Positions 1 through 64,000 of a stretch of DNA of 64,000 bases are shown in pieces. The stretch's first letter is position 1; each line of letters starts with the position of its first letter. The position numbers and the translations under genes were made by a program. Under the pieces are notes generated by a model. That model was not told the DNA's origin, searched no databases, and saw nothing but the letters and a program-made list of their open reading frames with translations. The stretch is from contig JAJPKO010000053.1 of the NCBI GenBank assembly GCA_021323655.1, positions 62,001-126,000 of the forward strand, given 5' to 3'. The DNA comes from Acidobacteriaceae bacterium. GTDB taxonomy: Bacteria > Acidobacteriota > Terriglobia > Terriglobales > Acidobacteriaceae.

Positions 1-2
1 TC

Positions 3-506
3 GGTGGCCGCTTTTTTGGGGATTTCCTGAAACACCACCCCAATATCTTTCCCAGCGTCAGCCATACGGCGGGCGTTCTGTTTGTTCTGCTGCTGATCGG
101 CTTTCTCATCTACAGATTCTTTCGTCAGCGCGCTTTTATCAAGGAAATGCGCGCGGCTCGCGTTGAGCCCGATGAGCTAAGACAGATGCTCGACCAGCAC
201 CAGCAGGTTTATATCGTAGACCTGCGGCATCCGCTGGATTACTTACCCGATCCCAGGACGATTCCTGGAGCTGTGATGCTTACGCCAGATAAGCTGGTCG
301 AAAATACGAGCTCGATTCCGCGCGACCGCGACGTCGTACTCTTCTGTACCTGTCCCAGCGAAGCCACGGCGGCGAAGATGGCACTGACTCTTCGTAAAGC
401 GGGTATTTTTCGCGTACGGCCCTTGCGCGGGGGCTTTGATGAATGGAAGCGGCTCGGCTATCCCCTGCAGGACATTCACACAGAAGCGATCGTCCATCCT
501 TCCTGA
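3..506 (+). CDS. DedA-type membrane protein fused to a C-terminal rhodanese domain (5' end outside window)
   Basis: The reading frame is open from the window edge, so only the end of the gene is seen. About 20 residues rich in V, L, I and F (around positions 75-130) form a final membrane helix, followed by basic residues and then a rhodanese domain of about 100 residues. The rhodanese active loop is visible as LFCTCPSEATA, with the usual CxCP arrangement of DedA-rhodanese fusions, and the domain ends with the typical GGFDEW motif. The family links a VTT/DedA membrane domain with sulfurtransferase-like chemistry on the cytoplasmic side; the substrate is not known. The DedA part is inferred from the family, because only its last helix is inside the window. 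The stop TGA is at 504-506. Confidence 0.75.
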   Translation, partial: GGRFFGDFLKHHPNIFPSVSHTAGVLFVLLLIGFLIYRFFRQRAFIKEMRAARVEPDELRQMLDQHQQVYIVDLRHPLDYLPDPRTIPGAVMLTPDKLVENTSSIPRDRDVVLFCTCPSEATAAKMALTLRKAGIFRVRPLRGGFDEWKRLGYPLQDIHTEAIVHPS

Positions 507-534
507 CCAGGGCTGCCCGGTAAAATGAAAATCA

Positions 535-1026
535 ATGCGGAAACAATGGACCCTCAGCCTGCTTGCGACCGTCTTTCTCTGCGGAACCGGCGCGACCCTT
601 CTGTGCCAGGAAAATGAGCCGGTGATTCCCCGCGTAGCTCCGCGCGCTGCAAATACGCTGGTGATGCTGCCCGATGGGTCTACGGTCCATGTAGAGCTGG
701 CCAAAAGCGAAGCCGAACGCGAGTACGGCCTGATGGGACGTACCAGCCTTCCGCAGGGACACGGAATGCTCTTCATCCATGACCGCCCGGGGGCGTACAG
801 CTACTGGATGTATCACTGCAAGATCGGCCTCGACATTATCTGGATGAATGCTGATCACCGCATTGTGGAGTTTTCTCCCAATACGCCGCCGTGCAGAGGA
901 AAGGCTCGCACATGCCCATCCTATGGAGGCCATGCTACCTCGCTGTATGTGCTGGAACTTCCTGTAGGGTCCATCAAGGAACATAATTTAAAGGTGGGCC
1001 AGGTGGTCAACTTTAATCTGGGCTGA
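535..1026 (+). CDS. DUF192 family exported protein
   Basis: A protein of 163 residues with an N-terminal signal peptide (MRKQ, then a hydrophobic run ending near residue 24) and a DUF192 domain over residues 45-160. The family core is clear: VELAKSEAEREYGLMGRTSL, then GMLFIHDRPGAYSYWMYH, then the aspartate-containing DIIWMNADHRIV stretch. The two cysteines in the CRGKARTCPSY segment are typical of many members. The role of the family is unknown; it is small, secreted and widespread in soil bacteria and halophiles. It starts 28 bp after the DedA-rhodanese gene and may be transcribed with it. Its 3' end may overlap a minus-strand gene. Confidence 0.85.
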   Translation: MRKQWTLSLLATVFLCGTGATLLCQENEPVIPRVAPRAANTLVMLPDGSTVHVELAKSEAEREYGLMGRTSLPQGHGMLFIHDRPGAYSYWMYHCKIGLDIIWMNADHRIVEFSPNTPPCRGKARTCPSYGGHATSLYVLELPVGSIKEHNLKVGQVVNFNLG

Positions 1027-1391
1027 AGTTGCACCCGCAGTCCATCGGCCAGCGTCAGTTCCAGGCTGGATTCGTTGCTTACGGTAGCATTTCCGAAGTG
1101 AACCATGCAATGTTCTTCGTGCTGGGCTGCTGGTTTCACTATTCGACGAAGAAGGACTCCTCTATTATCCGTTATGGCGGACGGGAAGTGCTGCTCCGGG
1201 TCTATATTGCTGTGCGCGATGAAAACTGGCAGACCCTCCCTGTCCTGATGCACGATCTTGAAATCCAAAAAAGAAGACATCCGCTCTCTGTGCGGTATCA
1301 GGCACGCACCGTTGGACACGTTCCTTTTGCGTGGACGGCGGGAATTACCGGTGAGCCTTCCGGACGCATTGTTTTCACCACGCACGGACAC
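921..1391 (-). CDS. Hypothetical small protein downstream of the ABC permease
   Basis: An open frame of 156 codons that I do not recognise. It starts at GTG, 35 bp after the stop of the permease gene, with GGAGG 11-12 nt upstream of the GTG, so it may be the third gene of the ABC operon. The first 110 or so codons have ordinary codon use for this genome. The last 35 codons lie on the complement of the DUF192 coding sequence and look like a shadow, so either the gene really overlaps its convergent neighbour by about 105 bp or it has lost its original stop. A competing frame on the plus strand (1029-1430) has no ribosome site and is less likely. No membrane helix or known motif is visible. Confidence 0.35.
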   Translation of the reverse strand: MSVRGENNASGRLTGNSRRPRKRNVSNGACLIPHRERMSSFLDFKIVHQDREGLPVFIAHSNIDPEQHFPSAITDNRGVLLRRIVKPAAQHEEHCMVHFGNATVSNESSLELTLADGLRVQLQPRLKLTTWPTFKLCSLMDPTGSSSTYSEVAWPP

Positions 1392-1426
1392 GCACTTGCC
1401 GACCTCCGCAGAATATACGCAGTCGC

Positions 1427-3166
1427 TTAATCAAGACGGTATTTGGTTTCAGCGAGATGATAAAGGGGGCGCCAGACGAGGCGGTTGATGGTGACCACCA
1501 TGAGGGCCATGATGATCGTCGCCAGAAGGAGCACAGGAAAATTACCCGAGTCGCTGGCAGCGCTGATCTGAGCACCTAGACCAAGAGTGTGGAGCGTCTG
1601 GTCTTTCAGATGGAAGTATTCGGCGATGATGGAAGCATTCCATGCGCCACCCGAGGCGGTGACGAGGCCGGTGATGAGATAGGGAAAGATTCCGGGGAGA
1701 ACGACCGTTGTCCACCGCTGCCAGTTGGAAAAATGAAAGAGAGTGGCGACTTCACGCATGTCCGATGGGATGGCCATGGCACCGGCAATCACGTTGAAAA
1801 GGATGTACCACTGGGTGCCGAGCATCATGAGTGCGATGGAGCCGATGCCGAGACCCGCACCCAGCTTCATAAGACCGATGAGGATGACGGGAAAGAGCGC
1901 AGTTGCGGGAAATGATGCGGCAATCTGCGCAAGGGGCTGCGCAATGCGGGCCAGTTTTGGATTGAAACCGATGGCCACGCCAACGGGGATGGTCCAGGCG
2001 GCGGCCAGAAAGAGAGAAACGTTAACGCGGAAGAAGGTGGCAATCGCACCCAGAAAAATTGTTCCTACTTCAGAATGCGGGACCTGCTTCAGAAGCAGCA
2101 TGGCTTTGAAAGCGGCAAAGCAAACCAACGCCAGAATTACGACCAGGACCAGCCAACTGATGAGCGAGGCACCTCTTCCCTTCTCCTCCGGCTGCGTTAT
2201 CGTGTTTTTGCCTGCCCGGCTTCGCGCCAACGAACGATAGATGCTCTCAGTAAGCGGAACCACTGTATGCCGCTGGATGATGGCGAGGACATTGGACTGA
2301 CGCAGAGCGGCCAGGACCGGAGATTTGACGCGATCGGAAGTCTCAACATTTTCAAACTTGAATTTGTCGGACCAGTCAATGACGGGACGCCATACAAACT
2401 GGTCGGTCAATACGATGATGGCGACCATGGTAAAAAGGCCATAGGTCATGGCCAGAGAATTTCCCGTAGAGGCCGCGGTTTGCAGGTAGGAACCGAGTCC
2501 GGGGAGACGGAACTGGCGATTGCCGACCGGGAACATTTCGCAGACCATGAGGAAGAACCATCCTCCGGCGACAGAAACCATGGAGTTCCAGACCAGGCCA
2601 ATGGCGGCATAAGGCAGCTCAAGCTGCCAGAGGCGCTGCCAGCGGGAGAAGCGGTTGATGGTGCAGGCCTCCCGCAGCTCGCGGGGAATGCTCTTCAATG
2701 AAGAATAAAAGCTGAAGGCCATGTTCCACACCTGGCCGGTAAATATGAGCAGGATGGCGCCGAACTCGATGCCCAATTGACGGCTGGGGATGAGCGACAT
2801 CATGGCCAGCATGACACCGGGCAGGAAGCTGAGCACGGGGATGGATTGCAGAATATCCAGCGTGGCAATCATCAAAGCCTCAAACCGCGGGTTATACGCG
2901 GCTATATAGCCATAAGCCACGGCAAAGAGCAGGCTCAGCAGGTAAGCGACACCGATGCGTACCACCGAGTAGAAAGCATAGATCGGCAGCATGCGAGGGG
3001 ACTGCGAAATTTCCACTTCAGGGACGGCACCGCCCATCCAGTAATGTGCAATCTGCAAAACAGCATAGAAGCCTGCGAGCAAGCCGAAAGCGACGGAGAG
3101 GTCAAGGAAGAAGGGCCAGGTTCGCTCGACAGCCAGTGAGCGCGAAAGCGTATAGCGCGTCTTCAT
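1427..3166 (-). CDS. ABC transporter permease, two fused transmembrane domains (NitT/TauT type)
   Basis: This 579-residue inner membrane protein holds two copies of the binding-protein-dependent permease domain, roughly residues 80-270 and 360-560. Each copy carries the EAA loop that contacts the ATPase: ELREACTINRFSRWQRLWQLELP in the first half and MREVATLFHFSNWQRWTTVVLP in the second. Such fused permeases belong to the nitrate/sulfonate/taurine/bicarbonate importer group; the substrate cannot be read from the sequence. Its ATG overlaps the stop of the upstream ATPase gene in an ATGA (3163-3166), so the two are translationally coupled. No periplasmic binding protein gene is next to it. Confidence 0.85.
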   Translation of the reverse strand: MKTRYTLSRSLAVERTWPFFLDLSVAFGLLAGFYAVLQIAHYWMGGAVPEVEISQSPRMLPIYAFYSVVRIGVAYLLSLLFAVAYGYIAAYNPRFEALMIATLDILQSIPVLSFLPGVMLAMMSLIPSRQLGIEFGAILLIFTGQVWNMAFSFYSSLKSIPRELREACTINRFSRWQRLWQLELPYAAIGLVWNSMVSVAGGWFFLMVCEMFPVGNRQFRLPGLGSYLQTAASTGNSLAMTYGLFTMVAIIVLTDQFVWRPVIDWSDKFKFENVETSDRVKSPVLAALRQSNVLAIIQRHTVVPLTESIYRSLARSRAGKNTITQPEEKGRGASLISWLVLVVILALVCFAAFKAMLLLKQVPHSEVGTIFLGAIATFFRVNVSLFLAAAWTIPVGVAIGFNPKLARIAQPLAQIAASFPATALFPVILIGLMKLGAGLGIGSIALMMLGTQWYILFNVIAGAMAIPSDMREVATLFHFSNWQRWTTVVLPGIFPYLITGLVTASGGAWNASIIAEYFHLKDQTLHTLGLGAQISAASDSGNFPVLLLATIIMALMVVTINRLVWRPLYHLAETKYRLD

Positions 3167-4509
3167 TCACCCTCGTTTCCATCCACAATCGCGGCGGTTT
3201 CTTCCACCTCCGGCAGAACGAAGCGGCGCCGGGTGGCGTCGAAGTCGAAGAGCTCGGCATAACGGCCCCAGTTGATGGCAGTCTCGAGCTGGCGCTGGGT
3301 CTCTTCTTCGCTGAACTGCTCGTCAAGCATATCGAGGAAGAACTCTTCCGGAACGGTGTGGTCAGATTTATTGCTGAGTGCGCGAGTGATCTGGCGCAAC
3401 AACAGAACATGACCCAGCGCAGCTTCGCGGAAAAGTTCTTTCTGCTTGAGAATTTCCGACTCAGCAAACTCGCGGCCTTCTGCCGTGATGGATACGTCGC
3501 CTTCTTCGAGCTTGAGAAAGCCGAGCAATTGGGCGGCATCCACAATGGGCAGCAGATCATCGAGTTCAAAGGCGAGTTCATCGGCCAGACGGTAGACGTC
3601 GGCACGTCCGCCAAAATCAATGATGATTTCTAGCAAACCAGCAATGCCGCCCGGACGGGCGTGAGGAAGCATTTCATACCGCATTTCGCGCTGATCGCGG
3701 ATGCGGCGACCATCCACGTGCAGACGGGGAACATCGGGTATGACATCTGGCCGGGTGAGGACGGTGTAGATGTAATCCACCAGTTGAGTGAAGGCGGCGT
3801 TCTTTTTATCGCGCGGCTGCGGCAGACCGACTTTGAAATCTGTACGCACATGACCTGGATTACGCCCAAGCACAATGATGCGGTCGGCAAGCAGAACGGC
3901 CTCTTCAATATTGTGGGTAACGATGAAGATGGCTTGTGTCGGAATGGTCTTCTTCTGCCAGAGCTCGAGGAGTTCGCTGCGCAGGTTCTCTGCCGTGAGA
4001 ACGTCGAGGGCCGAAAAAGGCTCGTCCATAAAGAGGACTTCGGGCTCGACAACGAGGGCACGGGCAAAGCCTACGCGCTGGCGCATTCCACCGGAGAGCT
4101 CTTTGGGGTAGGCGGACTGGAAACCATCGAGTCCGACAGTATCCAGAATTTTGAGGCTGCGGTCTTTGCGCTCTTCTGGTTCTATCCCGCGGGCCTTGAG
4201 AGGGGCCTCTACATTTTCAAGAACGGTAAGCCAGGGAAAAAGGGCAAAACTCTGAAAGACAATGGAGACGTTGATCTCCACAGATCCGATGGGCTTTTCA
4301 TGCCAGAAAACCTGACCGGCTGAGGGTTTGGAGAGTCCTGAGAGCATCCGGAGCAGGGTGGATTTGCCCGAACCCGACGGGCCGAGCAGGGCGACGATTT
4401 CCCCCGGCACAATGGAAAGGTCTGTGGGGGCAATGACCTGAATGCGGTTTTCGCTCGGTTGAGCGTAGAATTTCTCGACCTGCTGCGCTCGGATAATCGC
4501 TTCCGTCAT
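3163..4509 (-). CDS. ABC transporter ATPase with C-terminal AAA-associated domain
   Basis: A 448-residue nucleotide-binding protein that should power the downstream double permease. Residues 1-260 are a NitT/TauT-type ABC domain with Walker A GPSGSGKST, signature LSGGMRQR, Walker B VLFMDEP and the switch histidine in FIVTHNIEEA. Residues 290-440 form the extra C-terminal domain seen in a subgroup of these ATPases (AAA-associated C-terminal domain, PF09821), a helical, acidic region that may act as a regulatory module. The gene overlaps the permease by 4 nt. It diverges from the response regulator at 4773 across a 263-bp region that holds AT-rich stretches but no promoter I can defend. Confidence 0.88.
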   Translation of the reverse strand: MTEAIIRAQQVEKFYAQPSENRIQVIAPTDLSIVPGEIVALLGPSGSGKSTLLRMLSGLSKPSAGQVFWHEKPIGSVEINVSIVFQSFALFPWLTVLENVEAPLKARGIEPEERKDRSLKILDTVGLDGFQSAYPKELSGGMRQRVGFARALVVEPEVLFMDEPFSALDVLTAENLRSELLELWQKKTIPTQAIFIVTHNIEEAVLLADRIIVLGRNPGHVRTDFKVGLPQPRDKKNAAFTQLVDYIYTVLTRPDVIPDVPRLHVDGRRIRDQREMRYEMLPHARPGGIAGLLEIIIDFGGRADVYRLADELAFELDDLLPIVDAAQLLGFLKLEEGDVSITAEGREFAESEILKQKELFREAALGHVLLLRQITRALSNKSDHTVPEEFFLDMLDEQFSEEETQRQLETAINWGRYAELFDFDATRRRFVLPEVEETAAIVDGNEGE

Positions 4510-4772
4510 TGCCGGCTTCCCCGTTTACATTTCTGAAACCTCAGGACGGACCGCACCTGCTCCCGCCTTCAAAAAACGTATGGAATCTGCTGTAAGTGGA
4601 TAGGATTTCAGGAAGATGAAGCATCCTCCTGCTGACAGCGTATCATCTTATGAGATGGTTTTCTCCAGAGTTCATCCATTTTTCTGGCCAATGATTTGAG
4701 GAACAGAAAATTTTAACTGTCCGTAACAATGTGCGTCATAACTAGTAGCCAACCTTAAGAGAGTCGGAGAAG

Positions 4773-5147
4773 ATGCAAGACAATAAGCAGGTAAAGCCTA
4801 GAGTCCTGGTGGCTGACGATGAACGTGTGATTGCTGACACCCTCGCGATTATTCTCAATCAAAGCGGTTTTGAAGCCACAGCCGTTTATAGCGGTGAAAA
4901 GGCGGTGGAAGCGGCGGAATCCATCAAGCCGGACATGGTCATCAGTGACGTGATTATGACCGATCTGAACGGTATTGATGCGGCGATTAAAATTCGCGCC
5001 ATGCTGCCATCATGCAAGATATTGCTCTTCTCGGGGCAGGCAGCCACGGCAGACCTGCTGGATCGTGCACGCAATCAAGGACATGAGTTCGAGATCCTTG
5101 CCAAGCCCGTGCATCCGCAGGACCTGTTGGCAAAACTGAGAGGATGA
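4773..5147 (+). CDS. Stand-alone response regulator receiver domain
   Basis: A 124-residue CheY-like receiver domain without an output domain. The acidic pair D15/D16, the phospho-acceptor D59 (in VISDVIM), the switch serine S87 (LLFSGQ) and the conserved lysine K111 (LAKPVHP) are all present, so it should be phosphorylatable. The ribosome site is GTCGGAGAAG just ahead of the ATG. No histidine kinase is encoded in the window, so the partner is unknown; it may act as a phosphate shuttle or a protein-protein switch. The gene converges on the prenyl synthase gene. Confidence 0.88.
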   Translation: MQDNKQVKPRVLVADDERVIADTLAIILNQSGFEATAVYSGEKAVEAAESIKPDMVISDVIMTDLNGIDAAIKIRAMLPSCKILLFSGQAATADLLDRARNQGHEFEILAKPVHPQDLLAKLRG

Positions 5148-5248
5148 CCGCGTACCGGGAGGGGACAGGTTATGGACCAGTTCCGGCTTGCCTCACAGAC
5201 GCAGTAACCAAACTTTACCGTCAGAGGGGTGCCTGCTTCCCTGATCTT

Positions 5249-6238
5249 CTACTTTTCACGAGCTACTACGAAGTCTGGAACCCACAGCAGGGCGCGCTTG
5301 TATTCAGATTCAGGCAGACCAGTCAGAGCAGTTCGCGCTTTTTCGGCGTAGCGATAGGCCGCGTTCATGGCGTAATCCACCGATCCGTTGCGGGCCAGAA
5401 TGGCAAGAATCTCGTTATGTGTAACGCGGCTGAAGTTCTGTTCAGTAAGCACGGTAAAGATGGAATCGCGGTCCTGCGCGGAGCCATGTTCGAGTGAATG
5501 GATGACGGCAAGAGTGGCTTTGCCTTCGCGCAGATCGCTGGCCACCGGCTTGCCCAGGACTTCCTCGGCGGCAGTGAGATCAAGCACATCATCTACAATC
5601 TGGAATGCCATGCCGAGCGCATGACCGTATTCCCCCATCCGGGCCTCTGCTTCTCCAGTCGCGTTGGCCAGCACGGAGCCAAGCCGCATGGAGACCTCAA
5701 AGAGGCAGGCGGTCTTGCGATAAATGAGATCGTAGTACTCCTGCTCGGTGATCGGGCGGCCTAATGTCTCCATCTGAAGCAGCTCGCCCTCGACCATCTG
5801 TTGGGTCAGGCCAATCAGCAGGTCAAGCACCTTGAAATTGCGCTCTTCCAGGGCGACGCGGAAGGCCTGCATGTAGAGCCAATCTCCGGCAAGAACGCAC
5901 TTGGCATTGCCCCAGGTGGTATTGGCGGAGGGACGTCCGCGGCGCGTGTCCGCGCCATCAATAATATCGTCGTGGACAAGGGTGGCCGTGTGCACCATCT
6001 CAACAACGGCGCCGAGGCGGACCATTCCGCGTCCGGAATAATCCTGGGCCCTGGCCGAAAGCAGCAGCAGCGACGGGCGGATGCGCTTGCCGCCGCCTTC
6101 ACGCAGATACTCTGAAATTTCCGTAATCGCCTTGACGGAGGAGATGGCGTCATCGCCGAATTCGCATTCGATGGCGTGCAGATCATCGTGCAGAAGATCG
6201 AAGACCTCTTTCGCCGTGGTTATAGTGGTTGCGCTCAC
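5249..6238 (-). CDS. Polyprenyl (E-isoprenyl) diphosphate synthase
   Basis: An all-alpha prenyltransferase that extends allylic diphosphates with isopentenyl diphosphate, giving the side chain of quinones or another long-chain prenyl precursor. Both aspartate-rich motifs are present: DDIIDGADTRRGRP (first) and QIVDDVLDL (second), with the GGGKRIRP substrate motif near the N-terminus. I chose the GTG at 6238, preceded by GGAGAG, because it leaves an 11-bp gap to yajQ; an upstream start at 6283 would overlap yajQ by 35 bp. Length from GTG is 329 residues, normal for octaprenyl/heptaprenyl synthases. The chain length made cannot be read with certainty. It is last in a tatD-yajQ-prenyl synthase run. 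Confidence 0.88.
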   Translation of the reverse strand: MSATTITTAKEVFDLLHDDLHAIECEFGDDAISSVKAITEISEYLREGGGKRIRPSLLLLSARAQDYSGRGMVRLGAVVEMVHTATLVHDDIIDGADTRRGRPSANTTWGNAKCVLAGDWLYMQAFRVALEERNFKVLDLLIGLTQQMVEGELLQMETLGRPITEQEYYDLIYRKTACLFEVSMRLGSVLANATGEAEARMGEYGHALGMAFQIVDDVLDLTAAEEVLGKPVASDLREGKATLAVIHSLEHGSAQDRDSIFTVLTEQNFSRVTHNEILAILARNGSVDYAMNAAYRYAEKARTALTGLPESEYKRALLWVPDFVVAREK

Positions 6239-6248
6239 TCGCTCTCCG

Positions 6249-6749
6249 TTAGTTGGACCGGTAATTGGTAAACTGCATATCAATGCCGAGGTCCCTGGAC
6301 TTCAGCAGGGCGATGATCTCTTGCAGTGTGTCACGGTCTTTGCTGCTGACGCGGACGGTATCTCCCTGAATGGACGCCTGCGCCTTCTTTTTCGAGTCTT
6401 TGATGATGCGAACGATGTCTTTGGCTTTTTCCGTGGGAATGCCCTGCTGAAGACTGATCTTCTGACGAACAGAAGAACCGGCTGCCGGCTCAATTTTGCC
6501 GTAGGTGAGGGCCTTTAAAGAAATGCCACGTTTGACCAGCTTCTGGCGAAGAATTTCATTAATGGCCTCCAGCTTGTATTCATCGGCGCTAGCAAGCTGG
6601 ATGGCGTCAGCGCCCTCAATCTGAATTTCAGAGTGCGAGTCTTTCAGATCAAATCGGGTGCGGATCTCCTTGACGGCCTGTTCCACCGCATTCCGTACTT
6701 CCTGCAGGTCTACTTTGCTGACGATATCGAAAGAATTTTCCCCGGCCAT
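6249..6749 (-). CDS. yajQ: YajQ family nucleotide-binding protein
   Basis: A 166-residue cytoplasmic protein of the YajQ/DUF520 family, which folds into two RNP-like domains; some members bind cyclic di-GMP or nucleotides. The N-terminus MAGENSFDIVSKVD and the internal FDLKDS and RRTDYKLE-like (ADEYKLEAI) motifs fit the family closely. The start is set by the ATG at 6749, with GGAG 5 nt upstream and a family-typical length of about 163 residues; the frame stays open further upstream but lacks family similarity there. The gene lies between tatD and the prenyl synthase with short gaps. Confidence 0.92.
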   Translation of the reverse strand: MAGENSFDIVSKVDLQEVRNAVEQAVKEIRTRFDLKDSHSEIQIEGADAIQLASADEYKLEAINEILRQKLVKRGISLKALTYGKIEPAAGSSVRQKISLQQGIPTEKAKDIVRIIKDSKKKAQASIQGDTVRVSSKDRDTLQEIIALLKSRDLGIDMQFTNYRSN

Positions 6750-6789
6750 AACTCCAGATCTCTTAAAAAGATTGCTAAATGCGCTAACT

Positions 6790-7617
6790 TCAGTGTGCCA
6801 TGTCCGGAGGGATATTGAAAAACCGGTGGAAGTTTTCTGACGTGCGGAAAGCGACTTCCTCCACAGAAAAACCACGGGTTTCAGCCAGTTTCACTGCTGT
6901 TTGCACAACCCATGCAGGTTCGTTCCGTTTGCCGCGATTGGGAACGGGCGCCAGGAAGGGTGCATCGGTCTCAATGAGTACGCGATCGAGCGAGACCTGA
7001 GCAGCAGCATCGCGGATGAACTGAGCCTTGGGGAAGGTGATATTTCCGGCAAAAGAAATCAGAAAACCGCAATCCATGGCGCGTTTTGCGTGACGCCATT
7101 CTCCGGTAAAGCAGTGCAGAATGCCGCCTAGCCCGGTCGCTGACCACTCCTGTTCGATCATCTCCAGCATGTCGTCCCATGCGTTGGTGCTGTTGTCGGA
7201 GGGGCGACAGTGAATGATGATGGGCCTTTTGTGCGCGGCCGCAATCTCCATCTGCTGGCGGAAAACGGTTTTCTGGATATCACGTGGAGAATGATCGTAA
7301 AAGTAGTCGAGGCCAATTTCGCCGCAGGCGATGACCTCTGGCTGCTGAAGTAGCGCGTTTAGTTTGTCTATTGCTGCGCCGTCAGCAAGCTGAGCTTCGT
7401 GGGGATGAACTCCGGCTGAAGCGAAGATGCGGGGCACTTCGGGACGTCCAGCGTATTCCCTGCTGATTTCCAGTGCGCGATGCATTGTTTCAGGGCTATC
7501 TCCTATGCCAATAGACAGGATTGTGCGTACACCTGCCTGCCACGCGCGCGTGAGCATGGCGTCGCGGTCTTCATCGTAACGCGCACTGTCGAGGTGGGCA
7601 TGTGAGTCTATAAGCAC
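6790..7617 (-). CDS. tatD: TatD family metal-dependent DNase/hydrolase
   Basis: A TIM-barrel metallohydrolase of the TatD/YcfH/YabD family, acting as a 3'-5' exonuclease or other phosphodiesterase. The metal ligands are in place: DSHAHLD at the N-terminus, the glutamate in CGEIGLDYFYD, the histidine in IIIHCR, the histidine in ILHCFTGE and the aspartate in LIETDAPFLAP. I prefer the GTG at 7617, which gives the standard N-terminus (V/M)LIDSHAHLD; a longer version from GTG 7683 would add 22 residues with no family similarity. It is first in a run with yajQ (41-bp gap) and the prenyl synthase. Confidence 0.92.
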   Translation of the reverse strand: MLIDSHAHLDSARYDEDRDAMLTRAWQAGVRTILSIGIGDSPETMHRALEISREYAGRPEVPRIFASAGVHPHEAQLADGAAIDKLNALLQQPEVIACGEIGLDYFYDHSPRDIQKTVFRQQMEIAAAHKRPIIIHCRPSDNSTNAWDDMLEMIEQEWSATGLGGILHCFTGEWRHAKRAMDCGFLISFAGNITFPKAQFIRDAAAQVSLDRVLIETDAPFLAPVPNRGKRNEPAWVVQTAVKLAETRGFSVEEVAFRTSENFHRFFNIPPDMAH

Positions 7618-7716
7618 AGGGTCTCTGTAACCAGCCAGAAAATAACGGGCCTGAGCGTCACAGATACAATTGCCGAGGCCCACTGTACTGTATTCATGAT
7701 TACATGACAGCAGCCA

Positions 7717-9834
7717 TTACTGGGCAGCCGGACTGGCAGCCAGCACCCACTTCTTCCACATCGCGGGGTCCGCAAGCATCTTCATATAGACGCCTCCGAC
7801 GACAGACCTCGCCTGGAACCCAACCTGTCTGCCATCGGTGGTTTCAAACCAATCGCTGAGGGGGACGCGGGACTGTGATTCGGTCATGTACTTGTAAAGC
7901 GGGTCGGTCAGCGCGGTGAAGTCGTCTTGACTGCCGCTGAGGGTAGCGGTCCAGACGATCCAGTCGAGCTTGGTATATGTCTTTCGATTGTCGAGCGGGA
8001 GGCCAAAGGTGTTCTGGTGCTTGAGATAAAAGGCCATCTCCTGCTGCACAATCTGTGGAGAAAAGAGATGCAGTCCGAGGACACGGTCCCAGACCAGATT
8101 GTATTTCTGGCTCCATGTGCCTGGCTGGTCAAAGGCGAGCTTGTAATGGTCTCCATCAAAGGCCATGTCCTTCCACTTTGCCGCCATCTGCTGCGCCAGC
8201 TTCCGATAGGCCAGTGCGTCCTTTGTTTTGCCGAGCATCTGCGCCAGTTGTGCGTAGCTGCCAAGCGCTTCGATGGCCTTGATGGAAAGATTGGTATTGT
8301 GCGGCAGGTGCCCGGCGAAATCATCCGTGCTCAGCTGGTTTTCCGGATCCATGCCTTTCTCCTTCAGATACTCGGCCCATTTCGTCAGCAGGGGCCAGTA
8401 CTTCTGCGCAAAGGCAGCGGAGTTCTCCGCATGAGCAAGTGCATTGGTGAGGATGACGAGATTGCCGGTTTCTTCTACCGGCATCTGATCATCTTCCGTG
8501 CGCTCACCGCCGCCATAGACCTGCCCGTTTGCTAATGGATATGTTCCCAGATCGTGCGGAGCAAAGGGCCAGCGCCAGCGGGGCAGTCTGGCGTATTGCA
8601 TCATCGGTTCAAGCTGCGCCTGCAATAGTTTTGGATTCAGAAGCAGGAAGAAGGGCGATGACGGATAGGTGACGTCTACGGTATCAATGCAGCCGTTGCT
8701 GAAATTTTCTTTTGAGAAGAGGAATGGTGTGCCATCTACATCGGCCACCAGCTTGTGTGCGGCAATGGTCTGCCGGTAGGCGAGAGTGGCGAGTTGCGCG
8801 TAGTGAGGACCGCCTTCTCGTTCAAGGTCTGAGGTCAACTCTCTGTCGAACTCTTCGCCTTTCCGGCGCAACTCGGGTTCGTCGGCCTCGGCCTTTTCCA
8901 GCATCTCCGCTGTCGTCATGCCATTGCGGCGCCAATAGGCACGCAGGCGCCGGTTCAGATATTCAATCGAGAAGCGATCGTCATAGGCGATCATTACGCG
9001 GCGCGATACAGTGGTGCTCCCCACGCTGCCCAGGTCAAATCGCACTGCCAGCAGTGGCAGGCCATGTTTGACGGCGCGCGGCATGTCGAGATCGTCGCTC
9101 TTCGGCAGCGTTCCGTCTTTTACGAACTGGTCCCGGGCTTCCGCACTGGTCGCCGAAGTGGCTACTCCCTGCTGCGGCGGAACGGCCACGTAGAGCCAGC
9201 CCCAGTCAATGCGCAGGTTATCACCGGATTTTTCAAGCACCGGCTGGGTGTTTGTCCCTACCCGCAGGGCCTGCATGTCGCCAATCCACTCGTGGCCCCA
9301 GACGACGGTGTCCTCGCCCGTATTGGTTGCCAACTGCGAGGTGGCGTCGAAGTAAAGGGCAACGGTGTGCTGCTGATTATCCGTGGAATGAACATCCCAG
9401 CTTATGTACGTCACTGGACGCGTGAGAACATCGAGATCCTGAGGCAGCGCGGGGGTGAAAAATGTCAGCGCAAGATGAATCCCCGCGTTTTCAAAATCGT
9501 AAATGGTGCGCGTGGGCCAGATCGCGCGCGAGACCTGTTTGAGTGCGGGAACGCCGGGAGTTCCCTCGCCCCAGCGATCTCCGCCCATAAAGCGATACGT
9601 CTTGTCGTCCACTCGTACCAGACCCATCATCTGCTGCGGAGTGCCGGTCCAGTGTCGGGTCGGGCCGTCTGTCAGATTGTCAGCAAACGACCATACGCTG
9701 AAATAAGGATCGTGCAGCACCAGCGGCGTAGCAGGCGTACGCGCGGTGATGGGTTCTTGCGCGAAGGCAGCACCAGAAGAGCAAGGCAGGAAAGCAAGGA
9801 GCACAAGAACAAGGAACGAGCGTTTGAGAGTCAT
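7717..9834 (-). CDS. Secreted glutaminase-A-like protein (DUF4964/DUF5127/DUF4965/DUF1793 architecture)
   Basis: A 705-residue exported protein. The signal peptide covers about the first 25 residues, cut after AFA. The N-terminal PLVLHDPYFSVWSFADNLTD segment is typical of DUF4964, followed by a beta-sandwich region (DUF5127-like) and a helical (alpha/alpha)6-barrel part with the YPSSPFFLLLNPKLLQAQLEP and FAPHDLGTYPLANG motifs of DUF4965/DUF1793. The fungal relatives are glutaminase A; in bacteria the substrate is not proven and carbohydrate hydrolysis is also possible because of the barrel fold. It stands alone between tatD and a membrane protein gene. Confidence 0.78.
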   Translation of the reverse strand: MTLKRSFLVLVLLAFLPCSSGAAFAQEPITARTPATPLVLHDPYFSVWSFADNLTDGPTRHWTGTPQQMMGLVRVDDKTYRFMGGDRWGEGTPGVPALKQVSRAIWPTRTIYDFENAGIHLALTFFTPALPQDLDVLTRPVTYISWDVHSTDNQQHTVALYFDATSQLATNTGEDTVVWGHEWIGDMQALRVGTNTQPVLEKSGDNLRIDWGWLYVAVPPQQGVATSATSAEARDQFVKDGTLPKSDDLDMPRAVKHGLPLLAVRFDLGSVGSTTVSRRVMIAYDDRFSIEYLNRRLRAYWRRNGMTTAEMLEKAEADEPELRRKGEEFDRELTSDLEREGGPHYAQLATLAYRQTIAAHKLVADVDGTPFLFSKENFSNGCIDTVDVTYPSSPFFLLLNPKLLQAQLEPMMQYARLPRWRWPFAPHDLGTYPLANGQVYGGGERTEDDQMPVEETGNLVILTNALAHAENSAAFAQKYWPLLTKWAEYLKEKGMDPENQLSTDDFAGHLPHNTNLSIKAIEALGSYAQLAQMLGKTKDALAYRKLAQQMAAKWKDMAFDGDHYKLAFDQPGTWSQKYNLVWDRVLGLHLFSPQIVQQEMAFYLKHQNTFGLPLDNRKTYTKLDWIVWTATLSGSQDDFTALTDPLYKYMTESQSRVPLSDWFETTDGRQVGFQARSVVGGVYMKMLADPAMWKKWVLAASPAAQ

Positions 9835-9975
9835 TCATTCCTTATTACAGGATTTTGCTCATCGTGTAAACGCTACCACTCCCATCTGAAGGGGGCAGCG
9901 GCGAATTTCGCAATCAAGGGCTGCAGGAAACTGCGTAGCTTACTGGTCGGCCCCGAAGGTGTGTAAGCTTTTTCG

Positions 9976-12003
9976 CTAATGCGACCGCGGCTCCCACTTT
10001 AAAATCGGCAAGAGGCTCGCGTAATCGTCCGTCCACAAACGAACATTCTCTTTGAGCGATGAGGCCTGCGATACATTGGCTACTTCCGGCAGGGATACAA
10101 ACCGCTCATTGCTCGTAATGAGCACCCATTCTGAAGCAAAGATTCCCTGCTCTTCGTTGCCGGACGAACGAACAGTCACCGCATGAAGCTCCACCTGCTG
10201 TGCCTCGCGCGCCAGTACCGGCTCGAGATTCAGGTACTGGCTGGAGATATGGAAGGCGAGAATCCCGCCGGGCGTAAGATGCTTCCGATAGAGTGCCAAT
10301 GCCTGCGCGGTGAGCAGATGAACAGGGACAGCGTCTCCGGAGAAAGCATCGAGCACCAGCACATCGAATGGGCCGCTCTGGTCACGATTTAGCGAATAGC
10401 GCGCATCGCCCAGAACAATGTCGGCCTTTGCTGGAGTCTCGCGCAAGTATGTGAACAGCTCCCTTGCCAGCCGCTCCACCAGTGGGTCAATCTCAAAAAA
10501 CCGGAAGGTGTCTCCTGGACGGCCATACACCACCAGAGTGCCTGTTCCCAGACCAATTACGCCGACGCGCTTCGGCCTGCCTTCGCAGCAGAGGCGCATT
10601 GCAAGGCCAACGCCTGAGTCAGGAGCATAATAAGACGCGGGCTGCATTCTCATGCCATTGCCAAACATCTGCATCCCGTGCTGGATGGTCCCGTGATAGA
10701 GCGTGCGCGTAACTTCTGCTTTCGGAGGCCAGTGCGTCTGCGTTACGCGCAGGGTCCCATAGAAGCTGCGCAACTGGACCAGCGTATCCTGTCTCCAGGC
10801 CTTTGTCTGTACCACGCCGATCCACACGAGCACTCCAACGCCGGCGATCCAGAACAGGCGCGCCAGCACGCCAAAGTTCCACGTCACGACAAGTGCGAGG
10901 ACGGTGGCAAATATCAGTCCGCCGACGAGCTCATAGTTGGCGCGGAAGAGAACAGGCGCGGCGACTCCGGCGAACAATGCGCCAACTGCTGAGCCAAAGG
11001 AGACAGCGAGGTAGAAGCGCGTCGCATCGCCAGCGGCCGGACGTAGTCTGTACAGTTCGCCATGCAGGAAGAAGCAGAGGACGAACAAGGAGAAGCAGTA
11101 GAGCGGAACCAGTATCTGTACAGGCAAGGTGGTCTGCGTTCCGTAAGAGACGTATCCCAGAATGCCGAGCATGAAGGCGGTCAGCCGCAATATCAGCCAT
11201 CGCGGATAGGCGCGCGGCGAATGGAACGCGAGAATGAAACTCAACAGGTATGCGATGAGCGGAAGAATCCAGAGCAGCGGAATGGCTGCAATGTTCTGGC
11301 TGAGATGACTGGTGAAAGCGCACAGCAGCAGCGAAGAACAACATGGCAGCAGCATCCATAGAAGGAGCAGCCTTGCTGGCGGTCTTGTAGTGTCTGTCTC
11401 CCTTCTTTGCGGGAGGGTGTGCCGCGTTGTCCACGCTATGCCTCCACAAAGCACGGCAAACAGAAAAAATCCGGCAGACCAGCATCGTGTCTGCGTGTAC
11501 AGTGTCACGTGCGGCTCGATGAGTACGGGATACATCACCAGGGCCAGCAATGCGCCCGCATTCGACAGCGAGAACAAGCGATAAGGCACCGCCCCCAAAA
11601 AGCTGCCCGAATACCATGCCTGCAACAAGGGCGTCGTGGTGGAAAGCGCAAAATAAGGCATCCCGATCATCATGGCCAATAGCACAAACACGGTCAGGAA
11701 GGGGTGCCATGTGGCCGCCCACAGATTCAGGTGGATTTGGGCTCCCAGAGTCGCCAGCGCAGCAGCCAACAACACGATATGCGTGAACGCCTGCGTGCGA
11801 GGACGCAGGCGGGTGGCGAGCCGGTCCGCATACAGGTAGCCGATCAAAAGGGCCACCTGAAAAAAGACAAGGCACGTTGTCCATACTGCGGCCGATCCGC
11901 CCAGCACGGGCAGAAGCTGCCTGGCCACCATGGGTTGCACCAGAAAAAGCAGAAATGCGCTTAGAAAGACAACGCTGGCGTATAGGAATCTGACCTGAAT
12001 CAT
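9976..12003 (-). CDS. Membrane-anchored spermidine-synthase-like protein (fused MFS/SpeE type)
   Basis: A protein of 675 residues in two parts. Residues 1-410 hold about ten to twelve hydrophobic helices. Residues 440-660 are a Rossmann methyltransferase-like domain of the spermidine synthase family: GVIGLGTGTLVVYG (glycine loop), FFEIDPLVERLA, GDARYSLN, then DVLVLDAFSGDAVPVHLLT in place of the polyamine synthase catalytic loop. The family is usually annotated as fused MFS/spermidine synthase, but polyamine synthesis has not been shown for these membrane forms and the soluble speD/speE partners are not here. The N-terminus is hydrophobic from residue 5, so the ATG at 12003 is a natural start. 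It is flanked by a 379-bp gap upstream. Confidence 0.82.
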   Translation of the reverse strand: MIQVRFLYASVVFLSAFLLFLVQPMVARQLLPVLGGSAAVWTTCLVFFQVALLIGYLYADRLATRLRPRTQAFTHIVLLAAALATLGAQIHLNLWAATWHPFLTVFVLLAMMIGMPYFALSTTTPLLQAWYSGSFLGAVPYRLFSLSNAGALLALVMYPVLIEPHVTLYTQTRCWSAGFFLFAVLCGGIAWTTRHTLPQRRETDTTRPPARLLLLWMLLPCCSSLLLCAFTSHLSQNIAAIPLLWILPLIAYLLSFILAFHSPRAYPRWLILRLTAFMLGILGYVSYGTQTTLPVQILVPLYCFSLFVLCFFLHGELYRLRPAAGDATRFYLAVSFGSAVGALFAGVAAPVLFRANYELVGGLIFATVLALVVTWNFGVLARLFWIAGVGVLVWIGVVQTKAWRQDTLVQLRSFYGTLRVTQTHWPPKAEVTRTLYHGTIQHGMQMFGNGMRMQPASYYAPDSGVGLAMRLCCEGRPKRVGVIGLGTGTLVVYGRPGDTFRFFEIDPLVERLARELFTYLRETPAKADIVLGDARYSLNRDQSGPFDVLVLDAFSGDAVPVHLLTAQALALYRKHLTPGGILAFHISSQYLNLEPVLAREAQQVELHAVTVRSSGNEEQGIFASEWVLITSNERFVSLPEVANVSQASSLKENVRLWTDDYASLLPILKWEPRSH

Positions 12004-12382
12004 GAAGAGACCGGAATGGTATCCAGCGTACGACGGTTGAGAGTTTTAATCTAGAAGAGATCCCCGGAAGGTACCCCTACTTTGTTGGTAAACTATTGTA
12101 AATAAGGGAGTTTGATATTTTCTCCCTCGGGGGTTCGAGCCTTCTGTGATCCCTCCCGGTCTTTGTACGGAGATACTTTATTTTCAACAACTTGCGGGGA
12201 AGTCTTGTACGGAGATTGTTTGTTGTCCACGAGTTAGCTGGCAGCAGGCAAAAAAATTGTTCCTGACCGAGGGTGGCGGTTTCCTACCCATGCGTCACCC
12301 GAGCTTCGTACCGGTGCGAGTATTCCCTATTTTTTATTTTTCTAGGAATAACAAAGATGGGCTTATTTTCCGGCCATTGCCA
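12004..12382. other. Gap of 379 bp between the SpeE-like gene and the Rrf2 gene
   Basis: No gene is supported here. It holds the promoter side of the 9976-12003 gene, a small inverted repeat AGGGAG...CTCCCT (12105-12110 with 12122-12127) around an AT-rich loop, and the duplicated 12-mer described separately. An open frame on the plus strand running from 12146 into the Rrf2 gene on the opposite strand is not convincing. Confidence 0.5.
12163..12216. repeat. Direct repeat TTGTACGGAGAT, two copies 42 bp apart
   Basis: The 12-mer TTGTACGGAGAT occurs at 12163-12174 and again at 12205-12216. The spacing of 42 bp is four helical turns, so both copies face the same side of the DNA. It lies between two minus-strand genes, about 170-220 bp downstream of the Rrf2 stop and upstream of the SpeE-like gene. 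It could be a pair of binding sites; no regulator can be named. Confidence 0.5.
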
Positions 12383-12793
12383 CTAGTGCCTGTCCTGCTT
12401 TTCCTTCTTCGCGTTCTTTTTCGCAAGCTGGTTCAGGGTGGTCTGGGCCAGTTCTTTTTCGAGGGCCTTTTGGGCGCTCTTCAATGCCTGCGCCAGTGGA
12501 GAAGAATTTTTGCTGGTCTGGCTGGTGTGGAACACGTCGCCGCCATCCAGCGCGCGCCAGGCATCTGCGAGGGTAATCTCTTTGGGTGAGCGGGCCAGAC
12601 GGGTACCGCCGCTCGGTCCCTTAGTGCTTTTGACCAGACCTGCTTCCTGCAACTGTAAAAAGACACGGCGGACCACGACCGGGTTGGTATTGAGTTCCTG
12701 CGCCACGTCTTCAGAGGTTTGCAGTACATCCGGTTCAGCAGCGAGCAGAAGCAAAGCGTGTACGCCGGTTGCGAATCGGGTATTGACGGCCAT
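12383..12793 (-). CDS. Rrf2 family transcriptional regulator without cysteine ligands
   Basis: A 136-residue regulator with the Rrf2 winged helix in its first 85 residues: AVNTRFATGVHALLLLA, then the recognition helix region ELNTNPVVVRRVFLQLQEAGLV and the wing STKGPSGGTRLAR. Classical Rrf2 members (IscR, NsrR) bind an iron-sulfur cluster through three cysteines in the following linker; this protein contains no cysteine at all, so it belongs with the cluster-free YwnA-like members. The C-terminus is lysine-rich. It diverges from the YmdB gene over 130 bp. Confidence 0.88.
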   Translation of the reverse strand: MAVNTRFATGVHALLLLAAEPDVLQTSEDVAQELNTNPVVVRRVFLQLQEAGLVKSTKGPSGGTRLARSPKEITLADAWRALDGGDVFHTSQTSKNSSPLAQALKSAQKALEKELAQTTLNQLAKKNAKKEKQDRH

Positions 12794-12922
12794 AGAGCCA
12801 CGCTACCATAGCTCATGTCGAATTCGTATCTGAATTTGCGCGAAATACTCGTGCGACAATGAAAAATTACGACGCTTTAACGCGGCATTGCAGATTCTCA
12901 TGTTCGGGAGAGGTTTCCACTT

Positions 12923-13720
12923 TTGCGCATTCTTTTTGTAGGAGATGTTTTCGGCAGCGCCGGACGCCGCATTGTGCATGAGCACATTGGTCACGTCATT
13001 GAAGAACGGGCCATTGATCTCGTCATCATTAATGGAGAAAACGCGGCGGGCGGCTTCGGCCTGACTCCTGCGATCGCGGACGAGCTGTTTAATCTTGGAG
13101 CGCATGTGATCACCACGGGCAACCATGTGTGGGACAAGCGCGAAATCATCGAATATCTCCAGTCTGTTCCTCCCGAAAGCCATGAACGTCCCCGGCGCGT
13201 GATTCGGCCTGCGAACTATGTAGCCGGAACGCCCGGACACGGTTTTTACCAGGGCCAGCTTTCTTCCGGGCAGGAATTTGCAGTCATTAACCTTCAGGGG
13301 CGCGTGTTTATGGGCCAGAGTGATGACCCCTTCCGCACGGCGGACGCGCTTCTGAAGCAGATCACCGCCAAGGTCATATTCGTGGACTTCCATGCAGAAG
13401 CCACATCAGAAAAAGCTGCATTGGGGTGGTATCTGGATGGGCGCGTGACGGCCGTTGTGGGCACGCATACGCATGTTCCCACTGCCGATGACCGCGTTCT
13501 GCCCGGAGGCACCGCTTACCAGACGGACGCAGGCATGAGCGGACCATATAACAGTATTATTGGCGTGGAAAAAGAGCTGGTGCTACAGCGCTTCCTTACC
13601 GGAATGCCGGGGAAGTTTGAAGCCGCGAAGGATGACCCGCGCATGGCAGCCACCATCATCGAGTGCGATGGCAAAACTGGCAGGGCCTCCGGCATTCAGC
13701 GGCTTCTTTTAGGCGTATAG
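12923..13720 (+). CDS. YmdB family metallophosphoesterase
   Basis: A 265-residue metallophosphoesterase of the YmdB type (TIGR00282), a 2',3'-cyclic-nucleotide phosphodiesterase family linked in Bacillus to biofilm control. The dimetal-site motifs are visible in order: GDVFGSAGR, NGENAAGG, TTGNHVWDK, VDFHAEATSEK and GTHTHVPTAD. The start codon is TTG, supported by GGGAGAGG about 9 nt upstream and by the family N-terminus MRILFVGDVFG. In many genomes ymdB follows rny; no rny gene is present here. It converges on the PagL-like gene with a 5-bp gap. Confidence 0.92.
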   Translation: MRILFVGDVFGSAGRRIVHEHIGHVIEERAIDLVIINGENAAGGFGLTPAIADELFNLGAHVITTGNHVWDKREIIEYLQSVPPESHERPRRVIRPANYVAGTPGHGFYQGQLSSGQEFAVINLQGRVFMGQSDDPFRTADALLKQITAKVIFVDFHAEATSEKAALGWYLDGRVTAVVGTHTHVPTADDRVLPGGTAYQTDAGMSGPYNSIIGVEKELVLQRFLTGMPGKFEAAKDDPRMAATIIECDGKTGRASGIQRLLLGV

Positions 13721-13725
13721 CTGTT

Positions 13726-14445
13726 CTATTTCCACCAGGTATAACCAATCTCGAACTGCATACTGGCATTCACGCCGGGATTGCGATCACCCAGCGATGC
13801 GCTGGAGATGTGGACAGCGTTTACTCCGAAGGTCAGCGACTGGCGCTGCTTCACAAAGTAGTGGAAGCCGATGCCCGCCTGCGGAGTAAAGTTCCACACA
13901 CTGGTTCCTCCCGGTTGCCCGTGCAAGACAATAATGTCCGGTGGATATTTATGGTTGGTCCAGATGAGGCCGCCCGCGCCCTGAATCCAGGGTGCAAAGC
14001 GCTTGCCCGGCTTGAAGTTCCACCGTAGGATAATGGGCGTGATGCTCAGGCCGGTAAATGTCCCACCGTTGTAAGGCAGCAGCGCCTCTCCGGTCTGGCC
14101 TTGGAAATTGTACTTTGTCCACTTCAGGTGCGGGGCGGGCGTAAACGATTGCCAATACGGCATGAATTCTCCCGCATATTCAAACTGCCCGTGCAGGATG
14201 CCAGGGAGGTGCTCGTCAGTGATGACCTTGCCGAGGCGGACGCCTGCGCTGGCGAAGGTAAAATCTGACCGGTCGCCAACGCCCACGCCTCCCTGAAAAA
14301 AGGGCCCGAGCTCCCAGGGGCGGGTGGCAAGAGCAGCCGCAGCCGGACTGTCATTGGTCGAGGCAGGTGTTCCCTGTCCATGCATGGGAACGGAAGACAA
14401 AAAAGCAGCAACAACGGCAAAGCAAACCGCAAGTCTCTTATGCAT
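13726..14445 (-). CDS. PagL-like acyloxyacyl hydrolase / lipid A deacylase, outer membrane
   Basis: A 239-residue exported protein with a signal peptide ending near residue 24 and alternating beta-strand sequence ending in aromatic YTWWK, as expected for a small outer membrane barrel. The active-site region of the PagL family is clear near the C-terminus: AVHISSASLGDRNPGVN, with the catalytic histidine and serine in the H-x-S motif. The family removes the 3-O acyl chain from lipid A. It is separated from yebC by 73 bp containing a hairpin. Confidence 0.8.
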   Translation of the reverse strand: MHKRLAVCFAVVAAFLSSVPMHGQGTPASTNDSPAAAALATRPWELGPFFQGGVGVGDRSDFTFASAGVRLGKVITDEHLPGILHGQFEYAGEFMPYWQSFTPAPHLKWTKYNFQGQTGEALLPYNGGTFTGLSITPIILRWNFKPGKRFAPWIQGAGGLIWTNHKYPPDIIVLHGQPGGTSVWNFTPQAGIGFHYFVKQRQSLTFGVNAVHISSASLGDRNPGVNASMQFEIGYTWWK

Positions 14446-14474
14446 GATGATGTTCTTTGAATGCGAGCAGTAAA

Positions 14475-14500
14475 AGAATGGCCGCTCGTGGCGGCCTTCT
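14475..14500 (-). terminator. Rho-independent terminator after yebC
   Basis: Perfect 6-bp GC stem GGCCGC/GCGGCC (14480-14485 with 14491-14496), 5-nt loop, extended by AGAA/TTCT pairs. On the minus strand the stem is followed by ATTCTTTTA, so it should stop transcription coming out of yebC. Confidence 0.6.
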
Positions 14501-14518
14501 TGTTCCGTTTTACGAACG

Positions 14519-15265
14519 CTATCCAGCGACCTCTTCTAGTTGCTTGGCGTCCATATCAAAGTTGGAATACACATTCTGTACGTCGTCGTGCTCCTCAAGT
14601 GCTTCGAGCAGGCGCACCATCTGCGAAGCAGCCGAGCCTTCCAGCTTGGTGTACGTGGAAGCGATCATTGTGATCTCAGACATGACCGTCTCAATACCGG
14701 CGTCGCGTACTGCCTGGGCGACCGCTTCAAAGTTCTGCGGCTCTGTGATGATCTCCCAAGTGTCGCCTTCGTCGTTCAGGTCTTCTCCGCCCGCCTCAAG
14801 CACAATGCCCATCAGCTTTTCTTCATCCGCGGCTTCTTTAGGAATGGCGATGATGCCCTTCTTGGTAAACATGAAGCGCACCGAGCCAGTCTCACCCAGG
14901 TTGCCGCCGTGCTTGGAGAAGGCATGCCGGATTTCACTCACCGTGCGGTTACGATTGTCCGTTGTGGCTTCCACAATGATGGCCACACCACCAGGTCCGT
15001 AACCCTCAAAAGTAATTTCTTCGTAGGTGGCTCCGGGCAGCTCGCCAGTTCCGCGCTGAATGGCCCGCTTGATATTGTCAGCCGGCATGTTCTCTGCCTT
15101 TGCCGCAGCAATGGCCGTGCGCAGGCGCGGGTTACCGTCAGGATCACCGCCGGCCCTGGCCGCAATCGTAATTTCCTTGATGAGACGGGTAAAAATCTTG
15201 CCGCGCTTCGCGTCGAGAGCACCTTTTTTGTGCTTAATGCTGTGCCATTTTGAATGGCCGGACAT
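14519..15265 (-). CDS. yebC: YebC/PmpR family protein
   Basis: A 248-residue member of the YebC/PmpR family, cytoplasmic proteins described as DNA-binding regulators and, for the YebC group, as factors easing translation through proline runs. The N-terminus MSGHSKWHSIKHKKGALDAKRGKIFTRL and the later NMPADNIKRAIQRGTGE and FEGYGPGGVAIIVEATTDNRNRT blocks are family hallmarks. Length is standard. The usual ruvC neighbour is not present; a hairpin terminator follows the gene. Confidence 0.95.
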   Translation of the reverse strand: MSGHSKWHSIKHKKGALDAKRGKIFTRLIKEITIAARAGGDPDGNPRLRTAIAAAKAENMPADNIKRAIQRGTGELPGATYEEITFEGYGPGGVAIIVEATTDNRNRTVSEIRHAFSKHGGNLGETGSVRFMFTKKGIIAIPKEAADEEKLMGIVLEAGGEDLNDEGDTWEIITEPQNFEAVAQAVRDAGIETVMSEITMIASTYTKLEGSAASQMVRLLEALEEHDDVQNVYSNFDMDAKQLEEVAG

Positions 15266-15505
15266 GGGAAACCTCGGGTGGTGTTTTTAGGATTCAGTCT
15301 GCGGCGAAATGCTGCAACAGGTATGGCTTAGAGCAATTACCGCAACAGTTAAGTATAGCAGCACGGCATCGGTTGCCAGTCCATGTATAAATTCCTCTTA
15401 TAGCTTTACATAATTCTTGCAAAACACTTACGGGACTTTTGCTGCCCTTTTGCAACGATGGTCTGTTTTGAAAAATACATTCCGGTCCAGGAGGTACCTT
15501 CCCCT

Positions 15506-16922
15506 ATGCGGATGGTCCGCTATGCTCTGATCTCCATTTTGGCCTTAGGCCCTTTGCCGTCCGCCTGTCTATGGGCACAGGCTGCTTCCCGGTTCCGATG
15601 AAATTCGTGAACTGCGCCGGGAGCTTGCTGATTTGAATGCCCGGCTTACCAGGCTGGAAAGCGAAGATGCCGCCAGTGCAAATCCTGCAGGCGACCCGGG
15701 CCAGAGTGCCGCCGCGCTGAGGACCGCGAGCTCAGCCCTGTCGAGGCAGCCTTCCACGGCCCCCGCACAGGAAAAGCCGCTTGCCTCGAAGGACCGGAAT
15801 ACGCTGGATGCTCTGAACGGAACCACCTTCACGCTTGGACTGGATGGCTATTACGAATACAACTTCAATGACCCCATTGGCCGTGCGAACCTGCTGCGCA
15901 CCTACGATGTTAGCAGCAACGCCTTCAGCCTGAACCAGGCAAACTTTATCATGGATCACGCACCCGACCCTGAGCACGGCAAACGCTTCGGGCTCCGTTT
16001 CGACCTACAGTACGGGCAGGCCACACAGAGCCTACAGGGAAATCCCTCGAACGAGCCACGCTCCAGCATTTACCGCAATGTCTTCCAGGCGTATGGAACC
16101 TATGTAGCTCCTATTGGCAGCGGGCTCACGCTCGACTTTGGGAAGTGGGCCAGCAGTGTGGGAATGGAAGGCACCTACAGCAAAGACCAGATGAATTATT
16201 CCCGCTCGTTCTGGTTCACCTATCTTCCGTCGTACCACGTGGGCGTTCGCGCCGGTTACACATTCCGGCCGTGGCTGTCTGCGCACTACGCCACCATTAA
16301 CGGGACCCAACAGACGGAAGAATTCAATGGATTTAAAGACCAGATGGTCGGAATAGGCATCAAGCCACACAAGTCTGTGGACTGGAACATCAACTATTAT
16401 CTGGGCCAGGAACACCACGATTTTCAATACGTTTCGGGCAACGGCGATGGGCTTCCGTCGCAGCAGGGGATGCCGTTTGAGCCGATTCCCCATGCGCCCA
16501 AGGGCAAGCTCCATATCTTTGACAGCTACGCGAAGTGGAGTGCCACCACCCGCCTGACCTTTGCCGCGGAAGGCGATTACGTCATCAGCCGTGACCAGAC
16601 ATACTCTTCTCCGCAGCACGTGGATGGAGGCGTACTTTATGCGCGCTATCAGTTTAATCCACAATTTGCCATTGGCGGGCGCACAGAATACTTTGCCGAC
16701 AGTGACGGCCTGTTCAGCGGCAAGTCGCAGGCGCTGAAAGAGTTCACCTTGACCTTCGATCACGCCCTGTCCAATGGATTCCTGCTGCGAGAGGAACTGC
16801 GCCGGGACTTCTCGAACCAGCGCTACTTCCTGACCGACACGCTGGGCAAGTATGACAAGGCACAGACCACGGCCACGGTTGGCATCCTCTGGTGGTTTAG
16901 CGGCAAACAGGGGGCCTGGTAA
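15506..16922 (+). pseudogene. BBP2-type outer membrane porin, reading frame broken after the signal peptide
   Basis: Two frames together make one protein. The first starts at ATG 15506 with AGGAGGT about 10 nt upstream, encodes a signal peptide ending in WAQAA, and meets a stop at 15599-15601. The second is open from about 15585 and gives SDEIRELRRELADLNARL, a short coiled coil, then a 400-residue beta-barrel of the OmpL-like BBP2 porin family (DGYYEYNFNDP, SSNAFSLNQANF, closing near VGILWWF). Passing from one to the other needs one base skipped near 15587 (one extra base, or two missing). A TTG start at 15633 would give a protein without a signal peptide. So this is either a true pseudogene or a sequencing error in an intact porin gene. 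Substrate unknown. Confidence 0.75.
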
Positions 16923-17102
16923 GGCGGATTGGAGATGGAATTCCGCAGCTCTCCGGCGGGGTTCCATTTTCACTTTGATGAAACCATTTCATGCTTCTTT
17001 TCCCTATGGAATAGACAAAGCCGTTACTCGAGGACGACACTGTGTGCGCTGTTCCCTCCCTTCCCCCTGACGGCCGAAATCTCACTTGAGAAAGAAGGAA
17101 CC

Positions 17103-18185
17103 ATGAAGCTGCACAAATATGGCGCGCTCGCCCTGGGCGTGCTCTTTCCCCTCTCTGCGTTCGCTGACTTCCAGTATCAGGAAACAACGCAGATCACCGG
17201 CGGCTCGCTTATGAACATGATGAAGATGGCCAGCGTCTTCAGCTCGCGCGCACGGGAACAGATGAATATACCCACCGTTTCTTCGGTGTACATCCAGGGA
17301 AACCACATGGCCCGCGTTAACCAGTACGCAATTGAAATTGTGGATCTGGACAAGGAAACCATTACAAATGTTGACCTGCAGAAGCATACCTATACCGTGA
17401 TGACCTTCCAGCAAATGCGCGAAGCCATGGAGCGCGAAATGCAGAAGGCGCGCGAACAGCAGGCCAAGCAAGGCGGTAACCAGTCGCAGGCGCCGAATAA
17501 CGTGGATGTTCAGTTCAATGTCAACGTGCGCAATACCGGCGCCTCCAAGCAAGTCAGTGGCGTGAATACCAATGAGGCCATTCTGATAATGCAGATGCAG
17601 GGCACGGACAAAACTACCGGACAGCAGGGCGCCTTTGCCATTACGAATGATATGTGGTTGGCTCCCAGCGTTCCAGGATACGGGGAGGTCCGTGAGTTCT
17701 ACAAGAAATATGCCCTCAAGATGGGCATGGTCTTCAGCGGAAGCGGCCTTTCGCTAGCTGCCATGGCCATGTATCCCGGCATGTCGCAGGGCATGGCAGA
17801 TATGGCCAGGGAAGTCTCGAAGATGAACGGTATTCCGATGCTGCAGATTCTCCGCATGGGCGCGACCGCTAATGGAGGACCTCTGCCTGCGGCAAGCGAG
17901 GCCCCGCTGCCTCCGCCGCCGCCCACTCCTACAACCGGGGAGGTCGCGAAACAAGCGGCCACATCCATGCTCACCAGCAGACTGGGCGGGTTCGGGCTGG
18001 GCTTTGGGCATAAGAAACAGCAACAGCAGCAGGAGGATTCAGCCAATGCTGCGCAGGCGCAGCCCACGGCAAGTGTTCTGATGGAAATGCAGACGCAGAT
18101 GGATTCCTTCTCGACTGCCCCCATTGATGCATCGAAGTTTGCTGTACCGGCGGGGTTCAAGCAGGTCGAGCCGCAATTACACTAG
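17103..18185 (+). CDS. Secreted protein of unknown function (DUF4412-like layout)
   Basis: A 360-residue exported protein. I start it at ATG 17103, where GAAAGAAGGAACC precedes a clear signal peptide (cut near AFA); the frame is open from 16929 but without export signal. The mature part begins DFQYQETTQITGG and contains a stretch resembling DUF4412 proteins: a beta-rich segment with YIQGNHMARVNQYAIEIVDL and LQKHTYTVMTF. After residue 115 comes a charged helix, Q/N-rich linker, a methionine-rich helix, a PPPPP linker and a glutamine run, then a closing FAVPAGFKQVE. The low-complexity linkers suggest a modular periplasmic protein. It follows the porin gene by 180 bp, and a hairpin lies after it. 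Confidence 0.7.
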   Translation: MKLHKYGALALGVLFPLSAFADFQYQETTQITGGSLMNMMKMASVFSSRAREQMNIPTVSSVYIQGNHMARVNQYAIEIVDLDKETITNVDLQKHTYTVMTFQQMREAMEREMQKAREQQAKQGGNQSQAPNNVDVQFNVNVRNTGASKQVSGVNTNEAILIMQMQGTDKTTGQQGAFAITNDMWLAPSVPGYGEVREFYKKYALKMGMVFSGSGLSLAAMAMYPGMSQGMADMAREVSKMNGIPMLQILRMGATANGGPLPAASEAPLPPPPPTPTTGEVAKQAATSMLTSRLGGFGLGFGHKKQQQQQEDSANAAQAQPTASVLMEMQTQMDSFSTAPIDASKFAVPAGFKQVEPQLH

Positions 18186-18279
18186 AGGGGTGTCGCGGAG
18201 ATGATGTTATCCCACGCCTCAAAATCTAGTCGTGCCATAAAAGCAAAAACTGCGGCACAACCCGAATTAAGCTTTATTT

Positions 18280-18312
18280 GCGCTCCCAGAGTTTTATCCG
18301 ATCTGGGAGCGC
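18280..18312. terminator. Perfect 11-bp hairpin between convergent genes
   Basis: GCGCTCCCAGA (18280-18290) pairs perfectly with TCTGGGAGCGC (18302-18312) around an 11-nt loop. It lies between the ends of the secreted unknown gene (plus) and the S10 peptidase gene (minus). There is no strong U tract on either side, so a bidirectional terminator or mRNA-end stabiliser is the likely role. Confidence 0.6.
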
Positions 18313-18327
18313 CCTGGATTTCTCTCA

Positions 18328-19902
18328 CTACTTCGTCAGGCCAGCGTAGAAGCCGTCCAGATCTTTCCTGAACTCCTTCAGCGCTTCAATGTTGAGGTAC
18401 ACCATGTGGCCGGAGGGATAGTAGGTAAACTCCACATTCTTTGCCAGTTCCGGCGTCAGCATCATGTGTGACAGGTCGTATTCCGTTGCAAAGAAGGGCG
18501 TGGCAAGGTCAAAGTAACCGTTCGCGGAAAGTACCTTCAGTTTAGGGTTCTTGCGAAGGGCTTCAGCCAGATCTCCGGCAACGTAAGGCATGGCCTGCTG
18601 GCCGCCAAAGCTGCGTCCTGTCCCTGCTCCGTGGTGGTGCCAATCCCACTCGCCGATGCTGTTGGCGCTGGGCCGGTATTCATCTGTGCTCTCGTATTTC
18701 AGTTCGCGCGAAAGATAGTCGTGCTCTGCGGCCACAAATGCGCCAGAGATGCCTGTGTCTGACGGATCATATCCCGGATATTCGCCGGCATTGTCCACAT
18801 CCGTGCCTTCAAAGCGCGCGTCGTAACGGCCCAGAATGTCGCCTTCATCGCGCAGCAACTCCTTTCTGTAGCGGAACGGCGAAATCCGCAGCTTGGCTTC
18901 CTTTACATACTGCACGCTTAGCCCTGTGTACTGCGCCACCTTTGCGGCCACGGCATCCACCTGCGACTGTGGAAGCTGATCCCCCTGTGCCAATGCCTCA
19001 GAATATTCGCCACGGGCAAAGGTGCGCACATCATTCAGAAATGCTTTGAGGTCTGACGGCTTGTTTTGCAGCTTGTTGTGGTACCAGGCGATGGCCGCAT
19101 AGGTAGGCAGATTCACAATGTACTGCGTGTCCATCCCTGGGGCCAGCTCGCCGTAATTCAGAATCGAAGAGAGCAGCACAATGCCATTCAACTCAACGCC
19201 ATGCTCCTGCAAGACCGAGGAAAGACCAGCGGAACGTGTGGTTCCATACGATTCGCCAAAGAGTACCTTGGGCGAGTTCCAGCGCTGGTTCACCGTTATG
19301 TAACGCTGAATGAACTTATCGAATGCCTTCAGGTCCTGGTCCACGCCGGTAAAGTCTTTGGGTGTGGCCTTACCCACCGCGCGCGAATATCCGGTGAGCG
19401 GAGCATAGATAAAAACAAGATCTGTTCTGTCGAGGAGACTGTATTGGTTGGGAACAATCTGATAAGGGGCGCCACCTGTGGACGACGGGCTTGCTGTTTC
19501 CACCCGCACCGGCCCGAATGAACCCATATGCAGCCACAGCGACGCCGACCCTGGTCCGCCGTTATAGAGAAACGTCAGGGGCCGCGTTTTTGCATCCGCG
19601 CCGTCTTCTGTATAGGCAATATAAAAAATGCTCCCGTAGGGCTTGTCATCATCGTTGCGGATGAGCAGTGTTCCCGCCGTCGCCGTATAGTGAATCGTTC
19701 TGCCATTGAGCGTAATGTCGTGATGCGTGACCGAGCTTTTCTCAGGCGGAATGTTTTCCTCATGCTGCGCCTGGCCCTTCTGTGGCTCGTCCGGCTTCTT
19801 TTCCTGCGCGATGGCGCCCACCTGCGCTCCGGCCAACGAGATGCCAAGCAACAGTGACGCAAATACTTTCGAATGCCTTTCCAATGTTTCTGCCCTCCTC
19901 AA
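18328..19902 (-). CDS. Secreted S10 family serine carboxypeptidase-like protein
   Basis: A 524-residue alpha/beta hydrolase with a signal peptide (cut near residue 33) and a charged linker rich in K, P, E and Q. The S10 signature is present: the oxyanion-hole block LTFLYNGGPGSASLWLHMG, the nucleophile serine in FGESYGTTR, the aspartate in ANGYFDLATPF and the histidine in YPSGHMVYL. These enzymes remove C-terminal residues from peptides; bacterial members act outside the cytoplasm. It stands alone, diverging from the YncE-like gene. Confidence 0.9.
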   Translation of the reverse strand: MRRAETLERHSKVFASLLLGISLAGAQVGAIAQEKKPDEPQKGQAQHEENIPPEKSSVTHHDITLNGRTIHYTATAGTLLIRNDDDKPYGSIFYIAYTEDGADAKTRPLTFLYNGGPGSASLWLHMGSFGPVRVETASPSSTGGAPYQIVPNQYSLLDRTDLVFIYAPLTGYSRAVGKATPKDFTGVDQDLKAFDKFIQRYITVNQRWNSPKVLFGESYGTTRSAGLSSVLQEHGVELNGIVLLSSILNYGELAPGMDTQYIVNLPTYAAIAWYHNKLQNKPSDLKAFLNDVRTFARGEYSEALAQGDQLPQSQVDAVAAKVAQYTGLSVQYVKEAKLRISPFRYRKELLRDEGDILGRYDARFEGTDVDNAGEYPGYDPSDTGISGAFVAAEHDYLSRELKYESTDEYRPSANSIGEWDWHHHGAGTGRSFGGQQAMPYVAGDLAEALRKNPKLKVLSANGYFDLATPFFATEYDLSHMMLTPELAKNVEFTYYPSGHMVYLNIEALKEFRKDLDGFYAGLTK

Positions 19903-20022
19903 GGAAACTAATCCATTCAGGACGTATGCGCCTCTGGATTTGTTTCACTATATATCTTCATAATTCGTTCAGGACGTCTTAAGGTAGGCCCAATACAGTC
20001 ATGCTTTAGAAAGGACAATCGT

Positions 20023-21051
20023 ATGCGGCGGCTAACAAAATGGCGTCTCGCAGGCAGCCTGCTCGCCTTCGCCCTGACAGCAAGCGCTTCATCGCGGGCA
20101 CAAGGCCCCTATCACGTGCAGGACAAGTGGAAGATTGGCGGCGACGGCGGATGGGACTATCTGGCCGTGGACCCGCACTCTGGCCACCTTTACATTACAC
20201 GCGGAAATCATGTGATGGTCGTGGATACGGCATCCGGCAAAGTCGTGGGTGACATTCCTGGCCTGCACGGTACGCACGGCGTGGTCTTTGACCCCAACAG
20301 CAATGAGGGCTACATCAGCGATGGCGGAGGCAACGCGGTTGCTGTCTTTGATCGCTCCTCGAACAAGATTATGCAGACCATTGCCGCCGGCACCAATCCC
20401 GACGGCATGGTTTATGACCCTGCCACCCGCACCGTGTGGGCCTTTAACGGGCGCAGCAAAAACGCAACTGTGATTGATACAAAATCAAAGCAGGTGGTTG
20501 CAACCGTCGCACTTCCCGGCAAGCCTGAGTTCCCGGTCTCGGACGGCAAAGGCTCTATCTTTGTCAACATTGAAGATAAAAACGAAATTGCCCACATTGA
20601 CGCAAAGACCCACGACGTGAAGGCCGAATGGCCCATCTGCGAATCACCTTCAGGGCAGGCCATAGATATCGCCCACAATCGTCTTTTTTCCGTATGCGAT
20701 GGCAAGAAGATGGCGGTGGTGGATGCCGCGACTGGAAAGGTCGTCGCCACACCCGATATCGGCGATGGCCCTGACGTCGCTGCCTTCGACCCGAAGTCGG
20801 GCAATGCCTTCAGTTCCAATGGAGACGGCACTCTCACCGTTGTCCACCAGAACTCGGCGGATTCCTACAGCGTATTGCAGAACGTGACCACGCAGCGCAG
20901 CGGCCGCACCATGGCCCTTGATCCGAAGACCGGAAAAATCTATGTGTCCGTGGCAGAATTTGGTCCCCGCCCTGCAGCAACACCTGAGAATCCACGGCCG
21001 CGTCCGCCGGTGGTCCCGGGGAGCTTTACAGTCATCGTGGTGAGCAAATAG
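20023..21051 (+). CDS. YncE-like exported beta-propeller protein
   Basis: A 342-residue exported protein with a signal peptide (cut near residue 27) followed by repeated blades of about 40 residues, each with the DP.T..VWV..-like strand pattern seen in YncE and in the cytochrome d1-like propellers: VDPHSGHLYITRGNHVMVVD, VYDPATRTVWAFNG, ALDPKTGKIYVS. Such propellers bind partners or metals; no heme motif is present, so no enzyme activity is proposed. AAAGGA precedes the ATG by 8 nt. It is followed after 31 bp by the ModB-like gene on the same strand. Confidence 0.8.
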   Translation: MRRLTKWRLAGSLLAFALTASASSRAQGPYHVQDKWKIGGDGGWDYLAVDPHSGHLYITRGNHVMVVDTASGKVVGDIPGLHGTHGVVFDPNSNEGYISDGGGNAVAVFDRSSNKIMQTIAAGTNPDGMVYDPATRTVWAFNGRSKNATVIDTKSKQVVATVALPGKPEFPVSDGKGSIFVNIEDKNEIAHIDAKTHDVKAEWPICESPSGQAIDIAHNRLFSVCDGKKMAVVDAATGKVVATPDIGDGPDVAAFDPKSGNAFSSNGDGTLTVVHQNSADSYSVLQNVTTQRSGRTMALDPKTGKIYVSVAEFGPRPAATPENPRPRPPVVPGSFTVIVVSK

Positions 21052-21082
21052 CGCAGGATAAAATGTCCTATCGTACTTCGAT

Positions 21083-21745
21083 ATGGACACGCAGGCGCTC
21101 TGGCTCACTCTGAAACTCGCCACTGTAACAACAGTACTGCTGCTTTGCATCGCAGTTCCGTTGTCATGGTGGCTTGCCTTCGGACAGGCTCGCTGGAAGA
21201 TTGCCATAGAAGCCATTGCCACTCTGCCGCTCATCCTGCCGCCTACCGTCCTTGGCTTTTATCTGCTGGTACTGATGGGGCCGCGTACTTCCTTCGGACG
21301 GCTCTACATCCATCTCACCGGGCATCCGCTGGCGTTCTCCTTCAGCGGGCTTGTCATCGGCTCCATGATCTACAGCCTCCCCTTTGCCGTGCAGCCGGTC
21401 ACCACGGGCTTTTCCGGCATTGGAAAGGAGCTTCTCGACGCAGGGCGCCTTCTGGGTGCATCCTGGCTGCGCATTCTCTTTCAAGTCCTGCTGCCGCTCT
21501 CGAAGCGGTCACTGTTTTCGGCGGCTGTGCTCTGCTTTGCGCACACTATCGGCGAATTCGGCGTTGTGCTCATGATTGGCGGCGATATTCCCGGCGCGAC
21601 ACGCACTCTTTCCATCGCCATTTACGACCAGGTGCAGGATTTTCGCTACGCCGACGCCAACCGTACCGCATTTGTTCTGCTGGCCATCACCCTTGCCGCG
21701 CTGATTGCCGCTTACAGCCTGAGAAAGCAGGCCCGCAGTGGCTGA
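21083..21745 (+). CDS. modB: Molybdate-type ABC transporter permease
   Basis: A 220-residue permease with about five to six membrane helices and the molybdate-family sequences GFYLLVLMGPRTSFG, DAGRLLGASWLRILFQVLLPLSKR (the EAA loop) and FAHTIGEFGVVLMIGGDIPGATRTLSIAIYD. It would form the channel for molybdate or tungstate. It overlaps the following ATPase gene by 8 nt. No modA binding-protein gene is adjacent; the gene before it codes for the YncE-like propeller. Confidence 0.85.
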   Translation: MDTQALWLTLKLATVTTVLLLCIAVPLSWWLAFGQARWKIAIEAIATLPLILPPTVLGFYLLVLMGPRTSFGRLYIHLTGHPLAFSFSGLVIGSMIYSLPFAVQPVTTGFSGIGKELLDAGRLLGASWLRILFQVLLPLSKRSLFSAAVLCFAHTIGEFGVVLMIGGDIPGATRTLSIAIYDQVQDFRYADANRTAFVLLAITLAALIAAYSLRKQARSG

Positions 21746-22457
21746 ATCCGCTTTTCTCACCGCAGAGATTTCGCACCGCATCGGCAGCTTCCACCTTGAG
21801 GCGCACTTTCATCTCTCCGCGCCCTGGACCGTGCTCTTTGGCCCCTCCGGCGCAGGCAAAAGCACCGTGCTTCGTGTACTTGCGGGACTGGTTGCTCCGT
21901 CTGAAGGCCGCATTCTGATGGGAAATCGTGTGCTGCTGGACACCAGAAGCGGCCTCACCGTTGCTCCTGGACACCGCGGCATCGGCTTTCTCACGCAGCA
22001 GCCCGCGTTGTTTCCGCACATGAGTGTCCGGCGGAATATTGCCTTTGGGCTGCACCAGCTCGCGCGCGAAGAGCGCGAGCAACGGCTCAAGGAGATGCTC
22101 GCGCTGTTTCGGATTGGTCCGCTGGCAGAACGGATGCCCTCGGAGCTTTCCGGCGGTGAGTATCAGCGCGCTGCCCTGGCCCGTTCGCTCGCGCCACGCC
22201 CCGAGCTGCTTCTCCTCGACGAACCGTTTTCCGGACTGGATGCGGAGTTGAAAGCGTCTATTCTGGATGATCTTTCGGCATGGTTAAGAAAAAGCCACAC
22301 GCCTCTGCTCTATGTTTCGCACGATCTGGTGGAGGCGTATCAGACCAATGCAGAAGTGATTGTTCTGGAAAATGGCCGTATCGAAACACAAGGGCCTGTG
22401 CACGAAGTGCTCGCACCCAAACGGGAGCAGCTATTGCAGCAGATCGGGGCGCGTTGA
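21738..22457 (+). CDS. modC: ModC-like ABC ATPase lacking the C-terminal Mop/TOBE domain
   Basis: A 239-residue ATPase with Walker A GPSGAGKST, signature LSGGEYQRAALARSL, Walker B LLLLDEPFSGLD and switch histidine VSHDL. It starts at GTG inside the end of modB. Standard ModC proteins are about 350 residues and end with a molybdate-sensing Mop/TOBE domain; this one stops after the ABC core, so it should not carry the built-in substrate sensor. The pairing with modB makes molybdate or tungstate the likely substrate, but a related oxyanion is possible. Confidence 0.8.
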   Translation: MAESAFLTAEISHRIGSFHLEAHFHLSAPWTVLFGPSGAGKSTVLRVLAGLVAPSEGRILMGNRVLLDTRSGLTVAPGHRGIGFLTQQPALFPHMSVRRNIAFGLHQLAREEREQRLKEMLALFRIGPLAERMPSELSGGEYQRAALARSLAPRPELLLLDEPFSGLDAELKASILDDLSAWLRKSHTPLLYVSHDLVEAYQTNAEVIVLENGRIETQGPVHEVLAPKREQLLQQIGAR

Positions 22458-22840
22458 TTTCTGAGCAGAACACGCATCCGGTAAAAAGCAGCCCGCGCGT
22501 AACGTGATGGAGTTGCCACGCTCCCGAAAGCGCCCTTCAGCGCGGCGGAAGAAACCATAGGAGCGGCAATACTGTGTGCTGCGCAAACTGCAAATCCTGA
22601 CTTGGGGACCTCTCGGCCGGTCCATTGCGAACTTTCTTTTGTTCTTCTTCCTTTCTACATGCCCCGATCCTTCCACGTGCCCGCTGTAAGATTCACAAGA
22701 ACGTCACGCGCACAACCGTAACTTTTTCTGTCACCAATTTTTCAAGTGTCATTCATCTTCTGTTTACCTTGCGGGAGTCTGGTTTCACTACGTTTCGATA
22801 AGTAGTTCTCCGCTGAAACAAAAAACAGGAGCGTCCCAAA
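22458..22840. other. Gap of 383 bp before the phosphodiesterase gene
   Basis: No coding frame with a ribosome site is visible on either strand. The last 140 bp are AT-richer and should hold the promoter of the gene at 22841; CAGGAGCG precedes its ATG. I see no strong terminator for modC. Confidence 0.45.
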
Positions 22841-24418
22841 ATGTTATTCAGAAACACACTCCTCGCCTGTGTTCTTGCCGGCTCTGTCGCGTCTACATGC
22901 CTCGCCGCACAAGATGCGGATGATGCCAGCCTCGCGCGCCATCACGCAAAACACGTATTGCTCATCAGCGTGGACGGCATGCATGCCATTGACCTCACAA
23001 ACTATGTCTCGACCCACCCTGATTCCACGCTGGCCGAGTTGACACATCACGGAATCGTGTATGACAACAATGCAACCTCCACTCCCTCTGACTCCTTTCC
23101 CGGCCTTGCCGCCCTGCTCACAGGAGGCTCTCCTTCCACTACCGGCTTCTGGTACGACGTTACCTACAATCGGCGCCTCTCTCCGCCCTCCCAGACCACT
23201 CCTTATGGAATCGTCGGCTCTCCCACCGCCTGCCCCAGCGTGCAAGGTACCCAGATCGGCTTTGACGAAGAGATTGACCGAGACTACACCAAACTTAACG
23301 GTGGAGGAGGCATCAATCCCAGGTGGCTTCCTCGTGACCCCGCGCGCGGCTGTGCACCCGTCTATCCCCACGAATATCTGCGCGTAAACACGGTGTTTGA
23401 GGTCGCCAAAGCCGCCGGGCTTTACACTGCCTGGTCGGACAAGCATCCTTCCTATGAGTGGGTCAATGGTCCCAGCGGCAAAGGCGTAGACGACTTCTAC
23501 AGTCCTGAGATCAACTCCATCCCAGTCGCCCTGCCCGGAATCCCCGGATGCGACCCGCTTCCAGACCCAGCCAATGCCACCCCGAGCAATGCATGGACCG
23601 ACAGCATCCAGAACATTCAGTGCTACGACACACTCAAAGTGAATGCCATTCTGCATGAAATTGATGGCAAAACCCACGACGGACGCGGCAGCGCTCCTGT
23701 TCCCGCCATCTTTGGCATGAATTTTCAGGCTGTCAGCGTCGGCCAGAAGCTCAAAGGCAACGGCTACTATGACGTTACCGGAACACCCAGCGTCGGCCTG
23801 GCAAGCGAATTCGATTTTGTGGACCAGTCTCTGGGCCGCATCGTCTCTGAGCTTAAACAGCGCGGTCTTTGGGGCTCGACCGTTATCATCATCGGCGCAA
23901 AGCACGGCCAGTCGCCGATTGATGCACAGAAAGTCACGAAAATTCCCGGCAGCACTCCGCAGAATGTCATCGGCCCAGCCTATGCTTTCGACATTTCCGA
24001 TGACGGTTCGCTCATCTGGCTCAAAGATCCTTCGCTGATCGCCGATGTGCTCCCCAACCTCGCCACTCCCTCCGCACAGGAGCAGCTCGGCATCCAGGAG
24101 ATATTTGCCGGAACCTCACTCCGCACCCGCTGGAACAATCCTGAAAGCGACGAGCGTACCCCAGACATCATTCTCAAGGCCAATACAGGAGTCATCTTTA
24201 CCGGAGGCTCCAAGATCGCCGAACACGGCGGACTCAACGAAGACGACTACCATGTCGCACTACTTATTTCCGGCGCCGGAGTCAAACACCGCGTGGTAAA
24301 AAGCCCAACCAGCAACCAGCAGGTCGCGCCCACCATTCTTCAGATCCTTGGACTCGACCCCAACAAACTACAGGCTGTGCAGAAAGAAGGCACTCCTGTC
24401 CTGCCATTCCTCCAGTAA
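22841..24418 (+). CDS. Secreted alkaline-phosphatase-superfamily phosphodiesterase (type I phosphodiesterase/NPP)
   Basis: A 525-residue exported protein, signal peptide cut near residue 23 (LAA). The alkaline phosphatase superfamily metal motifs are present: HVLLISVDGMHAIDL at the N-terminus, the nucleophile threonine/serine region STPSDSFPGLAALLTGG, VDQSLGRIVSELKQRGLW, GAKHGQSPID for the distal histidine, and a final AEHGGLNEDDYHVALL with the last metal histidine. It should hydrolyse phosphodiesters or phosphonates in the periplasm or outside. It has its own leader and is followed by a strong hairpin. Confidence 0.85.
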   Translation: MLFRNTLLACVLAGSVASTCLAAQDADDASLARHHAKHVLLISVDGMHAIDLTNYVSTHPDSTLAELTHHGIVYDNNATSTPSDSFPGLAALLTGGSPSTTGFWYDVTYNRRLSPPSQTTPYGIVGSPTACPSVQGTQIGFDEEIDRDYTKLNGGGGINPRWLPRDPARGCAPVYPHEYLRVNTVFEVAKAAGLYTAWSDKHPSYEWVNGPSGKGVDDFYSPEINSIPVALPGIPGCDPLPDPANATPSNAWTDSIQNIQCYDTLKVNAILHEIDGKTHDGRGSAPVPAIFGMNFQAVSVGQKLKGNGYYDVTGTPSVGLASEFDFVDQSLGRIVSELKQRGLWGSTVIIIGAKHGQSPIDAQKVTKIPGSTPQNVIGPAYAFDISDDGSLIWLKDPSLIADVLPNLATPSAQEQLGIQEIFAGTSLRTRWNNPESDERTPDIILKANTGVIFTGGSKIAEHGGLNEDDYHVALLISGAGVKHRVVKSPTSNQQVAPTILQILGLDPNKLQAVQKEGTPVLPFLQ

Positions 24419-24432
24419 ACAGGCGACTGCCG

Positions 24433-24476
24433 GTTTCACCCCTGGTGTCCTCTTTAAGGACACCAGGGCGTGAAAC
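24433..24476 (+). terminator. Long hairpin after the phosphodiesterase gene
   Basis: CCCTGGTGTCC (24440-24450) pairs perfectly with GGACACCAGGG (24458-24468), loop TCTTTAA, and the stem continues with GTTTCAC/GTGAAAC outside a short internal bulge. No long U tract follows, but the position 20 bp after the stop codon fits a terminator. Confidence 0.6.
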
Positions 24477-24578
24477 ATCCTTCCCCTGTATCTTTCTCAG
24501 TCCATAAACTCCTCTTTTCGCCGCCAATTTTTCTTCGCACTCGAAAATAGAAAACCAACCCCTGCCAATAGAGCTACA

Positions 24579-25592
24579 ATGAAAGATGGCAAGAATGCAG
24601 GACCAAGTACAGCCATGGCAACCATCACAACACCTCCACAATCAGAAGTCCCTCGCATGGCCAACGGCCATGCAACGCCAGTGACCAACCTTCACGAACT
24701 CATTACAGAAAGCCCGAATGAAGCATCCCAGGGCTTCGATACCAAATCCGCGCTGGAAATCGCGCGCATCATCAATCACGAAGACGCGAAAGTGGCCGCC
24801 GCCGTCAAAAAGGCGCTTCCAGAAATCGCCCTGGTGATAGATGCCGTTGCCCGCAGTCTGCGCGATGGTGGAAGGCTCATCTACATCGGGGCCGGCTCCA
24901 GTGGACGCATCGCCGCCCTCGACTCCTGTGAATGCCCTCCCTACTTCTCCAACTCCCCGCAGCAGATCCAATACATCATGGCAGGAGGCCCCAAGGCCCT
25001 AGCCTCCCCGGTCGAGGTGAATGAAGACTCAGAGGAGCTCGGCCAGCGCGACATTGCCCGTCGCCGCCCCACTCGGAAGGATGTGGTCATCGGCCTTTCC
25101 GCCAGCGGACGCACCCCCTACGTCGTCTCCGCTGTGGCCTATGCCCGCGCCCGGGGAGCCAAAACCGCCTGCATCACCTGCAATCAGAACGCACCGCTTT
25201 CCGGGGCTGCAGATATCGCCATCGTGGCTGAGGTCGGTCCTGAGGTCATCTCCGGCTCCACACGCATGAAGGCCGCCACCGCCCAGAAAATGATCACTAA
25301 CATGATCACTACCGGAGCAATGACCCGCCTCGGTTATGTGTACGAAAACCTGATGGTCAACGTCCACATGCAGAACTCAAAGCTGGTTGAGCGTGGTATC
25401 GGCATCCTGATGCGCGCCTGCAATGTGGACCGAGAGACCGCCGTGCGCACCATCAAGTCCGCCGGACGCAGCGTGCCCGTCGCCCTGGTTATGCTCAAAG
25501 CCAATGTGGACAAGCCCGAAGCTGTACGCCGCCTCGCCCGCTCAGATGGCAATGTCCGCCGCGCCATTGAAGATACAGTGATGGATCTCTAA
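24579..25592 (+). CDS. murQ: N-acetylmuramic acid 6-phosphate etherase
   Basis: A 337-residue SIS-domain lyase that splits the lactyl ether of N-acetylmuramate 6-phosphate during cell-wall recycling. Family blocks are intact: GGRLIYIGAGSSGRIAALDSCECPP, GLSASGRTPYV, TCNQNAPLSGAADIAI, STRMKAATAQKMITNMI and the C-terminal NVDRETAVRTIKSAG. The first 40 residues do not align with the family; the true start may be ATG 24615 or 24657 because none of the three has a strong ribosome site. No PTS or MurK-type gene is adjacent. A good terminator follows. Confidence 0.93.
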   Translation: MKDGKNAGPSTAMATITTPPQSEVPRMANGHATPVTNLHELITESPNEASQGFDTKSALEIARIINHEDAKVAAAVKKALPEIALVIDAVARSLRDGGRLIYIGAGSSGRIAALDSCECPPYFSNSPQQIQYIMAGGPKALASPVEVNEDSEELGQRDIARRRPTRKDVVIGLSASGRTPYVVSAVAYARARGAKTACITCNQNAPLSGAADIAIVAEVGPEVISGSTRMKAATAQKMITNMITTGAMTRLGYVYENLMVNVHMQNSKLVERGIGILMRACNVDRETAVRTIKSAGRSVPVALVMLKANVDKPEAVRRLARSDGNVRRAIEDTVMDL

Positions 25593-25621
25593 CACTTTCA
25601 GGATTGATTCTGCCTTTACGC

Positions 25622-25650
25622 ATGCGCCCCATCTGGGCGCATTTTCTTTC
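25622..25650 (+). terminator. Rho-independent terminator after murQ
   Basis: 8-bp stem ATGCGCCC/GGGCGCAT (25622-25629 with 25635-25642), 5-nt loop, followed by TTTTCTTTC. Canonical terminator for the plus strand, between murQ and the convergent GH16 gene. Confidence 0.8.
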
Positions 25651-25703
25651 ACTACTGCCGGACGGCATGCCCGGTCCTCGCACAGCAAAGAGTGGAAAGC
25701 ATT

Positions 25704-26528
25704 TCAATTCCACGCATAGACGCGCACATAATCCACCAGCATCTCCTGCGGAAAGTGGCTTGAAGCATCCGGAGGTCCCGGCCATTCCCCTCCCACCGCC
25801 AGATTCAGCAGAAAAAAGAACTTCCCCGTATCAAACGGCCACACCGCGCCCTGCGGCAGGTCCTTCGGCGTAAACGTCGCATACACATTTTCCGGACGGT
25901 CCACATAATACTCAATCTTCCCCGGCGACCAGATCAGCCCAAACACGTGAAACTCATCCCCAAAGGGACGACCATCCGGCAACGTATAAGGCAGCCCCAT
26001 CTTTTCTCCCGTGAACCCGGTCCCGTGAATCGAGCCATGGATTGTACCCGGCTCTTTGCCGATATTCTCCATAATGTCTAGCTCGCCGCAGGTCGGCCAC
26101 TCCACCTTGTCAATGTTGTCACCGAGCATCCAGAATGCGGGCCAGAACCCTTGCCCCTTCGGTACCTTGATCCGCGCTTCAATACGGCCATACTGAAAGC
26201 TCTTCAGCCCCTGCGACTTCAGCCGCGTCGAGGTGTAATGCCCGTGTCCATCGCTGCGCGCCACAATGTGCAGAACGCCATCCTTTACAAAAACATTGGG
26301 CTGCGCCGGATCACACGGTGTTTTCTTCGACCCATACGCGCAATAATCCTCGAGTTCCTGGTTCCCCCACCCGCTCGCGCCGGTCTCGTATGTCCAGTTG
26401 GCCGGGTCCGGAGCCGCCGTGCTGCCGTTAAATTCATCACTCCACAGTAGTTTTTGCTTTGCTGCCTGTCCCATGACTGGATAGGCGGACAGCACCACAA
26501 CCCAAAGTACCGCCAGAAAACGCAACAT
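25704..26528 (-). CDS. Secreted GH16 beta-glucanase (laminarinase-type)
   Basis: A 274-residue exported glycoside hydrolase of family 16, acting on beta-1,3- or mixed-linked glucans. Signal peptide cut near residue 20. The catalytic motif is CGELDIMENIG with nucleophile E149, assisting D151 and acid/base E154. Other family blocks are WSDEFNG at the start, GWGNQELEDYC, the GRIEARIKVPKGQGFWPAFWML strand and the C-terminal VDYVRVYAW. The extra methionine between D151 and E154 marks the laminarinase-type beta-bulge. It diverges from the globin gene with only 39 bp between the start codons. Confidence 0.93.
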   Translation of the reverse strand: MLRFLAVLWVVVLSAYPVMGQAAKQKLLWSDEFNGSTAAPDPANWTYETGASGWGNQELEDYCAYGSKKTPCDPAQPNVFVKDGVLHIVARSDGHGHYTSTRLKSQGLKSFQYGRIEARIKVPKGQGFWPAFWMLGDNIDKVEWPTCGELDIMENIGKEPGTIHGSIHGTGFTGEKMGLPYTLPDGRPFGDEFHVFGLIWSPGKIEYYVDRPENVYATFTPKDLPQGAVWPFDTGKFFFLLNLAVGGEWPGPPDASSHFPQEMLVDYVRVYAWN

Positions 26529-26567
26529 AGGCTGAATCCTCGTCCCCGGTCAAAGTATCATAAGGAT

Positions 26568-26978
26568 ATGCTGGTCAATTTTCCTCCGCGCGAGTCTGTC
26601 TCAGAGGAGCAGATCGCGACCCTCGTAGACACCTTCTATACCCGTGTCCGTCAGGATGAAGTCCTCGGCCCGATCTTTGAACGCGTTATCGGCGACGAGT
26701 GGGCACCCCATCTGGAAAAGATGCGCGCCTTCTGGTCCTCGCTGGTACTCGCCAGCGGGCGCTACAAAGGCAACCCCATGGTGGCGCACCTGATGATTGC
26801 TCCTCCCATCGGCGCGCGGCATTTTGACCGCTGGCTGAACCTATGGCGCCAGACCACTGCGGAGCTGTTCCCGCAGCCGGTGGCCTCCATCTTCGTGCGC
26901 AAGGCAGAAAGCATGGCCGAACGCCTGCTTGAAACCATCGTCCAATACCAGACGTCTCTGGGCTTCAGCCAGAATTGA
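26568..26978 (+). CDS. Group III truncated hemoglobin-like protein
   Basis: A 136-residue cytoplasmic globin. The layout matches group III truncated hemoglobins: a long A/B helix start (SEEQIATLVDTFYTRVRQDEVLGPIF), HLEKMRAFWSSLVLASGRYKGNPMVAHL, and the proximal heme ligand H85 in IGARHFDRWLNLW. It probably binds oxygen or handles NO or electrons; substrate unproven. ATAAGGAT precedes the ATG. The frame is open further upstream but overlaps the promoter side of the GH16 gene. Confidence 0.85.
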   Translation: MLVNFPPRESVSEEQIATLVDTFYTRVRQDEVLGPIFERVIGDEWAPHLEKMRAFWSSLVLASGRYKGNPMVAHLMIAPPIGARHFDRWLNLWRQTTAELFPQPVASIFVRKAESMAERLLETIVQYQTSLGFSQN

Positions 26979-27278
26979 TTCCGGGTGCTCATTCCTTTGC
27001 GCTGCAAAGAGTGGGCGCTCAACGCCGTATCCGAGCTTGGGAAGCCAGCCACAAACGCCCCTCCCGCGATCCCCACGTCCTCCAGGAAATCAGACCGGAT
27101 ATAACGCCGAGCGTCCACACTTTTTTGCCCATCAGGTCTAATCTATCGGCAAAACGAAACTCTATTTCTTCATTTCAGTTGTCTGAACGGAGTGATGGAG
27201 AATGAACTGCTTCCACAGGCAGGACTAAAGCCACCAGCAAAACCAGTGTCTTCAAGTATTCTGTAACAAGCGCGAACC
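26979..27278. other. Gap of 300 bp between globin and hpnA
   Basis: Short frames exist on both strands but none has a ribosome site, a recognisable domain or typical codon use. The 3' half is AT-rich (around 27115-27180) and may hold the promoter of hpnA. Confidence 0.4.
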
Positions 27279-28280
27279 ATGAAAGTCTTCGTCACAGGTT
27301 CTACCGGATTCGTCGGCAGCCACATCGCTAAGGCGCTTGCTCGCGAAGGAGCACATCTCCACCTCCTGGTCCGGCAGAACAGTAATATGGCAAACCTCTC
27401 GGGCATGCACGCACCGCCCTCCTTTGCGACGTATACGGGCGACCTTCTCAACCCCGAGTCGCTCCGCCCCGGCATTCGCGGATGCGATTACGTCTTTCAC
27501 GTCGCCGCCGATTACCGCCTGTGGGTGCGCGACCCAAAGCAGATGTACGCGGTCAATGTGGATGGCACGCGCGAGCTGCTGCGCATCTGCCGTGAAGAAG
27601 GCGTGAAGCGCGTCGTGTACACATCCAGCGTTGCTACCATGGGCTTTAAAAAAGACGGCACCATTGTGGACGAGAACACGCCTGTCTCGCTTGCCGATAT
27701 GGTGGGCCACTACAAGCGCTCCAAGTTTCTCGCCGAACAGGAAGCGCTCAAGGCTGCCTACGACGGGCAGGAAGTGATGGTGCTGAACCCCACCACGCCA
27801 ATTGGCGCAGGAGACATCAAGCCCACGCCCACCGGCCGCATCATTGTGGACTTTCTGAAGCGCAAATTCCCTGCTTACATGGACACGGGCCTGAACCTGG
27901 TTGATGTTGAAGAGGTCGCGCAGGCCCACATTGCAGCCATGACTCGCGGTACGCCAGGCGAGCGCTACATTCTGGGCGGAGAAAATCTTACCCTGAAGCA
28001 GATCCTCGACAAGATGTCGGCCATTACCGGGCTGCCCTCACCCACTGCAAAAGTTCCGCATATAGTGGCCCTCATCTTTGCCTTCTTTGACGAGAACATC
28101 ACCGGACGGATTCTCGGCAAACAACCGCGTGCGACGGTTGAGGCTGTGCGCATGGGCAACAAAAAAATGTTCGCTTCTTCCGCCAAGGCCGTGCGCGAGC
28201 TGGGCTTTAAACAGGTGCCCGTCTACCAGGCATTGCGCGCTGCCATTGACTGGTTCCGCGCCAACGGATACGCCCCATGA
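27279..28280 (+). CDS. hpnA: Hopanoid-associated sugar epimerase/dehydratase
   Basis: A 333-residue extended SDR protein of the HpnA type (TIGR03466). The NAD-binding motif is TGSTGFVGSH, followed by VFHVAADYRLWVRDP, a family hallmark, the catalytic region VYTSSVATMGF and the YxxxK pair in GHYKRSKFLAEQ. HpnA genes sit in hopanoid clusters and probably modify sugar moieties of hopanoids; the exact reaction is not settled. Its stop overlaps the start of the next gene (ATGA, 28277-28280), so the two are coupled. Confidence 0.88.
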   Translation: MKVFVTGSTGFVGSHIAKALAREGAHLHLLVRQNSNMANLSGMHAPPSFATYTGDLLNPESLRPGIRGCDYVFHVAADYRLWVRDPKQMYAVNVDGTRELLRICREEGVKRVVYTSSVATMGFKKDGTIVDENTPVSLADMVGHYKRSKFLAEQEALKAAYDGQEVMVLNPTTPIGAGDIKPTPTGRIIVDFLKRKFPAYMDTGLNLVDVEEVAQAHIAAMTRGTPGERYILGGENLTLKQILDKMSAITGLPSPTAKVPHIVALIFAFFDENITGRILGKQPRATVEAVRMGNKKMFASSAKAVRELGFKQVPVYQALRAAIDWFRANGYAP

Positions 28281-28942
28281 AACGCATCAGCATTATCGCC
28301 GCATTGCCCGGAGAACTGAAGCCGCTCGTTGCAGGATGGCAAAAGCAGGGCGCCTTCTGGACAGGGAGCATCGGTGACAGCACCTGCCTGGCGATTGCGG
28401 GAGGCATGGGTGCAAACGCCGCAACCCGAGCGTGCGAATTGCTTTTGCACGAAGGCCCTCTCGATGCACTGGTCTCTGTTGGATGGGCCGGAGCACTCTC
28501 CTGCGGGCTGAAGCCTCCGCAGGCACACACGATTGCCGAAGTTGTGGACGCGCGCACTGGAGAGCGTTTTCCAACAGACGCATCCCAGGGGCAGCGCCTT
28601 CTTAGCTCAGACCGCGTGCTACTTTCGCATGAAAAACGCTCTTTCGCAGAACGCTTTCAGACCCCGCTCGTGGATATGGAAGCCGCAGCCGTCGCCCGCA
28701 TTGCCCAGCAGCAGAAGCTACCGTTCTACTGCTTTAAAGCCATCTCGGACGGATACACTGACAAACTCCCCGACTTCAACCGCTTCATTGGCCCTGACGG
28801 CCAGATGAGTATGGCATCCTTTGCTGCCTACACTATTTTTCATCCGCAATACTGGGGCGCGCTCATGCGCCTGGGAAAAAACAGCAGCGCCGCCGCCAGA
28901 AATCTGGCTTCGCTCATCACCCAGACCCTGTCAGCCAGGTAG
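28277..28942 (+). CDS. hpnG: Hopanoid-associated phosphorylase (nucleoside phosphorylase fold)
   Basis: A 221-residue protein of the MTA/SAH nucleosidase fold: an N-terminal IAALPGELKPL, the phosphate/purine pocket AGGMGANAAT, SVGWAGAL, and VDMEAAAVARIA, the ribose-binding methionine-glutamate pair, followed by KAISDGYTDKLPDF. Its 4-nt overlap with hpnA fits the HpnG family, which releases adenine from adenosylhopane to give ribosylhopane. The rest of the hopanoid pathway (shc, hpnH, hpnC/D/E) is not in the window. Confidence 0.8.
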   Translation: MKRISIIAALPGELKPLVAGWQKQGAFWTGSIGDSTCLAIAGGMGANAATRACELLLHEGPLDALVSVGWAGALSCGLKPPQAHTIAEVVDARTGERFPTDASQGQRLLSSDRVLLSHEKRSFAERFQTPLVDMEAAAVARIAQQQKLPFYCFKAISDGYTDKLPDFNRFIGPDGQMSMASFAAYTIFHPQYWGALMRLGKNSSAAARNLASLITQTLSAR

Positions 28943-28961
28943 CTCTCAGAGGTAGGGACAA

Positions 28962-30188
28962 CTACCGGGCGTGCGACTGCGCGGACTCAAAGATCACCTG
29001 GCCTCGCCTTACTGTATAGGCGATCCTGGCAAAATTGCGCACATCTACGGCGGGGTCAGCTTCAAGCACCACAAAATCAGCATCCATGCCTTTTGCTACT
29101 CTGCCCTTGCCAGGTGCATGGAAATATGTGCTGGGATTGGTGGTCAATGATGCGAGTATGTCTCGCCACCCCATGACCCGGCCCATGAACTCATATTCCT
29201 GGGCTGTGTCGTATTTGGAGATAAAGCCCACATCCGTGCCAAATAAAACCGTGCCGCCTTCGGCGAAGTAGGATCTCAACTCGTCCACTCCGGCCTGCAC
29301 CAGCTTGTTCTGGGTAGCAACATCAGGCACTACCGTCGTCCACAATGTGAGCGTGGGGATCAGCGCCGTGTGCTGGCGCTTCATCTGTTCCAGTTCAGCA
29401 GGCGTGTAGTGTCCTTCGTTCGGAATTGTGTGCGCCAGTATGTCCACTCCGCCGTTCAGCGCGTTGTCCACACCAGCATAGTTCTGGGGATGTGCAAACA
29501 CGGGCTTGCCCTGCGTATGCGCTACATCCGCGGCGGCCTTCACGATGTTCAGATCCATATTGATGACCGGCTTATTGCCCATGAACGCTCCGGCAAAGAG
29601 CTTGATCCCATCCAGCCCCATGTCCAGATATTGCCGCGCCATCTGCTCAGCTTCCTGCGGCGTGGCCGCCTCAGGCAACTGCATCTCCGCCGGGAGATAT
29701 ACAGGATGCCCGCCTTTGGGGAAGATGTCTCCGGCCATAAGAATCTGCGGCCCGGGAATCTCCCCCGCTGCAATACGCTTGCGCAAAGCCAGCGTGTCCT
29801 GTGGCATCGAACCAAGATCCCATACCGTCGTAAATCCCCATTGCGTCAGCATTTCCTGCATATGCGCCTCAAGCTTCGCAGCGGGAGCGGAGGCGGCATG
29901 ATCCCACACCGGCTCGGTAAAATGCACATGGCTGTTCCAGAAGCCAGCTACAACCACCCTGTCTCTGCAATCAAGCCTGGTTGCCGAGCTCGACTTTTTT
30001 TCGCCCGTACTTCCGGTAGCGACAGCCACAATCTTTCCGTCGCGGACCACTACTGTAGCATTCTCAATGGCTGGAGCGGCCGGCGATGGATAGACCTTCG
30101 CTCCCGCGCAAACCAGAACATTGCTGCCCGATGCAAAAGCAGGCAGTGAAGCAGCAACAAACACAAAAGTGAGTACTTTACTGACCAT
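28962..30188 (-). CDS. Secreted amidohydrolase family protein
   Basis: A 408-residue metallohydrolase with a signal peptide (cut near residue 20). The amidohydrolase barrel is marked by the N-terminal metal motif FWNSHVHFTEP, GLDGIKLFAGAF, VFAHPQNYAG and the final TDVGF with the last metal aspartate. The C-terminal KGMDADFVVLEADP is the usual return to the small beta domain. Substrates of such periplasmic members include cyclic amides and dipeptides; none can be assigned. It ends convergent to the HpnG gene. Confidence 0.88.
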   Translation of the reverse strand: MVSKVLTFVFVAASLPAFASGSNVLVCAGAKVYPSPAAPAIENATVVVRDGKIVAVATGSTGEKKSSSATRLDCRDRVVVAGFWNSHVHFTEPVWDHAASAPAAKLEAHMQEMLTQWGFTTVWDLGSMPQDTLALRKRIAAGEIPGPQILMAGDIFPKGGHPVYLPAEMQLPEAATPQEAEQMARQYLDMGLDGIKLFAGAFMGNKPVINMDLNIVKAAADVAHTQGKPVFAHPQNYAGVDNALNGGVDILAHTIPNEGHYTPAELEQMKRQHTALIPTLTLWTTVVPDVATQNKLVQAGVDELRSYFAEGGTVLFGTDVGFISKYDTAQEYEFMGRVMGWRDILASLTTNPSTYFHAPGKGRVAKGMDADFVVLEADPAVDVRNFARIAYTVRRGQVIFESAQSHAR

Positions 30189-30212
30189 CGCAAATCTTTC
30201 CTCCCATGGAAT

Positions 30213-31074
30213 CTATGCTCCGATTGTTTCCTTCTTTAGCTTCTCCGCCCGCCCCGCACTCAGGTGTCTGCGAACCGGCATGTCGTAGACCACCATCACC
30301 GGGTAAGCAAAGCACGTCATCACCACGACACCACTGCTCACAATTGCGACCGTTTGCAGAGTTCCCGGCTTGTGGCTGTAGTAGTAATTCACAAACATCC
30401 ATATGACGGAGTAATGCGTCATGTACAACGAATACGAAATGTTTCCGTAAAGCACGCAAAGTGCCTTTGCCCGTCCCGTAACCGAAGTTCCCGTCCCCAG
30501 CGCCACCAGAAACGGAAAGTAAAATAAGACTACGAGGCATTCAGCCACCCAGTTCCATCGAAAATATGGCATCAGCAGCGCAGCCAGCAGTAAAATCGTC
30601 AGGCTGCCGAACCCGAGTCTCGATTTGATCCTCCAGTTGGAGCGATACACCAGCAAGCCAACCAGAAACGAATAGGCCACGCGAACTCCGCCGTCCCGGA
30701 ATAATGGACCTCCCAGCCGCCGGCCAGCCAGCTGGAACGATGGCCAACGTAACAAAGCGCAGCGCAGCGAACACAAGCATCACCTGCAACAATCGCCGCC
30801 CGATTCTCCAAAGAACAAGCGCATAGAAAATATTGGCAATGTATTCCCAGAAGAGCGACCACGCGGGAGCGTTGAAGTTGAAGAGATTGCGTCCTCTCTC
30901 GGGTATCACCGGAAAAGAAACCAGCAGAATGGAGGTAAGAAAAATGAGCGCTATCTTTCCCGCACTGTATGCGTGCTGAACATGAGTAAACGGGTCAAAC
31001 AGAAAGGTGAAGAGACCTAGAACCGAACCCAGCACTACAACAAGAGGATGCAGCCGAATCGGATAAAGAAAAGA
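30213..31074 (-). pseudogene. Acyltransferase family 3 (OafA-like) remnant, N-terminus missing and frameshifted
   Basis: Parts of one membrane O-acyltransferase lie in two frames. The first, from about 31074, starts in mid-protein with FLYPIRLHPLVVVLGSVLG, the conserved R-L-H/Y-P helix that normally comes about 80 residues in, and runs to about 30740. The second, from about 30720, resumes with FRDGGVRVAYSFLVGLLVYR and ends with SYSLYMTHYSVI (the conserved YS.Y..H motif) and a last helix. A net shift of one base links them. The first 80 or so residues, with the catalytic histidine, are gone: directly upstream is the stop codon of the glycosyltransferase gene. So the gene is doubly damaged and unlikely to work. 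Confidence 0.75.
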
Positions 31075-31134
31075 GGCCCACTTTTGGGCCTCTGGCCATA
31101 AGTCGAATTGACCTTTCAGGACTACTGCACACGA

Positions 31135-32145
31135 CTAGATGACCCAGTCCACCTTTTTATTCCGACGGTAGAGGATTGCCCTGCTGCGTAAATAGATTCG
31201 CCAGTTTGCTGGCTTTACCATATGTCTGTAATGTCTAATCCGCCGGGCTAAACCATGTTGCGTTCTGAGGCCTTTCATTGCAAGGCAAAGCTCAGTCATC
31301 CTGTGAAAACAGACCTCGGGAGAAAACCATGTTTCCCATTGCTGACGGGCACGAATTCCCATTCCTATAGCACGGTCTCTCATCGCTTCCAGTAATTCGG
31401 GCACGCGCTCCACTTCTGCTTCAGGGACCCGAATGGAAAAGGAGTCCCAGTCCACTCCGTCATTTGGCACCCACTCGTCGGAAAGGATGATACACGCACG
31501 GCCAACTTTCATGGATTCATAAAGACGGATACTCCCCGGCCCACGTCCACGCGGACACAGGCTGAACAGCGAATCGCCAATGGAGTCGGCATAGCGCTGC
31601 CAGAACACCTCTTTTTCTTCCCTGGTACCGTGATATCGAATCCGGTAGCTTTCCTTCGATGTATCCATTACATGGATGTCTGGATGATTGTAATGGAGGA
31701 AGCTTTCCCGCACAGAATGCGTATTAGTAGATCCCACAAACGACGCCAGGTATTTTTCGCTTCCTTTAACGGGGCGATGCCCCAGGTAGGGATTTTCCGG
31801 CAAAATATAGTGCCAGGAACGCGTATGCTCTCGAGAGTAGTATTTCTTTCTGAGAGAAGGATAGATCCCGGGTAATATTGGCCAGAAATCGTCACCCCAG
31901 TCGTAGAGAAAACATTTTTCGGGGTAACGGCGGTAGACAGGATGTGCTCGTACTACTTCGGCAAACATGCCGCATGTGCCCATTTCCACAAAGAGAACAA
32001 TCTCAGCTTCTTCGGCGTCATTCGTAACCGTATGTACATGAAATGGATCGGCGGCAGCGCTCTTTTTCAGTGCTTCGAGCGCGTAGTGCGTATTCGGGTC
32101 ATACTCCTGATGTTCGTAGACTGAGACCAGAAATACTTTGGCCAT
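31135..32145 (-). CDS. Exostosin-type (GT47-like) glycosyltransferase
   Basis: A 336-residue protein with the exostosin-family core: the sequence KYLASFVGS, then FSLCPRGRGPGSIRLYESMKVGRACIILSDEWVP, which is the diagnostic nucleotide-sugar binding block. It would transfer a sugar to a cell-surface glycan or polysaccharide. It has no signal peptide or membrane helix; the C-terminus is very basic (R and K rich), which may hold it at the membrane. By eye its DNA is clearly richer in A/T than its neighbours, which suggests acquisition. The next gene downstream is the broken acyltransferase; the two may have been part of one glycan-modification locus. Confidence 0.8.
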   Translation of the reverse strand: MAKVFLVSVYEHQEYDPNTHYALEALKKSAAADPFHVHTVTNDAEEAEIVLFVEMGTCGMFAEVVRAHPVYRRYPEKCFLYDWGDDFWPILPGIYPSLRKKYYSREHTRSWHYILPENPYLGHRPVKGSEKYLASFVGSTNTHSVRESFLHYNHPDIHVMDTSKESYRIRYHGTREEKEVFWQRYADSIGDSLFSLCPRGRGPGSIRLYESMKVGRACIILSDEWVPNDGVDWDSFSIRVPEAEVERVPELLEAMRDRAIGMGIRARQQWETWFSPEVCFHRMTELCLAMKGLRTQHGLARRIRHYRHMVKPANWRIYLRSRAILYRRNKKVDWVI

Positions 32146-32225
32146 ACATTCACGAATGCCCTCTCATGAATCAGGCTTATGCGCGAACCGCTGGAACCAC
32201 AGTTCGCGCTCTCGCCTGTCATGCT

Positions 32226-34627
<2,402 letters not shown>

Positions 34628-34742
34628 CTTTCTGGCTGTCTCCAAGTAAGATTAAAAGATGAGGAATTGCAAAGGATGATCCACTTTTGAGGCTATCATC
34701 CGCAGAATACGAGTGGCAATTTGTTGTACCGCAGGCAAGGCT

Positions 34743-35247
34743 TTATGGATGGATGATCCGGTGCAGGTCTAATGAAGGTGCCTGAATTCCTGTCTGGCTC
34801 AGCATCACATGAACCTGCCCTCGATGATGCGTCTGATGGTTGAAGAAATGGCTGACGGCCACTGGCGCTGGTTCGAGAATCAGACGCCCCCTGGAGTTGG
34901 TGTACTCAAAAGCCCGATCAAAAAATTCGGGGGCAGCATCCTGAAAAAACTCTTCGATATGGCAATCCTGCTCCCCGCGTGCAGACCTCAGCTCACGGAA
35001 ATCCTCGAATAAAACCGTGTCCAGTGCCGGCGTCGTCTTCCCTTCAGCATGAAACCGCGCCATCCATATCTGGTCCGCAAGCAGCATGTGGTTCAGCAAA
35101 GCATGAATGCTGCCAAATGACCCAGCGCGCTGTTTCCTGTACTCCGCCACAGGCAGCGCGGAACAGCATTCATAGACTCTCGTTCGCAATCCGGTTATAA
35201 CGGGCGAGCATCCTGAAATGAGATAGAAGGTCGGCCATACGCTCCAT
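34743..35247 (-). pseudogene. DinB family protein, frameshifted near the N-terminus
   Basis: The start MADLLSHFRMLARYNRIANE (ATG 35238, or 35247 for two more residues) and the rest YECCSALPVAEYRKQRAGSF... lie in different frames; the first ends at a TGA near 35180. One base must be skipped around 35180 (one extra base, or two missing). The remaining protein is a normal four-helix DinB metalloprotein with its histidines in LLNHMLLADQIW and FFNHQTHHRGQVH. DinB proteins act in thiol-dependent or stress reactions; no specific role is known. It is a pseudogene unless the shift is a sequencing error. It diverges from the oxidoreductase gene. Confidence 0.75.
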
Positions 35248-35288
35248 TGTGCCGGAAACACAGGTACAATTCTCACGGAAACGTTTCC

Positions 35289-36401
35289 ATGCGCCTGATA
35301 TCAGCCTTCGCTTTCCTTTGCGCCGCCCTGGTCTTTCCAGCTTTCGGCTTCGCACAGTCTTCACCCACCCCCGTTCGTGTTGCCATCATCGGACTTGAAC
35401 ACGGTCATGTCGCTGGATTCCTGCATCAGTTCCCTCTTCAGCATGATGCCGAGCTGGTAGCCATTGTGGATGCTGATAAAACTCTGACCGCGCGCTACCA
35501 GCAGCAGTTCCACCTTGCCCCGAAGCTGTTTTACAACACGCTGGATGAGGCGGTTGCAGCGACGCATCCAAAGGCCGTTCTTGTGTATACATCCGTGGGC
35601 CAGCATCGCCGCGTGATTGAAGAAGCCGCGCAGCATGGGTTAGATGTAATGGTCGAAAAGCCGCTCACCATTTCGCTGGGCGACGCACTCGCCATTCAAC
35701 ACACAGCGGAGCAACACCATATCCATGTGCTGGTGAATTATGAAACTACGTGGTATGCCAGCAATCGGGCCATCTACGACGAGCTCAATGCGGGCAAGCT
35801 GGGCGACTTACGCAAAGCCGTCATTCACGACGGTCATGAAGGCCCAAAGGAAATCGGCGTTCAACCAGAATTCCTGAAATGGCTTACCGATCCCGCGCAA
35901 AACGGAGCAGGCGCCCTCTATGACTTCGGCTGCTATGGCGCTGACCTGATGACCTGGTGGATGCACGACGAAACGCCACTCAGCGTTACCGCCGTTGCGC
36001 AAACCGACAAGCCGGGAACCTATCCGCATGTGGATGATGATGCAACCATCATTCTCCAATATCCTCACGCGCAGGCCGTGCTCATGCCTTCCTGGAACTG
36101 GACATTTTCACGCAAAGACTCCGAAGTCTACGGCACCAAAGGCCAGGCCATGACCGTTGGGCCAGACAAGCTACGGATTCGCTATATCGGGGACAAGCAG
36201 GAGCAACAAGTGGAAGCGCCGCCGCTGATTCCGCCGCAGGACACTTCCCTGCACTATCTGGTCGCCGTCGAACGTGGTGAACTGGTGCCCAAAGGCGACC
36301 TGACCTCGCTCGATACAAACATCATTGTGATGCAGATTCTGGACGCGGCCCGGGAATCAGCCCGAACTGGACGTACCATCACCCTGAAACGGCTCGAATG
36401 A
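35289..36401 (+). CDS. Exported Gfo/Idh/MocA family oxidoreductase
   Basis: A 370-residue NAD(P)-dependent sugar oxidoreductase. I start at ATG 35289, which gives a typical signal peptide (MRLISAFAF, cut near FGFAQ); the frame is open from 35247 without extra support. The Rossmann core starts VRVAIIGLEHGHVAGFL, and the family lysine is in VMVEKPLTIS. The C-terminal part has the YDFGCYGADLMTWWM sequence of the MocA substrate domain. Export of this fold is known for some Acidobacteria and Planctomycetes, where members act on sugars in the periplasm with tightly bound cofactor. An SDR gene follows 46 bp later. Confidence 0.85.
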   Translation: MRLISAFAFLCAALVFPAFGFAQSSPTPVRVAIIGLEHGHVAGFLHQFPLQHDAELVAIVDADKTLTARYQQQFHLAPKLFYNTLDEAVAATHPKAVLVYTSVGQHRRVIEEAAQHGLDVMVEKPLTISLGDALAIQHTAEQHHIHVLVNYETTWYASNRAIYDELNAGKLGDLRKAVIHDGHEGPKEIGVQPEFLKWLTDPAQNGAGALYDFGCYGADLMTWWMHDETPLSVTAVAQTDKPGTYPHVDDDATIILQYPHAQAVLMPSWNWTFSRKDSEVYGTKGQAMTVGPDKLRIRYIGDKQEQQVEAPPLIPPQDTSLHYLVAVERGELVPKGDLTSLDTNIIVMQILDAARESARTGRTITLKRLE

Positions 36402-36447
36402 AAGATGCATGGACCTATACAACTTGGTATTCGCAGGAGGAAGGCCA

Positions 36448-37211
36448 ATGAACAGCAACCCCGTGCAGCTGGTCACAGGAGGCGGATCCGGAATTGGGGC
36501 AGGCATCGCGCAGCTTTTTGCTGAACGCGGATACACCGTCATCATTGCAGATCTCAACTCCAAATCCGGCGAGAACGTGGCGCAGCAGATTCGCGATGCA
36601 GGACAGAGCGCAGTGTTTCGTCAGACCGACGTGCGCGAGCCTGGTTCAGTCAAAGAGTTGTTCAGTTTGTTGAGAAAGACCTCGGCCGGTTGGACTGCCT
36701 CTGTAACAATGCCGGAGTGGAACGATATCTGCCTGCGGAAAAGCATACGATTGAGGACTTCTCCTTCACTGTCAGCACAAATTTCTTTGGCCCATTCCTG
36801 GGCATCCACTATGGCTTCCACCTGTTGAGGACCACGAAAGGAAACATCGTCAACATTGCCTCTGTTCAAGGTTTCGCTACGGAAAGAAACGCGTCAGTCT
36901 ATGCCGGAACCAAGGCAGCGCTGATAGGCTGGACTCGCGGCCTGGCTCTTGATTTTGCTCAATACGGCATTCGCGTCAACGCCGTTTGTCCTGGCGCGGT
37001 CTATACACAGATGTTTGTGGATGTATTCGCAACAGATTCTTCCGCTGACAGCACGCTCGCACGAATGGAGCAGATCATACCGCTGCAGCGCATTGGCCAG
37101 CCGCGTGAGATTGCTGAGGCCGTCTTTTTCCTCGCATCTCCTGCAGCGTCCTACATTACTGGCTCCAGCCTGGTGGTAGATGGCGGCCTGCTCGCAAGGA
37201 ACGCACTGTAA
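36448..37211 (+). pseudogene. Short-chain dehydrogenase (glucose-dehydrogenase-like), frameshifted
   Basis: The start is firm: AGGAGGAAGG just ahead of ATG 36448 and then VTGGGSGIGAGIA, the cofactor glycines. This frame continues to about 36660 and then loses homology; the next frame picks up [22 protein letters not shown] and runs to the end with the active-site tyrosine and lysine in [10 protein letters not shown] and the final [12 protein letters not shown]. The shift is a net minus one (one base missing near 36657-36668, in the run GAGTTGTTCAGTTTGTTGAG). Everything else is complete, so the gene was intact until recently or the shift is a sequencing error. It lies behind a sugar oxidoreductase gene, so a sugar or polyol substrate is likely. 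Confidence 0.8.
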
Positions 37212-37258
37212 AGATGAAGTGCAAACGGCGATGGCCCTCGCGAACCTTCCGCGCGTCC

Positions 37259-39805
37259 TTATTCCATTCTGAGTGCATGCATCGGTTCAGTGTTGGCCGC
37301 ACGCCGGGCCGGGACGACAGCGGCGATAAAAGCAGCGGCCAGCAATACGACCGTGGTCGTGCACAGCACCAGAGGGTCATAGGGCTTGATGCCGAAAAGC
37401 TGGCTCGACAGTGCCCTTCCGGCAACAATCGTGGCCGGGATGCCGATCAGAAGTCCGATGCCAACCTGCAGGAACGCTCCCTTGAGCACAAGCCGGAGGA
37501 CAGCGATGCGGTCCGCGCCAAGTGCCATGCGAATCCCGATTTCGCTGGTGCGCCGCTCCACTGAGTAAGCGGTGACGCCATATAGTCCAATGGTGGCAAG
37601 TGTCAGCGCTACCAGTCCAAAGAGTGAAGTCAGTTGGGTAATCATGGCCTGCTGGTTAAAGTTGCCCTTCACCTGGTCTTCAAATGTATTAAAGTCTATG
37701 ACCGTAAGGTCAGGATTGACCTGTGCGATGGCACGGCGCACCTGCGCTTCGAGTCCGGGAACGAAGCCGCTGGTTTCAATTTCGAGAGAGTCCATTTTAG
37801 AGTGGGAGACATTCTCGAAGGTATTCATGTCGGGATCGTTGTACTTGACCCACTGATGCGCTGAAAGAAAAAACATGGGACGGATCTTTTCCGTCGGACT
37901 CCAGTATTGAGTGTCCTCCGTAACTCCGACGATCTGGAAGGTCCCTGCATGCTGCGGCCCATCAATGCCGAAGTGCTTGCCGATGGCGTCGCCGCCTTTC
38001 AGAAACTTCTTAACAAAGGTCTTATTCACCACGGCAATCGGTTGGGAGATTGCCGTATCTGATTCGGAAATGCCGCGCCCCTGAATGATTTTTGTTCCGA
38101 CGGCGTCAAAGTAGTCCGCGCTGGCCCTCACCCATGAGGCGTTGTTTTCATTGCTGCCCGGCGGCGGAGGCGCTTGCCCCTCGATATAAACTCCTGTGCC
38201 CCAGTTATTACCCTCCATCGGACTGTAGAGGGAATACGCAACCCTCTGCACGCCCGGAATAGAAGCAAGAAGATCTTGGAGCTGGCGATAGAAGGAGTCC
38301 ATCTGCTCCGGCTTGTAGCCCGCCATTTGCGGATCAATATGGACGATGTAGCGGTTCCGGGTTTCAAAACCGAAGTGTTGGTTCTGCATATTGCGTAAAC
38401 TCTGGGTAAACAGGCCAGCGGCGCAGAGCAGCACGAGCGAGATGGCTGCCTGAAACACCACCAGAGATTTTTGCGCGATCGTACTTCCCTTCGCAGTGGT
38501 GCGGTTGGCACCACGTAAGGCCTCGATTGGATTGGTATGCGCCATCATCCATGCCGGCGCCACTCCGAAGAAAGCGCCCGTGAGCAGTGAGACAACAAAG
38601 GCAAAGCCAAGTACCGGGAGCGAAGGCGTGGGATGAATGGGAACAAAGCTCTTCTGAAAGGCAAGATGCAGGATGAGCTTGGAACCGCCATAAGCTACGG
38701 CCAGTCCGGCGATACCTCCCAGAATGGCCAGCACAATGCTTTCCGTCAGTGCCTGTCGGATGAGCCTGGAACGAGGCGCTCCTAATGCCGAACGAACGGA
38801 GGTCTGCTGACGGCGGGTGGCGGTGCGCACCAGCATCAGGTTGGCGAGGTTGGCGCAGGCGATCAGCAATACAAAAGAGGAGATCCACATCAGCAGATGC
38901 AGCCCGTCTTTGTACGCATCGCGCATGCTTTGTACGCCGCTCCCTCCGGGCGTGAGGTGCAGGGTCTGCTTCGGAATAAGGGAGCGGTCGCGCTGTTCGA
39001 TCTTGCTCTGGGGGCTTAACATCCACTGGCGTAACTGCACCTGCATCTTCGCTTCGAGTGGTTTCAGGTTCGTTCCGGGCCGGATGCGGCCAATGACGTT
39101 GAGCCAGTCAAGATCAGGGCGGTCAAGCACAGCCATCACACCGTCAATCTGTGGTTCGCTGGAAAGCGGAAGCCAGAAAGCGGGCGGATCATTCGCGAGT
39201 CTGTCGCCGTAAAATCCGGGCGGTGTAACACCGATGACGGTGTACGGGAATCCATTGATCATGAAGCTTGCGCCGACAACAGAAGGGTCTTCTCCGAATT
39301 TCTGCTGCCAGGTGTGGAAGCTCATCACGACAACGGGAGCAGCGCCTTTTTGATCATCCGATGGGCGGAAGAGGCGGCCCGCGTAAGCCTGGATCCCAAA
39401 CGTATCGAATGCGTTACCTGAAACAAATTCGCTGATAAAGCTTTCAGCCGGGTGGCTGCTTCCCTGACGGCGCACGCTGATCTGATCACGCCCGGACTGA
39501 AAGGCTGCAAGATTCAGAAACTCGGGATTGTTGTCGCGAAATACTTTGTACTGGTCAAAGGAGAAAAGAGACCAGTCATCCTGCATGCCGCCATTAATGC
39601 AGCAATTCTCCTGGTCGCCAACGCGGATAAGTTCTTCCGGCTTTGCGACGGGAAGAGACTTCAGAAGGACCGCATGGACCAGGGTAAAGATGGCGGTTGT
39701 AGCGCCGATGCCGAGGGCCAGGGTGAGAATGGCGGTGACAGTAAAGCCTGGGGCTTTGCCAAACTGCCGGATGGCGTAGCGAACGTCCTCAAAAATGGCC
39801 TGCAT
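37259..39805 (-). CDS. Acidobacterial duplicated permease (ADOP family, MacB/FtsX type)
   Basis: An 848-residue membrane protein of the ADOP type, found in numbers in Acidobacteria genomes. The layout is a first helix (residues 20-45, FTVTAILTLALGIGATTAIF), a large MacB-like periplasmic domain to about residue 290, an FtsX core of three helices, a second helix plus periplasmic domain, and a second FtsX core ending VVPARRAANTEPMHALRME. FtsX/MacB permeases move or push on substrates in the envelope rather than import nutrients. No ABC ATPase is adjacent, as usual for this orphan group; a PadR-type partner gene is also absent. The substrate is not known. Confidence 0.92.
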   Translation of the reverse strand: MQAIFEDVRYAIRQFGKAPGFTVTAILTLALGIGATTAIFTLVHAVLLKSLPVAKPEELIRVGDQENCCINGGMQDDWSLFSFDQYKVFRDNNPEFLNLAAFQSGRDQISVRRQGSSHPAESFISEFVSGNAFDTFGIQAYAGRLFRPSDDQKGAAPVVVMSFHTWQQKFGEDPSVVGASFMINGFPYTVIGVTPPGFYGDRLANDPPAFWLPLSSEPQIDGVMAVLDRPDLDWLNVIGRIRPGTNLKPLEAKMQVQLRQWMLSPQSKIEQRDRSLIPKQTLHLTPGGSGVQSMRDAYKDGLHLLMWISSFVLLIACANLANLMLVRTATRRQQTSVRSALGAPRSRLIRQALTESIVLAILGGIAGLAVAYGGSKLILHLAFQKSFVPIHPTPSLPVLGFAFVVSLLTGAFFGVAPAWMMAHTNPIEALRGANRTTAKGSTIAQKSLVVFQAAISLVLLCAAGLFTQSLRNMQNQHFGFETRNRYIVHIDPQMAGYKPEQMDSFYRQLQDLLASIPGVQRVAYSLYSPMEGNNWGTGVYIEGQAPPPPGSNENNASWVRASADYFDAVGTKIIQGRGISESDTAISQPIAVVNKTFVKKFLKGGDAIGKHFGIDGPQHAGTFQIVGVTEDTQYWSPTEKIRPMFFLSAHQWVKYNDPDMNTFENVSHSKMDSLEIETSGFVPGLEAQVRRAIAQVNPDLTVIDFNTFEDQVKGNFNQQAMITQLTSLFGLVALTLATIGLYGVTAYSVERRTSEIGIRMALGADRIAVLRLVLKGAFLQVGIGLLIGIPATIVAGRALSSQLFGIKPYDPLVLCTTTVVLLAAAFIAAVVPARRAANTEPMHALRME

Positions 39806-40067
39806 GCATCTCCTTACGTGGGCGGCGGCCCATCTGTTCCAGAAAGGGGCAAAAAGAGTGGAAGGATCCCTGTTTTGTTCTCACGGTAACTATATTCGAC
39901 AGGGCCACAATTTATGCAGTTTTTATGGAGAAAGATGGGTCAGGTCTATCCGGAGCAGCGTCAGGTGTGAGTAAAATATCTCATATCCCGAAACAATCCA
40001 GCCGATAAGGTACGCAACAGCTCTGTATCCGCCTGTGTATTAGTTTCACCCTCACCTGGAGTGCAGT

Positions 40068-40934
40068 ATGAATCAGCCCCTCTCTCGCCATGTGCCATGT
40101 GCTTTTGCGATGGCATGCGTAATTCTCTTATTGTGCCTTGCTCCGTCAGGAAAGGCGCAGACCGCAGGCGCGATACCCAGCCTTCATGCTTCAGCTCCCC
40201 TGGCCGATGGCACGCCTGTTGTACGCCAGACTCCGGCCTCGGCCGTGAGTTCACCCCGGCCATTTTCGCGGTTTGCCTTTGGTGGTGACATCTCAACCCT
40301 TGGTATCCACCTTCAAACCGCAACCTATCTGACGCCGCATTTCAATCTGCGGGCAACCGGAAGCATCTTCGGTCTAACGGAAAACAATCTCTCCACCAAC
40401 GGATTTGATGTGGATGCGCATCTGCACCTGAGTTCCGCCGGAATGTCGCTGGACTACTTCCCTTTCCCCGCGCATGGCTGGCGCATTAGCCCCGGGCTGC
40501 TCTTTTACAACGGCAGCGGAGCAGAGGCGACCTTTCAGGCCCAGCCAGGCACAAGCTTTTCGCTGAATGGCTATACCTACTATTCGTCCGCCTCAGACCC
40601 GGTGCGGGGCGCCGGAAACGTAGGTCTTCATTCGACAGATCCAGCATTCACCATTACAACTGGCTGGGGCAATATGATTCCCCACCACGGCCACTTTTCC
40701 TTTCCGTTTGAAATTGGAGTGGCGTTGATTGGCGCTCCCAAGCTGAATATGGCTTTGACTTCAGGCCAGGTGTGCAATAGCAACGGACAGAACTGCGTCA
40801 ATGTCGCCACTGACCCCGACGTTCAGGCCAATCTTCAGGCCCAGATCGTGAAGTACAGGAAAGACCTGGAGCCGCTGAAGACTTATCCGATCGTGTCATT
40901 CGGAGTGGCATACACGTTTCAGCGGGCCAGATAA
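40068..40934 (+). CDS. Outer membrane beta-barrel protein of unknown function
   Basis: A 288-residue exported protein: basic start, hydrophobic helix, signal cut near residue 30 (GKAQ). The mature part has alternating beta-strand pattern with glycine-aromatic pairs (LGIHLQTATYLTPHFNLRATG, SSAGMSLDYFPF, HGWRISPGLLFYNG) and ends FGVAYTFQRAR, close to the classic C-terminal barrel strand. The pattern resembles a small barrel or autotransporter-like OMP; I cannot name a family. CTGGAG precedes the ATG. It diverges from the ADOP gene and converges on the membrane protein gene. Confidence 0.72.
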   Translation: MNQPLSRHVPCAFAMACVILLLCLAPSGKAQTAGAIPSLHASAPLADGTPVVRQTPASAVSSPRPFSRFAFGGDISTLGIHLQTATYLTPHFNLRATGSIFGLTENNLSTNGFDVDAHLHLSSAGMSLDYFPFPAHGWRISPGLLFYNGSGAEATFQAQPGTSFSLNGYTYYSSASDPVRGAGNVGLHSTDPAFTITTGWGNMIPHHGHFSFPFEIGVALIGAPKLNMALTSGQVCNSNGQNCVNVATDPDVQANLQAQIVKYRKDLEPLKTYPIVSFGVAYTFQRAR

Positions 40935-40976
40935 GCTGCATTCCAGTTGTGACGCTCCATCACCCCATCCCAACGA

Positions 40977-42104
40977 CTACCAGACCGGCGGCGGTTCCTG
41001 CAAAGGAGGCAGCGGAGGGAGTGGGGGTTCCACCATGGTCGCGACTGGCTCTTCTTCCGGAGGCTCAAGCCGGTTCCCCAGCTCCGGGTAGCGCGAGCCA
41101 AAGAAATACACGGCATACGATTCTTTCAGCACGGCCACTGTTCCGTAAATCGCAATCATTACCACAAAATAAAGAAGCAGCAGCGCCAGCGCCATGATCG
41201 CTGCGATGACGATAAATCCTACTTGCAGGGCAATTCCACCGTGCCACATGAGGTGATAGAGAAGCAGCCCCAGCAGCACTCCTCCTGACCCAAGAACAAG
41301 CAGCGCAATTCCCAAAATGATGACCAGCGCCCAGCTCAGACCGATCGAAAGTACGAAGCGCAAAAGCAGATAGCCCAGAAACGTGCCGGGGCCATCTTTC
41401 AGAAGTTCAAAGAAGCGCCGGAAAGCAGCCTCGATCGGCGCATCGTCAATGGCCATCGGAGGCAGCACAAAATCCTGCAAAACGGTATCTACAATCACCC
41501 ACAGGAATGCAAGAAGCAGCATAACTCCCATGAGCGGAAGCATGGCCGCAAACATTGGAAAAGGATTGGGGTTCGGACCCTGTACCGCCATACCGCTGAT
41601 GGTTTTCACCATGCGCACGAAGAGCGGCCCCAGGGCGATGACTGCGACCACCAGAAAGACCAGGGACGCAAGGACCATAACACAGAAATAGCGCCACGTT
41701 TGCCGGCCATATTTTGCCCATGCCCCACGCACGCTGCCCTGCTTGTAAACCACCAGATCAAACAGCGTGAAGCGTAGCCGGCATAAAAAATAGATACATC
41801 CAACCCAGACTGCAAACCCGACAAGCACAAGAATGGCGAGAATGACAATCCCGGCAACCGTGCCAATTCCAGGCTGCCATGCGGCAAAGTCCATCGTGCG
41901 CTGGTGGCGCGAGGCGGCCATGCTCGCGGCGGCCTGCGCACCCTGCGCGGGGTACGAAATCAGAACGGAGTAAAAGGTCGGCTGTGTCAGTGCGGCCACC
42001 AGAGCAATCTTCAGGAAAAATCCAAGGCGAAATGGGGCAAACAGCACCTCCCGTGTGCGGCGGAAGGCCGGGCCAATGCAGTCAGTCGGTGAAAGAATTT
42101 TCAT
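40977..42104 (-). CDS. Multi-pass membrane protein of unknown function
   Basis: A 375-residue protein with six to eight hydrophobic helices (for example residues 22-42, 80-110, 140-165, 190-215, 245-285 and 290-330). The start MKILSPTDCIGPAFRRTREVLFAPF and the cytoplasmic loop CRLRFTLFDLVVYKQGSVRGAW look like a family of uncharacterised archaeal and bacterial membrane proteins (DUF7544-like), but I cannot confirm it. The C-terminus is a proline-rich tail (PPLPPLPPLQEPPP). It diverges from the TonB receptor gene across a region with a promoter and two operators. Confidence 0.72.
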   Translation of the reverse strand: MKILSPTDCIGPAFRRTREVLFAPFRLGFFLKIALVAALTQPTFYSVLISYPAQGAQAAASMAASRHQRTMDFAAWQPGIGTVAGIVILAILVLVGFAVWVGCIYFLCRLRFTLFDLVVYKQGSVRGAWAKYGRQTWRYFCVMVLASLVFLVVAVIALGPLFVRMVKTISGMAVQGPNPNPFPMFAAMLPLMGVMLLLAFLWVIVDTVLQDFVLPPMAIDDAPIEAAFRRFFELLKDGPGTFLGYLLLRFVLSIGLSWALVIILGIALLVLGSGGVLLGLLLYHLMWHGGIALQVGFIVIAAIMALALLLLYFVVMIAIYGTVAVLKESYAVYFFGSRYPELGNRLEPPEEEPVATMVEPPLPPLPPLQEPPPVW

Positions 42105-42189
42105 TTTGCAGATGAGGGTATGGCATTCCGGGGGTGCCGGGCAATCGGGATTTTCAAGGCATGATTATGGAGCCTCCGCCCCGTGCGCA

Positions 42190-42205
42190 AAACGTCGTGA
42201 CGTTT
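42190..42205. promoter_or_regulatory. Inverted repeat AAACGTC-GT-GACGTTT (possible operator)
   Basis: A 16-bp palindrome with 7-bp perfect arms and a 2-bp centre, 75 bp upstream of the TTGACA box of the TonB receptor gene. It resembles a LacI-family half-site arrangement (AAACG at the arms). It may serve as a second operator, or for the divergent gene at 40977-42104. Confidence 0.45.
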
Positions 42206-42263
42206 ACAGCAAATTCAATTAACTGCGCGATTATAGGCAGCAGCCATATCCTACATCTGGTGC

Positions 42264-42293
42264 TTGACAGTGACCATTACTAGCAAATACATT
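42264..42293 (+). promoter_or_regulatory. Sigma-70-type promoter of the TonB receptor gene
   Basis: A perfect TTGACA (42264-42269) followed after 18 bp by TACATT (42288-42293), which matches four of six consensus bases. Transcription would start near 42300, next to the palindrome at 42304-42321 and about 90 bp ahead of the ATG. Confidence 0.5.
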
Positions 42294-42303
42294 GCGTGTG
42301 CTG

Positions 42304-42321
42304 ATTGGAAACGATTCCAAT
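42304..42321. promoter_or_regulatory. LacI-type operator, ATTGGAA-ACGA-TTCCAAT
   Basis: An 18-bp palindrome with perfect 7-bp arms and the centre AAACGATT, the classic look of LacI/GalR-family operators. It covers the expected transcription start of the TonB receptor gene, a place where bound repressor blocks initiation. No LacI-family gene is in the window. Control of a TonB receptor by a sugar-responsive LacI protein would fit uptake of glycans. Confidence 0.6.
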
Positions 42322-42393
42322 GAGCGCCTAAAACATAGCACGTTTTACCAACTGAAAGCAGCCGTACCCACTTTTCCCCCTTAGGAGGGTTTT

Positions 42394-45300
42394 ATGTTCA
42401 TTCGTTGGAGGACGCACCTGACGCTATTGCTCGCAGTAGTTTTCGGAATGTCTCCGATACTGCTGGGGCAATCTGATTCGGCATCCATCTCAGGCACAAT
42501 TACAGATTCGGCGGGGGCCGTGGTTCCCCGCGCCACCGTCACCATCCGCAATGAGGCTACCCAGGAATCACGCACAGCCACATCCAATGATGCTGGCTTC
42601 TACACCGTTTCCAGCCTGCCTCCAGGCATGTACACCATTCAAATCGAGGCCCAGGGCTTTCAAAGCTTTGTTCAACAGCATACGCATCTTGACCCCAGCA
42701 TTGGTCTGCGCGTAGATGCGGCCCTGAAAATCGGCAGCTCTTCCACAACAGTCAATGTGGTCGCCAATGCCAACGTCGTCCAGACGGAAACCGCCGCTGT
42801 GGGCCAGTTGGTCACACGACAGCAGGTGCAGGCCATCCAGCTGAATGGGCGTAACCCCATCTATCTCGCCCAAATGGAGCCGGGCGTTCGCCGCGGCAAT
42901 TCGATGTCTGCCTTTGGCTTTGGGCTGGACAATCCTTTCAACATCAACGGTTCGAATTACCGCGAAAACAGCCAAATATGGGACGGCGCCCCCATGGTGC
43001 GCAGTCGCGGCAATGGCACCAGCGTAGGCGTCGCTGACGTGGATTCGACTTCAGAGATGCAGGTCCTTACCGCCGCCTATCCGGCAGAGTATGGCCGTTC
43101 ATCCGGAGGGCTCATCCGTATTGTGCCGCGCAGTGGAAGCAGCGAATTTCATGGCGCGCTCTTTGAATACCTGCGCAATTCGTTCTTCAACGCGAACACC
43201 TGGGTACGCAAACTACCCACCAATCCTGAGAACATCCGGAACCATCCGCAGGCATTCCGCTTCAACCAGTTCGGCTGGAACTTCAGCGGTCCGGTCTACA
43301 TTCCGGGACTGCACTTCAACGAAGGGCGGAAAAAGCTGTTCTTCCTTGCCGGGCAGGAATTTCTGCGCTATCGGCATGACGACACCGTCACCCGAAAAGT
43401 GCCGACCATGCTCATGCGGACCGGAGACTTCAGCGAACTGCTGAATCCGAGCAACATTTTTTATGGGAAAGCTGTTCAGCTTGTAGATCCCAACACCGGC
43501 CAGAATTATCCTGGCAACGTCATTCCACCAAGCGAGCGCAGCGCCAATGGTCTGGGACTTCTCAATGCCTATCCTGCGCCGAACGTCAGTAACCCCAGCT
43601 ACAACTGGATAGATGCCGCCATCTACCCTGAAGACCAGCGCAAGGACACGCTGGTGGTGGACTACATCCCCGCCGATAATCATCACCTGCGTTTTTCGCT
43701 GCTGAATTACAACTACGACAGCGTCTCACCGCACTATGGCAACTTCAACCGCACTCCTCAGGTCTGGCATCGCCCCAACCAGGTTGCGGTCTTCCATTAC
43801 ACCTGGACGATCAACTCCACGACCGTAAACGATGCTTTTGTTTCCGGTAGCGCCGACCACGTTCGTATCGGCTATAACCTGTCCAAGGGACTTTACGACC
43901 GCACAAAGTACGGCATCAACTATCCGTATCTTTATCCCGCGGGCGACAAGGAAATCCCGAACAAAATCCCGACCATCAATATCGCCAACTTTGACACGCT
44001 GGATGGCGGCCCTTACCCATCGCACTCGGGTGGCGTTGTCTGGGACTTTGGCGACAGCCTGACCAAAGTGCTTGGCAAACACACTCTCAAGGTAGGGTTT
44101 CTCTATGAGCGTGAAAGCCAGAACGATTTCGACCAGATCAATGTAAGCTCCACCACCCCGGGCGCCACCAACAACCAGAACGGTTTATTTCGCTTTACTG
44201 ACACACATGGAGGAGCGCCTACTTCCAATGCCGCCGTCGCCAACGCTGCACTAGGCATGTTCGACACGTACGGCGAAATCGGAGTCCGCTCCTACACCAT
44301 TTATCTGAGCAATATGTATGAGTACTTTGCTCAGGACACCTGGCGTGTTACACCTCGCCTGGTGATCGAGTATGGCATTCGCCACAGCATCATGTTGCCG
44401 TACTACGCCAAGTGGGGAAACCAGTCCTTCTTTTCGCCCGCTGTTTATGATCCGGCCACCGCGCCCGCGGTTGATCCCAACAGCGGCTTCGTTTCCGGTT
44501 CAAACCTGATGGACGGAATTGTGATTCCCGGCAGCGGCTTCCCCAGCTCTGCCAAAGGTCACGTTCCCGACAGCATCCTGAACAACAGTTACTACAAAAC
44601 ACTCTTCCACGGCTTCGACCGCGGCTACAATCCTGTCGTCTGGACCAACATTCAGCCGCGCGTCGGTATTACGTTTTCGCTTGATCCGAAGACCGTCATT
44701 CGCGCTGGAGGAGGCCGCTTCTTTGACCGCCTCGGCGTGAGTGACACTGTCCACCTCGGCGGAAACCCCCCGTTCCAGCCCTCCGGCACAGTCAGTTTCG
44801 GCTCCGTAGACAACCCGGGCGGCATAGGAACCAACAATTACCCCATCAACATGACCTCCTACGCCTACCACTTCCCTTCTCCGGAAGCCTGGTCATGGAC
44901 GGTCACCGCCGAACACGAATTTCCTGAGATCGGCATTTTCACGTTGGGATATGTAGGTCGGCGCGGTATCCACCTGCAGCACATGGAAAATCTCAACCAG
45001 TTGCTCCCCGGCACGCTGATAGCGGACCCGGTCAAGAAGCCGGACATTCTTCGCCCGTATCAAGGGTATTCCGTCATTCAGCAACAGGTCAACGACGGCA
45101 GGTCTATCTATCACTCGCTGCAGGCCGACCTGCGGCGGCGCGTAACGCATGGCCTGATGTTTGGCATTGCGTACACGTGGTCCAAGAGCCTGGATTCTAC
45201 TTCGGACGCAGGCAACAACATTCCCAACTACTTTGACCCAATGGAGTACTGGGGACCGAGCGACTACGATACCCGTCACATCGTCGTAGCCAATTACGTC

Positions 45301-45837
45301 TGGGACCTTCCCTTCGCCACCCACGCATCCAACTGGGCCGTCCGGAATGTCTTCGGCAAATGGCAGCTCTCCGGTACATCCCAGTTCCAGAGCGGTTCGC
45401 CGTTGTCTATCTCCACTGGAGACGACTTTGCCGGCGTCGGGCCTGGTTCCGGCAATCAGCTCTGGGTCAGGACTGGGTCAGTGCAGCTGCTGAAGCAGAG
45501 CGCGCCCAACAACTCCAGGAATGCCTACTGGTTCAACAAGTGGATATTCCAGAAACCCACTGCCGGAACCTTTGCTCCGCGCGAAACCCGCAACCAGGTC
45601 TATGGTCCAGGTTTCCAGAGCTGGAACATCGCCATGCAGAAGGTGTTTCCCATCATTCCTTCACATGAGAACCACCAGCTCATCTTCCGCGGCGAAGCAT
45701 TCAACTTCACCAATCACCCCAACCTGAGCAATCCGGACACCAATCCGACCAGCAGCACCTTCGGAAAGGTGACAACCAAAGGCAACACGTATGCCTCTGA
45801 CCGTCAATTGCAGTTCAGCCTGCGTTACCAGTTCTAA
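42394..45837 (+). CDS. TonB-dependent receptor with N-terminal carboxypeptidase-regulatory domain (Oar-like)
   Basis: A 1147-residue outer membrane receptor. Signal peptide to about residue 25 (ILLGQ); residues 30-110 form a CarboxypepD-reg beta-sandwich (SISGTITDSAGAVVPRATVTI, then the TSNDAGFYTVSSLPPGMYTI pair); residues 120-230 are the plug (TAAVGQLVTRQQVQAIQLNGRN, INGSNYRENSQIWDGA); the rest is a large barrel ending in LQFSLRYQF with the final phenylalanine. These Oar-like receptors are multiplied in Acidobacteria and are thought to import glycans or oligomers. TTAGGAGGG precedes the ATG. A palindromic operator and promoter lie upstream, and a strong terminator follows, so it is a single-gene unit. 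Confidence 0.92.
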   Translation: MFIRWRTHLTLLLAVVFGMSPILLGQSDSASISGTITDSAGAVVPRATVTIRNEATQESRTATSNDAGFYTVSSLPPGMYTIQIEAQGFQSFVQQHTHLDPSIGLRVDAALKIGSSSTTVNVVANANVVQTETAAVGQLVTRQQVQAIQLNGRNPIYLAQMEPGVRRGNSMSAFGFGLDNPFNINGSNYRENSQIWDGAPMVRSRGNGTSVGVADVDSTSEMQVLTAAYPAEYGRSSGGLIRIVPRSGSSEFHGALFEYLRNSFFNANTWVRKLPTNPENIRNHPQAFRFNQFGWNFSGPVYIPGLHFNEGRKKLFFLAGQEFLRYRHDDTVTRKVPTMLMRTGDFSELLNPSNIFYGKAVQLVDPNTGQNYPGNVIPPSERSANGLGLLNAYPAPNVSNPSYNWIDAAIYPEDQRKDTLVVDYIPADNHHLRFSLLNYNYDSVSPHYGNFNRTPQVWHRPNQVAVFHYTWTINSTTVNDAFVSGSADHVRIGYNLSKGLYDRTKYGINYPYLYPAGDKEIPNKIPTINIANFDTLDGGPYPSHSGGVVWDFGDSLTKVLGKHTLKVGFLYERESQNDFDQINVSSTTPGATNNQNGLFRFTDTHGGAPTSNAAVANAALGMFDTYGEIGVRSYTIYLSNMYEYFAQDTWRVTPRLVIEYGIRHSIMLPYYAKWGNQSFFSPAVYDPATAPAVDPNSGFVSGSNLMDGIVIPGSGFPSSAKGHVPDSILNNSYYKTLFHGFDRGYNPVVWTNIQPRVGITFSLDPKTVIRAGGGRFFDRLGVSDTVHLGGNPPFQPSGTVSFGSVDNPGGIGTNNYPINMTSYAYHFPSPEAWSWTVTAEHEFPEIGIFTLGYVGRRGIHLQHMENLNQLLPGTLIADPVKKPDILRPYQGYSVIQQQVNDGRSIYHSLQADLRRRVTHGLMFGIAYTWSKSLDSTSDAGNNIPNYFDPMEYWGPSDYDTRHIVVANYVWDLPFATHASNWAVRNVFGKWQLSGTSQFQSGSPLSISTGDDFAGVGPGSGNQLWVRTGSVQLLKQSAPNNSRNAYWFNKWIFQKPTAGTFAPRETRNQVYGPGFQSWNIAMQKVFPIIPSHENHQLIFRGEAFNFTNHPNLSNPDTNPTSSTFGKVTTKGNTYASDRQLQFSLRYQF

Positions 45838-45851
45838 AAACAAACCTGTTG

Positions 45852-45890
45852 AAGGCGCGGCCGGTTAATGGCTGCGCCTTTTTTGTTTTG
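45852..45890 (+). terminator. Rho-independent terminator after the TonB receptor gene
   Basis: GGCGCGGCC (45854-45862) pairs with GGCTGCGCC (45870-45878) with one G-U pair, 7-nt loop, followed by TTTTTTGTTTT. It begins 15 bp after the stop codon: a canonical terminator. Confidence 0.9.
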
Positions 45891-45908
45891 GATTGGAATC
45901 TCTCTTGC

Positions 45909-46889
45909 TCACCACGCCGTTGCCAGATACTCACCAAACCAGTCGCGCGCATCCGTCCAATGGTCGAAGAGATGAAAGCCCGCGCGCTCCAGCATTTCGA
46001 TCACATCTTCATCATGGAACTTGTAGCTGTTTTCTGTGTGGATGGTTTCTCCCGGCTGAAAGCCGATTTCAAGATCAAGCGCAGAGATCAAAACACGCTG
46101 CGCTACCAGACTCTCAAGATGCATCTCGATACGCGAAGACTTTTCGTTCCAGATGGCGCGATGCTGGAAGTGCTGCATCTCAAAGTTTGCGCCAAGCTCC
46201 CGGTTTATGCGTACGAGGACGTTAAGATTGAAGGCGGCCGTCACCTGCGCGGCGTCATTGTAAGCCGCGAGTAGCGGGCGCTGGTCCTTCACCATGTCCA
46301 CTCCAAGCAACAGCTTGTCTCCGGGCTTTAAGGGTTCGCGAATGTCGCGTAAAATGCGCAGCGCATCGGCTGGTTCAAAGTTTCCAATGCTGGAGCCGAT
46401 GTAAAGCACGAGGCGGCGTTCGCCTCTGGTCTCCGTGTGGCCCATTCCATTCGTGTAATCGGCGACGCGCGGCGTGACAGAGACGCCTGGGATTTCTGAT
46501 TCGAGGCGATGTTTGGCTTGGGCAAGCGGGGTCTCACTCACATCAATCGGGTAGTAAGCGACCGTCTTTTGTCTGCGCACCACGGCGGCCAGCAACAGTC
46601 CGGTTTTAGTAGCGGTACCTGCACCAAGCTCAATGACCGCAAGGCGCTCACACCTTGCCGCCGCAGAGATGATCGCATCGGCATGGTCGCTCAGAATGGA
46701 CCGCTCGATGCGTGTGAGATAGTACTCCGGAAGTTCCGTAATCTGCTCAAAAAGTTCCGAGCCGCGCTCATCATAAAAGAGCCACGGGCTCAGCCGTTTG
46801 GGAAATGCTGTCAGTCCGGAATAGACCTCTGACCCCACAGGACTGTATGCAGCCGGGGTGAAATGCGGTGTTGCTGAAAGAGCGTTCAT
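45909..46889 (-). CDS. egtD: L-histidine N(alpha)-methyltransferase (ergothioneine)
   Basis: A 326-residue SAM-dependent enzyme that trimethylates histidine to hercynine. The family N-terminus is SGLTAFPKRLSPWLFYDERGSELFEQITELPEYY; the SAM site is VIELGAGTATKT; LVLYIGSSIGNFEP and LLLGVDMVKD follow. The C-terminal region ETIHTENSYKFHDEDVIEMLERAGF carries the usual histidine-binding residues. Length is normal. It follows egtB on the same strand after 140 bp, so the pair probably forms one transcript for ergothioneine. Confidence 0.95.
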   Translation of the reverse strand: MNALSATPHFTPAAYSPVGSEVYSGLTAFPKRLSPWLFYDERGSELFEQITELPEYYLTRIERSILSDHADAIISAAARCERLAVIELGAGTATKTGLLLAAVVRRQKTVAYYPIDVSETPLAQAKHRLESEIPGVSVTPRVADYTNGMGHTETRGERRLVLYIGSSIGNFEPADALRILRDIREPLKPGDKLLLGVDMVKDQRPLLAAYNDAAQVTAAFNLNVLVRINRELGANFEMQHFQHRAIWNEKSSRIEMHLESLVAQRVLISALDLEIGFQPGETIHTENSYKFHDEDVIEMLERAGFHLFDHWTDARDWFGEYLATAW

Positions 46890-47029
46890 GAATCCTCTAA
46901 ATTCGTTACTTCTGCATTAAAGGCGGGTGCCCCAAACCTCGATTTTGAGAGGTGGGTTTGCAATGCCTCTCACCGATAACTCAGCACTAAGATGCTGTTT
47001 TCTTCATCCGGATACATCGGATGCTTCTA

Positions 47030-48277
47030 TCAATCTGCCAATCGGATGCCCGAAAACTGCCAGCGCGTGGCTGGCGAGAAAAAGTTGCGATAGCTGGCCC
47101 GGATATGGTTCTGTGGAGTGACGCAGGATCCACCGCGTAACACCATCTGGCTTGACATGAACTTGCCGTTGTATTCGCCCAGCGCTCCCGGTAGTGCGTG
47201 GTAGCCGGGGTAGCCCAGATACGCGCTGGCAGTCCACTCCCATACATCGCCATACATCTGTTCTGATGCCGCTGCCGGATGCAGTATGCCGCATTCCAGC
47301 AGATTCCCTTTCACCGTTTGTTCAGATGCGACGGTCTCCCATTCGGCTTCCGTGGGCAGGCGCTTCCCTGCCCAGCGCGCATAAGCATCGGCTTCAAAGT
47401 AACTCACATGGCATACAGGCGTCTGCTCCAGTTCAGAGAGCGGAACGTTGCCGCGCAAGGTGAAAATACTCCACGGCATCTCATCGTTTTCGCGATGCCA
47501 GTAGAGCGGAGCGCGCCATCCCTGCAACTGCACCGCCAGCCAGCCTTCTGACAGCCACAGTTCCGGGCGCTGATAGCCCCCGTTTTCCATAAAGGCGAAG
47601 TACTCCGCGCATGTCACCGGGCGCGATGCGAGCGTGAACGGACGGAGATAGACCTGATGACGCGGCAGCTCGTTATCGAAGCAGAAGCCTTCTCCCCGAT
47701 GGCCGATCTCGACAAGCCCGCCGGGATGCTCGTGCCAATTCAACATGGTTGTCGTCGCAGAAATTTTCTCCAACGGAAGATCGAGGTACGCAGGATGCAG
47801 CGGATTGGTCCAGAAGGCGTGCTTGATGTCGGTCAGCATAAGCTCCTGATGCTGCTGCTCATGATTGATCCCTAAAATGACCCTCTGTTCAATCTCTGGC
47901 GACGGCTCTTCTCGCAGCAGCTTTCCGAGCGCAGAATCTACGTGTTTGCGATAAGCGAGGATGTCTTCCATCGAAGGACGCGAGAAAACGGCGCGCAGCT
48001 TCTTCTCCGGCTGGTCAGAAACGGAGTTGTAATAGCTGTTAAAGAGCCAGAGAAAATCAGGATGGAAGGGTCGATAGCCGGGAGCAAATTCACGAAGAAT
48101 AAACGTTTCAAAAAACCAGGTGGTGTGCGCCAGATGCCACTTGGCAGGGCTTGCCTCAGGGCAGGACTGCACCATCATGTCCTCGGGTATGAGCGGATCA
48201 CAGAGCATCTCGCTCCGCGACCGCACACTACAATACTCAAGCGCCAAAGAGTGGGTGATTGCTGCCGCCTGACTCAT
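47030..48277 (-). CDS. egtB: Ergothioneine biosynthesis sulfoxide synthase EgtB
   Basis: A 415-residue iron enzyme with an N-terminal DinB-type helical domain and a C-terminal formylglycine-generating-enzyme-like domain. The three iron-binding histidines are H51 (WHLAHTTWF), H139 and H143 (HEQQHQE). The C-terminal domain has the VCHVSYFEADAYARWAGKRLPTEAEWE motif and ends FSPATRWQFSGIRLAD. It couples hercynine to a thiol donor (gamma-glutamylcysteine or cysteine). With egtD downstream, the pair suffices for the core pathway if a C-S lyase (EgtE) acts; none is in the window. It diverges from the DUF5666 gene. Confidence 0.95.
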   Translation of the reverse strand: MSQAAAITHSLALEYCSVRSRSEMLCDPLIPEDMMVQSCPEASPAKWHLAHTTWFFETFILREFAPGYRPFHPDFLWLFNSYYNSVSDQPEKKLRAVFSRPSMEDILAYRKHVDSALGKLLREEPSPEIEQRVILGINHEQQHQELMLTDIKHAFWTNPLHPAYLDLPLEKISATTTMLNWHEHPGGLVEIGHRGEGFCFDNELPRHQVYLRPFTLASRPVTCAEYFAFMENGGYQRPELWLSEGWLAVQLQGWRAPLYWHRENDEMPWSIFTLRGNVPLSELEQTPVCHVSYFEADAYARWAGKRLPTEAEWETVASEQTVKGNLLECGILHPAAASEQMYGDVWEWTASAYLGYPGYHALPGALGEYNGKFMSSQMVLRGGSCVTPQNHIRASYRNFFSPATRWQFSGIRLAD

Positions 48278-48459
48278 CCGGCCTCCTTCCTTTAACTTAG
48301 AGAGATTTTGCTGCCTGGTGTTGCCCGCTGGATGGAAAGATTCTACCGAGGCGGTTCAGGGTTCTTTAAATCTTTTCTGGCCGCTCCCATGGATGAGACT
48401 TCAGGGGCTGAATTTCCGTCTAGATTGGCAGCCCATTCTTCTCTTCAGGCAGGCCTACC

Positions 48460-49125
48460 ATGAAAGTCCGTGTTCTTTTCGCTCTGGTTTTTCTCAGCTT
48501 GATGTCATTCGCCTTCGCGCAGCAGGAGGGCGGCCCGCAGCGCGGCTTCTTTGGAAATGGCATGCGGGGAACGGTCACTGCGATTTACGGCAATGAATTT
48601 ACTGTCAGAAATGAGCAGGGTGAAACCTGGAAGGTTGAAACCGGGGCCAACACCCGCTTCATGAAAGACCGCCAGCCTGCAAAGGCGTCCGAGATTCACG
48701 TAGGTGACATGATCGCGGCGGCCGGCGAGCAGAACGAGCAGGCCCACACCCTGGGTGCTGCGTTCCTGATTGTTCTGGATGCCGAAGCAGTACAGCGCAT
48801 CAAGCAGATGGAGGCGGACTTCGGAAAGACCTGGACGGCGGGCAAAGTCAAGGCAATCAACGACCTGGTGCTCACGGTGGAGCGTCCGGACAAGAAGACC
48901 CAGACCATCGCCGTAAACGAAAACACCTCGTTTCAAAAGCATCGTGAAAGCATCACGCTGGCCGACATCAAAGTCGGCGACATGGTAAGTGCGCGAGGCG
49001 CGCTCCAGAACGGAAACTTCGTCGCAACCGTATTGAATGTCATAGAGCCGCGCGGCCCGGGTCGAGGTGGTCTTGGAAATAATCCGGAAAATGGCCCTCA
49101 GCAGTCGCCGCAACAGCCCCAGTGA
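48460..49125 (+). CDS. Exported DUF5666-type protein
   Basis: A 221-residue exported protein with a signal peptide (cut at SFAFAQ, residue 20) and two beta-rich repeats of about 70 residues, each beginning GTVTAIYGNEFTVR or GKVKAINDLVLTVE and ending with GDMIAAAGE or GDMVSARG, the OB-like pattern of DUF5666. The C-terminus is a low-complexity P/Q/G tail. The family is common in Acidobacteria with unknown role, probably periplasmic. It ends about 25 bp before the start of a TonB receptor gene on the same strand, so the two are probably co-transcribed. Confidence 0.78.
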   Translation: MKVRVLFALVFLSLMSFAFAQQEGGPQRGFFGNGMRGTVTAIYGNEFTVRNEQGETWKVETGANTRFMKDRQPAKASEIHVGDMIAAAGEQNEQAHTLGAAFLIVLDAEAVQRIKQMEADFGKTWTAGKVKAINDLVLTVERPDKKTQTIAVNENTSFQKHRESITLADIKVGDMVSARGALQNGNFVATVLNVIEPRGPGRGGLGNNPENGPQQSPQQPQ

Positions 49126-49150
49126 ATCTATATCTATGAGGAGAGCCTGC

Positions 49151-52100
49151 GTGCGACGATTGCTGCCAATCTGCCTTCTGCTCGCCTTTTCTCTCTGCCC
49201 TGGACAAGCGCAGAATACTTCTGCTGGTGGAATCATCCACGGCTCCATCAGATCGGGAAGTACGCCACTGCCCGGCGTGAGCATCACTGCAACCAATACG
49301 CTCACAGGCAAAAAGTACAGCACCGTCACAGACTCGACCGGAGCCTACACCCTGAATATTCCGCAAAACGGGCGCTACGTGGTGCGCACGGATTTTGCCG
49401 CCTTTGCTGCGGAGACCAAAGAAGTGCTCTTTAACGCCACCGCTGCTCATAATCAGCAGGCGGACTTTGCCCTCACGCTCGCCTCTCGCGTGCAGCAGCA
49501 GGAAGGCACAAGCCAGGTAACGCAGGCCATACGGAGCCTCGGCGGCCCGCAAAATCTCAGCCTTGTGAACGCAGCCTCTGGACTCATTCAGGCAGGAAAC
49601 GGCAATGCTGCTTCCGACACTTTCCTTCCGTCGCTGGCAAACAATTCTGATTTCTCCAACGAATCCGTCGCCGTAAACGGACAGGGTGGCTCCACCAGCC
49701 CATTTGCCGGAATGGACATGGGCCAGATGCGCGAGAACATGGAGAACATGCAGTTCGAGCAGTCGCTCTCCCAGACTCCCGGTAGTGGCGGCGGAAAAGG
49801 TGGCACCGGAGGTTTCGGTGGCGGCCCCATGTTTTTCGGAGGACCGCGCGGCGCGCGCAACAACTTCCGCAACTTCAAGTTCAACCAGCCGCATGGCGCT
49901 ATCTTCTGGAACGGCGGCAACTCTGCATTGAATGCCGAGCCTTTTTCTGTTCGCGGAGCGCCGCTGAATCAGCCCGCTTACAGCTCCAACCACTTTGGCC
50001 TCACCTTTGTGGGCGCGCCATACGTCCCCAAACTGCTTGAGAATGACACGAAAGACTTTCTCTTTTTCATGCTCTCCGGCAATCGCACCTCCTCTCCCTT
50101 CAATCAGTACGGCACCGTTCCTACCAGTGATGAACGCTCCGGAAATCTGTCATCTCTGGTCAACCAGCTAGGCCAGCCGATCACCATCTACGATCCGCAA
50201 ACCGGGCAGCCGTTTCCGAACAACACAATTCCATCCCAGCGCATTGCACCGCAGGCAGCAGCACTGCTCAATTACGTCCCACTGCCCAACCTGCCCGGAC
50301 GCACACAGAACTACCAGCGCATCAGTACCTCGCAGAACAACACAACGAACGTCGGCGTACGCTACATGCGCAGCTTTGGACAAGGTGCCGGGTCGCCCAT
50401 CATCGGTATGATCCGGCAATTTATGGGGCAGGGTGGCAATAGCTGGCGCCAGAGCATCAACGGCAATTTCAACTACAGCCATAATGCCTCCGACGAGATG
50501 AACATCTTTCCTCAGTTAGGTGGCAAGGAGCAGATGCACGATTACTCCGTGCAGGCGGGCTACTCTCTCAGCAAAGGACGGCTCGTCAATAATCTCACCG
50601 TTGGCTGGAACCGCAGCAACACCCAATTGACAAACTACTTCACCAACACCACGGACGTTGCCCGCCAGCTAGGCGTCAACATATTCAACGGAGAAGCGGC
50701 CTCTCCGCTCAATTATGGCCTTCCCAATCTGGCGCTGAACCAGTTCACTCAATTCAAGGAGCAACAGCCCAACTTCCACGTGAACCAGACCATCTCGATC
50801 TCTGAATCCAGCTCGTGGATGCACAAAAAGAACAACTTCCGCTTCGGCGTAGACTTCCGCCGCGTGCACCTGGACATGATTGGCGCCACGAGTAACTCTA
50901 CCGGGACCTTCTACTTTACCGGGTATTTCACACAAGCCCCGGGCACCAACCCGAACACCAGCGGAGCGCTTGCCACCAGTGGCTCTTCTCTTGCCGACTT
51001 GCTGCTTGGCCTGCCTCAGCAGACAGCTCTGCAAGCGCCTTATCAGAAGGCATATCTACGCGAGAATGTCTTTGAAGCTTATTTTCAGGACAGTTGGCAG
51101 GCACTTCCGAATTTCACCGTACTGGCCGGTCTGCGCTATGAATATTTCTCGCCCTATTCAGAAAAGAACGACCGGCTGGTAAATCTGGATGCCGGCAACA
51201 ACTTCACATCGGTCATTCCCGTGTATCCCAATGGCGTGGGTCCATACTCGGGCAGATACTCCCGCACGTTGATTGAACCGGAGCACCTCGACTTTTCTCC
51301 GCGCATTGGTTTTGCATGGCGCGCAGTCAAAAACACGGTCGTACGCGCGGGCTATGGCATTAACTTCGCCAATGGACAGTATGTGAAGTTCGTTCAGAAC
51401 TTCGCCTTCCAGCCGCCCTTTGCCGACGTACAGACCAACGAAGCCACTTCAGGAGCGGACATCACTCTGGCCAACGGTTTTCCCGGCGCACAGACCATCG
51501 GCAACTATGCCGTCAATAAAAACTATCGTCTGCCTTACGTCCAGGTGTGGAACATAGATGTGCAGCGCACACTGCCGCTTGGCATTGTTCTCAACGTAGG
51601 CTACAACGGCTCCAAGGGCACGCGCCTTGATATCGTCAGCGCACCCGGACGTACGGCCACCGAATCCCTGAGCGGCTACTACTATGACTGGGAAGACTCC
51701 ATCGCGTTTTCCAACTACAACGCGCTGGCCGTGCGCCTGCGCAAGCGTATGCAGAACGGCATTGCCCTGGGCGCCACCTACACCTATTCGCACTCCATTG
51801 ATAATGCCAGCTCTATTGGCGGCAACGGCGGGACCGGTTTGACCGTCGCGCAGAACTGGCAAAACCTGCTCGCCGAAGAATCCAACTCCAGCTTTGACGT
51901 CCGGCATAACCTGCGCGGCGATTTCGTCTATGAACTCCCCTTCGGCCCGGACACGCACCTGCTCACCAGCGGCAATTGGCTCTCGCACACCCTGGCAAAT
52001 ATCTCCGTTTCCGGGACATTCCAGTTCGCAACCGGCGAGCCGCTCACGCCTGCATACGCAGCCGCTGTGGCCGATGTGGCACGTGGCAGCGCAGGCTCAC

Positions 52101-52441
52101 TGCGTCCGGACCGCGTAGCAGGGTCTTCCATCACACAAGGCGGAGGCTCCTTGCGCAACTGGTTCAACCGCGCAGCCTTCGCTGAGCCTGCCCGAACATA
52201 CGGCACCGCATCGCGCTACTCAATTCCAGGCCCGGGAACTGTGTCGTTTGATGCATCGCTATCCAAAAGCATCCGCATGGGCGACTTCCGCAATCTGGAA
52301 CTGCGCGCCACCGCGGAGAATGTGTTCAACACTGTGCAATATGCAAGCGTGGATACGACCCTCGGCTCTGCCACCTACGGACAAGTAACCTCCGCAGCGC
52401 AGATGCGCCAATTCACCTTTATGGGCAGATTCCGCTTCTAG
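49151..52441 (+). CDS. TonB-dependent receptor with carboxypeptidase-regulatory domain and glycine-rich plug insert
   Basis: An outer membrane receptor of about 1096 residues. I start at GTG 49151, where AGGAGAG lies 5 nt upstream, giving the signal peptide MRRLLPICLLLAFSLCPGQAQ; an ATG at 49136 in the same frame has no ribosome site. Residues 25-110 are a CarboxypepD-reg domain (GGIIHGSIRSGSTPLPGVSI). The plug follows, with an unusual glycine-rich insert around residues 215-245 (GSGGGKGGTGGFGGGP) before the NGGNSALNAEPFSVRG segment. The barrel ends RQFTFMGRFRF with terminal phenylalanine. It shares ordering with the DUF5666 gene before it and the VWA gene after it. Confidence 0.88.
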   Translation: MRRLLPICLLLAFSLCPGQAQNTSAGGIIHGSIRSGSTPLPGVSITATNTLTGKKYSTVTDSTGAYTLNIPQNGRYVVRTDFAAFAAETKEVLFNATAAHNQQADFALTLASRVQQQEGTSQVTQAIRSLGGPQNLSLVNAASGLIQAGNGNAASDTFLPSLANNSDFSNESVAVNGQGGSTSPFAGMDMGQMRENMENMQFEQSLSQTPGSGGGKGGTGGFGGGPMFFGGPRGARNNFRNFKFNQPHGAIFWNGGNSALNAEPFSVRGAPLNQPAYSSNHFGLTFVGAPYVPKLLENDTKDFLFFMLSGNRTSSPFNQYGTVPTSDERSGNLSSLVNQLGQPITIYDPQTGQPFPNNTIPSQRIAPQAAALLNYVPLPNLPGRTQNYQRISTSQNNTTNVGVRYMRSFGQGAGSPIIGMIRQFMGQGGNSWRQSINGNFNYSHNASDEMNIFPQLGGKEQMHDYSVQAGYSLSKGRLVNNLTVGWNRSNTQLTNYFTNTTDVARQLGVNIFNGEAASPLNYGLPNLALNQFTQFKEQQPNFHVNQTISISESSSWMHKKNNFRFGVDFRRVHLDMIGATSNSTGTFYFTGYFTQAPGTNPNTSGALATSGSSLADLLLGLPQQTALQAPYQKAYLRENVFEAYFQDSWQALPNFTVLAGLRYEYFSPYSEKNDRLVNLDAGNNFTSVIPVYPNGVGPYSGRYSRTLIEPEHLDFSPRIGFAWRAVKNTVVRAGYGINFANGQYVKFVQNFAFQPPFADVQTNEATSGADITLANGFPGAQTIGNYAVNKNYRLPYVQVWNIDVQRTLPLGIVLNVGYNGSKGTRLDIVSAPGRTATESLSGYYYDWEDSIAFSNYNALAVRLRKRMQNGIALGATYTYSHSIDNASSIGGNGGTGLTVAQNWQNLLAEESNSSFDVRHNLRGDFVYELPFGPDTHLLTSGNWLSHTLANISVSGTFQFATGEPLTPAYAAAVADVARGSAGSLRPDRVAGSSITQGGGSLRNWFNRAAFAEPARTYGTASRYSIPGPGTVSFDASLSKSIRMGDFRNLELRATAENVFNTVQYASVDTTLGSATYGQVTSAAQMRQFTFMGRFRF

Positions 52442-52474
52442 GGAGGGCAAAATTGCTGAATAAGACAAAAATAA

Positions 52475-52507
52475 TTGTCATCCTGAGCGAAGCGAGGGAC
52501 CTGCTTT
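52475..52507. repeat. Interspersed palindromic repeat, copy 2
   Basis: TTGTCATCCTGAGCGAAGCG followed by AGGGACCTG at the end: the second copy of the element seen at 33176-33204. It sits 30 bp after the TonB receptor stop, in the gap before the VWA gene. It is open in the frame of the VWA gene, which is why that frame appears to start earlier. Confidence 0.7.
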
Positions 52508-52644
52508 TTAAGTCCCGAGATTACATTGTCCGCTACGCATTGTGGCCATCAAGGTCAGCTAAAAAAGCCGCTCCTTCGAAGGGGCATGGCTTCATTCGTA
52601 CCGATGACTGCCCAGCAATCACGATTATGCCGTGCCGCACATCA

Positions 52645-54786
52645 ATGAAAATTCTCGCAACAGTACCGCTCCTCCTCTGCGCCACGCTTTTGCCGCTCCA
52701 TGCGCAAACGGATCAGGACAGACAGCAGTCCCAGTCCTTCACCCTCAAAGTGAACAGCGATCTGGTGCTGACCAATATTGTTGTCCGCGACAAAAAGACA
52801 AGCCAGATCGTAAAGAGACTCACAAAGAATGACTTCTCCATTACGGAAAACGGAAAACCCCAGCAGATTACAACCTTCGATTTTGAAAGCGTAGATGAGG
52901 CCGCTGCACTGGATGAAGCAACCATCAGCGGGAAGTCTGGAAACATTGTGCTGGGTAAATCCGGCGTCATCTCCGAAGGTGCGCTTCGCGACCACCGCCT
53001 TGTGATTCTCTTCTTTGACCTGACCTCAATGCAACCGGAAGATGTGGAGCGCGCGCAGGATGCGGCCCGTAACTACATCAACAAGCAGATGCAGGCAGCC
53101 GACGTGGTCGCGGTTGTCTCGCTGGACACGTCACTTTCGCTCGACCAGGACTTTACCCAGAACAAACAGCTCTTGTTGAACGCGATCAACCGCTACTCCG
53201 GCGATCAGACGCAGGGCTATACTCCGGGCGCAACCAGCACAACCAACCAGACCGAAGACGCAAGCTCCTACACTCCCGATGAGAGCGAGTACAACGACAT
53301 CAACACCGACCGCGAGCTCTATGCCATTGCTTCCATTGCGAAGTCTCTGGACTACATTAATCAGAAGAAGGCGCTGCTGTACTTTTCTGGTGGAATCTCG
53401 CGCGATGGAATTGAGAACCAGGCATCCCTGCATGCTGCCATCAACGCCGCCGTGCGGTCGAATATGTCCATCTACAGCGTGGATGCGCGCGGCCTGCAGG
53501 CCATTTCGCCGTTGGGGGACGCAACCACGGGCAGCCTGCGCGGAACAAACGCCTACAATGGCGCGGCGCTCCAGAACAATCTCGATGCAAATTTCAACTC
53601 GCAGGAAGTCATGGCGAACCTCTCATCGGACACTGGTGGCAAAGCACTCTTTGACTCGAATGACTTCGCCCCCGCCTTTCAGCAGATGCAGCAGGACACT
53701 TCTGCCTACTACGTCATCGGTTACCGCTCCACAGACACGCACCGGGATGGCGCCTACCGCCGACTCTCGATCAAGGTCAATCGCGCTGACGTGAAGCTGG
53801 AGTATCGCCACGGATATTACGCTCCCGCAGACTTTAAGCACTCGACCAAAGAAGATCGTGAACGCGAACTGGAAGAACAGCTTGCCAGCGATCTCCCCGC
53901 GACGGATGTTGCCGTCTACCTGCAGGCACTCTACTTTCGCCTGGATGAAAACCGCAACTATATTCCGATTTCGATTTTGGTTCCCGGTTCGCAGATCCCG
54001 TTTGTGAAAGGCGGCGATCGCGACAAAGCCACTCTCGATATTATTGGAGAAGTAAAAGACGCAGCCGGACATCACATTGGAGACGCGCGCGATACGGTAA
54101 AACTCGCAGTGGACCAGTCACAGCAGGTCCGGCAGAAGAACATTCAGTACTCCACCAGCTTCACCTTGTCCGCAGGAAAGTATCACCTGAAGTTTGTGGT
54201 CCGCGAAAACGAAACCGGGCGCATGGGCTCATTTGAGACTGACATCAACGTGCCCGACCTGCGCAAGGCCCCGGTGAAACTCAGCTCTGTGGTTTTGGCC
54301 AGCCAGCGCATTCCGGCAAACAAGAAGTCAGATAACCCGCTCGTGCAGAACGGGCAGGAACTGGTGCCGAACCTGGCGCACGTCTTTCGTCAGGACCAGC
54401 ATCTTTATTTCTTCTACGAGGTCTACAATCCGGCAAAGGCAGCGGGTGCTCCATCCAGCGATGCAGGTAAACCATCGAAAAAAGACGCGCAGGCAGCGGC
54501 AATTCCTGTCCGCGTCATGACCAGTATTGAATTCCTCAGCAATGGGCTGAAGGTATTTGAAACACCTCTGGTGCAGGCCACCCAGTTAAACGAACCCGCG
54601 CGCAATGCGGTAGCCTTTCAGTTCGATGTTCCACTGGCTGAACTGAAACCCGGACTCTACACCTGCCAGGTCAACGTGATTGATGATGCAGGCGGGAGCT
54701 TCACATTTCCCCGAATGGCGCTGCTCGTGCGGGAAGGGGCGAGCGCCCCACAGCCCGTGGCAACGCCTTCGCCTTCCGGACGATAA
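52645..54786 (+). CDS. Exported VWA-domain protein of the acidobacterial family
   Basis: A 713-residue exported protein. I start at ATG 52645, which gives the signal peptide MKILATVPLLLCATLLPLHA; the frame is open back to 52453 but that part contains the dispersed repeat. Residues 30-330 hold the acidobacterial VWFA-related domain (TIGR03436): FTLKVNSDLVLTNIVVRDKK, a metal-site-like VILFFDLTSMQPED, DVVAVVSLDTSLSLDQDF, and ALLYFSGGISRDG. The second half is beta-rich (residues 420-700), possibly sandwich domains. These proteins are numerous in Acidobacteria, with unknown function, possibly in surface adhesion or protein assembly. It follows the TonB receptor by 200 bp. Confidence 0.88.
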   Translation: MKILATVPLLLCATLLPLHAQTDQDRQQSQSFTLKVNSDLVLTNIVVRDKKTSQIVKRLTKNDFSITENGKPQQITTFDFESVDEAAALDEATISGKSGNIVLGKSGVISEGALRDHRLVILFFDLTSMQPEDVERAQDAARNYINKQMQAADVVAVVSLDTSLSLDQDFTQNKQLLLNAINRYSGDQTQGYTPGATSTTNQTEDASSYTPDESEYNDINTDRELYAIASIAKSLDYINQKKALLYFSGGISRDGIENQASLHAAINAAVRSNMSIYSVDARGLQAISPLGDATTGSLRGTNAYNGAALQNNLDANFNSQEVMANLSSDTGGKALFDSNDFAPAFQQMQQDTSAYYVIGYRSTDTHRDGAYRRLSIKVNRADVKLEYRHGYYAPADFKHSTKEDRERELEEQLASDLPATDVAVYLQALYFRLDENRNYIPISILVPGSQIPFVKGGDRDKATLDIIGEVKDAAGHHIGDARDTVKLAVDQSQQVRQKNIQYSTSFTLSAGKYHLKFVVRENETGRMGSFETDINVPDLRKAPVKLSSVVLASQRIPANKKSDNPLVQNGQELVPNLAHVFRQDQHLYFFYEVYNPAKAAGAPSSDAGKPSKKDAQAAAIPVRVMTSIEFLSNGLKVFETPLVQATQLNEPARNAVAFQFDVPLAELKPGLYTCQVNVIDDAGGSFTFPRMALLVREGASAPQPVATPSPSGR

Positions 54787-54803
54787 GTCTTTGCAGGTGT
54801 ACC

Positions 54804-54850
54804 GGGCTTGAGGTAGAAGCACCGACCTTCAGCCCCGGCCCGACAATTTT
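54804..54850 (+). terminator. Possible terminator after the VWA gene
   Basis: GGGCT/AGCCC and AGGT/ACCT pairs (54804-54814 with 54825-54835) around a 2-bp internal mismatch, followed by ACAATTTTTCC. It overlaps the 3' end of the convergent DUF5522 gene. Confidence 0.35.
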
Positions 54851-54997
54851 TCCTCAGTTTTATCCCCATCTCTCCAGGGGCAATGCCGGCAACCGGAGCC
54901 GCAGCAATAGCCGCGTTTCAAATGGTATGCCTCGGTAAAAACAAGATATGAACCATCCATATAGTAGTCCTCCCCTTCCACTACGGGCGGCTGCGGA

Positions 54998-55020
<23 letters not shown>
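54829..55020 (-). CDS. DUF5522 small cysteine-rich protein
   Basis: A 63-residue protein with the DUF5522 core YLVFTEAYHLKRGYCCGSGC followed by RHCPW: four cysteines and a histidine, possibly a zinc or iron-sulfur site. Its function is unknown. Its start overlaps the end of the Lhr helicase gene by 23 bp, so it is the last gene of the queA-lhr run and is probably translated by coupling. Confidence 0.85.
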
Positions 55021-59404
<4,384 letters not shown>

Positions 59405-59445
59405 TGACCTATTCTACCGCGATTTTCGTTTTCTCTTCGCCGTGG

Positions 59446-60507
59446 CTAAGACAGAAACATACAGTCACCGTATGAAAAGAAGCGGTAGCCAGCCTGCACT
59501 GCATGGTTGTAGGCCTTCAGCACCTGTTCCCTTCCTCCAAAGGCGCTTACCAGCATCAGCAGTGTGGACTTTGGAAGATGAAAGTTGGTAAGCAGCGCAT
59601 TTACCAGGCGGAACTCGAATCCCGGCGAAATGAAGATGTCCGTTGAGCCGGAGTGCGGCCCCAGTGGCAATCCTTTTGCTCGGAGAGCGCAATGCTCCAG
59701 TGTACGGACGGTTGTTGTTCCCACAGCCACAATGCGCCTGCCTTCGCTCTTCGCATGATTGATTGCGGATGCGGCCTCTTCTGACAGCGAATAGCGCTCG
59801 GTGTGCAGGTGGATATCTTCCACTTTTTCAACGCGGACCGGCTGAAATGTCCCGAGCCCCACGTGCAGGGTGATGTAGACAATCTCTACCCCAAGATTGC
59901 CAATCTTCTCTAGAATTTCCGGTGTGAAGTGCAGGCCCGCGGTCGGGGCGGCGACGGACCCGCGTTGTTGCGCGTAGACGGTCTGGTATCGCTCGCGGTC
60001 GGACGCCTCGTCATCGCGATGAATATAGGGTGGCAGCGGCATGTGACCCAGTTTTTCGAGTACGCCATAAAAATCTGCGGTCGGCTCAAAACGCAGGACC
60101 CGCTCGCCAAACGCGCCATGTTCGATGACTTCAGCACGCAAATCCTCATCGCCGAAGGTCAGTATTTCTCCTTTGAGGACTTTGCGTCCTGGACGCGCCA
60201 GCACGCGCCACTCCCATTCACTGATCTGTTCAGTCAGTAGGATCTCCACGCTGCCGGTGACCTTATGCTGAGGCTGTGTGTGCAATCCGGCACGGTGCGC
60301 GAAGAGGCGCGCCGGAATCACGCGGCTATTGTTCAGCACCAGAAGATCGCCCTCGCGCAGCAGCGAAGGGAAATCACGGAACACGCGATCTGCAAAGGCG
60401 CCTGTTGCGCGATCAAGCGTAAGCATCCGCGAGCCGGCACGGTCTGCGAGCGGCTGTTGTGCGATGCGCTCTTCAGGCAGATGGAAGTCAAAGTCGGAAA
60501 CCAGCAC
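59446..60507 (-). CDS. queA: S-adenosylmethionine:tRNA ribosyltransferase-isomerase (queuosine)
   Basis: A 353-residue enzyme that makes epoxyqueuosine in tRNA from preQ1 using the ribosyl group of SAM. The start [20 protein letters not shown] is the family N-terminus, so I choose GTG 60507; a longer frame to ATG 60561 would collide with the start of the divergent permease gene. Other motifs: [66 protein letters not shown] and [10 protein letters not shown]. It is first in a run with lhr and DUF5522. Confidence 0.95.
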
Positions 60508-60559
60508 TCTTCTGATTTTAATGGCGCAAATACGATAGACTTCTTCTTTACTGCGCATC

Positions 60560-61315
60560 ATGCACTGGAAGCTTGCACTTGCGATCGGCTCCTGCGCCCT
60601 GCTTGGGCTCAGGCATGGTTTTGATTACGACCATCTTGCCGCTATTTCAGACATTGCAGCCATGCAGCGCTCGCGCTTTGAAGGCATTCGGTTGGGCGTG
60701 CTCTATGCGCTTGGGCACACCTTTACTGTGCTGACGCTCGGAGCGTTGGTCATCCTGCTGCATCTCTCGCTTCCTGCGCGGCTGGATGCGTGGACTGAAC
60801 GGATTGTTGGGTTCACGCTGATCGTTCTCGGACTGTTGGTTGTCGCAAATCTTGTCCGGAAACGGCAGCACCCGCATTCGCATCATGCGATGGAAAGCCG
60901 ATGGGCACTGCTCATTGATGCGGTGTGCCAGGCCGCATGGCATGTTCGCCGCATTTTCCAGGCTGGCGCTCCAAGGCCAGGACCATTCCGGTGGAACTAC
61001 TCAAGCGGCACAGTGTTTTGCATCGGCATTCTGCACGGTCTTGGTGCTGAAACACCCACGCAGTTGATGCTGTTTCTGCTGACGGCCAGCCTGGGAGGAA
61101 CGACGCTCGGGCTGCTGGGGCTGCTGGCCTTCGGCCTTGGGCTGGTGGTAATGAACACGATCATGACGGCTGCATTGAGCGGGATCTTCGGCACTGGAAA
61201 GGCGCATCCGGACTTTTATCGCATCATTGCCGCTGCCGGCGCTGTTTATAGTCTTGCGATTGGATTCATTTTTCTATTTGGTGCTTCTGAGCGGCTGCCT
61301 TCCATCAGCGGATAA
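60560..61315 (+). CDS. NiCoT/UreH-like membrane transporter
   Basis: A 251-residue membrane protein with about six helices. The NiCoT-type metal motif HX4DH is present at the end of the first helix: [14 protein letters not shown], with H19, D24 and H25. A histidine-rich loop ([10 protein letters not shown]) and [25 protein letters not shown] follow. The family moves nickel or cobalt; some members are annotated as urease accessory UreH or sulfite exporter-like. No nickel enzyme is nearby. It diverges from queA, 52 bp apart when queA starts at 60507. Confidence 0.8.
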
Positions 61316-61317
61316 AA

Positions 61318-61818
61318 TCAGGCCCGCTTTTCCATTCTCGCTGTAACCTCATCGAGCCGTTGCAGCATGTGTCTCGTTCCCGTTTCCATCCCCGATTGCA
61401 GATGCCTGTCGCGCGCCTCTTTCGAGTGATGGAGAATCGTATGAGTAAGTCTGGTTCCGCTGCCGGTTTTCTCAAAGGTGATCGTCGTCACCCACTGCGG
61501 CCTTCCGAATTGCGGCACATCATAGCATTCGGTGTATACGAGGCGGCGGTCCTGCTCAATCTCCTGATAAACGCCCTGAAACGGATGTACGCTACCATCG
61601 GGCATTTCCATGACCAGATTCCAGTGTCCGCCTATACGCAGGTCAATCTCGCATCGCGTGACTGTGGCGCTCTCGCAGCCCCACCAGACCTGCAGGTGTT
61701 CAGGTTTGGTCCACGCTTCAAACAGCAGCCGGGGAGAACGCTGGAAAACGCACGTGAATGCGATTTCGCGGTCAGAGGGAAGGCTCACCGCAACATCAAT
61801 TCCGTTTTTTGCGAGCAT
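61318..61818 (-). CDS. SRPBCC (AHSA1-like) protein
   Basis: A 166-residue START/SRPBCC-fold protein of the AHSA1 type: FQRSPRLLFEAWTKPEHLQVWWG, the typical opening strand and helix, then GGHWNLVMEMPDG, VYQEIEQDRRLVYTE and a C-terminal MLQRLDEVTARME helix. These bind small hydrophobic ligands; many are co-transcribed with an ArsR regulator. It overlaps the end of the ArsR gene by 23 bp, last in the VOC-ArsR-SRPBCC operon. Confidence 0.88.
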   Translation of the reverse strand: MLAKNGIDVAVSLPSDREIAFTCVFQRSPRLLFEAWTKPEHLQVWWGCESATVTRCEIDLRIGGHWNLVMEMPDGSVHPFQGVYQEIEQDRRLVYTECYDVPQFGRPQWVTTITFEKTGSGTRLTHTILHHSKEARDRHLQSGMETGTRHMLQRLDEVTARMEKRA

Positions 61819-62185
61819 GTTTCTTCTTCCCCTCAGGCTCCATCGCGGCCAGATAATTGTCCAGCCGGCTCATACTGCGCGTCCAGAATTGCCTATATTG
61901 CTCCAGCCATTCTGTCACTTCTTTCAGCGGTGCGGCTTCCAGACGGCAGGGTCTGCGCTGCGCCTGACGGCTGCGGCGAACCAGACCGGCGTGCTCCAGC
62001 ACTTTCAGATGTTTGGTAATGGTTGGCGCACGGAGAGAGAACGGTCGAGCCAATTCGCTGACTGAAGTCTCTCCCGATGCAAGTCGCGCAAGGATGGCCC
62101 GGCGCGTAGGATCAGACAAAGCCGAGAAAATCGTGCTGAGATGATCGCCCGTCAAATTTTTTGGTCCTCCTTGGTTATTGTTCAC
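61796..62185 (-). CDS. ArsR family transcriptional regulator
   Basis: A 129-residue winged-helix regulator: LSTIFSALSDPTRRAILARLASGETSVSELARPFSLRAPTITKHLKVLEHAGLVRRSRQAQRR, an almost ideal ArsR helix-turn-helix. It has no CxC metal motif, so it is of the SRPBCC-linked type that responds to something else. The C-terminus is a K/R/H-rich tail. It overlaps the VOC gene by 11 bp upstream and the SRPBCC gene by 23 bp downstream. Confidence 0.9.
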   Translation of the reverse strand: MNNNQGGPKNLTGDHLSTIFSALSDPTRRAILARLASGETSVSELARPFSLRAPTITKHLKVLEHAGLVRRSRQAQRRPCRLEAAPLKEVTEWLEQYRQFWTRSMSRLDNYLAAMEPEGKKKHARKKRN

Positions 62186-62600
62186 TGCCCGGCATCGGCT
62201 TCTCGTGGATCACCATCCAGGAAGTACCAAAGCGATCTCGAAGCTGTCCAAAACGCGACGCGAAGAATGTCTCCTGCATAGGCATGTAAATCTCTCCGCC
62301 CTCGGAGAGCAATCCATAGATACGTTCCGCCTCCGCATCGCTATCCACGCTGAGCGATAAATATGCACTGCGCATACGTTCAAAGCGATTGGAAGGAACG
62401 TCGCTGGCCATGATGTAGTTATCGCCAATGACGAGCCGCGCATACAGGATGCCCTTGACGGCCCCATCCTGAGTGGCGCCGGAAGTGGGGGCCTCATCGT
62501 GCTTCATCATGGCAACGATTTTCCCGCCCAGATGCTTTTCATAAAAGCTGAAAGCCTCAGCGCAATTTCCGCCGTAGTTGAGGAAGGTCCTTATTTTCAT
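62175..62600 (-). CDS. PhnB-like VOC family protein
   Basis: A 141-residue glyoxalase/bleomycin-resistance-fold protein of the PhnB type: FLNYGGNCAEAFSFYEKHLG at the start, then YARLVIGDNYIMASDVPS and a final MQETFFASRFGQLRDRFGTSWMVIHE. No catalytic metal site is obvious beyond the usual VOC glutamate/histidine positions, so the role is open. First gene of the overlapping VOC-ArsR-SRPBCC operon. Confidence 0.9.
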   Translation of the reverse strand: MKIRTFLNYGGNCAEAFSFYEKHLGGKIVAMMKHDEAPTSGATQDGAVKGILYARLVIGDNYIMASDVPSNRFERMRSAYLSLSVDSDAEAERIYGLLSEGGEIYMPMQETFFASRFGQLRDRFGTSWMVIHEKPMPGSEQ

Positions 62601-62700
62601 TCAATTCTCCAATTCAATTAATTTTGCTAATCGGCTAATTAGCCATACGGTAAAATAAACCACCACAGGAATGACGTTGTCAATATCACGAACAAAAAAA

Positions 62701-63117
62701 TCAGACTGCGGCAGTATGTGGCTTTACGTTCTCGCGAATGAACTGAATGATGCCGTCCAGCGAGGTTCCGGGACCGAAGATCGCGCTGACTCCCTGTGAC
62801 TTCAGAAATGAGATGTCCTGTTCAGGGATGGTCCCCCCAACAACGACGAGAATGTCAGCGGCACCGCGTTCTTTCAGAAGAGACGTAACCCGCGGGACGA
62901 TGGCGTTGTGGGCTCCGGAAAGGATGCTCAGGCCGACGCAGTCCACGTCTTCCTGAATGGCGGCATGGACAATCATCTCCGGGGTCTGGCGCAGACCCGT
63001 GTAGATGACCTCCATCCCAGCGTCGCGGAGGGCCCGGGCGATGATTTTTGCTCCGCGGTCGTGGCCGTCCAGACCTGGCTTTGCGACGAGTACGCGGATT
63101 GGAGTAGTGCGCTGCAT
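62701..63117 (-). CDS. Cobalamin B12-binding domain protein (methylmalonyl-CoA mutase C-terminal type)
   Basis: A 138-residue domain that binds adenosylcobalamin in the base-off, His-on mode: the motif LDGHDRGAK (D17, H19 as the cobalt ligand, G22), then [11 protein letters not shown] and [11 protein letters not shown]. It matches the small B12 subunit of methylmalonyl-CoA mutase or its relatives. The large catalytic subunit is not in the window, so the mutase would have to be encoded elsewhere. It lies 55 bp downstream of recR on the same strand. Confidence 0.92.
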
Positions 63118-63172
63118 GAACTCGAAAGAATAACACAGGACTGAGGGCCCGGCTTTGTGCCCTGTTCCTCAC

Positions 63173-63772
63173 CTACATCTCACGTCTGCCCTCCAGCGCG
63201 CGGGACATGGTTACCTCATCGGCGTATTCAATGTCGCTTCCTGCGGGTACGCCTGTGGCAATCCGCGTAAGCCGTACCCCTGAAGGACGCAGCATATCGG
63301 CAAGATAGAACGCCGTTGCTTCGCCTTCTACCGTCGGCGAAGTCGCAAGGATGACCTCATCTACATGGCCCTGCTGTACGCGGGAGAAAAGATTGTGGGT
63401 ACGCAGGTGCTCCGGCCCCACGCCATGGAGCGGCGACAGAGTTCCGTGTAGAACATGATAAACACCGTTATAGCTGCGCGTCTTTTCGACAGTTGCGATA
63501 TTTGTGGGCTCCTCCACTACGCAAACCAGCCGCTGGTTACGTGTAGGGCTGGCACAGTATACGCACGGATCAATGTCTGTAATGTTATTGCAAACGGAGC
63601 ACAGCTGAAGTTTTGCTTTAAGGTTCTGGATGGCCTTGGCCAGGGCTTCAGCGTCCTCATTGCTGGAACGCAGAATATGAAAGGCCAGTCTTTGCGCGTT
63701 TTTTGACCCGATGCCGGGAAGCTTGCGCAGCTCTTCAATAAGCTGCGCCATAGGTTCTGCAAAGCGTGACAA
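63173..63772 (-). CDS. recR: Recombination mediator protein RecR
   Basis: A 199-residue RecFOR-pathway protein. Helix-hairpin-helix [20 protein letters not shown] at the N-terminus; the C4 zinc finger C58, C61, C70, C73 (LCSVCNN...CVYC); the Toprim domain with [14 protein letters not shown] and [14 protein letters not shown]; and the [15 protein letters not shown] end. Length and motifs are standard. It helps load RecA at gaps. No dnaX or YbaB gene is visible upstream before the window end. Confidence 0.96.
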
Positions 63773-63837
63773 AGCGATACCTCATCGCTGTTTTAACAGG
63801 ATTGAACGCGCTTTGCCACGGCCCGGGGGAGAAACCG

Positions 63838-64000
63838 CTACGCCTGCCTCTTTTCTACCGGAATCTGGATTTCCGTCACATACGACTCATCATCCTGACG
63901 CACCGGCTGCGAGCAATAGTGATACACCTCACGAAACGGCCCAGCCAGTTTGTACTGGTTCTCTTCCACCCATCGCAAAAGGTTTCTGTATGCTTCGTCG
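63838..64000 (-). CDS. GyrI-like effector-binding domain protein (partial, start outside window)
   Basis: The last 53 residues of a protein whose start is beyond the window. The sequence LLRWVEENQYKLAGPFREVY followed by HYCSQPV and VTEIQIPVE matches the end of GyrI-like / MerR-effector-binding (SoxS C-terminal type) domains, which bind small molecules or act as inhibitors. Only the tail is seen, so an attached DNA-binding domain cannot be judged. Confidence 0.75.
   Translation of the reverse strand, partial: DEAYRNLLRWVEENQYKLAGPFREVYHYCSQPVRQDDESYVTEIQIPVEKRQA

Follow-up and report, generated by a model that had tools for sequence, protein, structure and literature searches.

What controls a TonB-dependent receptor gene that stands with neither a regulator nor a polysaccharide-degrading enzyme beside it, and what does such a receptor import? 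The question is raised by P0001, a protein of 1147 aa encoded at 42394-45837 on the forward strand of the window, that is, the stretch of 64,000 nucleotides analysed here (positions 62,001 to 126,000 of contig JAJPKO010000053.1, hereafter C59, in assembly GCA_021323655.1 of an Acidobacteriaceae bacterium, G000, with a genome of 4.59 Mb in 65 contigs). P0001 carries a CarboxypepD_reg domain (PF13620), a plug (PF07715) and an OMP_b-brl_4 barrel (PF25183), all scoring above their cut-offs, and is thus an Oar-like receptor. Its neighbours are a leftward DUF7544 gene (40977-42104), which bounds the intergenic region upstream, and a histidine methyltransferase gene, with no SusD gene at either flank. 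The methyltransferase (PF10017) lies beside an FGE-sulfatase/DinB protein (45909-48277), an arrangement like that of EgtD and EgtB in ergothioneine synthesis. The genome encodes dozens of Oar-like TonB receptors which, to our knowledge, are without assigned substrates.

The intergenic region holds a sigma-70-like promoter, as the initial annotation had proposed, formed by the -35 hexamer TTGACA (42264-42269, forward strand) and, 18 bp further on, the -10 hexamer TACATT (42288-42293). Between 41950 and 42500 it is the only match of this kind, shuffled sequences giving 0.5 on average, and before a 90%-identical receptor in a genome of the same genus (G017) the hexamers, their spacing and their distance to the operator are identical. 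A ribosome-binding site, AGGAGG, can be read off the sequence at 42383-42388 on the same strand, ahead of the ATG at 42394. The LacI-type operator ATTGGAAACGATTCCAAT occupies 42304-42321 (forward strand), with its core TGGAAACGATTCCA at 42306-42319 and its centre 81.5 bp before the ATG. If transcription starts about 7 bp past the -10 hexamer, the operator should reach from about +4 to +21; it would lie over the expected start of transcription, in agreement with the first reading of the locus. Matched with up to three mismatches, ATTGGAAACGATTCCAAT has 42304-42321 as its sole place, once per strand (0.07 expected from shuffles). The palindrome was initially described as perfect; in fact it is symmetric at 16 of its 18 positions, with arms ATTGGAA/TTCCAAT around the centre ACGA. 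It is an even palindrome with a central CG, the form by which LacI-family operators are recognised in a passage of PMC4052901. The window contains 9 inverted repeats with exact 7-bp arms separated by 2-4 bp, where about 12 would arise by chance, and neither this element nor another palindrome at 42190 stands out as a bare inverted repeat; the case for the element at 42304 is built on recurrence and conservation.

Other copies of the motif, searched for throughout the genome, proved to lie before functionally related genes. With up to three mismatches, TTGGAAACGATTCCAA was found 23 times in forward and 18 times in reverse orientation (6 and 4 for the backwards pattern), and the exact form TGGWAACGATTCCA occurs 8 times. 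The class TGGDADCGHTHCCA, whose counts depend in part on the sites of this genome and its relatives that had been seen when it was defined, gives 11 sites against 1 for the reversed pattern. A looser motif, TGGNANCGNTNCCA with one mismatch, yielded 191 matches against 137 in the control and is too noisy to extend the regulon, of which the strict class may miss weaker targets.

The 11 class sites head 10 units, all at or near the start of the transcription unit; gene calls come from a simple ORF script, and targets owe their names to Pfam or to resemblance to a protein examined with Pfam. Five of the units encode PF25183 Oar-like receptors: P0001 itself, a paralogue 63% identical to it on C63, a receptor at 14-18 kb of C59 preceded by two sites 102 bp apart (17924/18026), a receptor accompanied by a GH92 alpha-mannosidase on C8 and another accompanied by a GH3 protein on C16. 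The remaining units consist of GH38 alpha-mannosidases on C5 and C60, a GH76 alpha-mannanase on C61, a putative GxGYxYP hydrolase on C43 (7730-9832) and, on C3, a ROK kinase with a sugar porter, a unit that lies directly behind a LacI-family gene. On C8, C16 and C43, and for one of the two sites near 18 kb of C59, the longest called ORF begins 37-54 bp ahead of the site, and the gene probably starts further downstream. The GH76 protein on C61 is the only one in the genome and the GH92 protein on C8 the only intact one, while the GH38 domain (PF01074, cut-off 25) has four matches above cut-off, two with sites (C60, 266 bits; C5, 131 bits) and two, on C37 (67 bits) and C44 (64 bits), with no class site in the loci examined. 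Likewise, the five receptors with a site belong to a set of 68 PF25183 matches, a few of which are pieces of one gene. A second Oar-like receptor of the window (49067-52441, PF25183) has no class site in front. The GH38 gene of C60 (at about 13.7 kb of the contig, locus L069) contains an in-frame stop near the N-terminus where relatives read through; either a nonsense change or an error of assembly may account for it.

No regulator gene is local, as had been noticed at the outset: the genome has 14 PF00356 matches, 13 of them above cut-off, and none is on C59. The proposal that a distant LacI-family protein controls the receptor finds support in the gene on C3 (138964-140046), which encodes the likely regulator, a protein of 360 aa with the recognition helix VGTTTVSRVING. 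It combines an N-terminal LacI helix-turn-helix (PF00356, 67.1 bits, cut-off 27) with a periplasmic-binding-protein-like sensor domain (PF13377, 99.4 bits, cut-off 26.5; PF00532, 110.3 bits, cut-off 22.2). The class site on C3 lies between this gene and the ROK gene, which it precedes, and there is none before the LacI-family gene itself. In its full-length architecture and its helix-turn-helix the protein resembles the RbsR/CcpA/PurR branch: its highest NCBIfam scores come from two RbsR models (220 and 189 bits), and RbsR, CcpA and PurR are among the solved chains that score best against its sequence. By the NCBIfam test it is none of these equivalogs, since every LacI-family score falls well short of its curated cut-off (at best 220 against a required 382).

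The association between motif and regulator is seen across relatives as well. The C3 protein was used to search 120 genomes of the taxonomic family, and orthologues, taken as proteins at least 57% identical to it (this cut-off and that of 44% used below were chosen with the lists already seen), were found in 15 of them. Exact TGGWAACGATTCCA occurs at 46 sites in 20 of the 120 genomes, against 3 control matches; it is present in 13 of the 15 genomes with an orthologue and in 7 of the 105 others (Fisher P 8e-11). When only sites at regulon-type genes are counted, the proportions become 11 of 15 and 1 of 105 (P 1e-11), and the single exception, G097, has its site about 5 kb away from a gene for a 44% relative of the C3 protein. 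Of the 13 genomes, G035 and G083 have exact sites at unrelated places only; the gap between the LacI and ROK genes of G035 carries the class variant TGGGAACGTTTCCA. By our own reading, in which some genes are assigned by likeness, 32 of the 46 exact sites are at genes for receptors, ROK kinases, GxGYxYP proteins or GH38, GH47, GH76 or GH92 enzymes. Another 13 are at other genes or inside ORFs (two in G035, one in G083, one of two in G033, two of six in G066 and seven together in G014, G045, G051, G054, G091 and G105), and one site, L168 in G070, is left unconfirmed and stands outside both counts. In G072 the LacI orthologue is divergent from a GxGYxYP-like gene and the motif stands between the two, with a receptor gene and a GH38 gene adjoining, and in G100 a site is found about 120 bp inside the called start of a GH92 gene. 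Thus the motif behaves as is expected of a LacI-family operator: it is found repeatedly before genes of related function, and its presence goes with that of one regulator.

Two enzyme families met behind the operator merit a separate mention. A GH47 protein is encoded there in G070 (L167, 4896-6047), a member of an alpha-mannosidase family usually thought eukaryotic. Putative GxGYxYP hydrolases (PF14323; C43 and loci L173, L180 and L197) are found behind the operator on C43 of the own genome, in G066 and in G019, all by Pfam, and in G072 by likeness only, which suggests a role of this family in alpha-mannoside breakdown.

The receptor itself was followed through its own relatives. In a tree, P0001 and its G017 orthologue group with the C63 paralogue and with receptors of G019, G070, Silvibacterium bohemicum and Acidipila sp. 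EB88. Conservation of the palindrome before orthologous receptors, on which the operator reading had been made to depend, is found in 6 of these 7 subfamily members; upstream of the G019 receptor (62% identical to P0001) the class motif is absent. In Silvibacterium (L243, 59%) and in Acidipila sp. EB88 (L245, 58%), the relative of P0001 is divergent from the LacI orthologue with operators between the two, and in EB88 a GH38 gene follows the receptor. G134, a genome from outside the family, has a 46% relative that is transcribed divergently from a GH38 gene (L175), and here too the class motif is absent upstream of the receptor. The intergenic region of that pair (L175, 9220-9542) has a different LacI-like palindrome around AAAACGTTTT; the link between receptor and GH38 may predate this operator. 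The receptor that is lone in the window is thus of a type that adjoins the regulator in two relatives and an alpha-mannosidase in two.

Taken together, these data point to an alpha-mannoside regulon of Acidobacteriaceae governed by a LacI-family (ManR-like) protein, and it is probable, in our judgement, both that P0001 belongs to it and that it imports alpha-manno-oligosaccharides. Most likely, a single distant LacI-type protein acts through some eleven operator copies and so governs five receptors jointly with enzymes of mannan degradation. The operator would be read in trans by the regulator encoded on C3: with no sugar bound, the protein would occupy the operator (about +4 to +21) and block transcription of the receptor gene; with alpha-mannosides or mannose available, it would release the operator. 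The receptor would then be made together with the GH38 and GH92 alpha-mannosidases, the GH76 alpha-mannanase and the GxGYxYP hydrolase, as well as with four other Oar-like receptors and the unit of ROK kinase and sugar porter, and P0001 would take up alpha-manno-oligosaccharides, whose source might for instance be the mannan of fungi or N-glycans.

The nature of the signal is the part of this reading most exposed to an alternative. The initial annotation predicted a defined glycan signal, and the target genes favour one, with alpha-mannosides as its likely class. The regulon could be real and yet respond to something other than a mannoside, either a different glycan or a more general carbon signal, glucose for example, in which case the receptor would import something else. 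Some of the targets agree with this: the C3 kinase is a ROK protein of glucokinase-like type, below its family cut-off, and the nearest named models for kinase and porter, again under cut-offs, are glucokinase and xylose/glucose transporters; one unit includes GH3 and another a GxGYxYP hydrolase, and an exact site in G066 precedes a pro-kumamolisin-domain protein. The mannose signal is, however, deduced from the hydrolases and not from the ROK kinase. GH38, GH47, GH76 and GH92, the enzymes that recur, are alpha-mannosidase or alpha-mannanase families, and relatives of P0001 adjoin GH38 in L245 and L175. A signal outside the mannosides is consequently judged unlikely, although it is the strongest of the competitors.

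A further alternative, slightly less probable, concerns the sign of the control, and it arises from the arrangement of the promoters. For this comparison 31 of the 46 exact sites were oriented toward a gene, the other 15 being the 13 off-theme sites without the pro-kumamolisin site, together with L167, L168 and L200. TTGACA is present at 15 of the 31, always 44-53 bp ahead of the operator centre and at no other place within 200 bp; shuffled stretches give 0.12 on average. The site of the window belongs here, and its geometry suits repression by blocking of the start. At 8 others by raw count (5 ROK, 2 GH38 and 1 GH92), it is the operator half TTTCCA that takes the -35 position, and a TAtAnT-like hexamer follows after 17-18 bp. 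The existence of two promoter classes would fit a dual regulator or an activator, which represses where its operator covers the start, as before P0001, and activates where the -35 element is poor. An operator lying over the -35 place would, however, equally suit repression by occlusion, and we infer repression as the more probable sign.

Several promoters of the regulon carry two motif copies 21-23 bp apart, that is, two helical turns, the second sometimes one base off the class (L183, L184, L216, L239, L241, L260 and C8 of the own genome); the paired copies suggest side-by-side binding. On C63 and in G017 a weaker second site is found 32 bp past the first.

The identity of the reader appears more secure. 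With 13 PF00356 matches above cut-off in the genome, the operators might be read by another LacI paralogue and not by the C3 protein, for example by one of the type encoded on C6, which is 42% identical to it and has a similar helix, VGTMTVSRVLNG. The comparison that bears on this point came from a scan of contigs with an alignment of 12 orthologues, which covered 80 loci, the best 80 of 85 relatives. Within these, 53 loci are from Acidobacteria and encode proteins at least 44% identical to the C3 protein (Acidobacterium, Acidipila, Paracidobacterium, Terracidiphilus, Granulicella, Silvibacterium, Acidicapsa, Occallatibacter and MAGs), some of them from genomes that are also in the set of 120. 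A class site is present in 34 of the 53, with 47 sites in 627 kb and none for the reversed control, and absent from 19; a GH38, GH76 or GH92 gene is present in 28. As a matched control, 18 loci with LacI paralogues 37-43% identical to the C3 protein (three from G072) were inspected, a short fragment, L287, having been dropped from both groups. No class site occurs in any of the 18 and a GH38, GH76 or GH92 gene in one only (Fisher P 6e-7 and 3e-4, respectively, against the C3 group). Moreover, in all 16 paralogue helices of the 18 that are readable, M replaces the second T of the C3 group. With motif occurrence tracking the C3 orthologues, reading by a paralogue was rejected as improbable, and the C3 protein is retained as the candidate reader.

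One of the two search peptides of the scan, the helix VG[TI]TTVSRV, also drew unrelated LacI proteins of other phyla, 28-31% identical. Of the 20 proteins with VGTTTVSR, 12 are accompanied by a class site no more than 320 bp ahead of, or 100 bp past, the point where the matched stretch begins, compared with 0 of 4 with VGITTVSR and 0 of 2 with VSISTVSK; three of the four VGITTVSR proteins have class sites some 4-5 kb away. Over all 26 loci from other phyla the reversed control gave one site. The loci with the VGTTTVSRV helix (L264-L290) belong to Firmicutes, Chloroflexi and a Burkholderiales MAG, and their sites support the view that this helix may read this motif.

The initial annotation had also combined the operator with a second palindrome upstream into a pair suited to DNA looping. 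A second element, AAACGTCGTGACGTTT, does exist at 42190-42205, 115 bp away centre to centre and symmetric at 14 of 16 positions, but it differs in sequence from ATTGGAAACGATTCCAAT. With up to two mismatches it has 9 matches in the genome, fewer than the 24 of the reversed pattern; in G017, the 400 bp ahead of the orthologous receptor do not contain its arms; and in the window it is no commoner than inverted repeats arising by chance. A spacing of 115 bp would be compatible with binding of both elements by one LacI tetramer, and the motif of ATTGGAAACGATTCCAAT does form genuine pairs at other loci, with spacings of 102 bp at 17924/18026 of C59 and 129 bp in L243. At 42190/42304, however, there are no two like operators at looping distance; the looping pair was rejected as very improbable, and AAACGTCGTGACGTTT, without the recurrence and conservation that mark ATTGGAAACGATTCCAAT, is taken as unrelated to the operator and outside its system. 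Finally, that the palindrome at 42304 is itself a chance sequence, as its being an inverted repeat of a kind expected at random and the position of some exact copies of relatives inside unrelated ORFs might suggest, is contradicted by its recurrence, its conservation, the common theme of its genes and the fixed promoter geometry, and can be dismissed almost entirely.

The regulon as a whole recalls two known arrangements. The typical targets of ManR are mannosidase, kinase and transporter genes, and the class sites described here, from which control is deduced, precede GH38, GH76 and GH92 genes and a ROK kinase with its sugar porter. The likeness drawn here is one of gene kinds, and in contrast to ManR this regulon has its targets at dispersed places in the genome, with Oar-like receptors among them. 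As described in a passage of PMC4052901, LacI-family regulons for mannose and mannosides (ManR) are local, and ManR is listed there under 5 orthologous groups for mannose and mannosides; the terms 'acidobacter' and 'TonB' are absent from the main text of that paper. The polysaccharide utilisation loci of Bacteroidetes, to which the predicted co-expression of a TonB receptor with glycoside hydrolases under sugar control can be compared, are of the SusC/SusD type. Here, unlike in those loci, the genes are dispersed and tied by a common operator, no SusD flanks P0001, and the receptors are of the PF25183/CarboxypepD_reg (Oar-like) kind. A full-text literature search, with most subscription journals outside its scope, found no paper on an acidobacterial LacI/TonB operator or regulon; the passages of PMC4850484 that it returned deal with Pedobacter, Mucilaginibacter and Luteibacter and not with regulation in Acidobacteria. 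Thus, LacI-family sugar regulons being known, what appears new is the case of the Acidobacteriaceae, with Oar-like receptors as predicted targets.

A broader proposal, which we put forward tentatively and hold to be a little short of an even chance, is that Acidobacteriaceae sort their Oar-like receptors by glycan through scattered single LacI-family operators and not through gene clusters, with P0001 and four other receptors as the alpha-mannan set, probably for fungal wall mannan or N-glycans. If this is true, the operator before an otherwise uninformative lone receptor would tell its substrate. The common operator joins five receptors to alpha-mannosidases and to one regulator, which turns the assignment into a checkable substrate prediction, and the same regulon would also tie the GxGYxYP hydrolase family to alpha-mannoside metabolism.
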